A stretch of DNA of 64,000 bases, from positions 1 to 64,000 of the forward strand of contig JAPOVV010000103.1 in NCBI GenBank assembly GCA_026707945.1. Direction: 5' to 3'. Below the pieces are notes generated by a model. The model saw only the letters and a program-made list of their open reading frames with translations, had not been told where the DNA came from and ran no database searches. Each line of letters begins with the position of its first letter. Positions within the stretch are counted from its first letter, which is position 1. Both the position numbers and the translations under genes were made by a program. Shown here in pieces: positions 1-64,000 of the stretch. Source of the stretch: Gammaproteobacteria bacterium (GTDB lineage Bacteria; Pseudomonadota; Gammaproteobacteria; Pseudomonadales; Azotimanducaceae).

Positions 1-48
1 CGGCAGCGCTTTACCGCAACAACGGTCTTTGTTCTTGATGCGAGGTAG
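1..48 (+). CDS. Possible 3' end of a gene entering from the left edge
   Basis: Frame 1 is open from the first base to a TAG at 46-48 and gives 15 residues ending TVFVLDAR. This could be the C-terminus of a gene that starts outside the window, convergent with the isomerase-like gene at 97. The stretch is too short to assign a family, and an open frame of this length is expected by chance, so the call rests only on position and on the protein-like composition. Confidence 0.3.
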   Translation, partial: RQRFTATTVFVLDAR

Positions 49-96
49 GGACGTATCGGGTGAGAACGATTTTCGAGTACGTTCGCTAGTAAATAG

Positions 97-915
97 CTAA
101 CTGGATATTGCGTTCGAGTCAGATACGCCAATTCCGTACGGTTTCGCCCACGAAAGTCCGTCTTCTACGGTTGTCTTAGGTCGGTATTCGCAACCGATAA
201 AACCTGCATATGAAAGCGATTCAAGTAACTTGAATAGGTAACCGCAATTTACCTCCCCATATTGCGGTTCGTGCCGTCCGGGAAGGCTTGAAAATTGGAT
301 GTGCGCGATCTGATCGAATTGGGTTCTCAATGATTGGCCTAAATTACCTTCCATTATTTGCAGGTGATAGAAATCGAACTGTAGACCTACATTTGCATTG
401 ACCAAGCTGATAAGTTCAAGTGCTTCTTGAGACGTGCTGATTAGGTAATTTGGGACATCAACGTTATTCAATGGTTCGACTAGCAATTGAGTCGATGAGC
501 CGTTCGTTTGCTGGGAAGCCCAAGCCAAGTTATTTGCAAACGTATCTAGATATTCATTTCGATCGCTGGGAGCGGGGCATATACCGGCCATGACGTGAAT
601 CATGGGAATGTTCAGAACGTCAGCATAGTCGAGCGCTTGAGTCATTGCCCTCTTGAATTCGTCCTCGCGACCAGGTAAAGCTCCTATGCCGCGATCACCG
701 TTCTCAGCGACTCCTGATGCAGCATTAATTAGTACGAGCTCCAGATCCAAGGCGTTTAGCCTTTCAGCGATTTGGGTTTTGTCACAGTTGTAGGGGAAGA
801 GCCATTCCAGATATCGAAAGCCAAGTTGAGTGATATGGTTGAGTCGGGCATATTCGTCGGGCTCGTCGAACATGGTTGAAAGATTCGCTGCAAATCTCAG
901 CATCGGACTACTCAT
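97..915 (-). CDS. hyi: Hydroxypyruvate isomerase-like TIM-barrel enzyme
   Basis: This 272-residue protein belongs to the sugar phosphate isomerase/epimerase (AP endonuclease 2-like) barrel family and most resembles hydroxypyruvate isomerase, which interconverts hydroxypyruvate and tartronate semialdehyde. Visible family signatures are the N-terminal AANLSTMF, a FPY motif near residue 40, E147 in VEPLNN, D181 in QFDFYH, the PGRHEP segment near 212 and E243 in GCEYRP. The two glutamates correspond to the catalytic metal-binding pair of the family. Length is normal for the family (about 258-270). ATG at 913-915 is preferred because the next methionine (residue 5) would trim the conserved start. 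The gene stands alone and diverges from the NYN gene. Other members of the barrel family (OtnI-type) act on related 2-keto acids, so the substrate is inferred. Confidence 0.8.
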   Translation of the reverse strand: MSSPMLRFAANLSTMFDEPDEYARLNHITQLGFRYLEWLFPYNCDKTQIAERLNALDLELVLINAASGVAENGDRGIGALPGREDEFKRAMTQALDYADVLNIPMIHVMAGICPAPSDRNEYLDTFANNLAWASQQTNGSSTQLLVEPLNNVDVPNYLISTSQEALELISLVNANVGLQFDFYHLQIMEGNLGQSLRTQFDQIAHIQFSSLPGRHEPQYGEVNCGYLFKLLESLSYAGFIGCEYRPKTTVEDGLSWAKPYGIGVSDSNAISS

Positions 916-1086
916 TCAGATATTTTGACTACCTGCGCATTTTCAATATGGCTATCCGCAGCACTTTCGTTAAATCAGGCAAAACCGAACGTTCAATCAC
1001 AAACGACTAGTTTCGGGAAGGGCTGCTTGTACACGGAAACTTGCTTTTAGACCTGCTGGCAAATCGCGCCCATTTCAAAATCTTTC

Positions 1087-1092
1087 TATAAT
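1087..1092 (+). promoter_or_regulatory. Candidate -10 box upstream of the NYN gene
   Basis: A perfect TATAAT lies 89 bases upstream of the GTG start at 1181, inside the 265-base divergent spacer. I see no convincing -35 hexamer at 16-18 bases upstream and no extended -10 TG, so it is only a weak candidate. Confidence 0.25.
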
Positions 1093-1180
1093 GGAATTGG
1101 TTCAATATTTAAAAGTTAACTACGTCTGGTTACTCTAAAGCCAGCTCTATTAGCAATTACGGTTCACGAGGGTTCTTATC

Positions 1181-2575
1181 GTGAGTGATCATGTTGGCGT
1201 TTTTATAGACGGTCGCTATTTACTACGATCAGGTGTTAAGACGCTGTTAAAAGAAGGGGTACCGAAGGTTGTTCCCCACCGCTTCAATGTTCTAGCCTTC
1301 AAAAACGCCGTGATGGCGTTGGTCGAGCGTCTCGTTCCGGGTTCACGCATTCTCAGAATCTACTGGTACGAATGTGAAGCGGAAGCTGAGCACGTCGAAT
1401 ATCGCCGTCGCGTGATTCTCGCGAAAAACGGGGTGAAGCTTCGCACGTTTTCGCATGAAACAGATGAAAACTCACTAGCGATAGCAACGCGTGATCGGAT
1501 TAGTGATGACATTCAAAACCTTACCGATAACAGAGCAATTAGTGACGCTTTAGTCGTTAGTGAGAGTTTCGACTTTGAGGATCTGATAGACGACGTTCAA
1601 GCGAAAGGAATTCATGTCCATTTCGTCGAAATTCAACGCCGCGAACTCTATCTAACACTCGACTTGCGAGCAAAAGTTGACACCTTTTCTCCGTGGACTA
1701 CGGATAGTCTTGGTAATTTCCTACTACCGAATGTGGGTCGAATACGAGAAGATCAAGATCGAATTCTTGATCCACAAGAATACGACCTCCCGACATCGTT
1801 CTCAAATGAAACCGGAGAAGAAAAGGAAGCGGACGCAGACGAAGCCCTAGTCGAGGACGAGGCAGAACCCGTTACTGATTGGGCTAACGAAGAGGGATTC
1901 GAGGACTTCGAAGTCGAAAGTGGTGAGTTTTCGACGGTGTCAGTTGAAACTGAGGTTATTTCGCCATTCGTGCGAGACTATATCGAGAAGATGCTTGATC
2001 CTCAGATCCGTGCTTGTGTGCAGTATTGGAGTGTGGGCCGCCGCGATGTCCCAACCACCCACGATAAGAGCGTATTGGCTGCATGCCGAGAGGGAATCCA
2101 ACGAAATCTGACCCCGGATGAGCGAAAAGTAATGCGTGACGAGTTCATGCGAATCGTTAATCAGCAGTTTGTTGAACGTGGGTTAGAAGCAGTTACTACC
2201 AAACCGAACTTTCGCCAATCGTTCGTCCCATCCCGTTTTCAATCCGGGGCTAATCAAGGCGAAGGACAATTTGGTAATCGATTCGGCGGCGGATTTGGAG
2301 AAGCAACACCGGATGAGATTGACGAAGTCGCTCAGACCGAGATCACCGAATATGTAGAGATTTTTGTTGCAGAGTTAAACGATGACGAGTTGAGTTCGTG
2401 CCTGGCGTATTGGCAGGAAGGTCAATACGGAGTTCCTTCGATGTTCGATAAAGGCGTCATGGCGATGTGTCGCCAGGAACTAGGTCGAAACCTTGGCGAA
2501 CAAGAAAAGTACTTCATGCGCGCAGAATTCAAGCGGATTGCAAATGAAATCGCTACCGAACGCGGCGTCGCGTAG
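1181..2575 (+). CDS. NYN (PIN-like) domain protein with duplicated C-terminal module
   Basis: This 464-residue protein starts VGVFIDGRYLL, the opening beta strand and first acidic residue (D10) of NYN/LabA-type PIN-fold domains, which are usually RNases or RNA-binding proteins. The second acidic motif, normally SGDSDF, appears as SESFDF near 127-132, so catalysis may be altered. Residues 190-255 are strongly acidic and probably disordered. Two related modules of about 75 residues follow (about 261-335 and 389-463), sharing YW..G...VP...DK.V...CR.....NL and a basic FxRI end. They are separated by a Gly/Gln/Asn/Phe-rich linker (about 350-375). The GTG start has a GAGGG ribosome site about 8 bases upstream. 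The protein is longer than simple LabA proteins (about 180-250). I do not recognise the repeat. Function is inferred as RNA processing. Confidence 0.7.
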   Translation: MSDHVGVFIDGRYLLRSGVKTLLKEGVPKVVPHRFNVLAFKNAVMALVERLVPGSRILRIYWYECEAEAEHVEYRRRVILAKNGVKLRTFSHETDENSLAIATRDRISDDIQNLTDNRAISDALVVSESFDFEDLIDDVQAKGIHVHFVEIQRRELYLTLDLRAKVDTFSPWTTDSLGNFLLPNVGRIREDQDRILDPQEYDLPTSFSNETGEEKEADADEALVEDEAEPVTDWANEEGFEDFEVESGEFSTVSVETEVISPFVRDYIEKMLDPQIRACVQYWSVGRRDVPTTHDKSVLAACREGIQRNLTPDERKVMRDEFMRIVNQQFVERGLEAVTTKPNFRQSFVPSRFQSGANQGEGQFGNRFGGGFGEATPDEIDEVAQTEITEYVEIFVAELNDDELSSCLAYWQEGQYGVPSMFDKGVMAMCRQELGRNLGEQEKYFMRAEFKRIANEIATERGVA

Positions 2576-2667
2576 TTACTAGTGAAATAAGAGGCGCTCG
2601 TAATCTAACGATGCGTATCCCACGGTAGCGTAGGTTATCCTCTTACTACGCGGTTAGAACGAAATCG

Positions 2668-3699
2668 CTAGGACGTACCTAGCGACAATAGATTTTCAAC
2701 CGGTCGATAGAGTTCCTCAAGAAAACTGTTATCTTCGTCAGTTAGCTCGATCGTTGCCGCGTCGATCAGTTCATCCAGCTGTTCAACTCTTGAGACACCG
2801 ACGATCGGTGAGGTAATCTCAGGCTTGTTCATCAGCCAGGCAATCGCAATTTGTGCGGGTTTTTTGCCGATACGCTGGGCAAGTTCGATGACGCGATCGG
2901 CGATAGCGAAATCGGCTTCACCACGATACAAGCTTTCGGTGCGGACACGGTCCCGCCCAGAGGAACGCGCCGTAGAACCTTTCTCAAAGCTTCCCTGATA
3001 GCTACCTGCGAGAATCCCTCGCGCAAGGGGCGACCACGGCGTTATCGCCACACCAGTCGTTGCACAGTATGGATTCATCTCTCGTTCTTCTTCGCGGTAA
3101 ATCAGGTTGTAATGGTTTTGCATTGATACGAACTGCACCCATCCGTTTTGCATTGCCACATGCTGCAACTCCGCGAACTGCCACGCCCACATGGATGAAG
3201 CACCAAGGTACAGGACTTTACCTGCCTTCACAACATCGTTCAAAGCCTCCATCGTTTCTTCGATAGGTACGTCAGGATTGACGGCTACACCATGGGGGTG
3301 TCGATGGATCACCAAATGATCCACGTAGTCATGCCCAAGTCGTTTCAAACTCGCGTCGATACCTTCAAGAATGTGCTTGCGGGATAAGCCACTGAAATTC
3401 GCACCGCGGCCCATGGGCATCGCGACCTTCGTGGCTAGAACGTACTCTTCCCGCTTTGCGAGCTCCTTGAGCAACGCGCCAACGACTTCCTCACATGCGC
3501 CCAGTCCGTAGACATCAGCACAGTCAAAATAGAACAAACCACTTTCGAGAGCTTTCTCGAAGATCGGCCGCGCCTCATCGATTCCCAATGTCCAATCGCC
3601 CTGATGACCCCGTCCGGGTTGCCCGAAATTCATGGTGCCTAAGCACAACTCCGAAACTTTCAGTCCAGACCGTTGACCAAGAGGTACTGCTTTAAGCAT
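2668..3699 (-). CDS. Aldo/keto reductase
   Basis: A 343-residue member of the NAD(P)H-dependent aldo/keto reductase superfamily (TIM barrel), reducing carbonyls to alcohols or acting on glycosides. The tetrad is recognisable as D59 and Y64 in FDCADVYG, K91 in ATKVAMP and the histidine of VIHRHPHG near 132. The C-terminal cofactor motif appears as SPIVGVSRVEQL near 300. Length is typical (310-350). The gene converges with the NYN gene and diverges from the CaiB/BaiF pair with a 62-base gap. The inserted segment around 215-255 (residues rich in S, G and R) suggests the KAT/YghZ-like branch, but substrate cannot be told from sequence. Confidence 0.85.
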   Translation of the reverse strand: MLKAVPLGQRSGLKVSELCLGTMNFGQPGRGHQGDWTLGIDEARPIFEKALESGLFYFDCADVYGLGACEEVVGALLKELAKREEYVLATKVAMPMGRGANFSGLSRKHILEGIDASLKRLGHDYVDHLVIHRHPHGVAVNPDVPIEETMEALNDVVKAGKVLYLGASSMWAWQFAELQHVAMQNGWVQFVSMQNHYNLIYREEEREMNPYCATTGVAITPWSPLARGILAGSYQGSFEKGSTARSSGRDRVRTESLYRGEADFAIADRVIELAQRIGKKPAQIAIAWLMNKPEITSPIVGVSRVEQLDELIDAATIELTDEDNSFLEELYRPVENLLSLGTS

Positions 3700-3761
3700 G
3701 AGACGAGATTCCGAAAAAGAAGAATTGGCAAAATAGTATCAATCGCCAAAACGAGTAGTCC

Positions 3762-4928
3762 ATGCCAACACGCGGTAAAGCTCTGCAACAGACGCGCATC
3801 GTTGACCTATCTGATGACAAATCCATCTATGGCGTCAAGCTACTTGCCGATATGGGAGCTGACGTCGTACGTCCTGAACCGCAATCCGGCGATCCACTTC
3901 GCGAACGTGGTCCGTTTGACGAAGAGAGCGGTGATTCGTTGTGGTATGCGTTTTTCACGTCTAGCCGGCGTCACTTCAAGGTCGACGAAAACTCGTCGGC
4001 TTCGCTATATGAACTCAATGCACTTTTAGGTTGTGCGGATTTATGTTTTTTAGGAAAAGAGAACCCTCTTTCTGACAAAGTCAACGCTGAGGCGGCACGC
4101 GCGAGAAATCCGAAGCTAGTCGTAGTTGATGTTTCGCCGTTCGGTAGCACAGGTCCGTGGCGTGACTTCAAAGCGCCTGATCTAGTTGCCAGTGCATTAG
4201 GTGGATCCTCTGGCGTAACAGGTGACGACTACACACCGCCCCTGAAATTATTCGGTGAATTGAACTTTACGATTTCTGGTGCCTATGCGGCGAGCGCCGC
4301 ATTGGCTGGACTATATCACGCTCAGGAAACTGGCGAGGGTCAAAGCATCGAAGTACCCGTCCACGAGTGCATTGCGTCTTCGCTTGAGCATGTGTTTATG
4401 TGGTACTACTATCAGGAGCATTTTCCGAATGCACGCGCTCAAGCGCTTGAACGTCGCGGTAGTCTGCATTGGACCAATCTCTACGTCGTGATGCCGACCA
4501 AGAACGGCGCGATGATGGTGACCCCTACGCCCAACATCGAAGCACAGCTTGCGTGGTTGGTTGAAGAAGGCGCATTTCAGGACTTACTTGATCCGAAGTA
4601 CGAGGAACCTAAGAACCGCAGGCACTACTTCCAGCGTCTGATGGAGGTCATTCGTGAGTGGGTGGCTGCGGAAGATACAGAGGAGCTCTTCTTCAAAGCG
4701 CAAGAACGTCATGCACCGTATGGCTGGGTACAGACGGTGGCTCAAGTCGCGAAAAATCCTCAACTCGAAGCCCGATCGTGGTGGCAGACAACAGAAATTG
4801 GTGCACGTAAGGTGCAGGGTCCTGGTGTGCCCTTTCAGTTCTTAGGCACGCCAGGGTATGTCGCTGCTCCCGAGTTTTTGGATGGCGACGCTGCGAGTGT
4901 TCTCGATGCCGTCGGCTGGGAGGACTGA
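3762..4928 (+). CDS. CaiB/BaiF family III CoA-transferase, likely non-catalytic partner
   Basis: A 388-residue family III CoA-transferase. Family members move CoA between carboxylic acids by ordered exchange on an aspartate and form interlocked dimers. The Rossmann start is recognisable as KLLADMGADVVRPEP near 26-40 and the second signature as TGEGQSIEV near 190-198. At the position of the catalytic Asp (compare NDHQAG in the next gene) this protein has Phe (F169 in ELNFTISG). The segment 55-100 is also divergent: the usual NRNKR/K motif is replaced by SSRRHFKV. The next CoA-transferase starts one base after its TGA. I infer an inactive or regulatory subunit of a heteromer with that protein. 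Exact substrate unknown. Confidence 0.8.
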   Translation: MPTRGKALQQTRIVDLSDDKSIYGVKLLADMGADVVRPEPQSGDPLRERGPFDEESGDSLWYAFFTSSRRHFKVDENSSASLYELNALLGCADLCFLGKENPLSDKVNAEAARARNPKLVVVDVSPFGSTGPWRDFKAPDLVASALGGSSGVTGDDYTPPLKLFGELNFTISGAYAASAALAGLYHAQETGEGQSIEVPVHECIASSLEHVFMWYYYQEHFPNARAQALERRGSLHWTNLYVVMPTKNGAMMVTPTPNIEAQLAWLVEEGAFQDLLDPKYEEPKNRRHYFQRLMEVIREWVAAEDTEELFFKAQERHAPYGWVQTVAQVAKNPQLEARSWWQTTEIGARKVQGPGVPFQFLGTPGYVAAPEFLDGDAASVLDAVGWED

Positions 4929-4929
4929 A

Positions 4930-6138
4930 ATGCGACCGTTAGAGGGTATTCGGATTCTCGATTTCACGCACGTTCTGGCCGGTCCGTTCTGTACACGTCT
5001 TCTCGCCGATATGGGTGCTGACGTCGTCAAGGTAAATTCAGCCAAACGCGCGGCGGCTAACAATGCACCTAGTTCGCCGTACTACGCAATTTGGAACCGC
5101 AACAAACGAGCGCTCGCGTTGGATATGAGTCATGACCGAGCCAACGACGTTGCGCGATCGTTAGCGAATCAAGCGGATGTGGTAATCGACAACTTTTCTC
5201 TCGGTGTGTTGGACCGGTGGGGTATTGGATATGAGGAAGTCAGCGCTTCCAATGATCAGGTCATTTACGTTCAAATGTCCGGGATGGGAGGCGGTGGACC
5301 ATGGAGCGACTTCGTGACGTATGCACCGACAATTCATGCATTGGCAGGTTTGACCTATATGACGGGAGTGCCGGATGGCGGTCCCATTGGATTAGGGTTT
5401 TCTTACAACGACCACCAAGCGGGACTACATGGCGCCGTAGCGATCCTTTCGGCAATCGAAGCGCGTCGCCAAACAGGGAAAGGTCAGCAGGTAGATCTAG
5501 CTCAATTCGAGGTCGGTACCGCGATGATCGGCGTTAGTTTGCTCGATTATTTCGTCAATGGGAGAGAGGCACACCCTTGTGGGAATCGTGTGCCCTACGA
5601 CAAATTCGCGCCGCACGGTTGCTTCTTGTGTCGTCCAGATGGCGACGACATTCTTGAGGAAAGGTGGTTAGCGATTGTGTGTCGGGACGAAGGGGAGTGG
5701 AATGCACTTTGCTCGGTGATGGGCGATCCAGAATGGTGTCGGGCCGATTCATTCAGTACAGCGGAGCTTCGATGTGAAAACGCCGAAGCCCTCGATCGGT
5801 ATGTGAACGAGTGGACAAGCGAAATGGACGCGAACGAACTCATGTATACGCTACAAGAAGCGGGCGTACCGGCGGGGGTCGTTCAAACCGGAATTGATCT
5901 AGCGGAGACTGATCCGCAACTCAAGTCGCATGAATTCATCCGGTTTATGGACGAGCCGCATCCGGGTCTTGGGGAGACTTTTGCAGATCGACTCCCTATT
6001 TATTTTGAAAAAACACCTTGTGATACATACAAGCGTTCAAGAATGCTCGGCGAAGACAACGTGAGTGTCCTCGCCGATTGGCTCGGTATGTCAGAAGAGG
6101 AAGTACGTACCGGCGAAGAGGCCGGTTACTTGACGTAG
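4930..6138 (+). CDS. CaiB/BaiF family III CoA-transferase, catalytic partner
   Basis: A 402-residue CoA-transferase starting at the ATG at 4930, one base after the stop of the upstream paralogue. The frame is open further upstream, but MRPLEGIRILDFTHVLAGP is the canonical family N-terminus and fixes this start. Visible are LLADMGADVVKV (25-35), the NRNKRALALD motif (about 56-65), the catalytic-position D161 in SYNDHQAGLHG, and TGKGQQVDL (about 182-190). It keeps the residues its partner has lost, so the two probably form one enzyme. Length matches the family (about 390-430). Neighbours (aldo/keto reductase upstream, LLM oxidoreductase converging downstream) suggest use of a CoA-activated organic acid, but the acid is unknown. 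Confidence 0.88.
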   Translation: MRPLEGIRILDFTHVLAGPFCTRLLADMGADVVKVNSAKRAAANNAPSSPYYAIWNRNKRALALDMSHDRANDVARSLANQADVVIDNFSLGVLDRWGIGYEEVSASNDQVIYVQMSGMGGGGPWSDFVTYAPTIHALAGLTYMTGVPDGGPIGLGFSYNDHQAGLHGAVAILSAIEARRQTGKGQQVDLAQFEVGTAMIGVSLLDYFVNGREAHPCGNRVPYDKFAPHGCFLCRPDGDDILEERWLAIVCRDEGEWNALCSVMGDPEWCRADSFSTAELRCENAEALDRYVNEWTSEMDANELMYTLQEAGVPAGVVQTGIDLAETDPQLKSHEFIRFMDEPHPGLGETFADRLPIYFEKTPCDTYKRSRMLGEDNVSVLADWLGMSEEEVRTGEEAGYLT

Positions 6139-6154
6139 GTGGTCCGTTCGCAGT

Positions 6155-7063
6155 TTAGTCGAACTGCGCCAAGATTTCTTTGTCGATCCGCTCGAAATAC
6201 TCCGCGCGGGTCGGTACGCCTGCAAACATGACCTCCTCAGCACCTGCATCAATGTACTGCTGAATTAGGTCTGCGATGTATGACGTCGTACCAGTAAGAG
6301 TCCAGGGACGCGGACGCCGCAGTTCTTCACCGCGTGATTCGTCATCTTCAATCCGCATCGGAATCAGTACAGTCTTACGGATTTCGGATGGATCGCGTCC
6401 GATTGATTCACAATGTTGCTCGAGCACTCGGATTTTGTGTTTGAAGATCTCGGGCGAACCTGGATTATTGAAATCAATGTTGCAAACGTCTGCGTACTTG
6501 GCGCACGTTAGGAGAGTCCGTTTCTCACCGTTTCCACCAATCAGAATGGGGGTGTGAGGCTGGGACGTGCATGCCGGTGAGAGAGGCGCATTGTCAAGCG
6601 AGTAGTACTTCCCTTGATAGGTAACTGGTTCTGATGAGGTGAACAGTAAGCGAATGAGATCTGCTGCTTCTTCTAGGCGGTCGCACCGTTCCTTTAAGCC
6701 AGGAAATACCCAACCGTATGCCTCGTGTTCTCGTTTGAACCATGCCGCACCAAATCCAAGAATGTAACGACCGCCGGAGATTTCGTCGACCGTCGTTGCC
6801 ATCTTGGCAAGCAATCCGGGATTGCGATAGGTATTACCACTTACCAACAAACCGAGTTCGACACGTGACGTAAGGGCAGCCGCAGCTGTGATTAGCGACC
6901 ATCCCTCGAGTGCACCACCGTGTTCCATATTTCCGCCGACCGGGGGTAAGAAATGATCGGACCACCACAAACTATTGAATCGTCCAGCCTCGACGGTCTT
7001 GATCGTGGGTAACGTGGCTTCCCAAGTCGTGAAGTAATTTACTAACTGCGCGCCAAATTTCAT
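6155..7063 (-). CDS. LLM-class flavin/F420-dependent oxidoreductase
   Basis: A 302-residue luciferase-like monooxygenase-fold protein (TIM barrel binding FMN or F420). Typical segments are SLWWSDHFLPP near 31-41, ELGLLVSGNTYRNPGLLAKM near 70-89, the SGGRYILGFGAAW block near 96-108 and HTPILIGGNGEKRTL near 170-184. These features match the F420-dependent-like clade better than alkanal monooxygenase. It converges with the CaiB/BaiF pair (16-base gap). Cofactor (FMN versus F420) and substrate cannot be decided from sequence; no F420 biosynthesis gene is seen in the window. Confidence 0.85.
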   Translation of the reverse strand: MKFGAQLVNYFTTWEATLPTIKTVEAGRFNSLWWSDHFLPPVGGNMEHGGALEGWSLITAAAALTSRVELGLLVSGNTYRNPGLLAKMATTVDEISGGRYILGFGAAWFKREHEAYGWVFPGLKERCDRLEEAADLIRLLFTSSEPVTYQGKYYSLDNAPLSPACTSQPHTPILIGGNGEKRTLLTCAKYADVCNIDFNNPGSPEIFKHKIRVLEQHCESIGRDPSEIRKTVLIPMRIEDDESRGEELRRPRPWTLTGTTSYIADLIQQYIDAGAEEVMFAGVPTRAEYFERIDKEILAQFD

Positions 7064-7142
7064 CGATTCGGTCTCTCTGGATTTACGGTCGCGGAATTAG
7101 ACAATACGCCAACATGCCGAAAACGAGTTACGAACCAAGGAC

Positions 7143-7613
7143 ATGAGCACTCGAAAAACGCTATATCTCGCCAATGACTATGGCTTCAGCAAACTAGGAA
7201 AATTCGGTCCACTACCGCGTTTGGTAGAGGAGTTAACTCGATTAGGTGTTGATGTCTGGGAGCCATTCGAGCGAAACAACCAAATCGATTTCTCAAGGAA
7301 AGGTTGGGCTTATCAGGTCGGTCAAGCTGACTATGCGGATGTACGAAACTCAGACGGGACTTTCGCGATCGTAAACGGCTGTCCGCCTGACGAAGGTGTG
7401 ATGATCGAACTAGGTATGGCAATCGCACTAGAGAAGGCGGTGTTTCTATTTCGGGATGATTTTCGACGAAGCACTGATAGTGAGGACTACCCGCTAAATC
7501 TGATGTTGTTTACCGCCTTTCCAGAAAAAAACTGGCACGACTACTACTACACCTCAATTGAAGAAATCGCTGACCCCAATAAAGCGCTGGTTCGCTGGTT
7601 GCAATCGGAATAG
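7143..7613 (+). CDS. Nucleoside 2-deoxyribosyltransferase-like protein
   Basis: A 156-residue protein with the pattern of nucleoside 2-deoxyribosyltransferases, which swap bases on deoxyribose or hydrolyse nucleoside analogues. It opens TLYLANDYGFS (strand 1 and substrate loop), has D71 in SDGTFAIVNG, and places E89 in EGVMIELGMAIAL at the position of the family's nucleophilic glutamate. FLFRDDFR (about 101-108) matches the strand that follows. Length fits (140-160). It sits alone, divergent from the LLM gene. It might be a nucleotide-salvage or damaged-nucleoside hydrolase. Confidence 0.75.
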   Translation: MSTRKTLYLANDYGFSKLGKFGPLPRLVEELTRLGVDVWEPFERNNQIDFSRKGWAYQVGQADYADVRNSDGTFAIVNGCPPDEGVMIELGMAIALEKAVFLFRDDFRRSTDSEDYPLNLMLFTAFPEKNWHDYYYTSIEEIADPNKALVRWLQSE

Positions 7614-7718
7614 AACTTTTCGATCTGATTCTTCTGATTGGTGTGGCGACAGACAATAAACAAAGTACTTTTGGCGCGCGTCTTCAAAGTAGAGCAACTT
7701 TGTACGTTAGCGATCCTT

Positions 7719-8861
7719 CTAGTTCTGTGGACCGCGATTCTTTAGGTATTTTTCGAAGAACCGATTCCCCATTCGAATATAGCCTGCGGGGTTGGGATGC
7801 AGGTCATCGGGTAAGTCGCTACGGTCGTCTTCGTTGAATAGCTCGAGTCCATTGAAGTAGCTGAGATTTGCGTCTCCTTGAGCGCTTCTTTGTTCGACAA
7901 GATCCTGGAGGATTTCCCTTACTCGCGACAAGCTCATCGAACCGGTATTGAGATTGGCTTCGTTCGTCTGAAATTTACCGTTCTCATCGGGAATCGTTGG
8001 ACCAGGACGCGTTTCCGCACTGGGGCAGTAAATAGGCGAAATTACCAGAATAGGCGTGAGTGGTTTCTTTTCTCTGATCGTATCGAGAAAACCATGCATT
8101 GCAGGAGTGAATACACGTTCTTTCATCGAATCCAAATTGATGATGTTGATGCCAATCTTCATACTGATGAAATCAGCGTCCTGATCGCGAATGGTCCGAG
8201 CCATAAACTGGTCGAGATGACACTGGCCACCAACGCCAAAACTCATTAGGGAAAGGTCTGCGCGACGGGCTGCAACCGCAGGCCAAGTTTCACTCGGAAG
8301 TTTCGCTTCCATGCAGTGACTGATGGAACTACCGTAGTGGACCCAACGTTTTCGCGTTTCGGTTGGTACGGGCATTAGTGAGGCGCTTCCGTTGATCGCC
8401 ATGCGCCGAAGCGTGACGTATGCATTGTGCGGCAACCAAATCTCACATAACTTTTCACCCTGAGGTAGGTCGACGAACTTCACCTTGTCGGCTTCACCAC
8501 GCACAAGTTCAAACCCATTAGGGGCCGATGGTTCTGGTTTGATATAGTGGCCGCGTGACATGAACTGTGTGTAGAGAGAGCCACCAATCTGTAGTTGAAA
8601 CGGCACTTTTGCTGGCTTGCCGTTTTCAAATCGAAAGGTTGTCGTGAGTGCTTCCAGAGTGATCTCGGTCGCGTCGGTATATATCTGGATACGAACGCCT
8701 GAAGGCATGCGCGCCATGACATCCAAGCCTTGCGGAACTTGAGGTCTCGTCCACGCTGGAAGTCGCCGTACGCCAAGACCTTCTGGTCGCTTGTCGAAAT
8801 CGAGAGAACCGTGGACCCGGACTAGAGAAGGATCAATTTCAGAGAAGCTAAACGATGCCAT
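7719..8861 (-). CDS. SGNH/GDSL-family hydrolase with N-terminal beta domain
   Basis: A 380-residue esterase-like protein. The SGNH blocks are visible in order: HYGSSISH (175-182; probable nucleophile S179), GVGGQCH (209-215, oxyanion glycine), KIGINI (235-240, block III Asn) and DDLHP (352-356, catalytic Asp and His). The first 150 residues lack these blocks and look like a beta-sandwich/jelly-roll, an arrangement seen in carbohydrate esterase-type SGNH enzymes. No signal peptide is visible, so action in the cytoplasm is likely. The downstream gene on its strand is 100 bases away and not clearly linked. Likely substrate is an acyl or acetyl ester, not determined. Confidence 0.8.
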   Translation of the reverse strand: MASFSFSEIDPSLVRVHGSLDFDKRPEGLGVRRLPAWTRPQVPQGLDVMARMPSGVRIQIYTDATEITLEALTTTFRFENGKPAKVPFQLQIGGSLYTQFMSRGHYIKPEPSAPNGFELVRGEADKVKFVDLPQGEKLCEIWLPHNAYVTLRRMAINGSASLMPVPTETRKRWVHYGSSISHCMEAKLPSETWPAVAARRADLSLMSFGVGGQCHLDQFMARTIRDQDADFISMKIGINIINLDSMKERVFTPAMHGFLDTIREKKPLTPILVISPIYCPSAETRPGPTIPDENGKFQTNEANLNTGSMSLSRVREILQDLVEQRSAQGDANLSYFNGLELFNEDDRSDLPDDLHPNPAGYIRMGNRFFEKYLKNRGPQN

Positions 8862-8918
8862 CTAGAGATATTTGCTCGGGTGGTTGGTTATTTAACTGCG
8901 CGACTATGGCGCATCGAC

Positions 8919-9620
8919 TTAAGTTAGATGATGCGCAACCAGATTCGTAAATGCATGGTCGACTTGGCCGTCTGTTGCTAGATCAGCCTTAGCGTAAAGA
9001 GCGGCGTTATGCGAAATCGGTTGCGGATTCCTAGATTTCAGGTGCGCCTCCGCGACGCGTTCCATCATGATGAACCATACGACCGATTCCCTTGGCGTTT
9101 TGCCAACCGATAGCAAACCGTGGTTTCGCAAGATCAAGCCGCGATTACGTCCGAGCGACTCAGCAATTCGAAAACCACAATCAGTGTCTTGAACCTGCAC
9201 TTCATCGTCGTCGAAGACATCGTGATCGTCAATAAAGATACAGGACTCTTGGGTAATCGCCTCGAATTTGCGAGCCTCTGCGGCAAACGGTGTGCCGAAC
9301 GGCGTGTGCGTGTGCGCGACGCTGTTAAGGTCCGGTCTTTTAGCGAGGATGGGATAGTGAATGTAGAACGCGGGCCAATTCGTCGCGCCTTCACCTTCAA
9401 TAACTTCGCCTTCTGAATTAAGCCGCACGAGTTTCGTCACGCTTGCGTGTTTGAATGGCGTGTTCGCATCGAGTAACCACAATGAATTCTGATCAGCTGG
9501 ATCACGCCCGCTAATGTGTCCGTCTCCTAAATCACCCCAACCAAGTTCAGCGAAAAGCTGATAGCCTAGTGCGATTTCTCTCTTGAGCTGCTGCCGTTTC
9601 GTAGCTAGTTCGTTGGCCAT
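8919..9620 (-). CDS. Class II aldolase/adducin family protein
   Basis: A 233-residue class II aldolase/adducin-fold protein. The zinc ligands are visible as H103 and H105 in HTHTPFG and H167 in RNHGLL, and GWGDLGDGHISGRDP near 27-41 is the phosphate/substrate loop. Family members are fuculose- or ribulose-phosphate aldolases/epimerases and various carboxylate-linked proteins without phosphorylated substrates. The stop of the DegP-like gene's opposite end lies upstream (21-base gap to 9642), so it may be read with it from the minus strand. Substrate unknown. Confidence 0.82.
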   Translation of the reverse strand: MANELATKRQQLKREIALGYQLFAELGWGDLGDGHISGRDPADQNSLWLLDANTPFKHASVTKLVRLNSEGEVIEGEGATNWPAFYIHYPILAKRPDLNSVAHTHTPFGTPFAAEARKFEAITQESCIFIDDHDVFDDDEVQVQDTDCGFRIAESLGRNRGLILRNHGLLSVGKTPRESVVWFIMMERVAEAHLKSRNPQPISHNAALYAKADLATDGQVDHAFTNLVAHHLT

Positions 9621-9641
9621 GAGAATACGATCGAAATTTGG

Positions 9642-10988
9642 TTATCCAATTTGAAGCCGGAATTGTTGCGTCCCTCGCAATACAAGCAAGATCAATGGTC
9701 GACGATCGAGATTGATTGACTGCAGGTCGGAAAGTCTGGAAATACGTTCGCGATTGACCTCAAGAATGATGTCTCCGACCATTAACTGTGTCTCGGTAAC
9801 TCGACCATCAACTGTCGATACGACGACACCCCGGATTCGCCCGTAGTAGGGGTTACTTGCGGGTATATCGTCAACATAGACGCCTTGAACCAATTCATTA
9901 CCTATCTCGAATTCTTGTACTGTTCCCTGGATCTGGTGTTCTTCACCTTTGCGGAACACTTTGAGATCGAATTCTTGACCAACTCTGAGCAGTGCTATTT
10001 TGGTAAGAAGATCTTGCGAATTCGCAATTTCTTTGCCGTCGACTTCGGTGATCACATCGTCGATACGCATGCCAGCTATTTCTGCACCTGAACCGGCGAC
10101 TACCTTCGTAACAACGACTCCATTGATCGTCGGTAAGTCGAGTGCATCTGCGTATTGCCGCGTAATTGGCCGGAATTCAATTCCGAACATACCGCGACTT
10201 ATGTCGCCATACTCAATCAGTTGTTCGGCGATCGCCTTCACCATATTGGATGGAATAGCAAATCCGATTCCACTACTACCACCCGATGGACTAAGGATCG
10301 CCGTATTGATTCCAACGAGATTACCTTCGATATCAATCAATGCTCCACCAGAGTTGCCTCGGTTAATCGATGCGTCGGTTTGAATGAAGTCCTCCACTCC
10401 GGCGATACCAATCTGATTTCGTCCAAGCGCACTGACGATTCCGGATGTCACGGTTTGCCCTATACCGAAAGGGTTGCCGATCGCGATGACGAAATCACCT
10501 ACACGCATCACTTCCGAGTCGCCCAACTTAAGTTCAGTCAGATCGTCAGCGGCAATCCTTAGCACTGCAATATCTGTTGTAGGGTCACTGCCTAGAAATT
10601 CGGCATCGAAAGATCTCTGATCTTGTAGCGTAATGACGATTTTTATAGCCTGCGCAATGACGTGATGGTTGGTGACGACCAATCCTTGCTTAGCGTCGAT
10701 GATCACACCAGATCCTGCGCTTTGAGCTTCGCGGTGATAGCGACGCGGATTCAATTGCCCCCATTCGTCGAACCAGGCGATGCGGTACCCTTGGCGCGTC
10801 GTCACGCTGATGTTGACGACTGCATCCTTCATCCCGTCTATAACGGGGGCGAGGGAAGGTCGCTCTCCGTTCATGAATTCTGGTATATGGGCGAATGAAG
10901 TTGTTGCCAGCAACACGAGAACGATCGCACCGATAGCGCCGATTAACGAATATTTAGATCTAACGTTTTTCAAAGGTCTAGATGACAT
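9642..10988 (-). CDS. DegP/DegS-type (S1C) serine protease with PDZ domains
   Basis: A 448-residue trypsin-like protease of the Do/HtrA family that degrades misfolded envelope proteins. Residues 14-33 are hydrophobic (signal peptide or anchor). The triad is visible: H109 in VTNHHVI, D139 in TTDIAVL, S213 in RGNSGGAL. A first PDZ domain spans about 260-355 (GMFGI, GVVVTKV, AGMRIDDVI) and a second, weaker one about 365-445. Two PDZ domains and overall length point to DegP/DegQ/MucD rather than one-PDZ DegS. Periplasmic location is inferred. The aldolase lies 21 bases downstream. Confidence 0.9.
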   Translation of the reverse strand: MSSRPLKNVRSKYSLIGAIGAIVLVLLATTSFAHIPEFMNGERPSLAPVIDGMKDAVVNISVTTRQGYRIAWFDEWGQLNPRRYHREAQSAGSGVIIDAKQGLVVTNHHVIAQAIKIVITLQDQRSFDAEFLGSDPTTDIAVLRIAADDLTELKLGDSEVMRVGDFVIAIGNPFGIGQTVTSGIVSALGRNQIGIAGVEDFIQTDASINRGNSGGALIDIEGNLVGINTAILSPSGGSSGIGFAIPSNMVKAIAEQLIEYGDISRGMFGIEFRPITRQYADALDLPTINGVVVTKVVAGSGAEIAGMRIDDVITEVDGKEIANSQDLLTKIALLRVGQEFDLKVFRKGEEHQIQGTVQEFEIGNELVQGVYVDDIPASNPYYGRIRGVVVSTVDGRVTETQLMVGDIILEVNRERISRLSDLQSINLDRRPLILLVLRGTQQFRLQIG

Positions 10989-11060
10989 TCTTTAAGCTCG
11001 TCAGTAGGTTTGATTCAGTCATTTACAGCACGCAATTAGATGTTTTTCAGAGGATTAAGT

Positions 11061-11369
11061 TCAGGCTTGAATCTTGCGTTTTGTTTCTACGCTTTCGACC
11101 TTTTCCTGCAATGTCTGTTTCCTGTCGACACGAGTGCCTAATTTGATGGACGTCGTGATGCGTGGCGCTCCCATGTCATGGATTTTCTCATGGCACGTTC
11201 TAATCGCTTTGAAAACGGTATCGTATTCACCCTCGATATTCGTGCCGTATGCATGCAACGTATGAGATAGCTGATGTTCGTCAAGTATGTCTTGGCAAGC
11301 GACGATGTAGCGCGAGACGGACACACCGACGCCCAATGGCACGATGCAAAGATCTACATGTACGTTCAT
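11061..11369 (-). CDS. MTH1187/YkoF-like thiamine-binding protein
   Basis: A 102-residue protein of the DUF77 family (MTH1187/YqgV), small ferredoxin-like alpha-beta proteins that bind thiamine or its pyrimidine part. Family features seen are the start VHVDLCIVPLGVGVSVS, the HAYGTNIEGEYDTVF segment (about 39-53), CHEKIHDMGAPRI (about 59-71) and a basic helical tail. It lies 72 bases upstream of the protease gene on the same strand and downstream of the oxygenase operon. The biochemical role of this family is not firmly settled. Confidence 0.8.
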   Translation of the reverse strand: MNVHVDLCIVPLGVGVSVSRYIVACQDILDEHQLSHTLHAYGTNIEGEYDTVFKAIRTCHEKIHDMGAPRITTSIKLGTRVDRKQTLQEKVESVETKRKIQA

Positions 11370-11502
11370 AGAAGCAAACCGGACCGTGTTCAGAAACAGT
11401 ACAAATCCTACGTTTATAGCTCGTGGAATGCTAGTTTTTCGACATAGGTTGATAGATTGGTCTGCACACCACGGAGAGTATTTAAAAACAATTTAATATC
11501 AA

Positions 11503-12705
11503 TTAGTTAAGATCAATTCCTTTATAACTAAAGAGTTGCCGTGTGGTTCTTCGATAGGCAGCATGTGCACTCCACGACCTGAGCAATTTAAGCATTGGAT
11601 TCTTTAAGTGGTAGACCATGCGATTACGGGCTGATATGTTCTGAACTTGCCGGATTCTCGAAATCCTTGATTCTTCGTACCGAGTCAGGCGTGTGACGAT
11701 CGATCCTGATCTGACGTCGGAGACGCATTTAGCGAGAGCATAAGCGTCTTCTAACGCTAGTGCCGCTCCTTGACCAGCAAACGGCAGTGTCGTATGCCAA
11801 GCATCGCCAACTAGCGCGATGGGATGCTCCGCGTTGCTCCGAACTGGAACTGCTGGAAACTGGTATAGCGGCCAGCGATATAGCGTTTCTTCGGGTACAC
11901 GCTCGAGTAAAAATCTTAGTAAGGGGCTAGGGTCGACTATCGCCTCGGTCAGAAAACTGCGCACGGCTCGTTGGCGATGCATATCGCCGGATGAGGCTAA
12001 ATCACGGGATTCGACTACAAACACACAGTTTAGGACTGGTTCTTCACCTACCGTATAGGTCACAACGTGATAGGCAGGATTCAGCCAAAGCCTTGTGACG
12101 TCTAGTGAGTATCGTTCATCTAATTGGTCCAACGGTATCACCGCACGGTAAGCGAATCCCCCGAAAAGACGCTTTTCAAAGGAATCGTGGGTGTACTTTC
12201 GAATCGTGGAATTAGTACCGTCAGCACCAACGCATACGTCCGTGCGAATATCGCCGGACGATGTATCCAGGATGATGCCCCTGACATCAAGTCTTAGTTT
12301 CTCCACTGAGACACCCGTACGAAATTCGATTCGAGTTTCGTTTTCACATTTTGACGTCAAAACGCGCATCAAGTCAGGGCGATAGATCTGCAAATACGGC
12401 GCGTCAAACGTCTCATCGACGTAGCTGGAAATAGGAAATTGAGCAAGCAATTTGTCGGTTTCGCCGTCTAACCACTCCATTGACGACGGCCTTCGACAAA
12501 GTACAGTGAGATCCTTCTGTAGTCCTAGCTGAATCAGTACTCGTGTCGCGTTTGGGGAGAGTTGGATACCTGCGCCAACGTCGTTCCTATCCGCATATCG
12601 CTCGAGAACGATGGAGTTAATCCCGACATCCGCGAGCGCTAACGCACTCGTTAAACCGCCTATACCGCCACCGACGATGGCGACGGTTGGAAGGCAGTCA
12701 CTCAC
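11503..12705 (-). CDS. FAD-dependent aromatic-type monooxygenase
   Basis: A 400-residue group A flavoprotein monooxygenase related to salicylate and 6-hydroxynicotinate hydroxylases. Visible are the dinucleotide fold VGGGIGGLTSA (11-21), ERYADRNDVGAGI (35-47), the DG motif VGADGTNSTIR (159-169) and the GD motif ALVGDAWHTTLPFAGQG (298-314). Such enzymes hydroxylate a ring or enolic carbon with NAD(P)H and O2. The GTG start lies inside the last codons of the PhyH gene (8-base overlap), so the two are translationally coupled. It is the last gene of a four-gene operon. Substrate unknown. Confidence 0.88.
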   Translation of the reverse strand: MSDCLPTVAIVGGGIGGLTSALALADVGINSIVLERYADRNDVGAGIQLSPNATRVLIQLGLQKDLTVLCRRPSSMEWLDGETDKLLAQFPISSYVDETFDAPYLQIYRPDLMRVLTSKCENETRIEFRTGVSVEKLRLDVRGIILDTSSGDIRTDVCVGADGTNSTIRKYTHDSFEKRLFGGFAYRAVIPLDQLDERYSLDVTRLWLNPAYHVVTYTVGEEPVLNCVFVVESRDLASSGDMHRQRAVRSFLTEAIVDPSPLLRFLLERVPEETLYRWPLYQFPAVPVRSNAEHPIALVGDAWHTTLPFAGQGAALALEDAYALAKCVSDVRSGSIVTRLTRYEESRISRIRQVQNISARNRMVYHLKNPMLKLLRSWSAHAAYRRTTRQLFSYKGIDLN

Positions 12706-13519
12706 ATTTGTTCAGGATAGCTTTTGGATCACCTGCGTTGATGTGCCCAACACCGAATGAGCTTGTCTTCAATCCGAGTATTGCCTGCAGCTCGGGTGAA
12801 AACGACGCGAGTTTAGAACGCGTATGAGCCAACATCAGGTTCTCTTGTTGGCGTTGCGAGCCGGCACAATAGTTGATCGTTAGTGCCCATCGACGTTGAT
12901 CGCTCATGTTTGCGCCACCACCGTGATAGCAGGTTCCAACGACGAAGCAGACACTTCCGGCTGGCATTTCCGCCTGGATACATTCGAAGTGCTGGTCCGC
13001 TCCGGTCGGATCTATTTTTCGTGCAGCGTTTCGGTCAAGTTTCTCGTCGGGGTAATGCTCGAGCTTATGACTGTATGGCACCAACCTTGTTGCTCCATTC
13101 TCCTTCGTGAATTCAGAGAGAGCCCACATCGTATTGCAGACTAAGTGTTTGTGCGGTCGTTTCAGGCCATAAAGGGCGTCATCGCAATGGATTCGTTGCG
13201 GAGTCTCCTCCGGATCGATCACTGCGGTTCCCATCGTAGAGAGCAAGCAATCGGAACCAAGTACACCCCGAATGACTTCAAGCACGGGAGGATAGATCGC
13301 AACGCGCTCCCAAACTTTGTTCTTGTTTAGGAGATCGAAATATCGAAGTGTCTTATATCCCGTGAATTCATTTTGAACGATCGATGGAGGTCCGACGCGC
13401 TCCAAGCGACTTATTTCATCCTTAATTTGGTCACAGAAGTCGGCATCAATGACGCTCTCCGCAATGCTGTAACCCTTCTCGTTTATCTCATCGATATGTT
13501 TCGCTGGTTCAAACGACAT
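12698..13519 (-). CDS. Phytanoyl-CoA dioxygenase (PhyH) family protein
   Basis: A 273-residue Fe(II)/2-oxoglutarate oxygenase. The metal triad is visible as H111 and D113 in HCDDALYG and H199 in CYHGGGAN; R209/R210 shortly after could hold 2-oxoglutarate. Family members hydroxylate branched acyl-CoAs, ectoine, halogenated or secondary-metabolite substrates. It lies 30 bases after the LLM gene and overlaps the monooxygenase start by 8 bases. In this operon I infer alpha-hydroxylation or similar oxidation of a branched or terpenoid acid. Confidence 0.88.
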   Translation of the reverse strand: MSFEPAKHIDEINEKGYSIAESVIDADFCDQIKDEISRLERVGPPSIVQNEFTGYKTLRYFDLLNKNKVWERVAIYPPVLEVIRGVLGSDCLLSTMGTAVIDPEETPQRIHCDDALYGLKRPHKHLVCNTMWALSEFTKENGATRLVPYSHKLEHYPDEKLDRNAARKIDPTGADQHFECIQAEMPAGSVCFVVGTCYHGGGANMSDQRRWALTINYCAGSQRQQENLMLAHTRSKLASFSPELQAILGLKTSSFGVGHINAGDPKAILNKCE

Positions 13520-13549
13520 GGAAGCTAATCCTCTTCGACGTATGCATCT

Positions 13550-14527
13550 CTATGCCACTCGTGGCATAACTTCATCTACGAATTTCACGAAAGTCGCGTG
13601 ACTTAGTGGTGCGGCGAGCAAATAGTCTAGCGAATTTGTTTCCTTAAGTTCAACTAGGCGATCAGCAACTCGTTCGGGCGTACCCCAAATCACCGTATTC
13701 TGGACGTAATCAGTCAATCTTCGCACATCAGACTGCGATTGAGTTGATTTAGCTCGGCCTTGATTGAAGTAACTGCCGAACATCCACTGAGAGCCATTGC
13801 GAGCGATCTGCTCCGCCTGTTCCTCATGGTCTGCGATGGCTAACAGACGTGCCATCGGCGTTATCGTGTTGGAGCTATGCCCATTCTTCGCCAACGTGTC
13901 GAGGTAAAACTGGTACTTACTCCCCAGTTCCTCGCATGACGCATGGGGGTCCATGAGGATGGCGTACCCTTTCTCGCCAGCCCACTCGATGGCATCTCGG
14001 GACGACGTAGCAATCCAAAATGGCATTGGATCTTGCAACGGTTTTGGGAGTACCTCGACATCGCTAAACTGATTGAACTGTCCTTCGAAACTGAATTTTT
14101 CGCATTGCCATGCTTGAAGTACGATCTCGACGTGTTCATGGAATCTCTCCGCGGACTCTTCGATACCCACACCGAAAATCTCCATCTCTTTTCTATCGAA
14201 ACCGCGCCCCGCACCCCAGTTGATTCGTCCCTGTGTAAGGTGGTCAAGAAGTGCAACTTCCTCAGCTAACCTGAGTGGGTGGTAGAAAGCCGCTAAGCTG
14301 ACGGCCGTACCGATTCTTAGATTCTTCGTTATTCCCGCTACGTGTGCTGCCATGACGTGGACGGATGGGCACACGCTGTAAGTAGAGAAATGGTGTTCCG
14401 CTAGCCATACCGCGTCGAATCCAGTTTGATCCATGACTTTGATACGGTCAAGTGCACGGTCGTATACGGTCGACAACTCGCCCCGGCGGTTCGGCCAAGA
14501 GAAGAACTGAAGCACACCAAATTGCAT
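13550..14527 (-). CDS. LLM-class flavin-dependent oxidoreductase (bacterial luciferase-like)
   Basis: A 325-residue luciferase-like protein. It opens MQFGVLQFFSWPNRRGE and has DAVWLAEHHFSTYSV near 38-52, the LRIGTAVSLAAFYHPLRLAEE block (about 70-90), GRINWGAGRGFDRKE (about 100-114) and a C-terminal GTPERVADRLVEL. The AEHHF motif is typical of the flavin-using alkanal monooxygenase branch. It sits between the CaiB/BaiF gene (12 bases upstream) and the PhyH gene (30 bases downstream). Likely a monooxygenase step of the operon's pathway with FMNH2 supplied by a reductase elsewhere. Confidence 0.87.
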   Translation of the reverse strand: MQFGVLQFFSWPNRRGELSTVYDRALDRIKVMDQTGFDAVWLAEHHFSTYSVCPSVHVMAAHVAGITKNLRIGTAVSLAAFYHPLRLAEEVALLDHLTQGRINWGAGRGFDRKEMEIFGVGIEESAERFHEHVEIVLQAWQCEKFSFEGQFNQFSDVEVLPKPLQDPMPFWIATSSRDAIEWAGEKGYAILMDPHASCEELGSKYQFYLDTLAKNGHSSNTITPMARLLAIADHEEQAEQIARNGSQWMFGSYFNQGRAKSTQSQSDVRRLTDYVQNTVIWGTPERVADRLVELKETNSLDYLLAAPLSHATFVKFVDEVMPRVA

Positions 14528-14539
14528 GATCGAAGGCGT

Positions 14540-15820
14540 TTACCGTGAAATCGGTTGCTGTTCGGTGTAAACGACTCCATTCGCGATCAATGACTCAATC
14601 TCATCTGCTGATCGTTTCAGATGCTTCGATAGGACTTCGATACTGTCAGCGCCTACATCAGGTGCCCGCTGAGGGTTAACTTTCACCTCATCACCGATCG
14701 CAATAGGCGACATGACGGTGCGAGGGTAGTCATCGCTTGTTGGCTCAGCATTTACCACAATGTCATTCGCCAACGCTTGCTCGTCGTTGACGACTTCAGC
14801 CATGGGCTTGACATGACTGTGTGTGATCTCATGTTCGACCAGCTTTGGTAGTAGCTCCTCAAGGTTGAGCTCGCTAATACGGGCTTGCGTCATGTCAATG
14901 AGTTCGTAACGATGAGCGATGATCTCGCTTATCGAGCTAAATCGCGGATCTTCCAACCATTCTTCACGATCCAGTGCACGTGCGATCGACGGCCATTCTC
15001 TAGCGGCATTCACGATAGAAAACAATACGAACGCACCGTCTCGAGTTTCATATACCGAGCTGAATGGGTTGCGTAGACCGGTCGCCTGTTTCCTTGCGCC
15101 AATATCCATACCAGCAATGACGCCTTGTAATGCCATGCCGTTGGACCATATTCCATTTGCGAGTAAGGAAGTCGAGACATACGATCCTTTTCCGGTTCGT
15201 TCACGTTTGTAGAGCGCACACGCAATCGCACTAAACAGGGACATCGATGTCGCGTGGTCGCCCATTCCCGGGGCTGACGTTACCGGCTTTACGTCCTTGT
15301 CACGAACGAATTCCATGAGTCCTGAACTTGCCCACCACGCGGTCGCATCAAATGACCTTCTTTCTACGTCGGGTCCTTTCGTGCCAAAACCTGTAACGTG
15401 CGCATAAATCAGACGTGGATTGATTTCCGCGAGGCGCTCGTATTCATATTGATATCGCGTGATGTGCTCTCCGATGAAATTCGTGACGAATACGTCCGCG
15501 TTCGAAACAAGGTCGTGTACTAGCTGAATTCCCTCATCACGTTTTAGGTCGATCGCGATGCTCTTCTTATTGCGGGAAGTGAGTAACCAGTTGTAATCGA
15601 TGCCATAAGAACCTTTCAGTGTTCTATACCGGTCGCCTTCAGGCGGTTCGATCTTGATGACAGTCGCGCCGAAGTCGCCTAAAACAGTCGCCGCTCCGGG
15701 TCCTGCAAGAAAAGTTGCAGCGTCGATTACTAACAAGTCTTCAAATAAACGCTCGATGACTCGATCTCCGTTCCTGACATGAGCTATGTTGTGCAAGCAC
15801 TGGTACAAGCTGCCCTGCAC
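14540..15820 (-). CDS. CaiB/BaiF family III CoA-transferase
   Basis: A 426-residue CoA-transferase heading the oxygenase operon. Family marks are FEDLLVIDAATFLAGPGAATVLGDFGATVIKIEPP in its N-terminal fold (about 26-60), NKKSIAIDLK (84-93), D188 at the catalytic position in GMGDHATS, and ERTGKGSYV (207-215). The GTG at 15818-15820 is chosen because AAAGGTGAG lies about 10 bases upstream and no later ATG or GTG precedes the conserved fold; it gives about 20 extra residues. The divergent acyl-CoA ligase begins 92 bases away, so the two may share a control region and provide alternative ways to make a CoA thioester. Confidence 0.87.
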   Translation of the reverse strand: MQGSLYQCLHNIAHVRNGDRVIERLFEDLLVIDAATFLAGPGAATVLGDFGATVIKIEPPEGDRYRTLKGSYGIDYNWLLTSRNKKSIAIDLKRDEGIQLVHDLVSNADVFVTNFIGEHITRYQYEYERLAEINPRLIYAHVTGFGTKGPDVERRSFDATAWWASSGLMEFVRDKDVKPVTSAPGMGDHATSMSLFSAIACALYKRERTGKGSYVSTSLLANGIWSNGMALQGVIAGMDIGARKQATGLRNPFSSVYETRDGAFVLFSIVNAAREWPSIARALDREEWLEDPRFSSISEIIAHRYELIDMTQARISELNLEELLPKLVEHEITHSHVKPMAEVVNDEQALANDIVVNAEPTSDDYPRTVMSPIAIGDEVKVNPQRAPDVGADSIEVLSKHLKRSADEIESLIANGVVYTEQQPISR

Positions 15821-15912
15821 GCATCGTGGTGCTCACCTTTATTCTGGGTGTGTAATTTTCGCCTCAGTGCTCTGCTTATCCTATCCGCATTCACGGCAAC
15901 TAGGGAATATGG

Positions 15913-17463
15913 ATGTACCCTGGCTATTGGGCAGCTAGTTGCCCTGATAAAGACGCAGCGATATTAACCTCAACACGCGAAACTGTTACGTACGCTCAGC
16001 TCGACGCACGCTCTAATCAATACGCCCACTATTTGTTTGAGAACGGCTTGCGACGTGGTGATCACATTTCTGTATTTATGGAAAACAACCTTAGGTTTTT
16101 TGAGGTTGTTTGGGCAGCGCTTCGCTCAGGTCTGTATGTAACGACGATCAACCGCTATCTCACCGCTGAAGAAGTCGCATACATCGTCGAAGACAGTTCG
16201 ACTAAGTCACTCGTGTCGACGGTGCAGTTGAATGATGTGGCTGAATCGTTAGCGCCTCTGATTCCTGATTGCACACATCGGCTAATGGTTGGTGGGGAGG
16301 CAAGTGGTTGGGAAAACTATGAGTCCGCGATCAGCGATATGCCGATGACGCCGCTCGCCGAACAATGGATCGGCGGCGCGATGCTCTACAGTTCAGGAAC
16401 AACAGGGCGCCCAAAAGGGATCATCCGACCGTTGCCGGAACTACAACTGACGCAGCTACCTGAACCTGGTGAAGCGCCGTCAGGTCCATACGGATTCGGT
16501 CAAGACACGATTTACCTGTCGCCTGCTCCTTTGTATCACTCAGCGCCATTCGCTTTCACGACCAATATTCAGCGTCAAGGCGGTACCGCCGTGGTGATGC
16601 CCCGATTTGATGCGCTTGACGCATTACGCTGTATTGAGGAGTTTGAGGTATCGCACAGTCAATGGGTACCTACTATGTTCGTACGGATGCTCAAGCTCAC
16701 GGAGCAAGAGCGGTTGCAGCATGACCTGTCGTCTCACCGAGTTGCAATCCATGCCGCAGCGCCGTGTCCGGTTGATGTCAAGCGCCGAATGATTGAATGG
16801 TGGGGACCGATCATCGAAGAGTACTACGCAGGAACGGAAGGGAATGGTTCGACGCGTATCGGCAGTTTGGAATGGCTAGAGCACCCGGGTTCGGTTGGAA
16901 AAGCAGCGTCGGGACATATTCACATCTGCGATGAGGAGGGCGTCGAGCTTCCCACTGGTGAAGCAGGCATCGTCTACTTCGAGCAAGAACGAATGACGTA
17001 TTCGTATCACAACGCACCAGAAAAAACACGTGAAGCGCGACACCCAGAGCATCCGAACTGGAGCGCATTGGGAGACGTTGGCTATCTAGATGAAGATGAA
17101 TATCTCTTCCTAACGGATCGAAAATCTTTCATGATTGTGTCTGGTGGTGTGAACATCTATCCGCAGGAGATCGAAAATGCACTCATCCTGCATCGAGCAG
17201 TATTGGATATCGCTGTATTCGGCGTCCCGAATGAGGATTTCGGTGAAGAGGTGAAAGCAGTGATCCAAGTCGCGGATGGCATTGACGAGAGCGACGAATT
17301 GAAGGAAGAGATAATCGAATTCGCTCGCACGAAACTTGCACATTACATGGTGCCAAGATCGATCGACTACATCGATGAGATGCCACGACTTCCGACCGGA
17401 AAACTATATAAGCGGTTGCTACGTGATCGATACTGGGGACGGCACGATACGCGAATCATCTAA
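15913..17463 (+). CDS. Class I AMP-dependent acyl-CoA synthetase (FadD-like)
   Basis: A 516-residue adenylate-forming ligase that activates a carboxylic acid with ATP and CoA. Motifs: P-loop [11 protein letters not shown] (159-169), YYAGTEG (304-310), GDVGYLD (387-393), the hinge [11 protein letters not shown] (402-412) and the C-terminal catalytic lysine K497 in PTGKLYK. A purine-rich GGGA lies 7 bases before the ATG. It is divergent from the CaiB/BaiF-LLM-PhyH-FAD operon, suggesting that it activates that operon's substrate. Its 3' end overlaps the most likely uvrB start by about 40 bases. Confidence 0.92.
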
Positions 17464-19510
17464 CACTCGGTGCGCTTCGCGACCGAGTCGAAGCGAGTTC
17501 GAGTTCGAACTCACGACGAATTTTGCGCCGGCTGGCGACCAACCGCAGGCGATCGATGAATTGGTGAACGGCATCAGCGCGGGTATGAACCATCAAACGT
17601 TGCTGGGCGTGACGGGGTCAGGCAAGACGTTCACTATGGCGAATGTCATTCAAAAGTTGCAGCGCCCAACGATTGTCATGGCGCCGAACAAGACACTCGC
17701 TGCACAACTCTACGGGGAATTCAAGGAGTTCTTTCCAAAGAACGCGGTCGAGTACTTTGTTTCGTACTACGACTACTATCAACCTGAAGCGTACGTTCCA
17801 GTTTCTGATACGTACATCGAAAAAGAAGCAACGGTCAATGCTCACATTGAGCAGATGAGGCTATCAGCGACAAAAGCGTTGCTTCAACGTAAAGATACGA
17901 TCATTGTGGCATCCGTGTCAGCGATTTACGGACTAGGTGACCCGACGTCGTACCACGAAATGATTCTCCACCTGGATCGTGGTGACCGTATTGATCAACG
18001 CGTGATCATCGAACGATTGGCCGAACTTCAGTACACTCGAAATCAAGCGGTGTTTGGTCGCGGCACATATCGAGTACTAGGTGACGTCATCGACGTGTTC
18101 CCAGCTGAGTCAGAACGTGATGCGATTCGAGTCGAACTATTTGACGATGTCATTGAAGCAATAAAGGTGTTTGATCCTCTCTCAGGTCACGTGACGGAAA
18201 ACGTTGCGCGTTTTACGGTTTTTCCGAAGACGCACTACGTAACACCTGCGGAGACGATCGAAAACGTCGTTGGCGATATCGAGGAGGAGATGCTTCGGCG
18301 ACGAGACTACTTCCGCGAGAACGAGCTACTCATCGAAGCGCAACGGATCGAGCAGAGGACTCGTTTCGATCTGGAAATGATTCGAGAACTCGGATATTGC
18401 AACGGGATCGAGAACTACTCTAGATATCTTTCAGGTCGCAAGGAAGGCGAACCGCCACCGACTTTATTTGAATATTTACCGCACGATGCGATGCTGTTCA
18501 TCGATGAATCTCATGTGTCAGTCCCTCAGATCGGTGCAATGTATCGCGGCGATCGATCACGAAAAGAAACCTTGGTGGAATATGGCTTCAGACTTCCGTC
18601 TGCACTCGACAACCGGCCTTTGCGGTTTGAAGAATGGGAAGACCTTGCGCCGCAGATGGTCTTCGTATCAGCGACGCCAAGTGATTACGAAGCGATTCAC
18701 TCGACACAAACCGTCGAGCAAGTAGTACGCCCCACAGGACTGGTCGACCCAAATGTTAACGTAAGACCCGCGATCACGCAGGTGGACGATTTGCTTGAAG
18801 CCATTCACGAGACCGTTTCGAATAACGAACGTGTTCTCGTCACCACGCTGACAAAAGCCATGGCTGAGGACTTAACTGAGTATCTGAACGAGAACGGCAT
18901 TCGTGTCAGGTATTTGCACTCAGACATTAACACCGTCGAACGTATGGAGATCATCCGTGACCTCAGATTTGGTGAATTCGATGTGCTCGTCGGGATCAAC
19001 TTACTGCGCGAAGGACTTGATATGCCGGAAGTCTCGCTGGTTGCGGTTCTCGATGCCGACAAAGAAGGCTTTCTGCGTAGCGACCGATCGTTAATACAGA
19101 CGATTGGTCGTGCCGCACGCAATGTGCGAGGCACCGCTGTGCTGTATGGGGACGAAGTAACAGGATCCATGCGCCGAGCGATTGATGAAACGAATCGCCG
19201 TCGATCGAAACAAATTCAATTCAATGAAGAACACGGTATCACGCCCAAATCGGTCGAGAAGGATGTCGCCGATATTCTGGAAGCGGGACAAGCGAGTAAG
19301 CCGGGCGAAGCGCGTCGCAAACGACGGGAACGTCTTGAACGGCAAACTGCGCGAACAAGTGTCGCGTCGGCGGTGGAATTGGGCAGACTGCTTGAAAAAC
19401 TAGAAAAGGAAATGCTAGAACATGCAGCGCAGCTGGAGTTTGAGGAAGCTGCAGCACTTCGCGACGAGATTCAGGAACTCAAGGAGGAGGCGTTCGTCGA
19501 CGGAAGATAG
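17423..19510 (+). CDS. uvrB: Excinuclease ABC subunit B
   Basis: UvrB, the damage-verifying helicase-like subunit of nucleotide excision repair. After the proposed start are the conserved opening [12 protein letters not shown], Walker [11 protein letters not shown] (about 62-71 from the proposed start), the beta-hairpin [10 protein letters not shown], the DESHVS box, [17 protein letters not shown] motif VI, and a C-terminal UVR domain ([13 protein letters not shown]). No ATG or TTG is near the canonical N-terminus. GTG at 17423 is the closest start I see and gives 695 residues, about 25-30 more than usual before the conserved region. This start lies within the last 41 bases of the ligase gene. 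Function is certain; the start is not. Confidence 0.93.
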
Positions 19511-19511
19511 G

Positions 19512-19586
19512 TGGTGGGCGTACCAAGGATCGAACTAGGGACCTCTACGATGTCAACGTAGCGCTCTACCGCTGAGCTATACGCCC
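19512..19586 (-). tRNA. tRNA-Val(GAC)
   Basis: The minus strand folds into a cloverleaf with acceptor GGGCGTA/TACGCCC, T-arm TTCGATC, and anticodon stem CTACG/CGTAG around the loop TTGACAT, giving anticodon GAC (valine). The terminal CCA is encoded (19512-19514). The gene is convergent with uvrB, whose stop codon ends one base before the tRNA 3' end. Confidence 0.95.
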
Positions 19587-19688
19587 ACAGTTTGAATTAT
19601 GACTACTCGCTTGATCCTGTCCAAATACCGCGAGCGCTTTGTTAAATCGAATATCTCACTCGTGTAACAATCTGTAAAATTTCGCTCC

Positions 19689-19734
19689 TTGAAAAAACGC
19701 ACTGTGTTTTTCAATGCATCGTAAAAGACGATGC
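19689..19734 (+). promoter_or_regulatory. Two consecutive hairpins in the infC leader
   Basis: About 65-110 bases upstream of infC are two stem-loops: TTGAAAAA / TTTTTCAA (19689-19696 with 19707-19714) and, one base later, GCATCGT / ACGATGC with loop AAAAG (19716-19734). They lie in the 5' leader of the infC-rpmI-rplT operon, a place where translational or attenuation control (for example by L20) is known in other bacteria. The first stem is A/T-rich and could also be part of a terminator. Role is inferred. Confidence 0.4.
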
Positions 19735-19797
19735 GCTTTCGACCTAAGGTAATTGAGGTATTGCTGATTAACAAGAGATCCGAGGTTCGCTCTTAAC

Positions 19798-20343
19798 GTG
19801 GCGAGTCAATCGTCACGAGCGCCACGTGCGTTACTTAACGAGGACATCAAAGCACTACAGGTTCGCCTAGTAGGGTCAGACGGAAAGCAAATTGGCATTG
19901 TGCCGCGGAGTAAGGCGTTGGCCGAAGCCCGCAATGAAGGTCTTGATTTGGTGTTAATCGCACCAGATTCACACCCGCCGGTTTGCAAGATCCTTGACTA
20001 TGGAAAGCATGTCTTCGACCAAAAGAAGAACAAAGCTGCGCAAAGGAAACGACAAAAACGCACGCAAATCAAGGAGCAAAAGTTCCGTCCAAATACCGAC
20101 ACGGGTGACTACAACATCAAGTTGGGTCGGTTGATGCACTTTCTTGATGAAGGCGACAAAGTCAAAGTGAGCTTGCGGTTTCGTGGAAGAGAAATGACTC
20201 ACCCCGAAATCGGTATGGATCTTATGAGCAGGGTGACAGAGGATCTCAGCGATTGGGCGACAGTTGAGTACCCGCCCAAGATGGAAGGTCAGCAGATCAC
20301 AATGATCCTGGCGCCGAAGAAACGACAAAAAGGCGTCAGCTAA
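19798..20343 (+). CDS. infC: Translation initiation factor IF-3
   Basis: IF-3 (181 residues) prevents premature 30S-50S joining and checks initiator tRNA pairing. The N-terminal domain begins LLNEDIKALQVRLVG and includes SKALAEARNEGLDLVLI; the lysine-rich linker is FDQKKNKAAQRKRQ; the C-terminal domain has FRPNTDTGDYNIKL and KVKVSLRFRGREMTHPE. The start is GTG rather than the AUU known in Escherichia coli; an in-frame TAA lies about 30 bases upstream and no AUU/AUC start lies between, so the start codon that enables IF-3 autoregulation in enterics appears absent. First gene of the translation operon, with rpmI 32 bases downstream. Confidence 0.97.
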   Translation: MASQSSRAPRALLNEDIKALQVRLVGSDGKQIGIVPRSKALAEARNEGLDLVLIAPDSHPPVCKILDYGKHVFDQKKNKAAQRKRQKRTQIKEQKFRPNTDTGDYNIKLGRLMHFLDEGDKVKVSLRFRGREMTHPEIGMDLMSRVTEDLSDWATVEYPPKMEGQQITMILAPKKRQKGVS

Positions 20344-20375
20344 AAAACCGCTCGTTCTACAAACTCCAAAAACAA

Positions 20376-20573
20376 ATGCCAAAACTAAAGACACACAAAG
20401 GTGCGTCGAAGCGATTTAAACGCACCTCAAGTGGTTATAAGCACCATCGTATGGGCAAGAACCACATGAACATGAAAAAGTCGAACCGCAGGCGACGTGC
20501 ATTGCGAGGATTCAAGGATGTTTCGTCGGCCGATGCGCCGAAACTGGATCGGCTTTTACCACTCGATAAATGA
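20376..20573 (+). CDS. rpmI: 50S ribosomal protein L35
   Basis: A 65-residue basic protein beginning [15 protein letters not shown], with [16 protein letters not shown] in the middle and a C-terminal LLPLDK, all typical of L35 of the large ribosomal subunit. Length is standard. It lies between infC and rplT, 7 bases before the L20 start, as in most bacteria. Confidence 0.97.
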
Positions 20574-20580
20574 AGAAACG

Positions 20581-20940
20581 ATGGCACGTGTGAATAAGAG
20601 CGTTGCATCACGCGCTCGACGTAAGAAGATTCTTAAGCAGGCAAAGGGTTACTACGGTGCTCGGAGCCGTACGTTTAAAGTAGCGAAGCAGGCGGTTATC
20701 AAGGCTGGACAATATGCATATCGTGATCGGCGCCAGCGGAAACGTCAATTTAGATCTCTATGGATCGTTCGGATCAATGCGGCAGCGCGGCAACACGGCA
20801 TGTCATATAGTCAATTCATGAACGGTTTAAAGAAAGCATCGATCCAACTTGACCGAAAGGTTCTTGCACACCTTGCCGTCAGTGAAGCGGATACGTTTGC
20901 AGCGGTCGTTGAACGTGCCAAACAGGCAGTCGCTACCTAA
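20581..20940 (+). CDS. rplT: 50S ribosomal protein L20
   Basis: L20 (119 residues from the ATG at 20581; [16 protein letters not shown] is the canonical start, although the frame is open further upstream). The protein is needed early in 50S assembly and in some bacteria represses its own operon. Conserved features are the basic helical N-terminus, [12 protein letters not shown], the [16 protein letters not shown] block, and the C-terminal globular part with AFAAVVE-like helix. Part of infC-rpmI-rplT. Confidence 0.97.
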
Positions 20941-21007
20941 ACCCTAAGCCGTGCTCGCGTTAACAGCGTTGTGCGAGTTCTTAGCTTGTATCCCGTTAGA
21001 GTAGATT

Positions 21008-21988
21008 TTGGCAACTGAGCTTGATACGCTTCGTACGGATGCGCTAAAGCGTATCAAAGGAGCTGACACCGACCGAGCGCTCGAAGATTTACGGGTTGCG
21101 TATTTAGGTCGCAACGGCCAAATTACGAAACATTTAAAGTCCATTAGGACGCTTCCAAAAGAAGATCGTCCTACCGCAGGCGCAGCGATCAATGCTGCAA
21201 AAGCAGCAATCGAGACCGCTCTAGAAGAGCAGGGCGAAGCGTTACTTAGGACCGCTCGATCAAGTAATTTAACGGAGGCCATCGATGTCACGCTGCCTGG
21301 GCGGCAACGGCACGGTGGTGGTCATCATCCTGTCAATCAGACCATTACGAGGATCGAGTCGTTATTTGTCGCGGCGGGTTATCGAATCGCTCTTGGACCC
21401 GAGATCGAGGACGACTACCACAATTTTGAAGCGCTAAACATTCCGGCAAACCATCCAGCACGTGCCATGCACGACACGTTTTACCTGACTGATGGCTCGC
21501 TATTGCGCACACATACGTCGCCGGTTCAGGTTCGCGTAATGCAGAAGATGCCACCGCCAATTCGAATCATCTGTCCAGGTCGAGTCTACCGAAAGGATCT
21601 TGATCGCACGCACACTCCAATGTTTCATCAGGTCGAAGGATTGGTGATCGATCGTGGTATTTCGTTCGCAGACCTGAAAGGAACCGTTTTAGGTTTTTTA
21701 AACGAGTACTTCGAACGCGAGGTTGAGGTTCGATTTCGACCTTCATATTTTCCGTTCACGGAACCCTCTGCGGAAGTGGACATCATGGGTGCCAAAGGGT
21801 GGACCGAAATCATGGGATGTGGCATGGTGCACCCGAATGTACTTAGTGAATGCGGAATTGATACCGAGATCTATTCTGGATTTGCATTCGGGTTCGGCGC
21901 AGATCGTATGACGATGCTGAAGTACGGGATCGATGATCTTCGTATGTTGTTTGAAAACGATATTCGCTTTCTGCAGCAATTGGCGTAG
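21008..21988 (+). CDS. pheS: Phenylalanyl-tRNA synthetase alpha subunit
   Basis: PheS (326 residues) carries the class II catalytic core of the (alpha-beta)2 enzyme that charges tRNA-Phe. The N-terminal coiled-coil (about 1-85) is followed by [17 protein letters not shown], motif 2-like [16 protein letters not shown] near 238 and motif 3 [18 protein letters not shown] near 295-312. The start is TTG at 21008; ATG does not occur before the conserved coiled-coil, and a weak GAG lies upstream. The rplT-pheS spacer (67 bases) holds a small GC-rich hairpin but no obvious phenylalanine-rich leader peptide as in enterics. pheT follows after 9 bases. Confidence 0.97.
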
Positions 21989-21997
21989 GTTGTCGCT

Positions 21998-24370
21998 ATG
22001 AAAATCAGTGAAAAGTGGCTGCGCAGCTGGATTGATCCGGATATAGATTCTGAACAACTGTGCGACCAGTTAACGAATCTTGGATTGGAAGTCGATGGCT
22101 ACGAATCAACGTATAAACATCTGTCGGGTGTAAGCGTTGCAGAGATCACGTCGATCGAAAGCGTTGATGGTGCTGACGAAAAAACAATAACGAGCTGCAC
22201 AGTAGATACAGGTCAGGGCAGCGTTCAAGTCATTTGCGGTGCACCGAACGTAAGTGTTGGTATGAAGTCAGCGTATGCCGAAGAAGGTGCTACGTTGAAC
22301 GAAAAAGATCGCGTGAAGAAAGCCCGACTCTACGGTGTCGAGTCAGATGGCATGCTCTGTAGCGGAGCGGAATTAGGCATCAGTTCTGACACAAGTGGCA
22401 TTCTGGATCTATCGAAAGATCTTCAGGTCGGCATTGATGTCAAGGATGCCCTCGATCTCGATGACGTCACGGTCGATATAGACCTCACGCCAAACCGCGG
22501 CGATTGCCTCTCGGTCAGAGGCATTGCTCGAGAGGTTGGGGTGGTAAATCGTCTCGCCGTTCACGAAGCGCAAGTCGAGATTGTCCCCGCACAAATAACG
22601 CAAGAATTGCCTATCGAACTCGCCAATCCGATCGGTTGTCCGCGCTATCTTGGTCGTGTTATCGCGAACATTGATTCGAGCGCTACGACACCGGCTTGGA
22701 TGGTGCAGCGCCTCATTGGTTGTGGTCTACGACCGATTGACCCGGTAGTCGATGTAACGAACTACGTCATGCTGGAACTAGGGCAACCATTGCATGCATT
22801 CGATTTAGCTAATGTTCGTAACGGCATCGTTGTGCGGGACGCTAAAGCGGATGAGAAGCTGACTTTGCTCGATGGCACGGAAATCAAGTTTGAAGCAGGA
22901 ACACTGCTGATCACAGATGGGGATACGCCACTTGCCATCGCTGGAGTGATGGGTGGTGAGGGTAGTGGAATTCAGGACGATACAAAGGACGTATTCCTTG
23001 AATGCGCCTACTTCTCGCCAGAAGCAATCGTCGGTACGCCGCGACTTTATGGGCTTCAGACGGATGCGTCGTTGCGATACGAACGAGGTGTCGACCCACA
23101 CCTGCAATTCGACGCGATTGAACGTGCGACGCGGTTGCTATGTGAAGTCGTTGGTGGCGAACCTGGTCCCGTCACGATTGCCGAGGCGACAGACCATATT
23201 CCGAACAACCGAAATATCACGTTGCGTAAAGATCGGCTAGAGATGCTGATCGGCGAGAAGATCGCTGATGCCGAAGTTGAAGACGTCTTCACGCGCTTGG
23301 GATTTGATATTGAAGCAAACAGCGAGAGTTGGAAAGTTGGCATTCCTTCTTATCGGTTCGATTTGTCGATTGAGGAGGACTTGGTAGAGGAAGTTTGTCG
23401 AGTCCACGGGTACAACCGGATCAGCGCATCCCATCCCGTTGCGTCGCTGCCATTTGATGTTGAACTTGACCGGGTTTCAGAGTCTCTCGCTGTGCGTAGC
23501 CGAATTGCAGAGTTAGGGTACTATGAAGTCATAAATTACAGTTTTATTGAGAAGGAACTGAACGACCGTTTTGTTCCGATGTTCCAAGCACCGCAGGTAG
23601 AGAATCCGATCGCATCGCAATATGCGTCGATGCGCAAGACACTAATCCCAGGTCTGATTACAAGTGCTCGACACAATCTAACGCGTCAACAGGAGAACGT
23701 ACGTCTCTTTGAGCACGGTAAGTGTTTCGCAATAAAAAATGACAGTACGCTTCAAGAGGATCGCGTGGCTGGTATCGCATTGGGATCGAGCCAACCTGAA
23801 GGTTGGGCAGAAGCACAACGAGGAATCGATTTCTACGATGTAAAAGGCGATCTAGAACGAGTATTTAGGTTATTAGGGACGAGCGTGACATACGAGCGTT
23901 CAGATTGTGCGTATTTACATCCTGGACAAGCGGCTCGCATCCTGAATGACCGTGGCATCATCGGAGACTTCGGCAAGCTCCATCCCGAAATCACGATGGC
24001 CATGGAATTACCCGATCAAACATTTGTTTTCGAATTGGATGCTCAACCGTTCACGAAAATTGACGCACAGCATGCCGAACATGTTGCGCCGTTTCCGTAC
24101 GTCCGTCGCGACCTTGCCTTGCTAGTGGCGGAAGATGTTCCCGTTCAAGCGCTGTGTAATGCGGTTCGTGTAGAACTAGCTGATTTGCTATCCGATCTTA
24201 CGGTCTTCGATGTCTACGAAGGTGAGAACGTAGAAACGCAAAAAAAGAGTGTTGGACTTGGTTTACTGCTACAAGATAAGAAAACGACTTTGACCGATGC
24301 GACCGTCGCGTCACGAATGGAGTCATTACTTGCCAAGTTAACCGCCGAATTTAATGTCATACAACGTTGA
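21998..24370 (+). CDS. pheT: Phenylalanyl-tRNA synthetase beta subunit
   Basis: PheT (790 residues) holds the tRNA-binding and editing parts of phenylalanyl-tRNA synthetase. It starts MKISEKWLRSWIDPD, has the EMAP/OB tRNA-binding domain (about 40-150), the B3/B4 editing domain (about 210-375; DVTNYVMLELGQPLHAFD), B5 (about 400-470), a catalytic-like core and the C-terminal anticodon-binding FDX-ACB domain (FPYVRRDLALLV near 695). Length is normal (about 790-800). Co-transcribed with pheS and followed by ihfA. Confidence 0.97.
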   Translation: MKISEKWLRSWIDPDIDSEQLCDQLTNLGLEVDGYESTYKHLSGVSVAEITSIESVDGADEKTITSCTVDTGQGSVQVICGAPNVSVGMKSAYAEEGATLNEKDRVKKARLYGVESDGMLCSGAELGISSDTSGILDLSKDLQVGIDVKDALDLDDVTVDIDLTPNRGDCLSVRGIAREVGVVNRLAVHEAQVEIVPAQITQELPIELANPIGCPRYLGRVIANIDSSATTPAWMVQRLIGCGLRPIDPVVDVTNYVMLELGQPLHAFDLANVRNGIVVRDAKADEKLTLLDGTEIKFEAGTLLITDGDTPLAIAGVMGGEGSGIQDDTKDVFLECAYFSPEAIVGTPRLYGLQTDASLRYERGVDPHLQFDAIERATRLLCEVVGGEPGPVTIAEATDHIPNNRNITLRKDRLEMLIGEKIADAEVEDVFTRLGFDIEANSESWKVGIPSYRFDLSIEEDLVEEVCRVHGYNRISASHPVASLPFDVELDRVSESLAVRSRIAELGYYEVINYSFIEKELNDRFVPMFQAPQVENPIASQYASMRKTLIPGLITSARHNLTRQQENVRLFEHGKCFAIKNDSTLQEDRVAGIALGSSQPEGWAEAQRGIDFYDVKGDLERVFRLLGTSVTYERSDCAYLHPGQAARILNDRGIIGDFGKLHPEITMAMELPDQTFVFELDAQPFTKIDAQHAEHVAPFPYVRRDLALLVAEDVPVQALCNAVRVELADLLSDLTVFDVYEGENVETQKKSVGLGLLLQDKKTTLTDATVASRMESLLAKLTAEFNVIQR

Positions 24371-24426
24371 CACGCCGGACAAATTTGCGATAAAATCTAA
24401 ACAATTCAATGAGTTGAAGCAGCATT

Positions 24427-24828
24427 GTGGCAGACTCAGATCGCATCAACGAGGACGCGAACGCTGCTGACGATAGCAAACGTAGTAACGATAGGGTGGG
24501 TGACGAATCACTTGCGGATTCGCAAGGTAAAGTAACTCGTGCGACTCTCGCACAGGTTATAGGCGAAAGAATCGGACTAAGTAATAGTCTTTGTAACGAC
24601 TTAGTTATAAGTTTTTTTGATACTATTAAGCAATCTCTGATTGCCGGTGATACCGTCAAGATTCAGAAGTTCGCAACGTTTAATTTGCGCTCAAAAAAAG
24701 CACGTCCGGGTCGAAATCCAAAAACTGGAGAAGAGGTTGAGGTTTCGGCCCGGCGTGTTGTTACATTTAGACCTAGTCGTAAATTACGAAATCTTGTAGA
24801 TTCTCGTGGTCGAGAAAGCGAATCGTAG
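24427..24828 (+). CDS. ihfA: Integration host factor alpha subunit with N-terminal extension
   Basis: IHF alpha (133 residues), the DNA-bending partner of IHF beta. The core runs from about residue 34 (VTRATLAQVIGERIGL) through FATFNLRSKKARPGRNPKTG (beta arm with the intercalating proline region) to ARRVVTFRPSRKLRNLV. Enteric IhfA has about 99 residues; here about 30 acidic, Asp/Asn/Ser-rich residues precede the core. The GTG at 24427 lacks a clear ribosome site; an internal GTG at 24496 would shorten the extension to about 10 residues. Downstream of pheT, as in other gammaproteobacteria. Confidence 0.93.
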   Translation: MADSDRINEDANAADDSKRSNDRVGDESLADSQGKVTRATLAQVIGERIGLSNSLCNDLVISFFDTIKQSLIAGDTVKIQKFATFNLRSKKARPGRNPKTGEEVEVSARRVVTFRPSRKLRNLVDSRGRESES

Positions 24829-25201
24829 ATCTGGTACCGGTAAGGTCTACTACCAGATCTCGGAAGTTGCTCAGCTAACTGGGGTTAACGAGTCAACGTT
24901 ACGCAATTGGGAAGAACAGTACGAAGAGCTGCGAAATGTTCGTCGCATTAACAATCGACGTCACTATACTGCGGCGGATATTGCTTCGATTGAACGGATA
25001 AGTGAGAAGCGGTCCAACAAAGATACGACGGACGAAATACGCGAGATAGAAGATTCAAGCCCGCAAGTATCAGAGCTAGCTGGAAAAATCACGAAAACGA
25101 CTGAACGCGACACATTAACGCCGAAGCAAGTAAGAACCCTGGTAAAAGCGTTGAGGGAAGTTAGAAAGGAGCTTCAGAAAATCGCTTCTCAATTGGCATG
25201 A
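24806..25201 (+). CDS. MerR-family transcriptional regulator
   Basis: A 131-residue MerR-type winged-helix protein. The N-terminal DNA-binding domain reads YQISEVAQLTGVNESTLRNWE, then the wing RRINNRRHYTAADIASIERI (about 15-65). The tail is charged and helical, probably a dimerising coiled coil (about 100-131), with no cysteine metal site, so it is not a classic metal sensor. GTG start, overlapping ihfA by 23 bases. A MerR-like gene directly after ihfA is conserved in many gammaproteobacteria; its ligand and targets are not known to me. Confidence 0.85.
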   Translation: MVEKANRRSGTGKVYYQISEVAQLTGVNESTLRNWEEQYEELRNVRRINNRRHYTAADIASIERISEKRSNKDTTDEIREIEDSSPQVSELAGKITKTTERDTLTPKQVRTLVKALREVRKELQKIASQLA

Positions 25202-25246
25202 GAAGTAAATTTTGGCGTAATATCGAGCGATATTGATTCGCTTCGT

Positions 25247-26089
25247 CTACCTAGGCAAGTAAGTTCGAGCCGGACGCAACTCATCGCCCGCGGTGACTGC
25301 CGGAATGGGAAGTGCTGGGTCGAATTCGTCATTCGGCTGAATGTGCTCTGACCAGACTTCGCTACCTGCGTGTATTGAGGTGACGGAAGCGTAACCGTTG
25401 AGTGCCAAACCTAGATCTGTATCCGCTTCAGGCGGAGAGGGAGGAGGCGCCATCTTCAAGATAACGTGTTCGTCTGTCTGCTCACCAATGGTGCTGCGGA
25501 TATTGTTAAACGGTGCCATTCCCCCCCAGCGGATCCCCTTGATTTCGTTCACTGGCAGACTAGGTACGTTTAGATTCACGGTACACCGTGGCGACGCAAG
25601 TTCGAGTGCAGAAAGAACAACGACCGCGTAATGTGCCGCCGCCTGCCAGTGAATCGGGTCGGTTTGTGATGTGCTTACCGCCAAACCACGCATACCAAAG
25701 TTTTGCGCCGCTAACGCCGCGCCGACGGTACCGCTATGTAGGACTGAACGACCGGTATTAAAGCCGTCGTTTATTCCAGAGACGACGACGTCGAAATCTA
25801 CCCCAAATGCGCCTAGTTGGCCAATCAGAACACACGTTGCCGGGGGCGCATTCAATCCATAGGCACGCCCATTGAAACCATCAATGGTTTGTTCTTTTAG
25901 AGCGATTGGTAAACCCGCGGTAATCGTGCCTAGCGCAGCGCTCAATCCCGATGCGTTAAAGTCCGGGGCTACAACGGTCACGTCACGGCCAGAGTTCTCG
26001 ATGTGAACGGCAAGGGCGTGCAAGCCTGGGTGTTCGATCCCATCGTCGTTTGTCACCAGCACGCGTGTTTTCGAACTCATGCGACGCAT
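25247..26089 (-). CDS. surE: SurE-like 5'/3'-nucleotidase
   Basis: A 280-residue SurE-family acid phosphatase, which dephosphorylates nucleoside monophosphates. D15/D16 in VTNDDG and N107 in VSGINDG are metal ligands and S47 in FNASGLS corresponds to the family serine. SGTVGAALAAQNFGM (119-133) is the usual motif. The typical GTPADCV is replaced by NAPPATCV, and the protein is longer than standard SurE (about 250), so this may be a divergent paralogue. ATG at 26080 (residue 4) is an alternative start. It is not next to pcm/rpoS/nlpD as classic surE often is. Confidence 0.8.
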   Translation of the reverse strand: MRRMSSKTRVLVTNDDGIEHPGLHALAVHIENSGRDVTVVAPDFNASGLSAALGTITAGLPIALKEQTIDGFNGRAYGLNAPPATCVLIGQLGAFGVDFDVVVSGINDGFNTGRSVLHSGTVGAALAAQNFGMRGLAVSTSQTDPIHWQAAAHYAVVVLSALELASPRCTVNLNVPSLPVNEIKGIRWGGMAPFNNIRSTIGEQTDEHVILKMAPPPSPPEADTDLGLALNGYASVTSIHAGSEVWSEHIQPNDEFDPALPIPAVTAGDELRPARTYLPR

Positions 26090-26194
26090 TATGCGACCAC
26101 GAGATTAGCTTATGGAAAGCTCGTATTAAGTGCGTGTAGAAATGCGTTTGCGTATAAACGTATGCGTGAAACGATATCAACGAGGTAGTTAACG

Positions 26195-27001
26195 ATGGCG
26201 AAACGGGCGCACTTAATCACGGGCGGCTTCCCACTCGGGACGAATGCGGGCCACGACATGGATTTCGTTCGTCTGCGATTGCTTGACGTTCTCTACGAAG
26301 CAGGTTGTCAGACGTCTGTGTCCAACAGTTTCAATGACATCAATGATCAACTTTCCGGTGCTGATCTACTTGTGAGTTATGTTGCGGGGCCGTTCCCTGA
26401 CTTGGATCAATGTCAGGCGGTCGACGATTGGTTACAAGATGGTGGGCGTTGGTTCGCTTTGCACGGAACAAGTGGTGGAAAAGCTGCACGCGTTGAGCCA
26501 GAGGGTCGGCGGCGCGAGATGGTGCGCTTACCGCACCATGATTTGCTTGGTGCGTTCTTCTTGAATCATCCACCCATACGACGTTTTAGAGTACGTGTAC
26601 AGAGAAAAGACCATCCGATTTTTGAAGGTTTACCTGCTGAATTTGAAGTTGCTGATGAGCTCTATTTGATTGAACCTATGGCTGATACCAGTCCACTGTT
26701 GACGACGGAACTCGCGCAAGATCCATCACCGCCAGGATTCGGATTCGTTTATTCTGAGGACACATCCATACAGCCCGACGGCAAGACACGCATCTTGGGC
26801 ACAGAACGAAGAGTTGGAAAAGGGTCGGTCGTATACATCGCTCTGGGACACACGCATGCGCCAGAAAACAACAGTCAGCCCTTCGTAGATGAATCGGTTA
26901 CACAGGATGGAAGCACGCCGACGACATTCCGTGGTGTGTGGGACGACGAGCACTTCAATCGCATCGTCTCCAACGCGGTCACGTGGGCAATGGCCGCGTA
27001 A
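26195..27001 (+). CDS. ThuA-domain protein
   Basis: A 268-residue ThuA-like protein (class I glutamine amidotransferase-like fold), a family associated with sugar and trehalose utilisation. Visible are the opening AHLITGGFPLGTNAGHD, a Rossmann-like DLLVSYVAGPFPDLDQ (about 56-70), DGGRWFALHGTSGG (about 80-94) and GRVGKGSVVYIALGHTH near the end, the usual ThuA closing motif. It lacks an obvious signal peptide. The PhyH gene follows after 23 bases on the same strand, so they may form a two-gene unit. Reaction unknown. Confidence 0.82.
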   Translation: MAKRAHLITGGFPLGTNAGHDMDFVRLRLLDVLYEAGCQTSVSNSFNDINDQLSGADLLVSYVAGPFPDLDQCQAVDDWLQDGGRWFALHGTSGGKAARVEPEGRRREMVRLPHHDLLGAFFLNHPPIRRFRVRVQRKDHPIFEGLPAEFEVADELYLIEPMADTSPLLTTELAQDPSPPGFGFVYSEDTSIQPDGKTRILGTERRVGKGSVVYIALGHTHAPENNSQPFVDESVTQDGSTPTTFRGVWDDEHFNRIVSNAVTWAMAA

Positions 27002-27024
27002 CGTAGCACGAGCGAACAGTCGAC

Positions 27025-27885
27025 ATGGATCAATCACATCTAGAGCACAGACTGACCGATGAAGAACGTGAGTCATTCAACACGAACGGCTATTTCATCG
27101 TACCCAAAGCACTAGATAGAGCTACTGTGGACCAGCTAATAGTGGCAACCGATGAACTGGAACGCGTACAACGACCGGCATATGAAGCGAGAGGGCTAAA
27201 ACCTCATCAATCACTTAACGTCCTAGATTTCATGGGGAAGGATGATCGGTTTCTCCCTCTGATCGATTGGCCGAAGACGTTTATGAAGGTCGTGGACATT
27301 TTGGGTTGGCACATCCAGCTCTATCACTCACACATCATCGTCACGCCGCCATTACCCCAATCGAGCTGGAATAACAAGAGAAGACTTGGATGGCATCAAG
27401 ATAGCGGTCGTATCAACATCGACATTGAATCAAATCCCCGTCCCCGAATCTCCTTAAAAGTCGGGTTCTTTATTACGGATACCACAGAAACGGACCGAGG
27501 TAATTTTCACGTTGTACCCGGAAGTCACCGACACAATACGTTGCAGCTACCCAACGATCCTGATGGGGATCCACCGAATGCGGTTCCAATTTGCGCTCGA
27601 CCGGGTGATGCTGTATTTTTTGATCGCCGTTTGTGGCACGCGGCAGGGCGAAACACATCGACGCACACACGAAAAGCGCTGTTCTACGGGTATAGCTATC
27701 GCTGGTTGAAGCCGCGTGACAACATGACCGTTGCACACTACATGGCTGACGCTGATCCAGTTCGAAAACAGCTGTTAGGGGCGAGCCCGAACGGAGGATT
27801 TGGATTCACTTCACCGACCGACGAGGATGTACCACTTAAAACGTGGATTGAGGAAAACCTAGGTAAAGACGCTGTTATTCCTTAA
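27025..27885 (+). CDS. Phytanoyl-CoA dioxygenase (PhyH) family protein
   Basis: A 286-residue Fe(II)/2-oxoglutarate-dependent oxygenase. The facial triad is H124 and D126 in GWHQDSG plus H205 in LWHAAG, and R216 (THTRKALF) can bind 2-oxoglutarate. The stretch VPGSHRHNTL (about 164-173) is a strong PhyH mark. It follows the ThuA gene by 23 bases and runs convergent to the next dehydrogenase, 8 bases away. It is not closely similar by eye to the PhyH protein at 12698-13519 outside the motifs. Substrate unknown. Confidence 0.9.
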   Translation: MDQSHLEHRLTDEERESFNTNGYFIVPKALDRATVDQLIVATDELERVQRPAYEARGLKPHQSLNVLDFMGKDDRFLPLIDWPKTFMKVVDILGWHIQLYHSHIIVTPPLPQSSWNNKRRLGWHQDSGRINIDIESNPRPRISLKVGFFITDTTETDRGNFHVVPGSHRHNTLQLPNDPDGDPPNAVPICARPGDAVFFDRRLWHAAGRNTSTHTRKALFYGYSYRWLKPRDNMTVAHYMADADPVRKQLLGASPNGGFGFTSPTDEDVPLKTWIEENLGKDAVIP

Positions 27886-27893
27886 TGCGCTGC

Positions 27894-29063
27894 TTATACC
27901 CCTCGCAGAAATCCGTGCAATCCATTTCCAATTAAAGCTTGGCCAATGTGGTCAATGTGTTGAGGGGATACCGTGGTATGTTGTCGCACAACCCTAATGT
28001 CTCGTGCATGTTTCTCTAGCGGATGGCCTAGATAGTTAGCTGAAGTTCCTGCGGCCTCGAGAAGTGATTCAACAACATAAACGCATCCGGTCGTTGCTTC
28101 ACTCGCAAGTAGATGCGCGATCGCAATGTCTTCGTCGCTTAGACGATCTCCACGATAGCAGATTTCGGTGACGCGTTCGGTGTGTTCGTACACCGCGGCT
28201 CGATGAGCTCTTATGCGTGCTTCTGCTTTCGCAAGTTGACGTTGAGCAAAAGGACGATCCTTGAGTTTCTTGTTCGCAAATCGTGGTGTTTTGCCATGAG
28301 CGAGTTCGATGAAAGCCTCGATAGCGGCGCGGGCGATACCCAACGCGACAGCGATCTTATTGAAGGTCAGGCGAACGTTTAAAGGGATGGACAATTGGTT
28401 TGAAGGCATGTCGCCATGCCCGAGAGTGGCGACGACATGCGTGTCTGCAACGACCTGATCAACGATGCGTACGTCGTGCGAGCCCGAACCACGCAAACCT
28501 GACACATGCCAGGTATCGACGATTTCGAAACGTCCTTTCGGCAGAATTGCGTAGTAACGAACGTCGTCTGACTCATTGTCCTCATTGATCTTTCTTACCG
28601 TCGCGCCAAAGACGTGTGCATTGTGAACGCCGCTCGCGAACTGCCATTGTCCATTGATGAGCCAGCCTCCTTCGCAGGGGCGTGCTTCGCCCACCGCGGC
28701 AGTTGAGCTCGCCATGATGACTCCCGGATCTGCAACGACTTCCGCGCACGTTGCCATTGAGGGTCCAACGAGCGCGAATGTCTCAATGCCAATCATTAGA
28801 TTCCATCCGGCGCTACCGTCGGATCTTGACACTTCCTCTATAACCCGCATCTGGGTTGTGGGATCGGCATCTGCACCTCCAATCGCGATGGGAGCACCCA
28901 AGCGATATAGTTGATGCGCAGCGAATGCCGACGCGACCTCATTTGGAAGGTGGCGAATGCGATCCGCTTCGGTCGCGTGCGTCCGTATCAGCTCACGAAG
29001 CGATTCCGCTCGGTTGAGCCAATCAGTTGCACTACGCTTTGACTTTTGCACGCCGCTCCGCAC
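27894..29063 (-). CDS. Acyl-CoA dehydrogenase-fold flavin monooxygenase/hydroxylase-like protein
   Basis: A 389-residue protein of the acyl-CoA dehydrogenase fold in the branch of FMN-dependent hydroxylases (HsaA, HpaB and DszC-like) rather than true dehydrogenases. Visible are the helical N-terminus, EEVSRSDGSAGWNLMIG near 68-84 (family motif for flavin-using hydroxylases), GGWLINGQWQFASGVHNAH (about 131-149) and WHVSGLRGSGSHDV near 183-196. No catalytic glutamate of dehydrogenases is evident. The start GTG at 29063 is listed; a GTG at 29051 with GGAG 5-9 bases upstream is equally possible. The small ORF 29032-29220 overlaps its 5' end. Confidence 0.8.
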   Translation of the reverse strand: MRSGVQKSKRSATDWLNRAESLRELIRTHATEADRIRHLPNEVASAFAAHQLYRLGAPIAIGGADADPTTQMRVIEEVSRSDGSAGWNLMIGIETFALVGPSMATCAEVVADPGVIMASSTAAVGEARPCEGGWLINGQWQFASGVHNAHVFGATVRKINEDNESDDVRYYAILPKGRFEIVDTWHVSGLRGSGSHDVRIVDQVVADTHVVATLGHGDMPSNQLSIPLNVRLTFNKIAVALGIARAAIEAFIELAHGKTPRFANKKLKDRPFAQRQLAKAEARIRAHRAAVYEHTERVTEICYRGDRLSDEDIAIAHLLASEATTGCVYVVESLLEAAGTSANYLGHPLEKHARDIRVVRQHTTVSPQHIDHIGQALIGNGLHGFLRGV

Positions 29064-29220
29064 TTATGTCCACAGCACGATGATCGTATTCGAGATGGAT
29101 AGGATGCTCTGTCCTCCAAACGAAGCTGACTCCAAACGATGGAGTAACGCCTGCACCGGGATCCGACTCCATGTCGAGTGAGAACTTCCCGACTAACGGC
29201 GTGCGATAACCGTGAAGCAT
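29032..29220 (-). CDS. Small ORF of unknown function overlapping the dehydrogenase start
   Basis: A 62-residue frame starting MLHGYRTPLVGKFSLDM and containing GVSFVWRTEHPIHLEYD. Its composition looks like a real protein rather than an antisense shadow, and no gene occupies the opposite strand here. Its stop lies 20-32 bases inside the downstream hydroxylase-like gene, an overlap compatible with translational coupling. The frame is closed by a stop a few codons upstream of the ATG, so it is not simply the 3' remnant of a longer in-frame gene. I do not recognise a family. It could be a remnant of a decayed gene. Confidence 0.35.
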   Translation of the reverse strand: MLHGYRTPLVGKFSLDMESDPGAGVTPSFGVSFVWRTEHPIHLEYDHRAVDISAERRAKVKA

Positions 29221-29314
29221 AGAGTATGCACCCTAGTGAAATGGATTAGAAACACGGTAGTACCATGCGTGTTAACCTACCAATTAGACCCATCGTGCTA
29301 ACCCGGCGCTAGCT

Positions 29315-30376
29315 ATGAGCGAAGTAACCTGCCCAAACTGTGGATCCGTACGTCCCAACGTGTTCTGTGGTTATTGCGGTCAAAACAGTCGAGACTACAA
29401 CGACTCTTTCTGGACGATCGTAAAAGACGCGATCGGAGAGATGTTTGAACTTGACGGTCGCGTGATTCGCTCGATCAGGAGCATTTTTCGACACCCAGGG
29501 CAACTCTCGCTTGCGTTCGCGGAGAACCGACGGGCGAATTTCGTCAACCCGTTTCGGCTGTTCATGTTTACCACGATTCTCTGGTTTTTCTTGTTCGGCC
29601 TCAATTTTCCTACACCGGGTGACCGTCCCGAGGTCGATATGGATACGTCTTCTGTCGTATCAGATGAATCCGAACGGGAGCGACCGCATGTGCCTGCACC
29701 TGTCCGAATAGCAGTAAACATCGATCCTGAAGCTCTTAAGGAATCTGAATCTGATTTTTCCGAAGGCATTGAGATATTGCGCGGACATCTTGAAGGCGAC
29801 CGTGCGCGAAAACTCAACGAGATGCTTGCGGCGAATGAGGAAACGCAGCGCCTCGGTCCCATAAGAGGGATTGCACATCTATTGAATGCTCAGCCTGACA
29901 TACCGCAGTGGCTGCAGCGACTGATGGCCAATGTTGTTGTCGATGCGGTACATTCGCCGCAGCTATTAATGAACGAATTGATCGACAACCTACCGTTGAT
30001 GATGGTCGTTTTATTACCTTGGTATGCGATTCTTCTCATGGTGTTTTTTGGGAGAAAAGGGAAGCGCTTTATTCACCACTTGGTATTCGCCATTCACGTC
30101 CATTCGTTTAGTTTTATCGTGCTTACGATCGGGCTTTTGACACCTGCATCGGGTCCGTCGGCCGAAGCGTCGTATTGGGACACAGCTTGGGAATTTTTTG
30201 ACCGGCTTCTGTTTATAGCCCTAATGGTCCACACGTATTTTGCGTTTCGGCGTTTCTACGGGCAAGCCCACTTTCGAACGCTTGTAAAGTACTTTAGTCT
30301 TGGATTTTTTTATCTATGGGGATTAGCTCCCGCATTTTCACTCGTGATCGTTCTTCTATTAACCGACTATCTGTAG
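29315..30376 (+). CDS. DUF3667-like membrane protein with N-terminal zinc ribbon
   Basis: A 353-residue protein beginning with a zinc ribbon (C6, C9, C18, C21 in CPNCG and CGYCG). The DUF3667 pattern follows: DGRVIRSIRSIFRHPGQLSLAF and NRRANFVNPFRLFMF near 48-86. A first membrane span is about 84-98, a large polar domain follows (about 105-225, likely periplasmic, with acidic and helical content), and then four hydrophobic spans between about 226 and 350. The function of the family is unknown to me. It diverges from the dehydrogenase region and converges with the LLM gene (4-base gap). Confidence 0.72.
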   Translation: MSEVTCPNCGSVRPNVFCGYCGQNSRDYNDSFWTIVKDAIGEMFELDGRVIRSIRSIFRHPGQLSLAFAENRRANFVNPFRLFMFTTILWFFLFGLNFPTPGDRPEVDMDTSSVVSDESERERPHVPAPVRIAVNIDPEALKESESDFSEGIEILRGHLEGDRARKLNEMLAANEETQRLGPIRGIAHLLNAQPDIPQWLQRLMANVVVDAVHSPQLLMNELIDNLPLMMVVLLPWYAILLMVFFGRKGKRFIHHLVFAIHVHSFSFIVLTIGLLTPASGPSAEASYWDTAWEFFDRLLFIALMVHTYFAFRRFYGQAHFRTLVKYFSLGFFYLWGLAPAFSLVIVLLLTDYL

Positions 30377-30380
30377 AACG

Positions 30381-31283
30381 CTATGCCAGTGCGCGATGTA
30401 CGTTTTCCAAGACGTCGATGATGGCATCAACAGAGCGAGCACCGGACTGGAAAATTGCGGTGGCATTGATTGATCCATACTCAAAACCCCAACCTTCAAC
30501 TTGCTCAGCACGCGCTTTCACGCGATCCAAATCCCGGTAAAACATGCGTCCAGCATCGTCACGTGGAGGCACGTCCAGCATCATCTGTAGCCCGAATGCG
30601 TCGGGATCCTTACCAGCACTCTCCGCACCTGCCAATACCAAAGCTATTGAACGTAATGCGTCGACTTCATCTTCAATTGCGTTAGCAAGCCACCCGTCAC
30701 CAAGTTTCCCTGCTCTTGCTAAAGCGGGATCGCTCATTCCACCGACCCAAACCGGCAGGTTAGACCCTTGCGGTGATTTTGGCTCCATCGCCATGCTTTC
30801 GGCGGAATAGTGGTCGAATTCGTAGGAGATCAACTCGTCGCGCCAACACGTGCGCAAGACTTCGATTGCATCGTCCATGCGTCGACCGCGATTTGAGAAC
30901 GACTCCTCGAGCATCTCGTATTCGGATTCCTGCCAACCGACGCCAATGCCTAGTCGCATACGTCCTCCAGACAGCGTGTCGATTGTTTGGACCTGCTTTG
31001 CGACAAGCACGGGCTGCCGTTGTGGTAACACGAGTACTTCCGTACCCAATCCAATGCGCTCCGTATTACCTGCGATGAACGCGAGCGTGGTTAGGGCTTC
31101 CATGATCGGCATCTTGGACGGATACATTGGTGGTTCCCGAGATTCTGTGGGGTATCCCATGATCACGTGGTCGAAAATCTCCAGCCGATCGTACCCAATA
31201 TCCTCGATCGCCTTAGCGAGACGAATGACGTTTTCGGGGCCTTCGCGATAACTAACGCTAGGGAATTCCACGCAAAGTTTCAT
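30381..31283 (-). CDS. LLM-class F420-dependent-type oxidoreductase
   Basis: A 300-residue luciferase-like protein. ATG at 31281-31283 (MKLCVEFPS) is chosen over an upstream in-frame start because it matches the family N-terminus and the extra 20 residues are Cys/Arg rich and atypical. Marks are YDRLEIFDHVIMG, ERIGLGTEVLVLPQRQPVLVAKQ (about 70-92), SGGRMRLGIGVGWQESEYEM (about 100-119) and LPVWVGGMSDPALARAG (about 165-181). The pattern is that of the probable F420-dependent subfamily. It stands alone between DUF3667 and the cyclase. Cofactor is inferred, not shown. Confidence 0.84.
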   Translation of the reverse strand: MKLCVEFPSVSYREGPENVIRLAKAIEDIGYDRLEIFDHVIMGYPTESREPPMYPSKMPIMEALTTLAFIAGNTERIGLGTEVLVLPQRQPVLVAKQVQTIDTLSGGRMRLGIGVGWQESEYEMLEESFSNRGRRMDDAIEVLRTCWRDELISYEFDHYSAESMAMEPKSPQGSNLPVWVGGMSDPALARAGKLGDGWLANAIEDEVDALRSIALVLAGAESAGKDPDAFGLQMMLDVPPRDDAGRMFYRDLDRVKARAEQVEGWGFEYGSINATAIFQSGARSVDAIIDVLENVHRALA

Positions 31284-31637
31284 GTTGACCTTAAGCGCTC
31301 CTGAAGCGCGGCATTTTAGACGGCGTGTGAGGCAGTAGAACATCTGCTCGATAAGCCGACATTTTCAGTAAGAACAGGAAAGGGCTTCGTGCGTGTCCAT
31401 TTGCACTGAACGCGTTTCTTGATTGGATTTAGTGTTGTAAACGAATCTCAATCGCGTTCGATGATGAGGTGTTGTGGATACGTGTTTTTTTCGGCCAGGC
31501 TAACTTACCATTCGATTACCGTCAATGTGCATGTTGCCTAAAAGTCCGTAACTAACGTGAATGTCTATGCGCCGGTACGGAAGCACTCATTTTTTAACAT
31601 TCTTCTTTCGATACATTGATTTGAGACGGAGATTCTG
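31284..31637. other. Divergent intergenic region between LLM and cyclase genes
   Basis: A 354-base spacer between two divergent genes. I see no credible ORF, tRNA or repeat in it. It should hold promoters for both genes. The cyclase start at 31638 has GGAG 7-10 bases upstream. Confidence 0.5.
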
Positions 31638-32570
31638 ATGAGATCAGGAGTTGTACTAGCTGCGTGCCTAATCTGCATTGTCTCGTTAGCACAAGAAGAA
31701 GCGGATTGGTACCCTTCGAAATATGGCGCAGGCGACACACTTGGAGCGATAAATAACCTAAGTGAGCAAGGAACGGTGAATGCCGCCAAGCTAGTCAAGA
31801 CTGGTAAGGTTTATCCATTGGGAGTTCTCACCGGCTGGGCAACCCCTGCATATCCTCCAAGAACCTACTCAATCACTATCCTCGACGGACCAGGCACAGG
31901 TGCGACCCAAGGTGAGAACAGAACCTCTGGCAATGATGATTTGCTAGTAACCTGGATGGGCATCGGTAGTCAAATCGACGGATTGGGACATATCGGAATT
32001 GATCATGTTTACTACAACGGCTTAAAGGCCGAGGATTTTGTTGGCATGACCGGATTAACGGAATTGTCGGTCGACAAACTGCCACCAATCGTTACACGAG
32101 GTGTACTGCTTGATATGACCGCCCATTTTGGTGTGGATATGTTGCCCGAGGGAACTGCTTTCAATTCTGCGGAAATTCAAGCTCAGGCGGCGGCGCAAGA
32201 CGTTGCTATAGGAAAAGGCGATGTCGTGCTGTTCTACACCGGGTGGATCAATTTAACCGGCGTGGACAATGAACGATTGATGGCTGGTGAACCCGGTCTC
32301 GGCGTCGACGGGGCAACGTGGTTGGCGAAACAAGAGGTGGTGGCGGTTGGCTCAGATACGTGGGGGCTTGAAGTAATTCCACATGAAGATGCGGCACTTG
32401 CCTTTCCAGTGCATCAAGAGTTGCTAACGAAGAATGGGGTCTACATTCTCGAGAACATGGACACGCGCGAGTTGGCGAAAGATGAAGGGTGGGAGTTTAT
32501 GTTCGTGCTTGGTCAACCTCGATTTGAAGGTTCTGTTCAAGCAGTGATTAATCCAATAGCGATTCGGTGA
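31638..32570 (+). CDS. Cyclase-family (kynurenine formamidase-like) hydrolase
   Basis: A 310-residue member of the metal-dependent cyclase family (PF04199-type), which includes kynurenine formamidase and isatin hydrolase. Residues 1-18 form a short hydrophobic signal peptide, ending SLAQEE, so a periplasmic location is inferred. The metal-binding region reads SQIDGLGHIGIDHVY (about 114-128), in the place of the usual HxGTHxD motif, and GDVVLFYTGW (about 196-205) is the typical later motif. It is longer than simple KynB (about 210) and resembles the larger secreted branch. Substrate unknown. Confidence 0.82.
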   Translation: MRSGVVLAACLICIVSLAQEEADWYPSKYGAGDTLGAINNLSEQGTVNAAKLVKTGKVYPLGVLTGWATPAYPPRTYSITILDGPGTGATQGENRTSGNDDLLVTWMGIGSQIDGLGHIGIDHVYYNGLKAEDFVGMTGLTELSVDKLPPIVTRGVLLDMTAHFGVDMLPEGTAFNSAEIQAQAAAQDVAIGKGDVVLFYTGWINLTGVDNERLMAGEPGLGVDGATWLAKQEVVAVGSDTWGLEVIPHEDAALAFPVHQELLTKNGVYILENMDTRELAKDEGWEFMFVLGQPRFEGSVQAVINPIAIR

Positions 32571-32641
32571 CAAATCTCGTGCACGGCATGAAAGGTGAAA
32601 AATGACGGTGAGTCAAATAGAAGCTAATTAGCCTCTCGTCC

Positions 32642-32672
32642 AAAAAGAAGAGACAGAGGGGATAAGCCTCTG
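32642..32672 (-). terminator. Rho-independent-like terminator
   Basis: On the minus strand a CAGAGG/CCTCTG stem with a 7-base loop (32654-32672) is followed by TCTCTTCTTTTT. The U-rich tail and compact stem fit an intrinsic terminator for transcripts from 32734 or from the MaoC-like gene upstream. Read on the plus strand it has no U-run, so it is directional. Confidence 0.55.
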
Positions 32673-32698
32673 CCTCCTTCAATGCATGAGTGACAGTC

Positions 32699-32734
32699 CT
32701 AAGCGGTTCTGCCCTCAGCCATTGATATTTCCAC
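32699..32734 (-). CDS. Candidate 11-residue peptide ORF
   Basis: GTG at 32732-32734 opens a frame encoding MEISMAEGRTA and ending at TAG (32699-32701). The Shine-Dalgarno AAAAGGAGGTGATC ends directly before GTG, and GGAGG is 5 bases from it: this is near-perfect complementarity to the 3' end of 16S rRNA. An internal ATG would give MAEGRTA. A second purine run, GAAGGAGG (32673-32680), follows without a start codon, before the terminator. Peptide has no known homologue that I recognise; the sequence could equally be an sRNA or a ribosome-binding decoy. Confidence 0.35.
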   Translation of the reverse strand: MEISMAEGRTA

Positions 32735-32754
32735 GATCACCTCCTTTTAATAAA

Positions 32755-32798
32755 ACCAACGTTGGTGCAACTTTAGCAGATTTAGGCGTTTAAATCAA
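32755..32798 (-). promoter_or_regulatory. Candidate promoter with overlapping palindromic operator
   Basis: On the minus strand TTGATT (32793-32798) and TAAAGT (32770-32775) are separated by 17 bases, a good sigma-70 pair. A perfect 12-base palindrome ACCAACGTTGGT (32755-32766) sits at the expected start point, where a repressor could bind. It lies 167 bases downstream of the MaoC-like gene on the same strand. Confidence 0.4.
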
Positions 32799-32900
32799 GG
32801 CGAGGTCGTGGATCGGGTGTTTTGTTAGCTTGAGAAGTTCAATACGGTTGAGTTCTCTGCATACCAGTGAAATGTCATGCATATTGAATGTGTGGACGAC

Positions 32901-33980
32901 TTATGTACCTGACAATGAAACTACGATAGTGCCTTCGGCTGTATGGAGACCCGATTGATTTTCGTTCCATACGTTTAAATCGACTAGCTCTTCGCCGTTT
33001 TCTTGATAACACCTCTTGACATTTCCATACACCGTGTTGGTATCGCCGACGACATTTGGGTGGCGAACACGCGTGTCCATGCTCTTGATCGTCGCATCGT
33101 CACCCGCCCAATCCGTTGCAATTTGGCACAGCCAGCAGACACGCTGCGGACCCCAATCGAATTGACCCGGCATGTTTCGCCGTTCTTTTGCGTGTTTTTC
33201 GTCATATCGACCGCCGCCACCGAGGTCTTGGGAATCTTCCGCTTCGAGTGCCGCTCGAGGCGACCGACCAGTCCCGACGACGCCGTGGGTAAATAAAAAC
33301 AGTTCAGTGACGGTGTAGGTACCTTTTTGAAGCGTCTCTATCGCCTCACCTTCGACGACATCGCGCCCGGTGCGGATACGATTCCCTCGTCGGACTCTCT
33401 CATGAACCAACGGATCAGGTGCGGTTTCCGTGACATTAGTTTTGACCTCACGGTCATATTGAATCGTTTTGCCCGATCCAAGATTCTTGTAACGCGCCAT
33501 ATTGGTTTTCTTAGTAGCGACAAGTTCTTGACGCTGATTGAAGTACTCGACCATAGCGGAGCATATAAGGAAATCGCCAATCCGGTCAGAGTGTTTTCGT
33601 GTCGAGCCAAGTATGCTCTCTTGGGCACGAATCCTATCGCCACGCCATATCGTCTTATGGAACGTGATCTCACCGCCTGCGTAGTTCATCGGGAAATTCG
33701 CTGACGACAATCGTCGTCCATCGATGGCGCCGTTGATCGCTGCGGCGATACCGAGGCTTGCACCGTAAATAAACATCGGCGGTGCGGTGACTTCGCCAAA
33801 GCGACTCTGAGTTGCGTACTCCTCGTCTCGCCATAGTGGGTTGTAGTCCCCAACACCGTCGCCGAATCGGCGTATGTTGTCTAGACTGGCTTCCCGATAT
33901 CCACGGGATGGTAATGTGACGCCCGTTCCTGCGTTGTATTCCTCTTCGAATTGGTCTAACGTCGTGATTGCTGCTACCAT
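32901..33980 (-). CDS. MaoC-like double hot-dog dehydratase
   Basis: A 359-residue protein with two hot-dog-like halves (about 20-170 and 200-355) as in two-domain MaoC/FAS1-type dehydratases and hydratases that act on acyl-CoA or acyl thioesters. The first half has DGVGDYNPLWRDEEYA near 41-56, the (R)-hydratase motif with Asp/Asn before the Pro and substrate-facing residues, followed by APPMFIYG. The second half has FDWGPQRVCWL and LNVWNENQSG. A GGAG lies about 8 bases upstream of the ATG. It diverges from the aminotransferase with 146 bases between. Substrate unknown. Confidence 0.75.
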   Translation of the reverse strand: MVAAITTLDQFEEEYNAGTGVTLPSRGYREASLDNIRRFGDGVGDYNPLWRDEEYATQSRFGEVTAPPMFIYGASLGIAAAINGAIDGRRLSSANFPMNYAGGEITFHKTIWRGDRIRAQESILGSTRKHSDRIGDFLICSAMVEYFNQRQELVATKKTNMARYKNLGSGKTIQYDREVKTNVTETAPDPLVHERVRRGNRIRTGRDVVEGEAIETLQKGTYTVTELFLFTHGVVGTGRSPRAALEAEDSQDLGGGGRYDEKHAKERRNMPGQFDWGPQRVCWLCQIATDWAGDDATIKSMDTRVRHPNVVGDTNTVYGNVKRCYQENGEELVDLNVWNENQSGLHTAEGTIVVSLSGT

Positions 33981-34126
33981 GGCGAGTCTCCGATTATTTT
34001 CGAATAGGGATTATGCGGAGCGAACGCGTAGCCGAACGCACTGTCTTAAGTCTGGGTCCTGACTACATGGCGTTATGACTATTAACTGTAGTGGTTCGGA
34101 ATGTGGGTTATTGATAGAGTCAACGT

Positions 34127-35527
34127 ATGAGTAATGCATCAGTAAATATACCGGGTATAAGAACACAGCCTGCATCGGTCACTCGAAAGATGGCTGCGGC
34201 CTTACCAGGTCTGCGAGAGATAGCTGCGCAAAGAGGACTAAAAATCCACCACCTGGGAGCAGGCTACCCACACCCTGAAGTCACCAATCCAAAATCTTTC
34301 ATTGATCGTACCGATCAGTGGTTCGATCATCTATCAAAGCGGGAAGGGTTGAACGATCCAAGCGAATTACCTGCGTTTATACGGGATGCTTATGCATATA
34401 CGGATACGATGGGACCGGTCGGCCCACGTGAAAGTTTTGCTCGTGTATACGGTAACGACTGGGACGTGCAGATCGACCCAAATCGCCTCATCCCCACGAT
34501 AGGCGCTACAGGCGGTATCGCGCTTCTATGTTCAGTATTTGAACGGATTGGCGCAAAGATCGCATACATTACGGATGCGCCAACTTATGCTGGATTCATT
34601 GCGCGTGCGACATTGAATCAACAAGCCACGATTTACAGCATTCCTATGGATCGAGAGGGCGCTGACCCTGATGCGCTTCGAGATCAAATCCGGCAAGCGA
34701 GAGCGGATGGGAAACTCGTACCGTTTTACTACACTGTCCCAGACGGACATAATCCTGCTGGCTTTTCGTTTAGTGCAGAGCGTAAGCAAGAACTGCTTCG
34801 CGTCGCCGAAGAAGAGAACATCCTGATTGTCGAAGACGCACCGTATCTGTACATCAACTACAACACCGATCGTAAAGCCAATCGACCGTTTGTTTCGCTT
34901 AACCCTGAGCGTGCGGTGCATCTGTTCACAGGATCAAAGATTGGTTTACCTGGTCCGCGTGTAGGTTTCGTCTATTCCGAAGCTTCCGTGAGCGTGGATT
35001 ACGGTTCAGATATCTCTTTAACTGAACTCCTGCTTTCAGAATCCAGTGGAGCTATTCTGTTTCACAATCCACTTTCAATGTTGACTTTCGAAGCTTTGTT
35101 GCGAAATATCGATGGGTCGTTACGCGAATCACTCTGGCCACTAGCCGAAGAGAAACTTGAGATATATCGTGAGAACCGTGATATCGTGTTAGGTGGCTTA
35201 GAACAGGGATTGGGTGCGCACCGCGATCACTTCGACTGGACGCAACCAGACGCAGGCTTCTTCAGTGCTTTCACGATCAATCACGAAGGGATCCATGTAA
35301 ACGATGTATTCACAAACGGATTAGTCGAAAAATATGGCGTTGTAGTGGTTCCGATGTATGGTTTCTACCCAGACGATTTTTTGAAGCGTTCACCGAACGC
35401 GGGATACGATAAGTTACGCCTATCCTTTTGTTTCACCGAGAGCACGGGAGACGATCGGCGACGTGACCTGCACGAAGCCGTCGCTGCCTTTTGTCGCGCC
35501 ATGAAGAAAGAGTGCGGCATTACTTAG
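34127..35527 (+). CDS. Class I/II PLP-dependent aminotransferase
   Basis: A 466-residue fold-type I aminotransferase of the MocR/LysN-like single-domain group. The PLP lysine is K271 in FTGSKIGLPGPRVGF; HNPAG (208-212) and the aspartate in VEDAPY (235-240) contact the cofactor, and R421-like arginine near the end (KLRLSFCF) binds the carboxylate. The first 50 residues include HHLGAGYPHPE. It is longer than average by an insert around 60-90. Neighbours do not point to a pathway; it converges with the ADP-ribosylglycohydrolase gene (9-base gap). Likely substrate: an aromatic or branched amino acid. Confidence 0.87.
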   Translation: MSNASVNIPGIRTQPASVTRKMAAALPGLREIAAQRGLKIHHLGAGYPHPEVTNPKSFIDRTDQWFDHLSKREGLNDPSELPAFIRDAYAYTDTMGPVGPRESFARVYGNDWDVQIDPNRLIPTIGATGGIALLCSVFERIGAKIAYITDAPTYAGFIARATLNQQATIYSIPMDREGADPDALRDQIRQARADGKLVPFYYTVPDGHNPAGFSFSAERKQELLRVAEEENILIVEDAPYLYINYNTDRKANRPFVSLNPERAVHLFTGSKIGLPGPRVGFVYSEASVSVDYGSDISLTELLLSESSGAILFHNPLSMLTFEALLRNIDGSLRESLWPLAEEKLEIYRENRDIVLGGLEQGLGAHRDHFDWTQPDAGFFSAFTINHEGIHVNDVFTNGLVEKYGVVVVPMYGFYPDDFLKRSPNAGYDKLRLSFCFTESTGDDRRRDLHEAVAAFCRAMKKECGIT

Positions 35528-35536
35528 GATTTTAAA

Positions 35537-37615
35537 CTAACCCTTTGATATAGAAACCTTTTGCGTAGCAGTACGACCTTCATCAATCACCAGTCCTACG
35601 CCACCTTGCGAGAGTGAAGCATCATTTGCGGACACCAGTTTCTCGCCGTTCACGTAGCCGTCGATCGCGTCACCGTTTACTGTGAGCTTCAGCTGGTACT
35701 TTGTCCCAAGTTCCACATCGATTGCTGCTTCATCGAGAATTCGGGTTCCATCTAATTCCTTTACCAGTTGAACTTGGTTGTTCTCGGTCAAGACTAAACC
35801 GTAGTAACGCCTAAGCCCCTGGGTCCGAGCGGCAATTCCAGATCGCTTGACAAGGTGTGGGGTAACGTCGGCTTCTACACTATAGTCGCTCCAATCGCGA
35901 CTTCCATATAGGAGTAGCCCTGTTCCTTTGTTGTGGATGAGTCTAAAACTCTCGGGATAGAAGGGGTGATAGGTATCTACCGCATTCACCCAAGCACGTC
36001 CCCACATAGTGCCTTTTCTTCGACCTAGCTCAAGTTCGGGCATTCCCTGCCAATCAAAATAATCCATAAGGATGGTCGAATCGGACGAAGCGCTACTGAT
36101 TTCGATTCCAGTACTTGAAATCGGATAGCCGTCAGTCGATGGCACCTGCCAAGAGAGGATTTGGGTTTCACCGGGCGCTAACTGAATCGTGGGTCCGTGC
36201 AGGACGACGATTTGATCTTCTTCATTGAAGACACCAACACAAAGTGAGACTTCCGCACTTGATGACGCCTCCTTGTTGAGCGATAGCTGGGTCGTTAGAA
36301 CTTGGCCAGGGTTGAGGTTAGGACTCGTCATCAGTCCATATCCGCGCCGTTCAAAATACTTGGCTGTGTCAAGTGATTCGATAAAGGTGTTCGTGAGCGC
36401 CCGCGCCTTGTCATCTGGTTTCATAGGGTCCAGTTGGATGGCCAAGCTTCTCGATCCATCGCCGTTCGCTTGATTAGAAACGTCGCAGTGGGTTCCGCGA
36501 AACCCTTGTACGGATCCTGGAAAAGAAAAGTGGTATCGCACACCGTTTTTCGGTTTAGTGAACGTTTCGCCATTCAGCTCACTACCGATTTGAACGATTC
36601 GTTGTGCCTGGGCTACCGCATCCGATACGCCACCGCTTGCATCAGCGGTAGGCAAATAGCAAATATCGGCAAACGGCGTGCGCCAGTCGGTATTACCGTC
36701 GATGCCATTAAGTCCATTACGTATCCCCATCAAACAGCCAAGATTTCCTGAATTACAGTCGGTGTCCCATCCTGCAGTATTCACGATCTTCAGCGCTTCA
36801 CTAAAGTCGCCGTCACTATGGAGCAACGACATGATGATCAAACCGTGATTGGGCATGATGTGGCAATTACCACCGTATTTGTCGTACCCATAGTTTTCTT
36901 GGATTTTCCGAAACGTAGCGCGCCAATCAGCAGGGTTATCAGCATGCCAAGCACGAATATCACGAATCATCGTAGCTAGCGTGCTGTCCGCTGGTATCTG
37001 ATCTAGACCCGTATCAATGAGTTTGTCGATATCCGTTTCGACGAATGCCTGCGCTTCCATGGCCGCCAAAACCTGCGCGCCGTAGACCGCTTCTCCGTCA
37101 TGCGAGACAGACCCCGCACGCCGTGCGAAATCTGCGGCGCGTTCGGGATCCCCAGGACACACCATCGCCCAGCCATCGATGAAGATCTGAGCACCGATTT
37201 GTTCGGCGACGACTTTACCATTGGTTTCAATCGCGCCACTCTGAGGTGCGTCTATTCCGTCGCGTAGTCGAAGATAGGCGGTATGCTCTGTGGAATTGCC
37301 CAATCCGCCCCACCATAGAACGGAACGCCCTTCAATGAGATAGTTAAGCCACGTTTGACCAATCTGCTTCGGTGTTAGCTGCGGATCACAGTCGTAATCT
37401 TCAAGTGCACGAACAAACGTAAAGGTGCCTGATATATCGTCGTCGGTTACGATCAACGGTACGCCGACTTTGTCATGTACGTAGTAATCGATTTCGCCGA
37501 GTTGTTCTTCGATGCGCTCGTTTGTCCAACCTTCGAAGGGTCGACCAAGATAAACACCGATAATCTTTCCTAGGACACCGGCATATACACGTTCTGAGTA
37601 GTCGGCAGGTAGCAT
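35537..37615 (-). CDS. ADP-ribosylglycohydrolase-family protein fused to a LamG-like C-terminal domain
   Basis: A 692-residue protein. The first ~330 residues match the ADP-ribosylglycohydrolase fold, which removes ADP-ribose or related groups in a binuclear Mg site: acidic clusters TDDDISGTF (about 57-65) and AGWDTDCNSGNLG (about 280-292) are typical. Residues about 400-560 are a linker and beta-rich domain, and about 560-692 form a beta-sandwich with VNGEKLVSANDA, resembling concanavalin-like/3-keto-disaccharide hydrolase (DUF1080-type) domains. No signal peptide is visible. The fusion suggests action on a glycan or glycoside rather than ADP-ribosylated protein, which is inference. Confidence 0.78.
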   Translation of the reverse strand: MLPADYSERVYAGVLGKIIGVYLGRPFEGWTNERIEEQLGEIDYYVHDKVGVPLIVTDDDISGTFTFVRALEDYDCDPQLTPKQIGQTWLNYLIEGRSVLWWGGLGNSTEHTAYLRLRDGIDAPQSGAIETNGKVVAEQIGAQIFIDGWAMVCPGDPERAADFARRAGSVSHDGEAVYGAQVLAAMEAQAFVETDIDKLIDTGLDQIPADSTLATMIRDIRAWHADNPADWRATFRKIQENYGYDKYGGNCHIMPNHGLIIMSLLHSDGDFSEALKIVNTAGWDTDCNSGNLGCLMGIRNGLNGIDGNTDWRTPFADICYLPTADASGGVSDAVAQAQRIVQIGSELNGETFTKPKNGVRYHFSFPGSVQGFRGTHCDVSNQANGDGSRSLAIQLDPMKPDDKARALTNTFIESLDTAKYFERRGYGLMTSPNLNPGQVLTTQLSLNKEASSSAEVSLCVGVFNEEDQIVVLHGPTIQLAPGETQILSWQVPSTDGYPISSTGIEISSASSDSTILMDYFDWQGMPELELGRRKGTMWGRAWVNAVDTYHPFYPESFRLIHNKGTGLLLYGSRDWSDYSVEADVTPHLVKRSGIAARTQGLRRYYGLVLTENNQVQLVKELDGTRILDEAAIDVELGTKYQLKLTVNGDAIDGYVNGEKLVSANDASLSQGGVGLVIDEGRTATQKVSISKG

Positions 37616-37687
37616 GGATTCTCCTGAATAACTTGCGCGAATAAGATACTAGGTCTATCCCTCGAATTATCAGCAGGAGTTCCTGTT

Positions 37688-38158
37688 ATGTCTGACCACC
37701 TACAAAACGCATACGAAACCCTCACCGCGCGAATCGGCGAATCTTCGGCACCAACTGATTGGTTTGAAGTTACACAGGATCGAATTAACGATTTCGCTGA
37801 CGTGACGATGGATCATCAATGGATTCATATTGATGAAGGTCGGGCAAAAGCAGGTCCGTTTGGAACCACGATCGCACATGGACATCTGACTCTGTCGATC
37901 ATGGGTCACCTGCCTCGGTCAGTCGTCGAATCGGGTCCGAGGCTTGAAGGTCAGAAGTTGACTATCAACTACGGCTTTGATAAAGTGCGGTTCCCTGCAC
38001 CTGTTCCAGTCGGCGCAAAAATTCGAACGCAAAGCACGTTAAAACGAGTCGAGATCAAGGGTGGCATGATCGAAACGATGAACGAAATCGTCGTCGAAGT
38101 AGAAGGACAGGAAAAACCTTGCTGCGTCGCCGAAAGCTTAGGTCGACTGGTCTTTTAA
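37688..38158 (+). CDS. MaoC-family (R)-specific enoyl-CoA hydratase
   Basis: A 156-residue single hot-dog protein with the MaoC catalytic motif: D42 and H47 in MDHQWIHIDEGRA, followed by GPFGTTIAHGHLTLS (about 57-71). Family members hydrate enoyl-CoA to (R)-3-hydroxyacyl-CoA. An AGGAG site lies about 9 bases before the ATG. It begins a plus-strand group with the amidohydrolase (65 bases) and an acyl-CoA dehydrogenase, and it diverges from the ADP-ribosylglycohydrolase gene. Length matches the family (about 140-160). Confidence 0.88.
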   Translation: MSDHLQNAYETLTARIGESSAPTDWFEVTQDRINDFADVTMDHQWIHIDEGRAKAGPFGTTIAHGHLTLSIMGHLPRSVVESGPRLEGQKLTINYGFDKVRFPAPVPVGAKIRTQSTLKRVEIKGGMIETMNEIVVEVEGQEKPCCVAESLGRLVF

Positions 38159-38222
38159 GCGAGTGGATGGAAAATCTATCGCTACCACGTTCATCTCAGA
38201 CGATTAGACCGACGTTGACGTA

Positions 38223-39389
38223 ATGACTGCAGCAGTTTCGTACAAGAACATACAGATCTGGGACGGCGAGAGTGCCGCGTACCTCCTAGAGACGTCCTTA
38301 ACGATTGAGTCTGGACGAATTACGGCTATTGGTGACGCTAATCCTCAGGCGCGAGACTGTTCGGGATTAACCGTTATACCTGGCTTAATCGACAGTCACG
38401 TCCACATGACGTTAGATCCCGCTATTCATGATGTCGAAAAGCAACTCGCTCAGACTGATGACGACATAAGGAAAAAGATGCCCGATCGAGCCTTCAGCAT
38501 GATCAAGGCGGGTATCACGTGTGCACGAGATCTTGGTGGCGGAAACTGGCTTGAGTTGGAATTGCGTGATCAGATACGAAAGGGTGAAATCAAAGGTCCT
38601 CGCTTACTTTGCGCCGGTCGTCCGATCACCTCAATTGAAGGGCACTGCCATTTCTGGGGCGGTGCTGTTCCGGGTGCGAGTGAAGCGCATCACGTGGTCG
38701 ACCAAAATCGCGAACAAGGGGTCGATCTGATCAAGATCATGGCAACAGGCGGGATGTTCACGGCCAAAAGCCATCCCGGGCGTGCGCAGTTCAGTCAGGA
38801 TGAATTGACCGACATCATTTCCTATGCGCACGACCAAGATTTTGCAGTTGCAGCTCACTGTCACGGTAGCGAAGGCATCGCGCACGCTGTATTCGCTGGT
38901 GTCGACACCGTAGAACATTGCTCCTGGATGGATACTGAAGGCCGCCGAGGTGAGTACCTGCACGACGTCGTACTCGAAATGGCTTCGCGCGATACCTGGG
39001 TTTCCCCTACAGTGAACGGGAATTGGGCACGATTCATCCAGTTTAACGCAGCTCATCTTGGGATCGTACGTCAGCAGTTTCGCGAAATGAAGGCGGCGGG
39101 CGTGCAATTTATCGCGTCGACGGACGCTGGTATTCCAAACGTGCGACACGACGATCTACCAAGAGCTCTGCCGGTATTTGCGAGGTACGCTGATATGCAA
39201 CCTGTCGATGTTTTAAGAACTGCGACTAGCAACGCAGCTCGCGCACTTAACATTCACAGCGAGACAGGTACGGTCAAAGTCGGTCGTTCGGCCGATTTAG
39301 TGTTTGTTGAAGGCGATCCACTGAAGGATTTAGAGGTCCTCCAGAAGCCTGCATGCGTCGTTGCGCGCGGAATCGAATTCGAGAGCTAG
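38223..39389 (+). CDS. Metal-dependent amidohydrolase (imidazolonepropionase/prolidase-like)
   Basis: A 388-residue amidohydrolase with a binuclear metal site. Ligands visible are H59 and H61 in DSHVHMT, the carboxylated lysine K171 in LIKIMATGG, H212 in AAHCHG, H232 in VEHCSW and D301 in STDAGIPN. This pattern matches the prolidase/dipeptidase subfamily (Xaa-Arg type, Sgx9260-like). The gene follows MaoC by 65 bases and precedes acyl-CoA dehydrogenase by 12 bases, so it is likely in one operon. Hydrolysis of an N-acyl or peptide bond of a dipeptide-like compound is inferred. Confidence 0.88.
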   Translation: MTAAVSYKNIQIWDGESAAYLLETSLTIESGRITAIGDANPQARDCSGLTVIPGLIDSHVHMTLDPAIHDVEKQLAQTDDDIRKKMPDRAFSMIKAGITCARDLGGGNWLELELRDQIRKGEIKGPRLLCAGRPITSIEGHCHFWGGAVPGASEAHHVVDQNREQGVDLIKIMATGGMFTAKSHPGRAQFSQDELTDIISYAHDQDFAVAAHCHGSEGIAHAVFAGVDTVEHCSWMDTEGRRGEYLHDVVLEMASRDTWVSPTVNGNWARFIQFNAAHLGIVRQQFREMKAAGVQFIASTDAGIPNVRHDDLPRALPVFARYADMQPVDVLRTATSNAARALNIHSETGTVKVGRSADLVFVEGDPLKDLEVLQKPACVVARGIEFES

Positions 39390-39401
39390 GAGATACAACG
39401 A

Positions 39402-40547
39402 ATGGAGTTTAGAGCAGAAATCCAGTCATACATCGCCGAGAACTGTCCGGAGAGCATTCGTGATCCAGACCAGCAAGCGACGCGAGATGATTGGCAAGCT
39501 TGGTCACAAAAGTACTTCGAGAGAGGTTGGTCCGCTCCAACATGGCCCACTAAATACGGTGGTGGCGGGTTGGAAAAGCCAGAAATCGCGATCCTTCAAG
39601 AAGAATTGCGCAAGCATCACGCAGTCGTTGGCGTAGGTGGAATGGGACTCACGATGATTGGTCCAGCGTTACTTGAATTCGGCACAGAAGAGCAGTGCAT
39701 GCAGCACTTGCCGAAGATTGTTCGACAGGAAATTGTCTGGTGTCAAGGCTACAGCGAACCAGGCTCAGGTTCGGATTTAGCAAGCCTCCAAACGCGTGCA
39801 GTGTCGGACGGCGACGACTACATCATCAATGGCTCAAAAATCTGGACTTCGGGCGCGGATCATGCCGATTGGATGTTCTGTCTGATCCGTACTGATCCAG
39901 ACGCGCCGAAACATGAAGGGATTAGTTTCATCTTGTTTGACATGAAGTCGCCCGGTGTGAGTGTAAAGCCGATCCTGCTCATTAGTGGCGCATCGCCATT
40001 TTGTCAGACGTTTTTGGATGATGTCCGCGTACCGAAGAGCCACATCGTAGGTGAGGTCAATAAGGGTTGGACGGTCGCAAAACGTCTCCTTCAATACGAG
40101 CGAACTTCGATTGGTGGTATCGGTGGTGGCGGTGGCGGTCCGCGTGCGAAGACGTTAGACGAACTCGCAAAGGAATGTGTCGGTGAAGATGACGGAAAGA
40201 TCGCTTCAGCTGATTTACGCGACAGGATTACACATCATCGCATGAATGATCATGTGTTCGGGCTGACGACGCGCCGGTCCGGAGAGGAGACTAGAGCGGG
40301 TGTAGCGCCTACCTTTATATCATCGATGTTCAAGTATTACGGTACGGAACAAAACAAGAACCGCTACGATCTTCTTGTTGAGATGATGGGCGTGAACGGA
40401 CTCGGTTGGTCGGGGGAGGAATTCGACCAGCAGGACTTAGGGGTTACGCGTCAATGGTTGCGCTCCAAAGCGAACTCAATCGAAGGCGGAACGTCGGAGG
40501 TTCAGTTGAACATCATCGCGAAGCGCATTCTAGGATTGCCTGACTAA
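39402..40547 (+). CDS. Acyl-CoA dehydrogenase
   Basis: A 381-residue FAD-dependent acyl-CoA dehydrogenase (first oxidation of beta-oxidation). Marks are WCQGYSEPGSGSDLASLQT (about 111-129), YIINGSKIWTSGADHADW, GISFILFDM, and the C-terminal SIEGGTSEVQLNIIAKRIL. GGAG lies about 8 bases before the ATG and the amidohydrolase ends 12 bases upstream. The chain length preference is unknown. Downstream a hairpin precedes the MFS gene. Confidence 0.92.
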   Translation: MEFRAEIQSYIAENCPESIRDPDQQATRDDWQAWSQKYFERGWSAPTWPTKYGGGGLEKPEIAILQEELRKHHAVVGVGGMGLTMIGPALLEFGTEEQCMQHLPKIVRQEIVWCQGYSEPGSGSDLASLQTRAVSDGDDYIINGSKIWTSGADHADWMFCLIRTDPDAPKHEGISFILFDMKSPGVSVKPILLISGASPFCQTFLDDVRVPKSHIVGEVNKGWTVAKRLLQYERTSIGGIGGGGGGPRAKTLDELAKECVGEDDGKIASADLRDRITHHRMNDHVFGLTTRRSGEETRAGVAPTFISSMFKYYGTEQNKNRYDLLVEMMGVNGLGWSGEEFDQQDLGVTRQWLRSKANSIEGGTSEVQLNIIAKRILGLPD

Positions 40548-40572
40548 GCAACGCGGTCCTTCGGTTGATGTG

Positions 40573-40597
40573 GACCTCTCTCAATTTGATAGAGGTC
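40573..40597 (+). terminator. Hairpin after the acyl-CoA dehydrogenase gene
   Basis: GACCTCT pairs with AGAGGTC across an 11-base loop (7-base-pair stem), followed by ACGATTTCTTATTTG, which is T-rich. It probably ends the MaoC-amidohydrolase-dehydrogenase transcript. Loop size is larger than ideal. Confidence 0.4.
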
Positions 40598-40615
40598 ACG
40601 ATTTCTTATTTGTAG

Positions 40616-41854
40616 TTGACTGTGGCGAATAGCTCTCTCCTTATGCGCTTTTCTGCAGCTTTAGAAAGGCGAATTCGTACACCTTTTGCGTTCCTCGTGA
40701 TCGTCAGTATCGCTATGCCAATAGGTATGTCGGTATGGCAGGCATTACTCAACAACTATGCCGTTGAACAAATCGGTATCAACGGACTTGAAAACGGGAT
40801 CATGCAGAGCATCCGTGAGGTCCCAGGATTTTTAGCGTTCACATCCGTATTCATTCTGCTGGTCCTGCGCGAGCAGGTATTTGCGGTCATTGCTTTGGCC
40901 GTGTTCGGTTTAGGTATCGCGATCACCGGACTTCTACCAACGGTTTATGGACTCTACTTTGCCGTCGTCCTGATGTCGATTGGGTTTCATTATTTTGAAA
41001 CGGTGCGCCAATCGCTATCGCTGCAATGGTTACCTAAACGAGTTGCGCCTAGATTATTAGGGGCACTCATATCCGTCGGTTCTATCACCGCCTTCTGTAC
41101 CTTTCTAACCGTATTAGCGCTCGTCAAGTGGTTGGAATTTGATTACGTAACGATCTATGCAATAGCAGGCGGCATCGTGCTGTCAATAGCTATTTTTGTT
41201 GCCATCGTAGCGCCGCGTTTTAAGTCGCGTGTCGAGCAGCGCAAGCAGATCGTGCTTCGCAGTAAATACTGGCTCTACTATGGTTTAACGTTCCTAAGTG
41301 GTGCGCGTCGACAGATTTTTGTCGCGTTTGCTGGTTTCCTGTTGGTCCAACGCTTCGGTTTTTCCGTTGCCAATATGACCGCATTGCTGCTCATCAACCA
41401 TCTCGTGAACGCAATTGCGGCGGAACGGATAGGAGCTTGGATCGGAAAGATTGGCGAGCGACGCGCGCTCACCGTCGAGTATATTGGTCTGGCAGTTATC
41501 TTCAGCTGCTACGCGTTTGTCGAGACCGCGTGGGTCGCTGGTTTACTTTACGTGCTGGATCACTTTTTCTTTGCCATGGGCATCGCGATCAAGACATACT
41601 TCCAAAAAATCGCTGAACCGGCGGATATTGCTTCGACGGCTGGTGTGTCGTTCACGATCAATCACATCGCCGCGGTAGCCATCCCTGCGATCCTTGGTAG
41701 TATTTGGTTGGAATCGCACGCTGCCGTGTTCCTGATCGGTACGGCCTTTGCTGTATGCTCGCTTGCTTTGGCGCAGAATATCCCGAATTCGCCCTCCCAA
41801 GGAAATGAAGTCCAGATTGCGCCTACGTTTCTCCGACCGCGAACCAATCCTTAG
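40616..41854 (+). CDS. MFS-type transporter
   Basis: A 412-residue, very hydrophobic protein with about 12 predicted membrane spans and a Pro/Gly-rich end. It fits the major facilitator superfamily, though classic motifs (GxxxDRxGRR) are weak; ERIGAWIGKIGERRAL near 263-278 resembles the loop 2-3/8-9 repeat. It starts TTG at 40616 or GTG at 40622; no strong ribosome site. It follows the dehydrogenase transcript and precedes the CaiB/BaiF gene by 21 bases, so it may import the substrate used there. Substrate unknown. Confidence 0.8.
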   Translation: MTVANSSLLMRFSAALERRIRTPFAFLVIVSIAMPIGMSVWQALLNNYAVEQIGINGLENGIMQSIREVPGFLAFTSVFILLVLREQVFAVIALAVFGLGIAITGLLPTVYGLYFAVVLMSIGFHYFETVRQSLSLQWLPKRVAPRLLGALISVGSITAFCTFLTVLALVKWLEFDYVTIYAIAGGIVLSIAIFVAIVAPRFKSRVEQRKQIVLRSKYWLYYGLTFLSGARRQIFVAFAGFLLVQRFGFSVANMTALLLINHLVNAIAAERIGAWIGKIGERRALTVEYIGLAVIFSCYAFVETAWVAGLLYVLDHFFFAMGIAIKTYFQKIAEPADIASTAGVSFTINHIAAVAIPAILGSIWLESHAAVFLIGTAFAVCSLALAQNIPNSPSQGNEVQIAPTFLRPRTNP

Positions 41855-41875
41855 ACACAAAACGATCCGAACGCC

Positions 41876-43060
41876 ATGAGTTCACTACCGCTTGCAGACA
41901 TTACGGTACTAGACCTGACCATCGCACGAGCTGGACCTACCGCGGTTAGATTGTTGGCGGATTGGGGTGCAAACGTTATCAAGATTGAGCCACCGCCCGT
42001 CAAGTCAGGATCAATAACGGGTGGTCGCCATGGTCCAGATGAACAAAACTTACATCGAAACAAGCGCGGGTTGTGCATCAACCTGAAGCATGAAGAAGGA
42101 CACGCCCTCTTTGTAGAGATGGTAAAGCGCGCAGATATCGTGGTAGAGAACTTCCGTGCTCCGGTGAAACACAGGCTAAAGGTTGACTACGAGACATTAG
42201 CTCAATACAACGAGCGGTTGATTTACGCGAGTATCTCAGGTTTTGGCCAGGATGGTCCCTACAGTGACCGCCCTGGCGTAGACCAAATCGTTCAAGGGAT
42301 GTCTGGCTTAATGTCGATCACAGGACATCCTGGTGGCGGTCCTGTACGAGCGGGTATTGCGATCAGCGATACGACTGCAGGCATGTTCCTAGGGCAGGGC
42401 ATCCTACTCGCGTTAATTCACCGCGAACGAACAGGTAAGGGGCAGTGGGTTCATACCTCATTGCTCGAAGGCATGCTGTGCAAGCTCGACTTCCAGGGTG
42501 CACGCTTTACGATGATGGGAGACGTCCCGAAGCAACAAGGTAACAACCATCCTACGAACTTTCCGATGGGAACTTTTCAGTGTAAAGATGGCTATGTGAA
42601 CATCGCAGCGCCAACTGAACGAATGTGGGTGAGTTTCTTGGATGCCATCGAAGATACTGAGTTACGAGTAGATGATCGCTTCTTAACGCCTCGGGATCGG
42701 ATCAAGAATCGCAATGAGCTTGAAACAGCCATTAACACAGCATTAGTGAATTTCTCGGTGGATCAGCTAGTTGAAAAACTCAATGCGAACGGCGTTCCTT
42801 GCGGACCTATCCTCGATGTTGGCGAAGGATTCACGAATCCTCAAGCGAAGCACCTGCAAATGGCAAAAAGCGCGCCACACAAGGAACTCGGTGATGTTAA
42901 TCTCATCCGGTCACCGATCAATATGTCCGCTCTTCCGCATGCGGAGACCTTTGATCGTGCTGCGCCGAATCCCGGCGAACACACGCGCGAGATACTAGTG
43001 GAGTTTGATATAGCAACCGATCGTATCGACGCGCTCTACGACGCCGGTACGATCGGCTGA
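41876..43060 (+). CDS. CaiB/BaiF family III CoA-transferase
   Basis: A 394-residue CoA-transferase with LLADWGANVIKIEPPPV (26-42), the NKRGLCINLK motif (62-71), the catalytic-position D165 in AISDTTAGM and ERTGKGQWVHT (183-193). This full set differs from the pair at 3762-6138, where one copy is degenerate. The ATG lies 21 bases after the MFS gene. It converges head-on with the UGSC operon, with only two bases between the stop codons. Acyl acceptor unknown. Confidence 0.9.
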   Translation: MSSLPLADITVLDLTIARAGPTAVRLLADWGANVIKIEPPPVKSGSITGGRHGPDEQNLHRNKRGLCINLKHEEGHALFVEMVKRADIVVENFRAPVKHRLKVDYETLAQYNERLIYASISGFGQDGPYSDRPGVDQIVQGMSGLMSITGHPGGGPVRAGIAISDTTAGMFLGQGILLALIHRERTGKGQWVHTSLLEGMLCKLDFQGARFTMMGDVPKQQGNNHPTNFPMGTFQCKDGYVNIAAPTERMWVSFLDAIEDTELRVDDRFLTPRDRIKNRNELETAINTALVNFSVDQLVEKLNANGVPCGPILDVGEGFTNPQAKHLQMAKSAPHKELGDVNLIRSPINMSALPHAETFDRAAPNPGEHTREILVEFDIATDRIDALYDAGTIG

Positions 43061-43062
43061 GA

Positions 43063-43584
43063 CTATTGTTGGGTTAACGCGGCGACGACCTCATCGACGC
43101 AAGCTTCCGCCTTGAGTCGCATCTCTTCGTCTGTTGCATCCTGAATCGGATGCTGTACAAAGACGCACTTAGCGTCGTCCATCCCGAGAGCTTGGGCTTG
43201 GGTTTCTGCCGCGTCTACGAATTCCGTGGAAGCAATACTTACTGCAGGGATCCCCTGGATTTCAAACCAGACCGTGTCATGCAAACTGCACGTGGTACAG
43301 GACCCTCAGTCAGCCAGTCCTTCGACGACTAAATCCGCATTCGCTTTGATGTTCTGACGAACATCCGTCGGCGCTGGCTTAGTGAACGTTGGTTTTTCGA
43401 AACGCTTGACCTCTAACTTCGGATATCGTTCAGCCAACAATTCTTCCAACCGATCCAACAGGATGTTGCCACGTGGTTTGCGAATGTCTAGCAATGCGAG
43501 CCGACCTTCGAGGGACTCAGCACGCGCCGTGATAGAACGCGCGACTGGCTTCCGCTCGTCAGTCGGATCAAGAATGGTGCTCAT
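43063..43584 (-). CDS. UGSC-family selenoprotein (in-frame TGA as selenocysteine)
   Basis: Read through an in-frame TGA (43306-43308), this is one 173-residue protein. The frame before it ends VVEGLAD and the frame after begins GSCTTCSLHDTVW, giving Sec93-Gly94-Ser95-Cys96, the motif that names the UGSC (seleno)protein family. The N-terminal half has a Rossmann-like opening, GRLALLDIRKPRGN (27-40); the second half has AETQAQALGMDD and FVQHPIQ near 125-145, also seen in the family. AAGGAGG lies 7 bases before the ATG. A candidate SECIS hairpin lies at 43271-43296. The redox function is not established. The gene follows the thioredoxin-fusion gene by 18 bases and ends two bases from a convergent gene. 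Without Sec incorporation it would be two fragments. Confidence 0.85.
43271..43296 (-). promoter_or_regulatory. Candidate bacterial SECIS element
   Basis: Starting 10 bases 3' of the TGA, RNA ACC pairs with GGU and, inside, CGUGCA pairs with UGCAUG (one G-U), leaving the apical loop GUU at 20-22 bases from the TGA. A bacterial SECIS needs a short hairpin with a G in the first loop positions at about 16-37 bases from the UGA, which fits. The internal loop is asymmetric (A opposite ACAC). Confidence 0.6.
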
Positions 43585-43602
43585 GCGTAACCTCCTTGAA
43601 GT

Positions 43603-45159
43603 TCACATGTTAATTTTGCGCGACACAGGGATAGATCCCATACTGCCGCTTGCCCAGCCATGAAACACGGCTGAGAATTTACCCGCTTCTGATCCCGCAA
43701 CCACGATGTGGATGCGATCTTCTGATGCGAACTTAGGTATTGGACGCGATAACTCTTCGTCTGACATGTTGGCGGCTGCCTGAGCCGGTATACCGACACC
43801 GCTCCTCGAGTCCGCGATTAGTTCACGGAATGGCACACTTGACACTTCCTGAATGCGTGCGCGAATATCCGCCTTAGACCAGCCATCGCGTTGAATCGTA
43901 TCCACGTGCTCGGGACTGATAACTAGGATCGTATCGCCTGCACGATGCGCTTTTACGGCGTGGACCGCCCGCATCGACAGTGCGAAACTGCCGACCAGGG
44001 CTTCCGCTGATCGCGACGTTTGATCAACGATTTGCGCGGGTCCGCTCGACATCGCAAATATTGAGACAACCGAATCCTCTGGCTCGAAACCGCGTTCGAC
44101 GTGGAGTGGTTCCCATGGGCTTCGTTCCTCCCATTCAGGGAAGCACATCGTGAATTTCATGGGATTGCCCAGTGTCGATCGTTCTGTACCACCTGGTTTT
44201 GCCCCGCCAATGTTGCGAACCGCAAGCCGGACAGCTCGACCGATCGCGGCATTCGCACGGGTACCTTGCCCAAGCGCAGACAACTTCATGTTCATATCCA
44301 ACGCATGGCGTACTGGACCGTTCAGAATCATGACCGGTGTTCCGCCCATGGTGGTTGCAAATACGCCGTGGCAGTTGAATTCGTCCGTGCACATCGCTTC
44401 GATCGTCGCGATGACGACAGGTAGGTATTCGGGTTTGCAACCGGCCAATACCGCGTTTATCGCAATCTTTTCGACCGTCGCAGGCGCAAGGTTGGGCGGG
44501 ATCGTCGCGACCACGTCTTGTGGATCGCGGTCGGTACCACCGAGTATGCGTATGACACGCTCTGGTGTTGGTGGTACGACGGGTAGACCGTCCGTAAACC
44601 CTTGATCGAACAAAAACTCGTGGACATCGTCGTGCGATGCGATTTCAATGCGACGTGCTCGTAACGGACTGTTCTCAGCCTCGGCTCGAAGACGTTCTGC
44701 AATGATCGGATCTTGCGTTAACGATCCACAGCCAGGACGCCAATCGGGAAGCAAGTTCCAATCGATATCCACATTGCTTATGTCTTCGCTGAGGAGGTCA
44801 CGCCATTCGGACTTGTCGAAGCCAATAACTTCCTTTATCGGTTCGCCCACGTCATCAAGCAGTATTGCATGCGGAACCGTATCGAGTTCGTATGCAAATG
44901 ACACGATCAACGTCGAGTCGTCAAGTACTGGTACAGACAACTCGTGATTTTTTGCGAGCAGCTCGTTTCCATCTGACGTTTGTCCGACGAGCAAAACGTC
45001 AGCATCGCCTTCCCGATGTGCTGCTTCTAGGAGTGGGGCGACCAGATTACAGGTTGGACAGTCTTCCTTTACGAAGCACAAGAGTGTTTTCGTACCAGTG
45101 GGCACGCTGTGATCAGTGCCGTTGAGATCCGTTAATGTGAAGGGTTGAACTGCAGTCAT
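43603..45159 (-). CDS. Thioredoxin-like domain fused to a long domain, UGSC-associated
   Basis: A 518-residue protein. Residues 1-130 are thioredoxin-like, with FVKEDCPTCNLVAPLL and the active pair C34-P-T-C37. DWRPGCGSLT near 140 resembles a Cys-containing counterpart of the UGSC site. Residues about 150-518 form an unassigned domain with FTDGLPVVPPTPE (about 183-195), DVVATIPPNLAP, FNCHGVFATTMGGTPVMILNGPV (about 258-280) and HIVVAGSEAGKF. The fused layout next to a Sec protein suggests a redox partner. Stop is 18 bases before the selenoprotein start; the RraA-like stop is 9 bases before its own start (TAGGTCA purine site), so the three are an operon. Function not known. Confidence 0.7.
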   Translation of the reverse strand: MTAVQPFTLTDLNGTDHSVPTGTKTLLCFVKEDCPTCNLVAPLLEAAHREGDADVLLVGQTSDGNELLAKNHELSVPVLDDSTLIVSFAYELDTVPHAILLDDVGEPIKEVIGFDKSEWRDLLSEDISNVDIDWNLLPDWRPGCGSLTQDPIIAERLRAEAENSPLRARRIEIASHDDVHEFLFDQGFTDGLPVVPPTPERVIRILGGTDRDPQDVVATIPPNLAPATVEKIAINAVLAGCKPEYLPVVIATIEAMCTDEFNCHGVFATTMGGTPVMILNGPVRHALDMNMKLSALGQGTRANAAIGRAVRLAVRNIGGAKPGGTERSTLGNPMKFTMCFPEWEERSPWEPLHVERGFEPEDSVVSIFAMSSGPAQIVDQTSRSAEALVGSFALSMRAVHAVKAHRAGDTILVISPEHVDTIQRDGWSKADIRARIQEVSSVPFRELIADSRSGVGIPAQAAANMSDEELSRPIPKFASEDRIHIVVAGSEAGKFSAVFHGWASGSMGSIPVSRKINM

Positions 45160-45168
45160 CGCCGTGAC

Positions 45169-45873
45169 CTAGTGGACTTCAGCCGCGTCCCCCCAAGCTT
45201 TCTGCAAGCGCTCGAAGTCAAAGCCGTCTTCCTGTGCGGCATTGATGATGACCCGCTCTCGACGTGCGATCGCGGCTGCCGCATCTGGCACTTCGTGAGC
45301 TTTGTCGTTCGGAATGACGACGGCGCCGTGTTGATCAGCGTGGATTAAGTCCCCACTTGTAACGCGCATTCCCGCGACGTTTATGCCGCCGCCGTAGGAG
45401 ACCGGATGAACAAATGCATGTGAGGGACCAATACGGTCAGCGAGCATTTGAAAACCTGGCGCGATATCTGGAATGTCGCGCACACTTCCGTCCGTGATTA
45501 ATCCGACACAGCCTAAACCACAATGAATGTTGCTATTCACTTCGCCCCAAAACGACCCATAGCCACGCGACTCACCATCCAAATCTTGAATCACGATGAT
45601 GGCGGGTTTCGGACCGTCATCGATGTACTGATAGTAGCCGTGCTGGATGTCTCGTGCAGCTTCACCACGAGCGTCTGAGGGGTGCATTGCTCGAATACAC
45701 GCGGTACGCGCATATCCGACCATGCTGCCCAATTCAGGTCTTGTGCAGACCAGCGGATCTGTGGTATATCCGTAGCCACGGCGCTGAGGTATCACAGACT
45801 CTAATGCATTGCATACCGTTGGCGTATCCAGTTCTTTTAGTTGCTCGATTAGGTCGTCAGAGACGGTCGTCAT
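45169..45873 (-). CDS. RraA-family protein (HMG/CHA aldolase-like)
   Basis: A 234-residue RraA-like protein (PF03737 type), a fold that includes 4-hydroxy-4-methyl-2-oxoglutarate aldolase and RNase E regulator RraA. The key motif is present: GLGCVGLITDGSVRD (about 128-142), with metal/substrate-binding D138 and R141. The start opens STVSDDLIEQLKELDTPTVCNAL. It is longer than RraA (about 160) and closer to the catabolic members that cleave keto acids. It is the first gene of the operon leading to the selenoprotein. Substrate unknown; relation to the redox partners is unexplained. Confidence 0.86.
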   Translation of the reverse strand: MTTVSDDLIEQLKELDTPTVCNALESVIPQRRGYGYTTDPLVCTRPELGSMVGYARTACIRAMHPSDARGEAARDIQHGYYQYIDDGPKPAIIVIQDLDGESRGYGSFWGEVNSNIHCGLGCVGLITDGSVRDIPDIAPGFQMLADRIGPSHAFVHPVSYGGGINVAGMRVTSGDLIHADQHGAVVIPNDKAHEVPDAAAAIARRERVIINAAQEDGFDFERLQKAWGDAAEVH

Positions 45874-46012
45874 ATGCTGATTTTCCTTTCCAGTAGCGCA
45901 GGGAAGAGCGGGTATGTTAGCGATTAAACGTTGTGATACTTTGTCAACCTCGTATGCGCGAGAAGGCAGCTCAACGAAAATCCGTTTGTAAAATTGCGCG
46001 CGGCTATCAAGT

Positions 46013-46088
46013 GGGTGTTTAGCTCAGCTGGGAGAGCGGTGGCCTTACAAGCCACAGGTCGCAGGTTCGACCCCTGCAACACCCACCA
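46013..46088 (+). tRNA. tRNA-Val(TAC)
   Basis: A cloverleaf with acceptor GGGTGTT/AACACCC, D-arm GCTC..GAGC, anticodon stem GTGGC/GCCAC around CTTACAA (anticodon TAC, valine) and T-arm CAGGTTCGACCCCTG. Encoded CCA at 46086-46088. It is followed 38 bases later by tRNA-Asp. Confidence 0.96.
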
Positions 46089-46126
46089 CTTACTATCATT
46101 ACGTTTTGATAGAGATTGATCGTCTC

Positions 46127-46203
46127 GGAGCGGTAGTTCAGCTGGTTAGAATACTGGCCTGTCACGCCAGTGGTCGCGGGTTCGAGTCCCGTCCGCTCCG
46201 CCA
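46127..46203 (+). tRNA. tRNA-Asp(GTC)
   Basis: A cloverleaf with acceptor GGAGCGG/CCGCTCC, discriminator G, anticodon stem CTGGC/GCCAG around CTGTCAC (anticodon GTC, aspartate) and T-arm CGGGTTCGAGTCCCG. Encoded CCA at 46201-46203. Co-oriented with tRNA-Val(TAC), a common pair in gammaproteobacteria. Confidence 0.96.
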
Positions 46204-46451
46204 CTTCTTACTTTAACTTATTGTTTTATTTAGTTATTTTTAGCGAAATCTCTCGGTCCACGAACATTCTTGACTAGCTCACCCATAACGTTTTGGTGAG
46301 AGTGATGACGTGAACTGAAATACAGGTTCGCGAATTTGCCCCTTCGGCACATTGTGCTTGTCGCGGAACCGCGCACGTCCACCTATGTATCGGTGAACTC
46401 TCACCTGTAGAATCGCTCCTCGCCTCTCACTTAGATGGTTTTACCAGCATC

Positions 46452-46958
46452 GTGTCAGATTCCACCGTCAATCCAATAGCGAAAATCGGCGCTCTAACTC
46501 TGCAGTCCTTCGAGCGTGGTAACGCTTACGCGAGTTCCGACGTGAGAATTGGTCCGCGCATCGGTCTTGAGAAACTCGGAGCTACGTATACGGAAGTACC
46601 ACCTGGTAAGTCCTCATGTCCGTTTCACGTTCACCACGTCGAAGAGGAGATGTTTGTCATACTTGAAGGTGAAGGGCGTTATCGGTTTGGATCGGAGATT
46701 TATGAAGTCCAAGCTGGCGACGTGTTGGGTGCGCCTTGCGGCGGACCGGAAGTCGCACATAAGCTCACCAACACAGGTTCGAAAACGCTCAAATACTTAG
46801 CCATTTCGACGATGGCGCGAACCGATGTGTGTGAATATCCCGACAGTGGCAAGTTCGCCGTTGGAACGCGAAGCGATCGACCTGAGGAATTCGGTTACAT
46901 TGGTCGTGCGGTAGACCCTCTCGACTATTGGGATGGGGAGCCCGACAGTGCTCTCTGA
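46452..46958 (+). CDS. Cupin-domain protein
   Basis: A 168-residue cupin with both motifs: PFHVHHVEEEMFVILEG (about 57-73; GxHxHxxxxE class) and the second GDVLGAPCGGPEVAHKLTN (about 88-106). The metal ligands are H58, H60 or H61, E64/E65 and H102. GTG start. Cupins of this kind are often oxygenase or sugar-isomerase proteins; here the C-terminus includes GYIGRAVDPLDYWDGE, similar to small single-domain cupins. No operon partner is close; the next gene starts 180 bases downstream. Confidence 0.8.
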   Translation: MSDSTVNPIAKIGALTLQSFERGNAYASSDVRIGPRIGLEKLGATYTEVPPGKSSCPFHVHHVEEEMFVILEGEGRYRFGSEIYEVQAGDVLGAPCGGPEVAHKLTNTGSKTLKYLAISTMARTDVCEYPDSGKFAVGTRSDRPEEFGYIGRAVDPLDYWDGEPDSAL

Positions 46959-47070
46959 TGGCCAATAGGGACTACATCCGTAATGTGCTTTGCCCGGATA
47001 AGAGGTGCGATTCCTTATCCCGTAGTCCTAGGTAGAAAAACCGACTATGAGAAAATTGCCGAAATGAAAG

Positions 47071-47088
47071 AAGGCAATACATTGCCTT
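47071..47088. repeat. Perfect inverted repeat in the cupin-dehydrogenase spacer
   Basis: AAGGCAA and TTGCCTT flank a 4-base loop (TACA). It could form a transcript hairpin in the 180-base spacer between cupin and hydroxylase-type dehydrogenase. No T-run follows on the plus strand; a weaker T-rich stretch follows on the minus strand. Confidence 0.4.
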
Positions 47089-47138
47089 TGTCGGTTCGCT
47101 TGATAGCAACACATGTGTTTGCTTGACCGAAAACCGTC

Positions 47139-48305
47139 GTGACGGAAAGATCCGTGACTAACCCTGTTCAATTGAATCAATTAGATCGACAACCAGCGCC
47201 GCTCAAACGCGCGAAAACTCTTTACGATGAAATCGTCGCAGCAGGCGATGCGATCGATGAAAATCGAGAGATTCCTACAGCTCTAGTAGCGAAGCTAAAG
47301 AGCGCGAATCTACTTCGTTTGCTCGTTCCGAAGCGACTCGGAGGCGAGGAGATGGATTGGTATGAGTACTTGGATGTCATTCTCACGATAGCACATGCAG
47401 ATGGGAGCGTGGGTTGGTGCATTAATCAAGGCAATGTTTTCGCAACCAACGCGGCGAGAGAACCAGTAGAGCTTGCGCGGGAAATCTGGGGTGTCCACGA
47501 AGGTAGTTGTGGCAACGGTCCGCCTATCAACGCTACATCGAAAGACGTGTCTGGCGGTTACTTACTAAGCGGTAAATGGATTTTTTCGAGTGGTTGTCGA
47601 CATGCGAATTGGTTAGCCGCACTCGTAACGAGTTCAAGCCATCCGCCTCGACTCCATTTCATGCCAAAAGACGACATCGAGCTAATTGACAACTGGCAAG
47701 TTCACGGTCTTCGAGGAACCGGTAGTTTCGGATTTACGTGCCAGGACTATTTCGTCCCTGAGAATCGGGTGATGCGAATGGATCTCCCGCATGTCGAGCC
47801 GGGACCTATTTACAAGATTCCGATATCGTTGATGTTTGCGTGTGGTTTTGGGTGCGTTGCACTTGGAGTGGCTCGATCGGGATTGGACAGTGTAATCGAA
47901 CTGAGTCATACAAAGAAACCTCAGTTTGGAAAACTGACGCTCGCACAAGATCCCGTCGTTCAGAGTAAGATCGGTCTAGCGGAAGGACTGTTTGGAGGTG
48001 CAAAAGCCTTCCTTTACGATACTGTCGGTGAGGTTTGGGAGAGTGTTCAGATGAACGGCAAGATCTCTATGGATGAGAGATTACAGCTGCGCTTGGCTGG
48101 TACTCACGCTATTAGACAATCGGCACAAGTTATTGATATTGTTTACAACTTAACGGGCTCTAACGCGATTTTCAAATCTACGGTTATCCAACGCAAGTTT
48201 CAGGATATCCACGTAATTACTCAGCAAGTACAGGGCCGAGAATCACACTATCAGACTGTTGGCGCGCATTTGCTCGGTGAGAGCCCGGAAGGCGGCATTT
48301 ACTGA
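47139..48305 (+). CDS. Acyl-CoA dehydrogenase-fold flavin hydroxylase-like protein
   Basis: A 388-residue protein similar in layout to the one at 27894-29063. Visible are AHADGSVGWCINQGNVF (about 87-103, hydroxylase-branch motif), GGYLLSGKWIFSSGCRHANW (about 140-159) and LRGTGSFGFTCQDYFVPE. The C-terminal helical part ends with QGRESHYQTVG. The branch includes flavin hydroxylases and sulfur or aromatic monooxygenases rather than CoA dehydrogenases. GTG start. It converges with the limonene-monooxygenase-like gene (40 bases), which might supply or need the same reductase. Substrate unknown. Confidence 0.8.
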   Translation: MTERSVTNPVQLNQLDRQPAPLKRAKTLYDEIVAAGDAIDENREIPTALVAKLKSANLLRLLVPKRLGGEEMDWYEYLDVILTIAHADGSVGWCINQGNVFATNAAREPVELAREIWGVHEGSCGNGPPINATSKDVSGGYLLSGKWIFSSGCRHANWLAALVTSSSHPPRLHFMPKDDIELIDNWQVHGLRGTGSFGFTCQDYFVPENRVMRMDLPHVEPGPIYKIPISLMFACGFGCVALGVARSGLDSVIELSHTKKPQFGKLTLAQDPVVQSKIGLAEGLFGGAKAFLYDTVGEVWESVQMNGKISMDERLQLRLAGTHAIRQSAQVIDIVYNLTGSNAIFKSTVIQRKFQDIHVITQQVQGRESHYQTVGAHLLGESPEGGIY

Positions 48306-48345
48306 TTTGACTCCACGCTGACGCGTGTTCACAAAATCCTACCCG

Positions 48346-49593
48346 TCAGTCAGAGTCAGAGGCTGCTTTTTCTATCTCCGTTGAAGCATGAGCTTGAAGC
48401 GCGGAAGCGGCTCTTGCGTTTTGAGCAGCTTTCATCGCTTCAGCTGCACGCTTGTTTTCCTGAATCTTCGCATTAATCGCCATGCCAGCTCGCATCCAGG
48501 TTTCTCGGTTCTCAATTACATATTGATTCGATTCGCGATAGTCGTTTACGAGGCCGTTCACTTCCGGAATAACGTACCGGGCGACTAAATCCCAACTATT
48601 CAACGTATCTGCTCGATTTGCCCAATCGTGCACAAATCCAATCACACAGCCAAATCCGCCGGACAGCTCCTGCATTTCGTAGATTTTTGCGACTAGGTCA
48701 TCGGGAGTACCGATGACGCTCACACTTCCTTCGCTAAATGCCATCACGTCTACGGCTTCGTCTGGCGTTTTAAAGATCTGTCCTTGACCGGCCGCAAGCG
48801 TGCCAACGGTATATTCGTTGTTGTGCCGGAAGAGACCGTCTCGAGCTTGTTCGCGTGCCTTGTCGCGAGTCTCGGCGATATGCCAATTCAGCACGAGACG
48901 CCATGCACTCCGGTCTACCACGTTGCCATGCTTCTCAGCAGCTTCTTCAGCAAAACTCCATTGCAGTGGCAGCGCTTGGATACCGGCTTGTGATGTAGAG
49001 CCGATCGACAGTACGCCTATCCCATGCTTGCCGGCCAGTGTCATACCCGACGGACTGACCAAGGACGCTACCGTAAACTCCATGTTCTTCTGAACGGGTT
49101 TCAGTTGCAGTTTCGCGTCTCGCAGGGTAAACCACTCAGACTCCACTGTGAAGCGTTCGTTGGCCTCGAACAACCTCCGAATTACGCCGATCGCTTCGTC
49201 TTGACGATCGCGCAATACCATCGGATCAACGCCCAATGTGTGAGCATCACTTGGAAGTGCGCCTGGTCCTGAGCCAAAAATCACGCGACCACGAGATTGA
49301 TGGTCAAGTTGCGCCATTCTTTGTGCGACCATGAATGGATGGTGATAGGGTAGCGACACAACGCCCGTACCTAACCGAATACGGTGGGTTCGTTCGGCGG
49401 CCGCCGCTAAGAAGAGTTCCGGCGATGCGATAACCTCCCAACCAGTTGAATGATGTTCGCCACACCAAAACTCGTCAAACCCGAGTCGGTCCATGTGAGC
49501 AACGAGTTCAAGGTCGCTCTGAAACTGTAAAGTCGGGTGTTCTCCAATTGGGTGATGTGGCGCTAGAAACGCACCGAATCGCATGTCGCTCAT
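48346..49593 (-). CDS. Limonene monooxygenase-like LLM flavin oxidoreductase
   Basis: A 415-residue luciferase-like protein. It opens MRFGAFLAPHHPIGEHP and has LGFDEFWCGEHHSTGWE, IRLGTGVVSLPYHHPFMVAQR (about 70-90) and GPGALPSDAHTLG (about 107-119). This set resembles the limonene 1,2-monooxygenase branch, which oxidises terpenes with FMNH2. The C-terminal 60 residues are Ala-rich and charged, probably helical and variable. It lies downstream of the RND pump genes on the same strand with 135 bases between, including a hairpin. The exact terpene substrate is inferred from family, not shown. Confidence 0.8.
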   Translation of the reverse strand: MSDMRFGAFLAPHHPIGEHPTLQFQSDLELVAHMDRLGFDEFWCGEHHSTGWEVIASPELFLAAAAERTHRIRLGTGVVSLPYHHPFMVAQRMAQLDHQSRGRVIFGSGPGALPSDAHTLGVDPMVLRDRQDEAIGVIRRLFEANERFTVESEWFTLRDAKLQLKPVQKNMEFTVASLVSPSGMTLAGKHGIGVLSIGSTSQAGIQALPLQWSFAEEAAEKHGNVVDRSAWRLVLNWHIAETRDKAREQARDGLFRHNNEYTVGTLAAGQGQIFKTPDEAVDVMAFSEGSVSVIGTPDDLVAKIYEMQELSGGFGCVIGFVHDWANRADTLNSWDLVARYVIPEVNGLVNDYRESNQYVIENRETWMRAGMAINAKIQENKRAAEAMKAAQNARAASALQAHASTEIEKAASDSD

Positions 49594-49692
49594 TTACTTT
49601 GACGTGATTGTGTAGGAATACTCGGAATTGGATTCTACTTTTGCCTAAGACGGCCTATTGCAGCGTGACTATGTTTTTTTATTGAAGTTTTA

Positions 49693-49715
49693 GACGAAAC
49701 ATACTAGGTTTCGTC
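49693..49715. repeat. Perfect hairpin between RND pump and LLM gene
   Basis: GACGAAAC and GTTTCGTC form an 8-base-pair stem around a 7-base loop. It lies between the stop of the RND gene (49729) and the LLM start (49593) and would be transcribed in minus-strand RNA. No U-run follows in either direction (an A-rich run follows on the minus strand), so it is not a standard terminator and may be a processing or stabilising element. Confidence 0.45.
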
Positions 49716-49728
49716 GTAAGACTAACCG

Positions 49729-52700
49729 TTAGGTCCGAAGTCGATCTTCGGTTACTGGTCCAGTCGAAAGTTCGTTTGGAAGCGCACCCGCGACCGAAGA
49801 ACCGGTCGATTCATCCCCGGATGCGACACCAAAAGCAATTTCGCGTTCCTCTGCGGGCTTAAACGCTTTCTTTAGATCGGCGGTATCTTCGTGCATCCGG
49901 AAAAGTGACTTGACGTCTTTACGAATCTGAATGAGACTTGGCACGATGAAGAGCGTGGTCACAGCCGCGAAAACGGTACCAGTCGCGAGACTAACCGCCA
50001 TTGGGATAAGGAACTGCGCTTGCATGCTCGTTTCAAACAACATAGGCATGAGGCCGAGTGCTGTCGTTGCTGTCGTAAGGAATACCGCTCTGAAACGGCC
50101 ACGCACTGCCTCTACGATCGCTTCCTCGAATTCGATGCCGGCCGCACGCAGCCGTAAAAATAGGTCTGTTAGTACGAGGGAATTGTTTACGACGATACCA
50201 CTCAATGCAATGATCCCAAATATCGAAACAAACGACAGATCGAAGCCAAGAAACCAATGTCCTACGATGGCACCGCCTGCCCCGAACGGGATCGCCGACA
50301 GTACGGTAAATGGCATTGAATAGTTGCGAAGTTGGCTCGCTAAAAGTATGTACATCAATAAGATAGAGGAAGCTGCTAGCAAACCGAGCTGAGTAAAGTC
50401 CTCCGCCTGTTCTTGAGCGAATCCAGCTTCTCGTATGAGGAGACGAGGAAACTCTGTCCTGAGCGCGGGGAGCACGGACTCGTTCACTTCAGCGATGACC
50501 TGATTCGGAGTGCGAAGTGTGCTATCAATTCTCGCACTCACTTCTACGACTCGACGACCGTCGATACGAGTAATGGAGGAGTAGCTCCGGTTTTCTTCGA
50601 TACTCGCAACTGTGAAGAGTGGTACTTCCGTACCGTCATTCAGGCGAATGCGCGAATTAGCAAAATCCCGCGTGCTACTACGCTCATCGGTTGGAAAGCG
50701 AACCATCACTTTGACTTCGTTGCGATTTCGCTGAATCCGCTGAATTTCCTCACCGAAATAGCTCTGACGCAATTGCCGGGAGATGTCAAGATTCGTGAGG
50801 CCAGCTGCTTCTCCCGCTGGTGTTAGTTCGATATCGAACTGACGTTTGCCGAGATCAAAATCGTCTGTGATCTGCACCAGTGCTTCAACGTCTGCCAATC
50901 GAGCTTTTAGGGCGTCTACTGCTCGCAACAGGACATTACTGTCGCGATGGCTCAGTTGGTACGCCATCGTAGAGCCGCCGATGAAAGACGATGTGAATTG
51001 CAATGAATCTACGCCCGGAATCGTGCCGACTTCACTGCGCCAGAGCCGCTCGATTTCTGCAGAACTATTCTGTCTGATACTCTCGTCGGCCAGTTCCAAG
51101 ATTACCTGAGCACGGTTGCTGCTTGCTGAAACTCCTCCCGGTCCGCCTGGGCCACCGGCTAGCTGGAGGCCGCCGCCAACCACCATGCTGAGCGATCGAA
51201 TTTCTGTATTACCAGCTGCCTCATTGACACGGAGAACCGCATTGCGCAGTTGTTCAGCGCCCGCTTCGGTTGCGTTGTACGGTGTGCCGACAGGATAGGT
51301 TAGGCTAGCGGAGACAGTGTCCGACTCGATCGCAGGGAAGAACAGGAACCGGACGGAATTTGTGCCTAACAGAGACCCACAAAACACGAGGAACACGATT
51401 GCCAGAACTAGCGTTAGGTAGCGTCGTTTAACAGCCCATGCAGCAGCTGGTACGAGAACACGATCGCGAAAACCGGCGACACCAGATGCGATTAAGGATT
51501 GCACAGAACTTAGTGGCCACCTGCTCCAGTAACCTTCGTGAGAGAGGTGAGCTGGAAGGATCAAGAATACCTCGATCATGGATATGACTAGGACGGTAAT
51601 CACGACCAGTGGTACTGCACCGAGTATTTGTCCGAACGTACCGGTGGCGAATAGAAGGGGCGCGAACGCGGCCATTGAAGTTAGGACCCCGATGCTTACA
51701 GGTGAGAATACGCCTTTCGCGCCAGCGATGGACGCACCGACACCGCGTAACCCGGTTTCGTGCACCGCGCCGATGTTCTCTCCGACAACGATGGCGTCGT
51801 CGACGACCACACCTAATACCATGATCAAACCGAATAATGAAACCATGGTGATTTCGACGCCGAGTGGTGCGAAAAAGATCATTGCACCTAGGAATGAGAT
51901 GGGTACTCCCATCGCGACCCAAACCGCGAGCTTTAGATCGAGCATTAGTACCAGGAACGTAACGACAAGCGTAAAACCAAGTATTCCGTTGCGAACCAGA
52001 AGATCTATGCGTTGTTCCAAGACGACTGCTTGATCTTGGAATATTTCGATATCAACGTCGTAGGGGATAGAAATCCCGTCTAGATTCGATTTGACAATCT
52101 CGGCGATCTCAAGCACATCCTCAGAGTCGGAACGACTTACCTGAACGAAGATTGCGGGTTTTCCGTTGAATTCGTTTCGCAACTGGTCGTCTACGAACGC
52201 GTCACGGACGATCGCGATATCGCGCAAGAGTAGGGTGGTTCCGTTTGGTAACGATTGGATTGGAATCGACTCGAACTCGGCGCCTGTCATTAGTTTTTTG
52301 TTCGTGCGGATCAGGAGATCGCCCGCGTTCGATTTGATTTCACCCGCCGAAAGATTGACTGAATATTGCCGTATGCGGTTAGCGACCTGTTCAAGTGTGA
52401 GCCCGTATTGACGAAGTGTGCGTTCGCTTATTTCGATCGAAATCTCATACGCGCGAGCACCATCGAGCGTGACGAGCGATACGCCGTCCAGGTCAAGTAG
52501 GGCATCCTGCAAAAATTCCGCCGCGCTTCGCAACTCTGTCTCGGGAACGGGGCCGGATACAACAAGCTGCATCACACTGCTGACGGCTTCAGCGATGGTA
52601 ACTTCTGCTTCCTCCGCACGTTGTGGAGGGAAGTCGACTAAGCGATCGACTGCGGATTTGACGTCTTCATAGACTTCATCTTCGTCGGCAAAGTCCGTTA

Positions 52701-53025
52701 GCTCAACGTTTATCGACCCACGACCTTCTGAGGCGACTGACTGTACTCGATAGACACCTTGGATGCCAGCAACGGCCTCTTCAACACGACGTGTAATGCC
52801 TTCTTCCACTTCCGATGGCGTTGCGCCGGGATATGGCACGTTAACTGCCACGATACCTGGTTTGATTGTCGGGAAGACGGCTGAATTGAGATTTGTTGCC
52901 ATCCATAAGCCGCCGACCAGAAAAACGGACATGAGCAGGTTTGCCGCGACGGCGTTGCGCGCGAAAAAGCCCATTGGTCCATGGTCAATGGATTGCTCTC
53001 TGATCTGGTTGGCAAGCGGTGTCAT
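49729..53025 (-). CDS. RND-family inner-membrane efflux transporter
   Basis: A 1098-residue AcrB/MexB/HAE1-type RND pump. Near residue 20-40 is the first membrane span (LLMSVFLVGGLWMATN), followed by a periplasmic porter domain with GATPSEVEEGITRRVEEAV, then six spans; the proton-relay aspartates are in GVVVDDAIVVGENI (about 405-418). A second periplasmic half (about 560-870) and six more spans follow. The C-terminal ~90 residues after the last span are cytoplasmic and charged. The adaptor gene overlaps its start by 4 bases. No TolC gene in the window; drug or waste substrate unknown. Confidence 0.94.
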   Translation of the reverse strand: MTPLANQIREQSIDHGPMGFFARNAVAANLLMSVFLVGGLWMATNLNSAVFPTIKPGIVAVNVPYPGATPSEVEEGITRRVEEAVAGIQGVYRVQSVASEGRGSINVELTDFADEDEVYEDVKSAVDRLVDFPPQRAEEAEVTIAEAVSSVMQLVVSGPVPETELRSAAEFLQDALLDLDGVSLVTLDGARAYEISIEISERTLRQYGLTLEQVANRIRQYSVNLSAGEIKSNAGDLLIRTNKKLMTGAEFESIPIQSLPNGTTLLLRDIAIVRDAFVDDQLRNEFNGKPAIFVQVSRSDSEDVLEIAEIVKSNLDGISIPYDVDIEIFQDQAVVLEQRIDLLVRNGILGFTLVVTFLVLMLDLKLAVWVAMGVPISFLGAMIFFAPLGVEITMVSLFGLIMVLGVVVDDAIVVGENIGAVHETGLRGVGASIAGAKGVFSPVSIGVLTSMAAFAPLLFATGTFGQILGAVPLVVITVLVISMIEVFLILPAHLSHEGYWSRWPLSSVQSLIASGVAGFRDRVLVPAAAWAVKRRYLTLVLAIVFLVFCGSLLGTNSVRFLFFPAIESDTVSASLTYPVGTPYNATEAGAEQLRNAVLRVNEAAGNTEIRSLSMVVGGGLQLAGGPGGPGGVSASSNRAQVILELADESIRQNSSAEIERLWRSEVGTIPGVDSLQFTSSFIGGSTMAYQLSHRDSNVLLRAVDALKARLADVEALVQITDDFDLGKRQFDIELTPAGEAAGLTNLDISRQLRQSYFGEEIQRIQRNRNEVKVMVRFPTDERSSTRDFANSRIRLNDGTEVPLFTVASIEENRSYSSITRIDGRRVVEVSARIDSTLRTPNQVIAEVNESVLPALRTEFPRLLIREAGFAQEQAEDFTQLGLLAASSILLMYILLASQLRNYSMPFTVLSAIPFGAGGAIVGHWFLGFDLSFVSIFGIIALSGIVVNNSLVLTDLFLRLRAAGIEFEEAIVEAVRGRFRAVFLTTATTALGLMPMLFETSMQAQFLIPMAVSLATGTVFAAVTTLFIVPSLIQIRKDVKSLFRMHEDTADLKKAFKPAEEREIAFGVASGDESTGSSVAGALPNELSTGPVTEDRLRT

Positions 53026-54152
53026 ATCTGTGGCATGCGTGCGATCCTAACCGGATCGCCTTCTTCAACGTTTGGCATGGAACCCGTCACAATGCCTTCG
53101 TAGTAAGGGAAGGTGCTGACGAGCAAACCGTCTTCGCGACGATCGTGAATTTGTATTTCCTGCCGAATGAGTAGACCATCCCGCACTACCCATACCGTAC
53201 TTTTTGCTTGTTCCGTTTCCTCAGGTAATACATACGCTTGGTCGATTTGGCGCCCAAAGATCTTAGCCCTGATGAAACTTCCGGGCGCAAGATCATGGTC
53301 TGTTGTATGAACCTTCGCATATAGGGCTGACGCGCGTGTTCGTTCATCTAACGCCGCGCTCTGACGCTCGACGATGGCTTCGACATAACCATGGTCAGTT
53401 TCCAAAAGCGCTCGGCGTCCCTTTATTGGTTCCAGTGCATCAAGGTCCATCGTCGAGACGGGAATCACCGCTTCGAGTTCGTTGATGTCGTAAACCTGAC
53501 CGACTGGTTGATTCATCGCGAGTAGTTGCCCAACGCCAACATTGGAAGTCAATACTCGACCTGAGAAGGGAAAACTGAATTCCGTACGACTAAGTGCTAA
53601 CTCTGCCGCTAAGAGTCGAGCCTTGGCACGATCGATTGCTGCCTGGCTTCTATCTATCTGGGGTTCTTGAGCGACTAGTGGCGGAACCTCGGCACCGGGA
53701 TTTAGGAGCTGGTAGTTTTCTGTTGCAGCATCCCGTTGCGCGTTCGCAAGGTGCATTTCAGCCAATGCAACAGCAAGATCGGCTTTCGCTTGGCGAACGC
53801 TCAGTTCGGCGTCGATCGGATCCAATTTAAATACCGTCTCCCCAGCTTCGAATTCGCCGCCGTTCCGTAACGCCGGTGAAACCCATGTAACGCGCCCACC
53901 TACTTGTGGGACGATGGAAACTGCTGTTCGATAAGCGATAGAACCTGTTGCATCTACTTCCACGGTCGCGCTGATAATGTCAGGTCGAACGATCGCAACG
54001 GTTATTTGCGGCGCTTGCGTTCCAACTGGTGGACCCATTGCAAAGGAAGGTGTGGAGTCCGAGGATGTGGTTGCACGGCATGCGATAAGCGAAGCTATCG
54101 TGACGAGACCGAGAACGATTAGTATCTGAGCGACGCCAATGACGCGTTTCAT
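53022..54152 (-). CDS. RND efflux periplasmic adaptor (MFP)
   Basis: A 376-residue membrane fusion protein linking an RND pump to an outer-membrane channel. Residues 1-25 are a signal sequence with a lipobox-like IASLIAC (cysteine about 25). The barrel-sandwich part (about 60-110) has GRVTWVSPALRNGGEFEAGETVFKLDP, a coiled-coil hairpin follows (about 115-190; RQAKADLAVALAEM), then FSGRVLTSNVGVGQLLAMNQPV and a beta-barrel domain. It shares ATGA with the pump gene. The SMP-30 gene starts divergently 130 bases away. Confidence 0.92.
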   Translation of the reverse strand: MKRVIGVAQILIVLGLVTIASLIACRATTSSDSTPSFAMGPPVGTQAPQITVAIVRPDIISATVEVDATGSIAYRTAVSIVPQVGGRVTWVSPALRNGGEFEAGETVFKLDPIDAELSVRQAKADLAVALAEMHLANAQRDAATENYQLLNPGAEVPPLVAQEPQIDRSQAAIDRAKARLLAAELALSRTEFSFPFSGRVLTSNVGVGQLLAMNQPVGQVYDINELEAVIPVSTMDLDALEPIKGRRALLETDHGYVEAIVERQSAALDERTRASALYAKVHTTDHDLAPGSFIRAKIFGRQIDQAYVLPEETEQAKSTVWVVRDGLLIRQEIQIHDRREDGLLVSTFPYYEGIVTGSMPNVEEGDPVRIARMPQI

Positions 54153-54282
54153 TCGAGCGAGGAATCTCTACGTTAAGTTAAGAAGACGAGTGATTCGGAC
54201 GAGCCCTACCGCGAGGTGCCATACTAGGATAGACTCTACACGAATCGGTAGCATTTATACGAATTCCAAGGATAAATCCGTC

Positions 54283-55200
54283 ATGCGCATCGTCACTGAT
54301 AAACTACAGTTTCCGGAAGGTCCTATCGCAATGCCAGATGGCTCGGTACTTGTGGTTGAAATCGCAAGAGGCACGCTTTCGCGGGTCGAGCAAGATGGTT
54401 CGATTGAGGTCGTGTCCGACGTAGGCGGTGGACCGAACGGCGCCGCAATCGGTCCTGACGGTTACTGTTTCATCTGTAATAACGGCGGTTTCAATTGGAT
54501 CCATCGACCCGGACGAACGTATCCTGGGGATCAAGCAGATGACTACTCAGGCGGTCGAATCGAACGCGTAGACCTTGCGACCGGTAGCCGTGAGATCATT
54601 TACGAAGCAGTCGATGGCGTTCGCCTTTGCGGACCGAACGATCTTGTGTTCGACGATACAGGGGGTTTCTGGTTTACAGATCACGGTAAAAACCGACCTC
54701 GTGACCGCGACCGGACAGGTGTCTTCTACGCGAAGGCAGACGGTTCATATATCGAAGAGGTGATATTTCCGCTGGAAGCGCCGAATGGTATTGGGCTTTC
54801 CGCCAACAACGATGAACTCTATATCGCAGAGACGCCGACAGGACGATTGTGGGCGTATCCACTCAAAGGACCCGGTGAATTGACAGGCGAACGACTTGAT
54901 CGACCGGATGGTGGTCGGGTCGTAAAAGGACGGAATGACTATTTCATGTTCGATTCGTTAGCCTTGGACGACGATGGCGGTGTATGTGTCGCAACGCTTA
55001 TCGATGGTGGGATCACAACGCTTTACCCAGATAGTCGAGATCCGAAGTTTGTAGCGATGCCTGATCGCTTGACGACGAATATTTGTTTCGGAGGCGAGGA
55101 TTTGAAGACGGCGTACATTACGCTCTCGTCCACCGGGCAACTCGTAGCAATGGAGTGGGACGTTCCAGGACTCCCTCTTAACTACTTGAATCTAAACTAG
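54283..55200 (+). CDS. SMP-30/gluconolactonase-like lactonase
   Basis: A 305-residue six-bladed beta-propeller lactonase. ATG at 54283 (MRIVTDKLQFPEGP) is chosen because the family motif FPEGP follows directly and AAGGA lies about 10 bases upstream; the frame is open for 48 codons further upstream. The metal-binding signature LCGPNDLVFD and HGKN lie near 110-130, PNGIGLSANNDELYIAET near 165-182 and FDSLALDDDGGVC near 225-237. Such enzymes open sugar or other lactones. It diverges from the RND adaptor. Cytoplasmic or periplasmic use is not evident. Confidence 0.88.
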   Translation: MRIVTDKLQFPEGPIAMPDGSVLVVEIARGTLSRVEQDGSIEVVSDVGGGPNGAAIGPDGYCFICNNGGFNWIHRPGRTYPGDQADDYSGGRIERVDLATGSREIIYEAVDGVRLCGPNDLVFDDTGGFWFTDHGKNRPRDRDRTGVFYAKADGSYIEEVIFPLEAPNGIGLSANNDELYIAETPTGRLWAYPLKGPGELTGERLDRPDGGRVVKGRNDYFMFDSLALDDDGGVCVATLIDGGITTLYPDSRDPKFVAMPDRLTTNICFGGEDLKTAYITLSSTGQLVAMEWDVPGLPLNYLNLN

Positions 55201-55249
55201 ATTTTTACACTGATAGCTGCGAGTGAGGATTTCTTCAATTGATCTTAAC

Positions 55250-56314
55250 TCAATAAGCGCGAGGTTCGATTGACATAAGAGCTTCGATCTCTTTGATATA
55301 GAAATCTCGCGACTTTGTTGGTCGTGCGTACGCACGGTGTTTTCCATCGAACTGCCACGTAAACCCGTTTTGAAGTCGTCCCGTCAAGTCGCCTACGAAA
55401 TCAAAATCGCCAGCTTCACCTCTAACGCCGACCAATACGGCTATCTGGTCCCAGCTCGACCGCCCCTTGATCGAACCATCGAACCACCTGAAATACGCTT
55501 CCCGTACAGGATTGTTCGTTGACGTAGACGACAGGGACACACCCGTATACAGATCGCCTCCGAAGTCTGTTACTACGAGCTGCGTTGGCCAACGTGCGAT
55601 GACGAACTGTGATTCATCGACAAGCCCGTGTCTTACAAAGTTAAAGTTGTCGTTTACCTTTCCTCCCATCGCGATGAGTCGTCTCACTTTCTGCTTGACG
55701 AGAGAAGGGTGCTTTCGAAGTAGATCAGCGAGATTATTTAAAAAGCCTAAGGAAACGATGGTGACGCTTTGATCTTGCTGCGAACTAAGGGTTTCTTCGT
55801 AGAAGTCCATCGCATCGAGCGCTTCTACGTGTATGGATTCGTCGAGCATCTTCGCTAGATAGCTTAAGTAGCGAGATTCATCGGGATTCTGAAGCGTACC
55901 GGTGAACTGAGCAATTGGCGTCTCGATTCGGTCATACCACGCATTGATGGCAGTGATAGCTCTAACACCGTCTGGATGTATTTCATTAAAGCTGACACCA
56001 AGTAATCGAGCCTCGTTACGATCCGCAAGCGCATGAACCACAGCAAGAGCGCCGACGTCATCGACGTCGAGTGTCATATCTGTTTCCAAGATTACATTGA
56101 CTATATGGGCGCTAGAGATACGAATAGTGAACACCAATAGAAACGCAATTGTCAAACCATAAGCTATTGAAATGCTTCGCGCATCGTGTCTAACGAAGTA
56201 ATTGAGAGAGCGTGCGGTGGACCGTAGGTGTATCAAAGCGGCGTCGAGGGAAGAATTGGAGCACCCATCATAGAGTCCGACTATTGCTACGGTAAGGAGA
56301 AGTTCTGCAAACAC
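55250..56314 (-). CDS. Inosine-uridine nucleoside hydrolase-like protein with N-terminal hydrophobic segment
   Basis: A 354-residue protein with the nucleoside N-ribohydrolase fold. The calcium-binding aspartates appear as ETDMTLDVDDVGALAVV (about 76-92), a variant of the usual DTDxGxDDA. VTDFGGDL (about 246-253) and SSWDQIAVLVGVRG (about 288-301) match later family motifs. Residues about 50-70 are hydrophobic and may be a membrane anchor or signal. GTG at 56312-56314 is uncertain: no ribosome site is evident and several Asn/Ser-rich residues precede the anchor. Substrate may be a nucleoside or a related N-glycoside, as in ADP-ribose-type hydrolases. Confidence 0.72.
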   Translation of the reverse strand: MFAELLLTVAIVGLYDGCSNSSLDAALIHLRSTARSLNYFVRHDARSISIAYGLTIAFLLVFTIRISSAHIVNVILETDMTLDVDDVGALAVVHALADRNEARLLGVSFNEIHPDGVRAITAINAWYDRIETPIAQFTGTLQNPDESRYLSYLAKMLDESIHVEALDAMDFYEETLSSQQDQSVTIVSLGFLNNLADLLRKHPSLVKQKVRRLIAMGGKVNDNFNFVRHGLVDESQFVIARWPTQLVVTDFGGDLYTGVSLSSTSTNNPVREAYFRWFDGSIKGRSSWDQIAVLVGVRGEAGDFDFVGDLTGRLQNGFTWQFDGKHRAYARPTKSRDFYIKEIEALMSIEPRAY

Positions 56315-56431
56315 TCATTTCGGAGGCACGCGCGATTTGCTTTCCAGCGTGATGGTACGCTTATACGGCATTTGCGACTCTGCGATATCAGGCAGAGATA
56401 ACGGAGTTCTCTTAAGCAAGAGGTATTAGAT

Positions 56432-57844
56432 TTGGTTTTGTACGATTTCAGGAGTATTACAGCTTCGGTCTTTATTTGCGTCGGATTTCTTAGTAGTGCG
56501 AGCGAAGTCAACGTCTCTTCCGGCGACGCACGATTTACGTCTAAGCAACTAGCAAACGGTCTGCTAGTTTCAGTATACGAAGATCGGCGGATGCCGATCG
56601 TTACAGTGCAACTGGTCTACTACGTAGGAAGTTCTCACGAAGATAAAAATTCCCGAGGACTAGCTCATCTGTTTGAGCACTTGATGTTTAGTGCTTCTAA
56701 GAACTTCCCCGAGAGAGCGGTGTTCGAGCTAGTCGAACGATACGGTGGATCGACCAACGCGACGACCAGTTTTGATGAAACGAGATATTTTGCGTTAACG
56801 CCGCCTGGTCCGCATGTAGAGGTGCTTGAGATATACGCAGATCGAATGGTGAACCTTCTCGTTACTGAAGAAGCTCTCGCGCGAGACAAGAAGATCGTCT
56901 TAGAAGAACTTCGCGTTAACGCACAAAACGATCCAATAAATCGATTGGGTTTTGAAGCACTTCGGCAAGGATTCGGTGAACACCCGTATGCCATATCGCC
57001 GTTGGGGACGGAGGAGGATGTCAATGGCGCGACCGTCGAAGGATGCCTAGATTTCTATCGACGATATTACGGTCCTCGCAACGCACATTTGTCAATCGCT
57101 GGACCCGTCGGAACGAAAAATACGTTTCGACTTGTCGATCAATTGTTTGGCGCTATCGATAAGGTGGTGGAGACCCCAAGATCGGTTCCGTTGCTCTCGG
57201 ACTGGGAGTTTCCCGGAGAGCTAAGCTTGAGCGAGGATATTCCGCCTGTTGAAGCAAGTGCTCTTTTGTTCGAGTTACCGCCGGTATCTTCAAACGACTA
57301 CGAAGCAATCAATCTCATGATTTCACTTGTCTCAGGATTGGAAGGATTTGAAGATGTGTTGGTACGTAAACGACGACGAGCCTTGTACGCACAAATGTTC
57401 GATTTGCCAACAAAAGCTGGGCGTATCTTGGCGTTCGGATCGATCTCCTTACCGTATCGTCGAAAGGAAACCGCTTTCTCACATCTAGATCAGACGATTG
57501 ACACGCTTGCTCAATTTGATTGGTTAAACGAGCAAACGCTCCATGCCACGAAACAACGTTATCTTCAATCTGAATTTCAAGGAAGATATCGGTCATCGTC
57601 GATGGCTAATCGAATTGAATACGCTCATGGTTGGCAGAACGATATTCGGAAAGCGTTCGATAGAGAGGATCGTATTGAAGCTGTGACTCTGGAGGATATC
57701 AAAAGCGTTTATTTACGTTACATAGCGAATGCTGAACCGACAAGGATTTACGTTGAACCTACTCGTGTGCCTTGGTATGTATCCACTTTTGGTTGGTTGT
57801 ATCCGCTTGCAGATAGGCTGGGGCTGACGAGGTTCGTGTTATGA
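56432..57844 (+). CDS. M16-family zinc metallopeptidase, active subunit
   Basis: A 470-residue pitrilysin-type (M16) peptidase. The inverted zinc motif is present: H79, E82 and H83 in GLAHLFEHLMF, with the downstream glutamate near 158-159 in VLEELRVNA. A signal peptide (about 1-24, VFICVGFLSSAS) suggests export to the periplasm. The start is TTG; no ATG precedes the signal. The next gene is another M16 subunit overlapping by 4 bases (ATGA). Such pairs form a heterodimer in which one member holds zinc and the other helps bind substrate. Confidence 0.92.
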   Translation: MVLYDFRSITASVFICVGFLSSASEVNVSSGDARFTSKQLANGLLVSVYEDRRMPIVTVQLVYYVGSSHEDKNSRGLAHLFEHLMFSASKNFPERAVFELVERYGGSTNATTSFDETRYFALTPPGPHVEVLEIYADRMVNLLVTEEALARDKKIVLEELRVNAQNDPINRLGFEALRQGFGEHPYAISPLGTEEDVNGATVEGCLDFYRRYYGPRNAHLSIAGPVGTKNTFRLVDQLFGAIDKVVETPRSVPLLSDWEFPGELSLSEDIPPVEASALLFELPPVSSNDYEAINLMISLVSGLEGFEDVLVRKRRRALYAQMFDLPTKAGRILAFGSISLPYRRKETAFSHLDQTIDTLAQFDWLNEQTLHATKQRYLQSEFQGRYRSSSMANRIEYAHGWQNDIRKAFDREDRIEAVTLEDIKSVYLRYIANAEPTRIYVEPTRVPWYVSTFGWLYPLADRLGLTRFVL

Positions 57845-59160
57845 GCTATGTAGGTAAGTCTGTTAAGAAATGGGTAACGTTGCATGGTCTGCTACTTGGG
57901 TCTCTTACTGTCTCAATATACGGCTCAGATGACATTCAGACTTGGTTTCTGGATGACGGTACAGAGGTCCTACTTTTAGAAGACTATCGAGCGCCACTGG
58001 TCAGCATTGAAATCAATTTCAACGTCAATCGATTGATGCCTTGGAGTGTCGACAATAGCGCGCACGCGGCGTTTGCCTGCCAAATGTTCGATTCGGATCG
58101 TCGAATTCAGCGGGAAATCGAGAACTCGGGCGTATTCATTTCTGCGTCGATGGGATGGGGAAGAGCTCGTATTGGTGGATCGAGTTTGGCAGTCGAGTTT
58201 CCAAAGCTAGTTGGACTGATTCGAGAAGTACTTGAGAACCGGGACTACAGTCGAAAAGAAATGCAAAAATGGCAACGGGATCGAATCATCAGCTGGCGTT
58301 CTAGTACGACAAATCCACGAACAATATTGAATCAAGCGGCAATCAAACTTCTGTACCCGAACGAACAAGATCCACGAAACGCGCTGTACGATCAACCGCT
58401 TTCGTTCACCAGATCCGCCGAGAAACTTGCTCGGGTACGCGATACAGTTCTTTCGACACCTATTCGCAACATTGCAGTATCTGGATCGATAGACAAAGAA
58501 GGTTTACAGAAACTGATTAAGAATCTGCTGCCTAAAACCAGGGTATCGAGTGAGTTTAGCGATTCTAACGATCGACCGGTAGAGTTCATCAATGCTGAAC
58601 CTAAGACCATCGAACTTAAGAACCTGACACAGGTTTATATGGCGTTAATTAGAGATAGTCTTCCGTTCAATCATGAAGACTATCCCGCATATTTAGTGGT
58701 GAATCAGATACTCGGAGGTACATTTAACTCTCGGCTGTACCAGACTCTTCGACACGAGACTGGTGATACATATAGCGCGACGCTCAGTTCGTCGTTCACC
58801 ACCGCGACTCGTCCTGGCATGCTCAGATTACAGACCTATACGCGCGTTGATAACGCGACGGAAACGGAACGACGACTACGATCGGTACTCGCGGCAGTTC
58901 ATGTGGACGGAGTCTCGAAGGAAGAAGTTGAAACTGCGTTGGCGTATCTCAATGGACGATTGGTTTTTTCAAAAGAAACACCAGATCAAATCGTGAATCG
59001 AGCCGCAATTAATAAGGTCGCGAATCTACCGTCAAACCATCGGGAATTAACGTTGGCTCGAGCTGCAGAGATGTCGCTAGTAGAAATTAACACGTTTATA
59101 CGGCGCTACTACGATCCAACTAAATTTGCGTTAGTCAAGGTTGTTCCGGAATCGAGTTAA
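57841..59160 (+). CDS. M16-family peptidase partner subunit lacking the zinc motif
   Basis: A 439-residue M16-fold protein. A hydrophobic segment (about 12-24) at the N-terminus serves as signal peptide. Where the active subunit has HxxEH this protein has NSAHAAFACQMFD, so it lacks zinc. It keeps the substrate-binding R/Y pair in the C-terminal part (FNSRLYQTLRHETGDTYS, about 298-316). This is the usual arrangement of the inactive beta subunit in bacterial M16 pairs. Overlaps the upstream peptidase by 4 bases and is convergent with the MFS gene, 207 bases downstream. Confidence 0.9.
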   Translation: MSYVGKSVKKWVTLHGLLLGSLTVSIYGSDDIQTWFLDDGTEVLLLEDYRAPLVSIEINFNVNRLMPWSVDNSAHAAFACQMFDSDRRIQREIENSGVFISASMGWGRARIGGSSLAVEFPKLVGLIREVLENRDYSRKEMQKWQRDRIISWRSSTTNPRTILNQAAIKLLYPNEQDPRNALYDQPLSFTRSAEKLARVRDTVLSTPIRNIAVSGSIDKEGLQKLIKNLLPKTRVSSEFSDSNDRPVEFINAEPKTIELKNLTQVYMALIRDSLPFNHEDYPAYLVVNQILGGTFNSRLYQTLRHETGDTYSATLSSSFTTATRPGMLRLQTYTRVDNATETERRLRSVLAAVHVDGVSKEEVETALAYLNGRLVFSKETPDQIVNRAAINKVANLPSNHRELTLARAAEMSLVEINTFIRRYYDPTKFALVKVVPESS

Positions 59161-59295
59161 TCTCGTGGTCGCTCAGGTAGGGTGATCAATCGACGATTTG
59201 AGATTGTTCTCGGTTCGGCATCCGTCTGAGTATTTCGAAACTCTTGAGAAAGAGACATCGAATTGCCCAGATAAATGGAAATAATATAAATTTAA

Positions 59296-59311
59296 CATAA
59301 TATACATTATG
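59296..59311. repeat. AT-rich inverted repeat in convergent spacer
   Basis: CATAAT and ATTATG surround ATAC, in an AT-rich 207-base spacer between convergent genes (59161-59367). A 6-base-pair AT stem is weak for termination. I see no ORF or RNA gene in the spacer. Confidence 0.3.
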
Positions 59312-59367
59312 CGAATATAAATCTAGATCGGAAAGGTGTGAAGATAACTGATTGATTTAATTCGATA

Positions 59368-60609
59368 TTAATTGAACTTGATCCCGCGACGTTTCGCGTA
59401 CGTCGTGATACACAAGACGATCGCAAACATTAGTGTGCATGCGACAAATAATGCAATCTGAGGACCAATGTACTCTGCTATGAATCCCCATAACAGTGCA
59501 CCGATGGGTCCCGCGCCCATAAACGAGAATGAAAAGAACGACATTACGCTACCGCGCTGGTCGTTAGGTGCTTCTTCCTGCATGATCGTACGCGACATAC
59601 TCATGGCAACACCACCGCATGCACCCCAACAGAACATGAGTGTGAGAAAATAAGGGAAATCGAATCCCAACGACGCCAGAGATAGTATGAGCGTGCCAAT
59701 TCCATGCGCGAGCAAAAGCGCATTGCCTTTGTGTCGGATTTCTCGGAGAATCAGTTGTGCGAGAATCGTCACAACCAATCCGGTGGAATTCACTAGATTA
59801 ACGAACGCTAGATCGTCGGAAGATCCGTCGTAGCGTTCGCGAATCAACAATGGGATCGTCACGACGTACGAACCCATGAAACATATACCCATTGCGACGT
59901 TTTGCACAACGACCATGCGCATCGACGGGTTGGACCATACGGTATTGAACCCGTTCTTGATGGATCTAGTAAGCGCAGGAAACCACGGTTCCGTGGCCAA
60001 GCGAATATCCGAATCACGCTGCTTAGGTAGTTGACCGAGTGCTATCGCACCTCCCGCAACGATCGTGGTCTGAGTAGCGATGATTAGAAATCCGCCAATC
60101 GCATCCGCTGTTCCTGCGAGCGTAAATCCGCCCATTTGAACTAGAAATTGAATTAACGTGACTTTTACGACAGTGCGTTGGATGTTGCCCTGAGCTACGG
60201 AATTCAGTAATCCATCGCGCGCCGGTGTGACAAAAGCCTGAAGGCTACCAATCGCGATCGCATATGCGATCATGACGCCAAAACTCAGTTGATCAAACAA
60301 CAGGAAGATCGCGAGCGTGCCGAGTGGGAATATCGCAAGACTCTGCGAAACGACGGCGACCCGTTTACCGCCTAATCGATCTGCAAGGCTGCCGCCGATC
60401 AGCATCAGTAACGTCGCGGGGAAAAGTAGCGCGAGTTGCGCAACCCCAACCATCACCGGCGATTCGTTAAGCACGATGGTGACGAGCCACGCGAACATGA
60501 CATTTTGAATGCCATGCGATGCGAACCAGGAACCCGTTCCGATGAGATACCAGGTTAACGGCTTAAGACGAGACGACTCTCCTCTACTTTCGTCTTCGAA
60601 TATCGCCAA
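59368..60609 (-). CDS. MFS transporter
   Basis: A 413-residue protein with 12 predicted membrane spans of the major facilitator superfamily. The loop 2-3 motif is visible as GGSLADRLGGKRVAVVSQS (about 72-90), and PARDGLLNSVAQ near 128-139 matches the MFS_3 (enterobactin exporter-like) group. The frame starts TTG at 60607-60609; no ATG is nearby upstream of the first conserved segment. The mandelate racemase-like gene ends 3 bases upstream, so they are probably co-transcribed, and the transporter may take up the sugar acid used by it. Confidence 0.9.
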   Translation of the reverse strand: MAIFEDESRGESSRLKPLTWYLIGTGSWFASHGIQNVMFAWLVTIVLNESPVMVGVAQLALLFPATLLMLIGGSLADRLGGKRVAVVSQSLAIFPLGTLAIFLLFDQLSFGVMIAYAIAIGSLQAFVTPARDGLLNSVAQGNIQRTVVKVTLIQFLVQMGGFTLAGTADAIGGFLIIATQTTIVAGGAIALGQLPKQRDSDIRLATEPWFPALTRSIKNGFNTVWSNPSMRMVVVQNVAMGICFMGSYVVTIPLLIRERYDGSSDDLAFVNLVNSTGLVVTILAQLILREIRHKGNALLLAHGIGTLILSLASLGFDFPYFLTLMFCWGACGGVAMSMSRTIMQEEAPNDQRGSVMSFFSFSFMGAGPIGALLWGFIAEYIGPQIALFVACTLMFAIVLCITTYAKRRGIKFN

Positions 60610-60612
60610 TAG

Positions 60613-61725
60613 CTAACTTAATAAAGCGAGTTTATTTCTATCGATTAGATCAAAATCTATTTGAGCTCCAAGGCCAGGTTCGTTAAACGCGTGTACGAGT
60701 CCGTCGGAATCCACGTCGATATCTTCAACTAGACCGTGTTTTTGTGCGGCTGCGGGCAATAAGACTTCAAAATACTCACAGTTTCTGATAGCCATCAGTA
60801 GATGTAGATTGGCGACATTGTTCAACGAATTACCGCCATGATGAACCTCATAGTTCATGTGAAACGCTTCTGCGAGGTGGGCGGTCTTCAGACACGACGT
60901 TAATCCGCCCTTAATCGCTACGTCACCACGTAGATAGTCGGTCGCTTGTGCGACGATCCACGGTGCGTAGGACGTCGGACCGGCTTGCGGCATCTCGGTC
61001 GCCATGATCGGTATGCCCAGCTGGTTTCGAAGTTTGACGTAGTTGTAAATGTCGTCTTCAATTAGCGGGTCTTCGTACCAGTAGTAATTCATTTCTTGAA
61101 TTGCCTGACCGACACGAAGTGCTTGGGGATAGTCGTAGGACCAAGTCGAATCGAGCATGACGCGATGGTCATCGCCTACCGCTTTTCTGACGCCTTCACA
61201 GATCGCGATATCTTCTTCTGGAATGGCGGGTGGGTGAATCTTGTATGCGGTCCAGCCTTCCTCCTTTAACTTCACAGCTTCATCAGCATATTCCTCGATC
61301 GAACCATAGACGGCGGAGCTCGCATACGCAGGAATGCTGTTTCGATACGAACCCATAAGGCGGTGAACGGGAACTCCGGCAGCGCGTCCTGCGAGATCCC
61401 AAAGCGCGACGTCAACTGCGCCGATGATGCGCAATAGCGTACCGCGCGTGCGGCGCATCATAGTCTGCCATATTCGCTCTCTAGCCAGCGGGTCTTCACC
61501 AACCAGCATCGGTTTGATGCGTTTGACGAGCGTTTCGCTGTCGCCCGCTCCTGACCCAAGTGCAGAACCTAAGAACGCGTATCCGTCAGTTCCATCGTCT
61601 GCGACTATTCGAACCAATCCCATCTGAGTCGATAGACTCGAAGAGCTTGAAATCGTTTTCGTGTAACGAGTTGGCGGAATGTCTTTCCATTCCCACACCG
61701 TAACCGTTACATCTTTAATACGCAT
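60613..61725 (-). CDS. Mandelate racemase/muconate lactonizing-type enolase superfamily enzyme
   Basis: A 370-residue enolase-superfamily dehydratase or racemase. Metal ligands are D192 (MLDSTWSYD), E218 (WYEDPLIED) and E244 (MATEMPQ). A KxH motif at K162-I-H164 (TAYKIHPP) and H295/H296 (YEVHHGG) supply the acid/base residues. This resembles sugar-acid dehydratases. It lies 3 bases upstream of the MFS gene, and the ABC exporter ends upstream of it on the same strand (74 bases, including a hairpin). Substrate likely a hexonate or similar acid sugar. Confidence 0.9.
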   Translation of the reverse strand: MRIKDVTVTVWEWKDIPPTRYTKTISSSSSLSTQMGLVRIVADDGTDGYAFLGSALGSGAGDSETLVKRIKPMLVGEDPLARERIWQTMMRRTRGTLLRIIGAVDVALWDLAGRAAGVPVHRLMGSYRNSIPAYASSAVYGSIEEYADEAVKLKEEGWTAYKIHPPAIPEEDIAICEGVRKAVGDDHRVMLDSTWSYDYPQALRVGQAIQEMNYYWYEDPLIEDDIYNYVKLRNQLGIPIMATEMPQAGPTSYAPWIVAQATDYLRGDVAIKGGLTSCLKTAHLAEAFHMNYEVHHGGNSLNNVANLHLLMAIRNCEYFEVLLPAAAQKHGLVEDIDVDSDGLVHAFNEPGLGAQIDFDLIDRNKLALLS

Positions 61726-61763
61726 ACATTCTTACTCTAGTTCTTGTATACCAAGGCTACCTA

Positions 61764-61780
61764 GGTCGCTATTCGCGACC
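61764..61780. repeat. GC-rich hairpin between ABC exporter and enolase-superfamily gene
   Basis: GGTCGC and GCGACC flank a 5-base loop in the 74-base spacer downstream of the ABC exporter gene on the minus strand. It would give a stable RNA stem without a following U-run, so it may be a processing site or an imperfect terminator. Confidence 0.4.
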
Positions 61781-61799
61781 CGTCACTAGCGCGAGGAAA

Positions 61800-63896
61800 T
61801 TAAACGCCTGTCGGTCTGGTGCCCGAACCACCTGGTCCGCCCATAAACCCGGACCCGCCCATCGAGTCGTTACCGAATGTTGGTGGTTCGGAGTCGGGAT
61901 TCATTTCGACCCAACGCCTACGCCGTTCTGCTTCTAATTCGTCAGGATTTGCAGTCAGTTCAGAAGCGGTCGCGCTGTCTTGGAACTGTAGTTGGTGTAG
62001 CGTGTAGTAAATACCGCGTTTCTCGAGCAACTCCTCGTGCGTACCGAGTTCACGAACTTCACCTTGGTGCAGCACCAGCACGCGATCACACTCTTGGATT
62101 GTTTGAAGGCGATGCGCAATGATGATTGATGTTCGACCTATGGTGAGGTTGTGAAGCGCTTCCTGGATGAGGAGCTCAGTGCCCGTGTCGATGCTAGACG
62201 TGGCTTCATCGAGAACCAATATTTCCGGGTCATCAGCGAGGACACGTGCAAACGCCAGTAGTTGTTGTTGTCCTTGTGAAAGGTTGTGGCCGCGTTCCGC
62301 TAGTTCGGTCTCGTAGCTATTTGGCAATGCCTCGATGAATCGGTGCGCATTGACCAGTCTCGCAGCCCAGATCGCTCTTTCACGCGAAACGTTGGGATTC
62401 GACAAGGCGATGTTGTCAAGAATCGTGCCGGAGAAAATGTGGAAGTCTTGTAAGACGACACCGATGCGACGGCGAAGATCATGCGTGCCAATTTGATTAA
62501 CGTCAATGCCGTCGACAAAAATCATGTTGTCGTCAAAGTCGTATGATCGAGCGAGTAAGCGAATGATGGTGCTCTTGCCAGACCCCGTCGAACCGACGAT
62601 CGCTAGTTTTTCGCCTGGTTCGATTGAGAATGAGACATTCTTTAGGATTTGATCGCTTCCCTGATAGGCAAAGTTGAGATTCCGAAATTCGACCGCACCC
62701 TTCAGTCGCGCTGGCAGTTGTACTGGATTCTCGGGTTCATGTATTCGTTCATCCCAATCCAACGCTTGAAAAATGCGTTCCCCGGATGCCATGGAACGGA
62801 ATAGCACATTGAAAAAGTAGCCAAGCCCCATGATCGGTGCAACCATGCGATTCAGGAACTCCATAAATAGATAGAGCATCCCAAGGCTTATTTCTTCTTG
62901 GACTACCTTGCCTCCGCCGAACCAAAGAACTGCAGCACTGGCAAAACTCGTGAGGCTTGTGTTGAATGCCTCGTATACCACCTCCCAATTGATCGCTCGA
63001 AACTCCTGACGGCGATTCTCTTGATTTAGTTTGCGGTACTCGCTGATGTTGTATTCCTCACGACCTGACAGCTGAACGACCTCTATTCCCATCAAATCTT
63101 CTTGCATGTATTGATTCAGCTGAGATACAGAGTCGCGTATCCGTCTGAAAATCTCGCGCATGATCCAGCGGAACGTGATCGTAGCAACCGCCGCGAGTGG
63201 GATGATCATCATGCCGACTAACGTGAGTTCGAAATCAAAGGTGAAACAGATGGCGACGACGAAAATGAACGGTACGAAGTCACCCGTGTGTTGAACGAAA
63301 CTCGTAATCAGGTTGAAAAGGTTCTCAACATCGTTCGTGATCCGGGTCATGACCCGGCCGACGCCGACGTGGTCGTAGAACGATGCTGGCTTTTGTTCAA
63401 GCGACGTGAAAAGGTCAACGCGCAGATCACGTAGCGTCTTTAGAGCGCCGCTCGTTAATGTGAGTTGTTGCGCAATGCTCATTAGAGATGTGATTACGAA
63501 CATCGTAATCGACATGGCGAGCGCAATCATTAGGGGGTGCCATTCTGTAAATGCGAGTATCCACTCGTAGGCATCGATCACGCCAAAATCCTGAAAACGG
63601 GCTGGCGACTCAACGGGTACCAGAATTGTGTCGATGACTACCCTACTCTGCACAATCGGCAGCAGCACTGATAGCGCACTTACCAATGTAATCAGAATAG
63701 AACTGGTGATCAGTGTCAGCTTGTACGGTTTCGCCCACTGAAGCAACCGCAGCAACATACGCACGTTTAGCGCACGGTGCGTCAGTTCTTGATCAAACGC
63801 AGAGTAATTCCGTGCCTCGTTTCGCGAAGTTACGGTGGATGTTTCCTTTTCCGCTTCACGGGAAGTCGCTTGTGGCGACGAAATGGCTTCACTCAT
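61800..63896 (-). CDS. ABC transporter, fused permease and ATPase (exporter half)
   Basis: A 698-residue ABC exporter half-transporter. A long polar N-terminus (about 1-50) precedes six spans (about 55-350), and the ATPase domain follows with Walker A GSTGSGKST (about 437-445), the signature LSQGQQQLL and Walker B EILVLDEATSSID. The C-terminus adds a Gly/Met-rich tail (SMGGSGFMGGPGGSG). This matches MsbA/LmrA-like heterodimeric exporters such as MdlB. It overlaps the neighbouring partner gene by 4 bases (ATGA), so it forms a heterodimer with that protein. Confidence 0.93.
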   Translation of the reverse strand: MSEAISSPQATSREAEKETSTVTSRNEARNYSAFDQELTHRALNVRMLLRLLQWAKPYKLTLITSSILITLVSALSVLLPIVQSRVVIDTILVPVESPARFQDFGVIDAYEWILAFTEWHPLMIALAMSITMFVITSLMSIAQQLTLTSGALKTLRDLRVDLFTSLEQKPASFYDHVGVGRVMTRITNDVENLFNLITSFVQHTGDFVPFIFVVAICFTFDFELTLVGMMIIPLAAVATITFRWIMREIFRRIRDSVSQLNQYMQEDLMGIEVVQLSGREEYNISEYRKLNQENRRQEFRAINWEVVYEAFNTSLTSFASAAVLWFGGGKVVQEEISLGMLYLFMEFLNRMVAPIMGLGYFFNVLFRSMASGERIFQALDWDERIHEPENPVQLPARLKGAVEFRNLNFAYQGSDQILKNVSFSIEPGEKLAIVGSTGSGKSTIIRLLARSYDFDDNMIFVDGIDVNQIGTHDLRRRIGVVLQDFHIFSGTILDNIALSNPNVSRERAIWAARLVNAHRFIEALPNSYETELAERGHNLSQGQQQLLAFARVLADDPEILVLDEATSSIDTGTELLIQEALHNLTIGRTSIIIAHRLQTIQECDRVLVLHQGEVRELGTHEELLEKRGIYYTLHQLQFQDSATASELTANPDELEAERRRRWVEMNPDSEPPTFGNDSMGGSGFMGGPGGSGTRPTGV

Positions 63897-64000
63897 GTCG
63901 TAGAAGCGGCAACCTGGGCGTCATCGGCCTCGTTTGTTGGATTCAGTTGCTCTAAGAGTTTTTCTTTTTCTTGTGCAGATTGTTCTTGGTTGCTCTGCAC
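63893..64000 (-). CDS. 3' end of a second ABC exporter gene (partial, cut by window edge)
   Basis: The minus strand frame from the window edge reads 35 residues (for example QEQSAQEKEKLLEQLNPTNE) to a TGA at 63893-63895 that overlaps the start of the ABC gene by 4 bases. The stop/start overlap and the pattern of MdlA-MdlB-like pairs suggest that this is the partner half-transporter's C-terminus. Its composition is a low-complexity charged tail, so the identity is inferred from context. Confidence 0.55.
   Translation of the reverse strand: MQSNQEQSAQEKEKLLEQLNPTNEADDAQVAASTT

Follow-up and report, generated by a model that had tools for sequence, protein, structure and literature searches.

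The stretch of DNA analysed here (the window, 64,000 nucleotides, positions 1 to 64,000 of contig JAPOVV010000103.1, assembly GCA_026707945.1, Gammaproteobacteria bacterium, Azotimanducaceae) carries on its minus strand a short gene with an in-frame TGA, preceded by a longer gene, hereafter the partner. The features of this locus are as follows.

45169 to 45873, minus strand: RraA-like gene, 9 nt upstream of the partner gene, kept in only part of the relatives.
43603 to 45159, minus strand: partner gene, 518 residues, directly upstream of the UGSC gene with 18 nt to its start.
44785 to 45159, minus strand: N-terminal thioredoxin-fold domain of the partner, residues about 1-125 with approximate boundary, assigned from sequence matches and predicted structure.
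45049 to 45060, minus strand: CPTC redox motif of the partner, residues 34-37, present as C-x-T-C in 76 of 80 loci.
43606 to 44784, minus strand: C-terminal domain of the partner (PART_C), residues about 126-518, without Pfam or NCBIfam family.
43591 to 43596, minus strand: AGGAGG, likely ribosome-binding site, 6 nt 5' of ATG, read from the sequence.
43063 to 43584, minus strand: predicted UGSC selenoprotein gene, 173 residues, with stop codon TAG at 43063-43065.
43306 to 43308, minus strand: in-frame TGA, codon 93, putative Sec as judged from the frame translation and the relatives' site codons.
43278 to 43292, minus strand: SECIS-like apical hairpin CGUGC-AGUUU-GCAUG, with the stem kept in 117 of 117 sequences and synonymous codons nearly frozen.

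Translation from 43584 down to 43063 yields 92 codons (ATG counted), TGA at 43308-43306, 80 further codons and TAG, all in a single frame, which bears out the proposal of the first-pass annotation that two minus-strand frames join at the TGA without frame change into one gene of 173 codons. The residues around this codon read ...LVVEGLAD-U-GSCTTCSLHD..., and the list of open reading frames held the 92-residue part alone (43306-43584), in agreement with the expectation that a standard-code gene caller splits the gene at TGA. The read-through protein scored 170.6 bits against NCBIfam NF041046, 'UGSC family (seleno)protein' (residues 28-171, profile positions 4-147 of 147, curated cut-off 125 bits), and 169.2 bits against Pfam PF24696 (residues 3-172, profile positions 1-172 of 172, cut-off 25 bits), passing both cut-offs over most of the profile. 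Since both matches extend across the TGA, its two flanks belong to one family and, as had been supposed, to one protein. The x-G-S-C motif of the family, where the first residue is Sec or Cys, is supplied by the TGA lying within it, and the family label with its U-G-S-C motif was assigned correctly at first sight. Having in common with the family both the full-length match and the Sec-Gly-Ser-Cys motif, with no substantive difference, the window gene is by its sequence an ordinary member of the known UGSC family. PF24696 is present in 6 of 369 genomes drawn from the class, the window's own included. The earlier statement that UGSC function is not known accords with the available part of PMC13188914, according to which the functions of such selenoprotein families 'remain largely uncharacterized'.

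The genome of the window (117 contigs, 96% complete) contains selA, selB, selD and tRNA-Sec, the absence of which had been named as an argument against selenocysteine: SelA was detected with E 2.2e-146, SelB with 1.5e-123 in a gene adjoining selA, SelD with 4.0e-77, and tRNA-Sec with anticodon TCA at 71.1 bits (cut-off 47), all of them on contigs other than the window's. Among 14 named genomes taken as control SelA was matched in two, while SelB, SelD and tRNA-Sec gave matches in all 14, exceeding the cut-off in 2, 2 and 5, respectively. Across 97 genomes (the window's own and relatives) the UGSC family occurs in 47 at E <= 0.001, in 43 of them over the cut-off, and 74 of the 77 matches have exactly one in-frame TGA; of the remaining three, two encode Ser at that position and the third is a fragment covering profile positions 4-52 only. 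Thirty of those matches, including that of the window, were made into loci, and in every one the motif contains TGA. A further set came from scanning named genomes with PART_C, namely the best 80 of 570 loci, which for this reason is biased to the nearest kin of the window; the record titles, mostly of MAGs, name Gammaproteobacteria, Alphaproteobacteria, Chloroflexi, Acidobacteria, Actinomycetota, Myxococcota and others. The site codon was readable in 78 of these best 80 (L145 and L170 end at the contig edge), being TGA in 77 and TAG in one, with no Cys form among them, so the relatives give no refutation of the earlier proposal. Cys occupies the Sec site in one distant UGSC relative (L103 of genome G430, C-G-L-C), and the available part of PMC2398784 tallies the family as 255 Sec and 21 Cys forms. 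Ser stands there in two UGSC paralogues: L082 (TCA), where a SECIS-like hairpin is still present after the codon and no PART_C lies within the 2 kb read, may have lost Sec recently, and L083 has no such hairpin.

The single TAG belongs to Candidatus Blastococcus massiliensis (L151, UGSC gene at 7113-7643). In its genome the top tRNA-Sec match (64.2 bits) has anticodon CTA and is typed by ARAGORN as tRNA-Pyl, a further match above the cut-off (48.2 bits) is classed by the same program as tRNA-Ser(TGA), and eight others fall under the cut-off. UAG-decoded UGSC proteins of Geodermatophilaceae have already been reported (section 17 of PMC5330540, available in part, citing an earlier paper), and L151 presents the same, its UGSC site being TAG and its tRNA-Sec having anticodon CUA; the case is already known and is used here as evidence only. 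It bears on the reading of the TGA as a true stop or a sequencing error, with only the 92-residue part being made. Under the standard code translation does end at this codon, yet TGA recurs at the site in records of several phyla, the Sec genes are in place, the codon of the lone exception tracks the anticodon of its tRNA-Sec and both halves of the protein are conserved, which makes such a stop or error extremely improbable. Decoding of codon 93 as selenocysteine, judged from genome content and conservation, is almost certain. Over the same set of 97 and at E <= 0.001, UGSC was found in 46 of the 61 genomes with SelA and in one of the 36 without it (G056, 93% complete), both counts ignoring kinship. 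Within the window's genus SelA is present in 18 of 18 genomes and UGSC in 10 of 18, which makes it probable that Sec has further uses there besides UGSC.

Bacterial SECIS elements are hairpins with a G in the loop situated just 3' of UGA. A hairpin of this type, with the loop G and just 3' of UGA, is found in all 117 distinct sequences selected by pattern (TGA-GG plus residue motif, leaving out L151 and divergent forms): with T of TGA counted as 1 it occupies nt 17-31, at a distance of 18 nt from UGA to the loop, and keeps its five pairs and loop GU throughout, in the form CGUGC-AGUNU-GCAUG with few changes. Some of the divergent UGSC members have other sequences at this site that are likewise able to fold as hairpins (single folds, without shuffles). 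The entropy of synonymous codons in the selected set amounts to 0.20, 0.12, 0.00 and 0.70 bits at codons +5 to +8, with maxima of 2.00, 1.00, 2.58 and 2.58, respectively, and to 0.42 of 1.00 at codon +10, being mostly near maximum elsewhere; Ser +7 is encoded by AGT in all 111 sequences with Ser there, and Cys +3 by TGT in 70 and TGC in 47. When codons +4 to +12 were redrawn in 200 rounds, the stem appeared on average in 18 of 117 sequences and at most in 34, versus 117 observed. The outer pair 15-36 forms in 85 of 117 sequences versus 50.4 expected from the columns, as C-G, G-C and G-U, and pairs 14-37 and 13-38 (87 each versus 86 expected) have no excess. These comparative tests took the place of single-sequence folding, in which the hairpin region of the window is no more stable than shuffles (z 0.76). 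The SECIS check proposed earlier thus came out positive for conservation across relatives and negative in Rfam, where the region around the window's TGA gave no SECIS and two matches far below gathering scores. Compared across relatives, the near-fixed hairpin behaves as expected of a bacterial SECIS and, along with the sel genes and the relatives' site codons, supports the Sec decoding put forward in the first-pass annotation.

The AlphaFold2 model of the UGSC protein, computed from 77 sequences with Sec replaced by Cys, reached pLDDT 93.7 and is composed of strands (E) and helices (H) in the order E27-33, H39-53, E57-63, H73-82, E85-91, Sec93, H94-109, E114-119, H120-132, E140-143 and H152-171, so that strand and helix alternate five times and Sec93 lies directly before helix 94-109; the earlier mention of an Ala/Gln-rich helix finds its counterpart in helix 120-132, of which it is a weak description. 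Most of the best 50 PDB matches retrieved by Foldseek have a flavodoxin-like fold (FMN reductase, azoreductases, flavodiiron proteins, WrbA) and some are of other kinds, all at modest TM values not exceeding 0.53 of the query. Sequence search found no solved UGSC relative, and the viral structure library gave no useful match. A thioredoxin fold, proposed for UGSC in 2008 (PMC2398784, available in part), was considered and rejected in view of the strand-helix layout of the model, the lack of thioredoxin among the best 50 PDB matches and the profile score of 13.8 with the thioredoxin domain. For the UGSC protein the prediction is a Rossmann domain resembling flavodoxins.

For the N-terminal domain of the partner, the top PDB match of the predicted structure is ResA (TM about 0.8 of the target), with StoA also close; scores with the NCBIfam models for StoA and MauD are far below cut-off. 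The four PART_C loci outside the C-x-T-C majority comprise two with CPTT, one with ambiguous bases and one cut by the contig end; a V-P dipeptide, as in the cis-proline loop, is present in 79 of 80 by a loose test. Searching 47 members of the partner family against Pfam gave thioredoxin-type families and weak other matches but no family for PART_C itself, nor was any NCBIfam family obtained for it from 14 members; the profile search for a solved relative found none, its one match (E 1.6) being unrelated by name. The 47 sequences have many invariant residues in PART_C, including H264, T269, T270, E342, E344 and H418.

The UGSC profile matches in 79 of the 80 loci obtained with PART_C, and the last (L170) has an apparent UGSC start at the contig end, judged by eye. 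Where the distance between the two genes was measured (78 pairs), it is -4 to 212 nt in 74 and 1.2-3.9 kb in four. Locus L147 contains another UGSC gene near 9125, which matches in part. Fusion of UGSC with PART_C occurs in certain divergent genomes: in eight of nine copies in genome G425, and likewise in the copy of G230, the two are joined in one frame with no further TGA between them; the ninth copy of G425 (L053) was missed by the pattern and is represented by two tblastn matches in frame. The nine UGSC/PART_C genes of G425 (L053, L057-L064) reside in a genome of 3.5 Mb and have the motifs USTC, USSC, USLC and UGSC; this expansion may reflect different substrates. A thioredoxin domain of the window type (E <= 1e-4) was not found near the G425 and G230 fusions, which is weak evidence since this domain varies. 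The available part of PMC2398784 mentions a fusion of UGSC with Unknown_1, and the latter may correspond to PART_C. Gene order and fusion, taken from loci chosen by their likeness to PART_C, make it very likely that UGSC and the partner constitute a two-protein enzyme.

Some of these loci are linked to the Sec machinery itself. SelA and SelB were found within the fetched flank (up to about 6 kb) in 19 of 80, accompanied by tRNA-Sec(TCA) in 18 and by SelD in 6. Twelve loci, mostly alphaproteobacterial by title, have the order selB, tRNA-Sec, partner, UGSC, with selA in the same direction in eight and reversed in four; selA and selB follow UGSC in L161, L168 and L172, the tRNA is on the opposite strand in L174, L180 and L182, and selB and selA face UGSC in L115. 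Such proximity hints that the UGSC pair is maybe one reason for some lineages to keep Sec. Clustering of neighbours over the 80 loci gave, the partner aside, a largest cluster of 37 loci, and the genes of the 37- and 18-locus clusters are mostly opposite to the partner or SelA strand. In the window, the RraA-like gene is perhaps in the same operon as the partner, and tRNA-Val(TAC) and tRNA-Asp(GTC) lie beside it on the plus strand at 46013-46203. The neighbouring genes include those like CoA-transferase, acyl-CoA dehydrogenase and flavin monooxygenase, and the neighbourhoods at 37688-43060 and 45169-49593 are kept in close relatives, as would suit a catabolic enzyme of one pathway, for instance one removing a substituent reductively in an acyl-CoA route. 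In other genera and in the 80 loci, however, UGSC and the partner persist as a pair amid genes that are mostly different, and a dedicated role of this kind appears rather improbable.

A further comparison concerns the selenoproteins GrdB of glycine reductase and PrdB of D-proline reductase. Matches to PF07355 (GrdB) are present in 15 of 58 genomes (the window's own and relatives), the window's own being without a match, and the window protein gave none up to E 10, hence the relation between UGSC and GrdB/PrdB is remote. In each of the 20 GrdB-like genes fetched, a TGA stands where the PF07355 match ends, in the motif U-P-x-C in 16, U-P-L-D in 3 and U-G-T-C in one. Relatives of the window genome supplied nineteen GrdB/PrdB-like genes (L194-L212) in which TGA opens U-P-x-(C or D). 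In three pairwise hhalign runs of UGSC with the 20 GrdB-like proteins, Sec was placed on Sec each time at probabilities of 91.8, 89.8 and 92.3 (the last with a more diverse UGSC set, n=79, and a score of 54.2), figures that stem from pairwise comparison and lack calibration against a database. Among the controls, 60 column-shuffled decoys reached at most 19.0 in score and 0.9 in probability, the reversed profile scored 18.1, the whole partner 16.3, PART_C 15.0 and the thioredoxin domain 13.8. PART_C bears no likeness to the GrdB-like profile, and the profile search for a solved GrdB or PrdB chain yielded just two matches (E 0.12 and 0.52), both unrelated by name. On profile comparison, UGSC is predicted to be remotely homologous to the Sec domain of GrdB/PrdB.

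The following course of events would be compatible with these properties. SelB and Sec-tRNA(UCA) would read UGA 93 as Sec with the help of the downstream hairpin, bringing the selenol of Sec93 just before helix 3 of the protein, with the second Cys three residues on (U-G-S-C). The UGSC protein would work together with the upstream-encoded partner, whose PART_C domain would hold the substrate or activate it. Attack by the selenolate would cleave a carbon-heteroatom bond, or a comparable electrophile, reductively; Sec93 would be left in a selenenyl-sulfide with Cys96 as the resolving residue, and this bond would then be reduced by the CPTC thioredoxin domain of the partner. The chemistry of GrdB and PrdB invoked in this analogy is partly general knowledge. 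By such analogy, GrdB/PrdB-like chemistry for the UGSC pair stands at about even chances. The roles of GrdB and PrdB behind the analogy are taken from the available part of PMC13188914.

The same motif and neighbour would also serve a selenoprotein thiol oxidoreductase or peroxidase, acting through U-x-x-C in redox defence or disulfide exchange with the thioredoxin domain encoded next door as reductant. This alternative is unlikely, as the predicted UGSC fold is not that of thioredoxin, the UGSC profile prefers the GrdB/PrdB-like one to the thioredoxin domain (54.2 versus 13.8), and the large PART_C with its invariant polar residues suggests a specific substrate. The full explanation preferred here, a Sec subunit of a GrdB/PrdB-like reductase recharged by the thioredoxin domain of the partner, is in our estimate evenly poised between right and wrong. 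A broader view would regard UGSC and PART_C as halves of an unrecognised class of Sec-dependent reductases sharing an ancestor with GrdB/PrdB, equipped with a built-in thioredoxin, distributed over several phyla, partly with its own selA-selB-tRNA-Sec cluster and multiplied in one genome to nine copies of fusion type, each perhaps for a substrate of its own; this we put forward tentatively, at slightly less than an even chance. With the partner named, the fold predicted and the GrdB/PrdB link drawn, an 'unknown redox protein' becomes a testable two-gene enzyme.

Neither a link of UGSC to GrdB/PrdB nor a thioredoxin-fused partner was found in the available parts of PMC2398784, PMC13188914, PMC9312934, PMC5330540, PMC5029168 and PMC10778597. 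Measured against this partial literature, four points are additions to the known family, though that does not establish them as new: the partner, the fold predicted to differ from thioredoxin, the relation to GrdB/PrdB and the linkage to sel genes. Of these, the partner gene, the GrdB/PrdB relation and the sel linkage had escaped the first-pass annotation. With ResA, TlpA and StoA the N-terminal domain of the partner shares the fold and CxxC, and it differs from them by the fusion to PART_C and by the C-x-T-C form of the motif. With GrdB/PrdB (PF07355) UGSC shares the Sec, followed by Cys three residues on in 17 of the 20 GrdB-like sequences and lacking it in the three with U-P-L-D, as well as the downstream (L/F)E..G(I/L/V)P and a corresponding stretch that reads HPIQ in UGSC and HPLG (L193) or (F/Y)PLG-type in the GrdB-like proteins; in UGSC the Sec precedes a predicted helix. 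UGSC is shorter than the GrdB-like proteins, has no direct match to PF07355 and is neighboured by the thioredoxin-PART_C protein.
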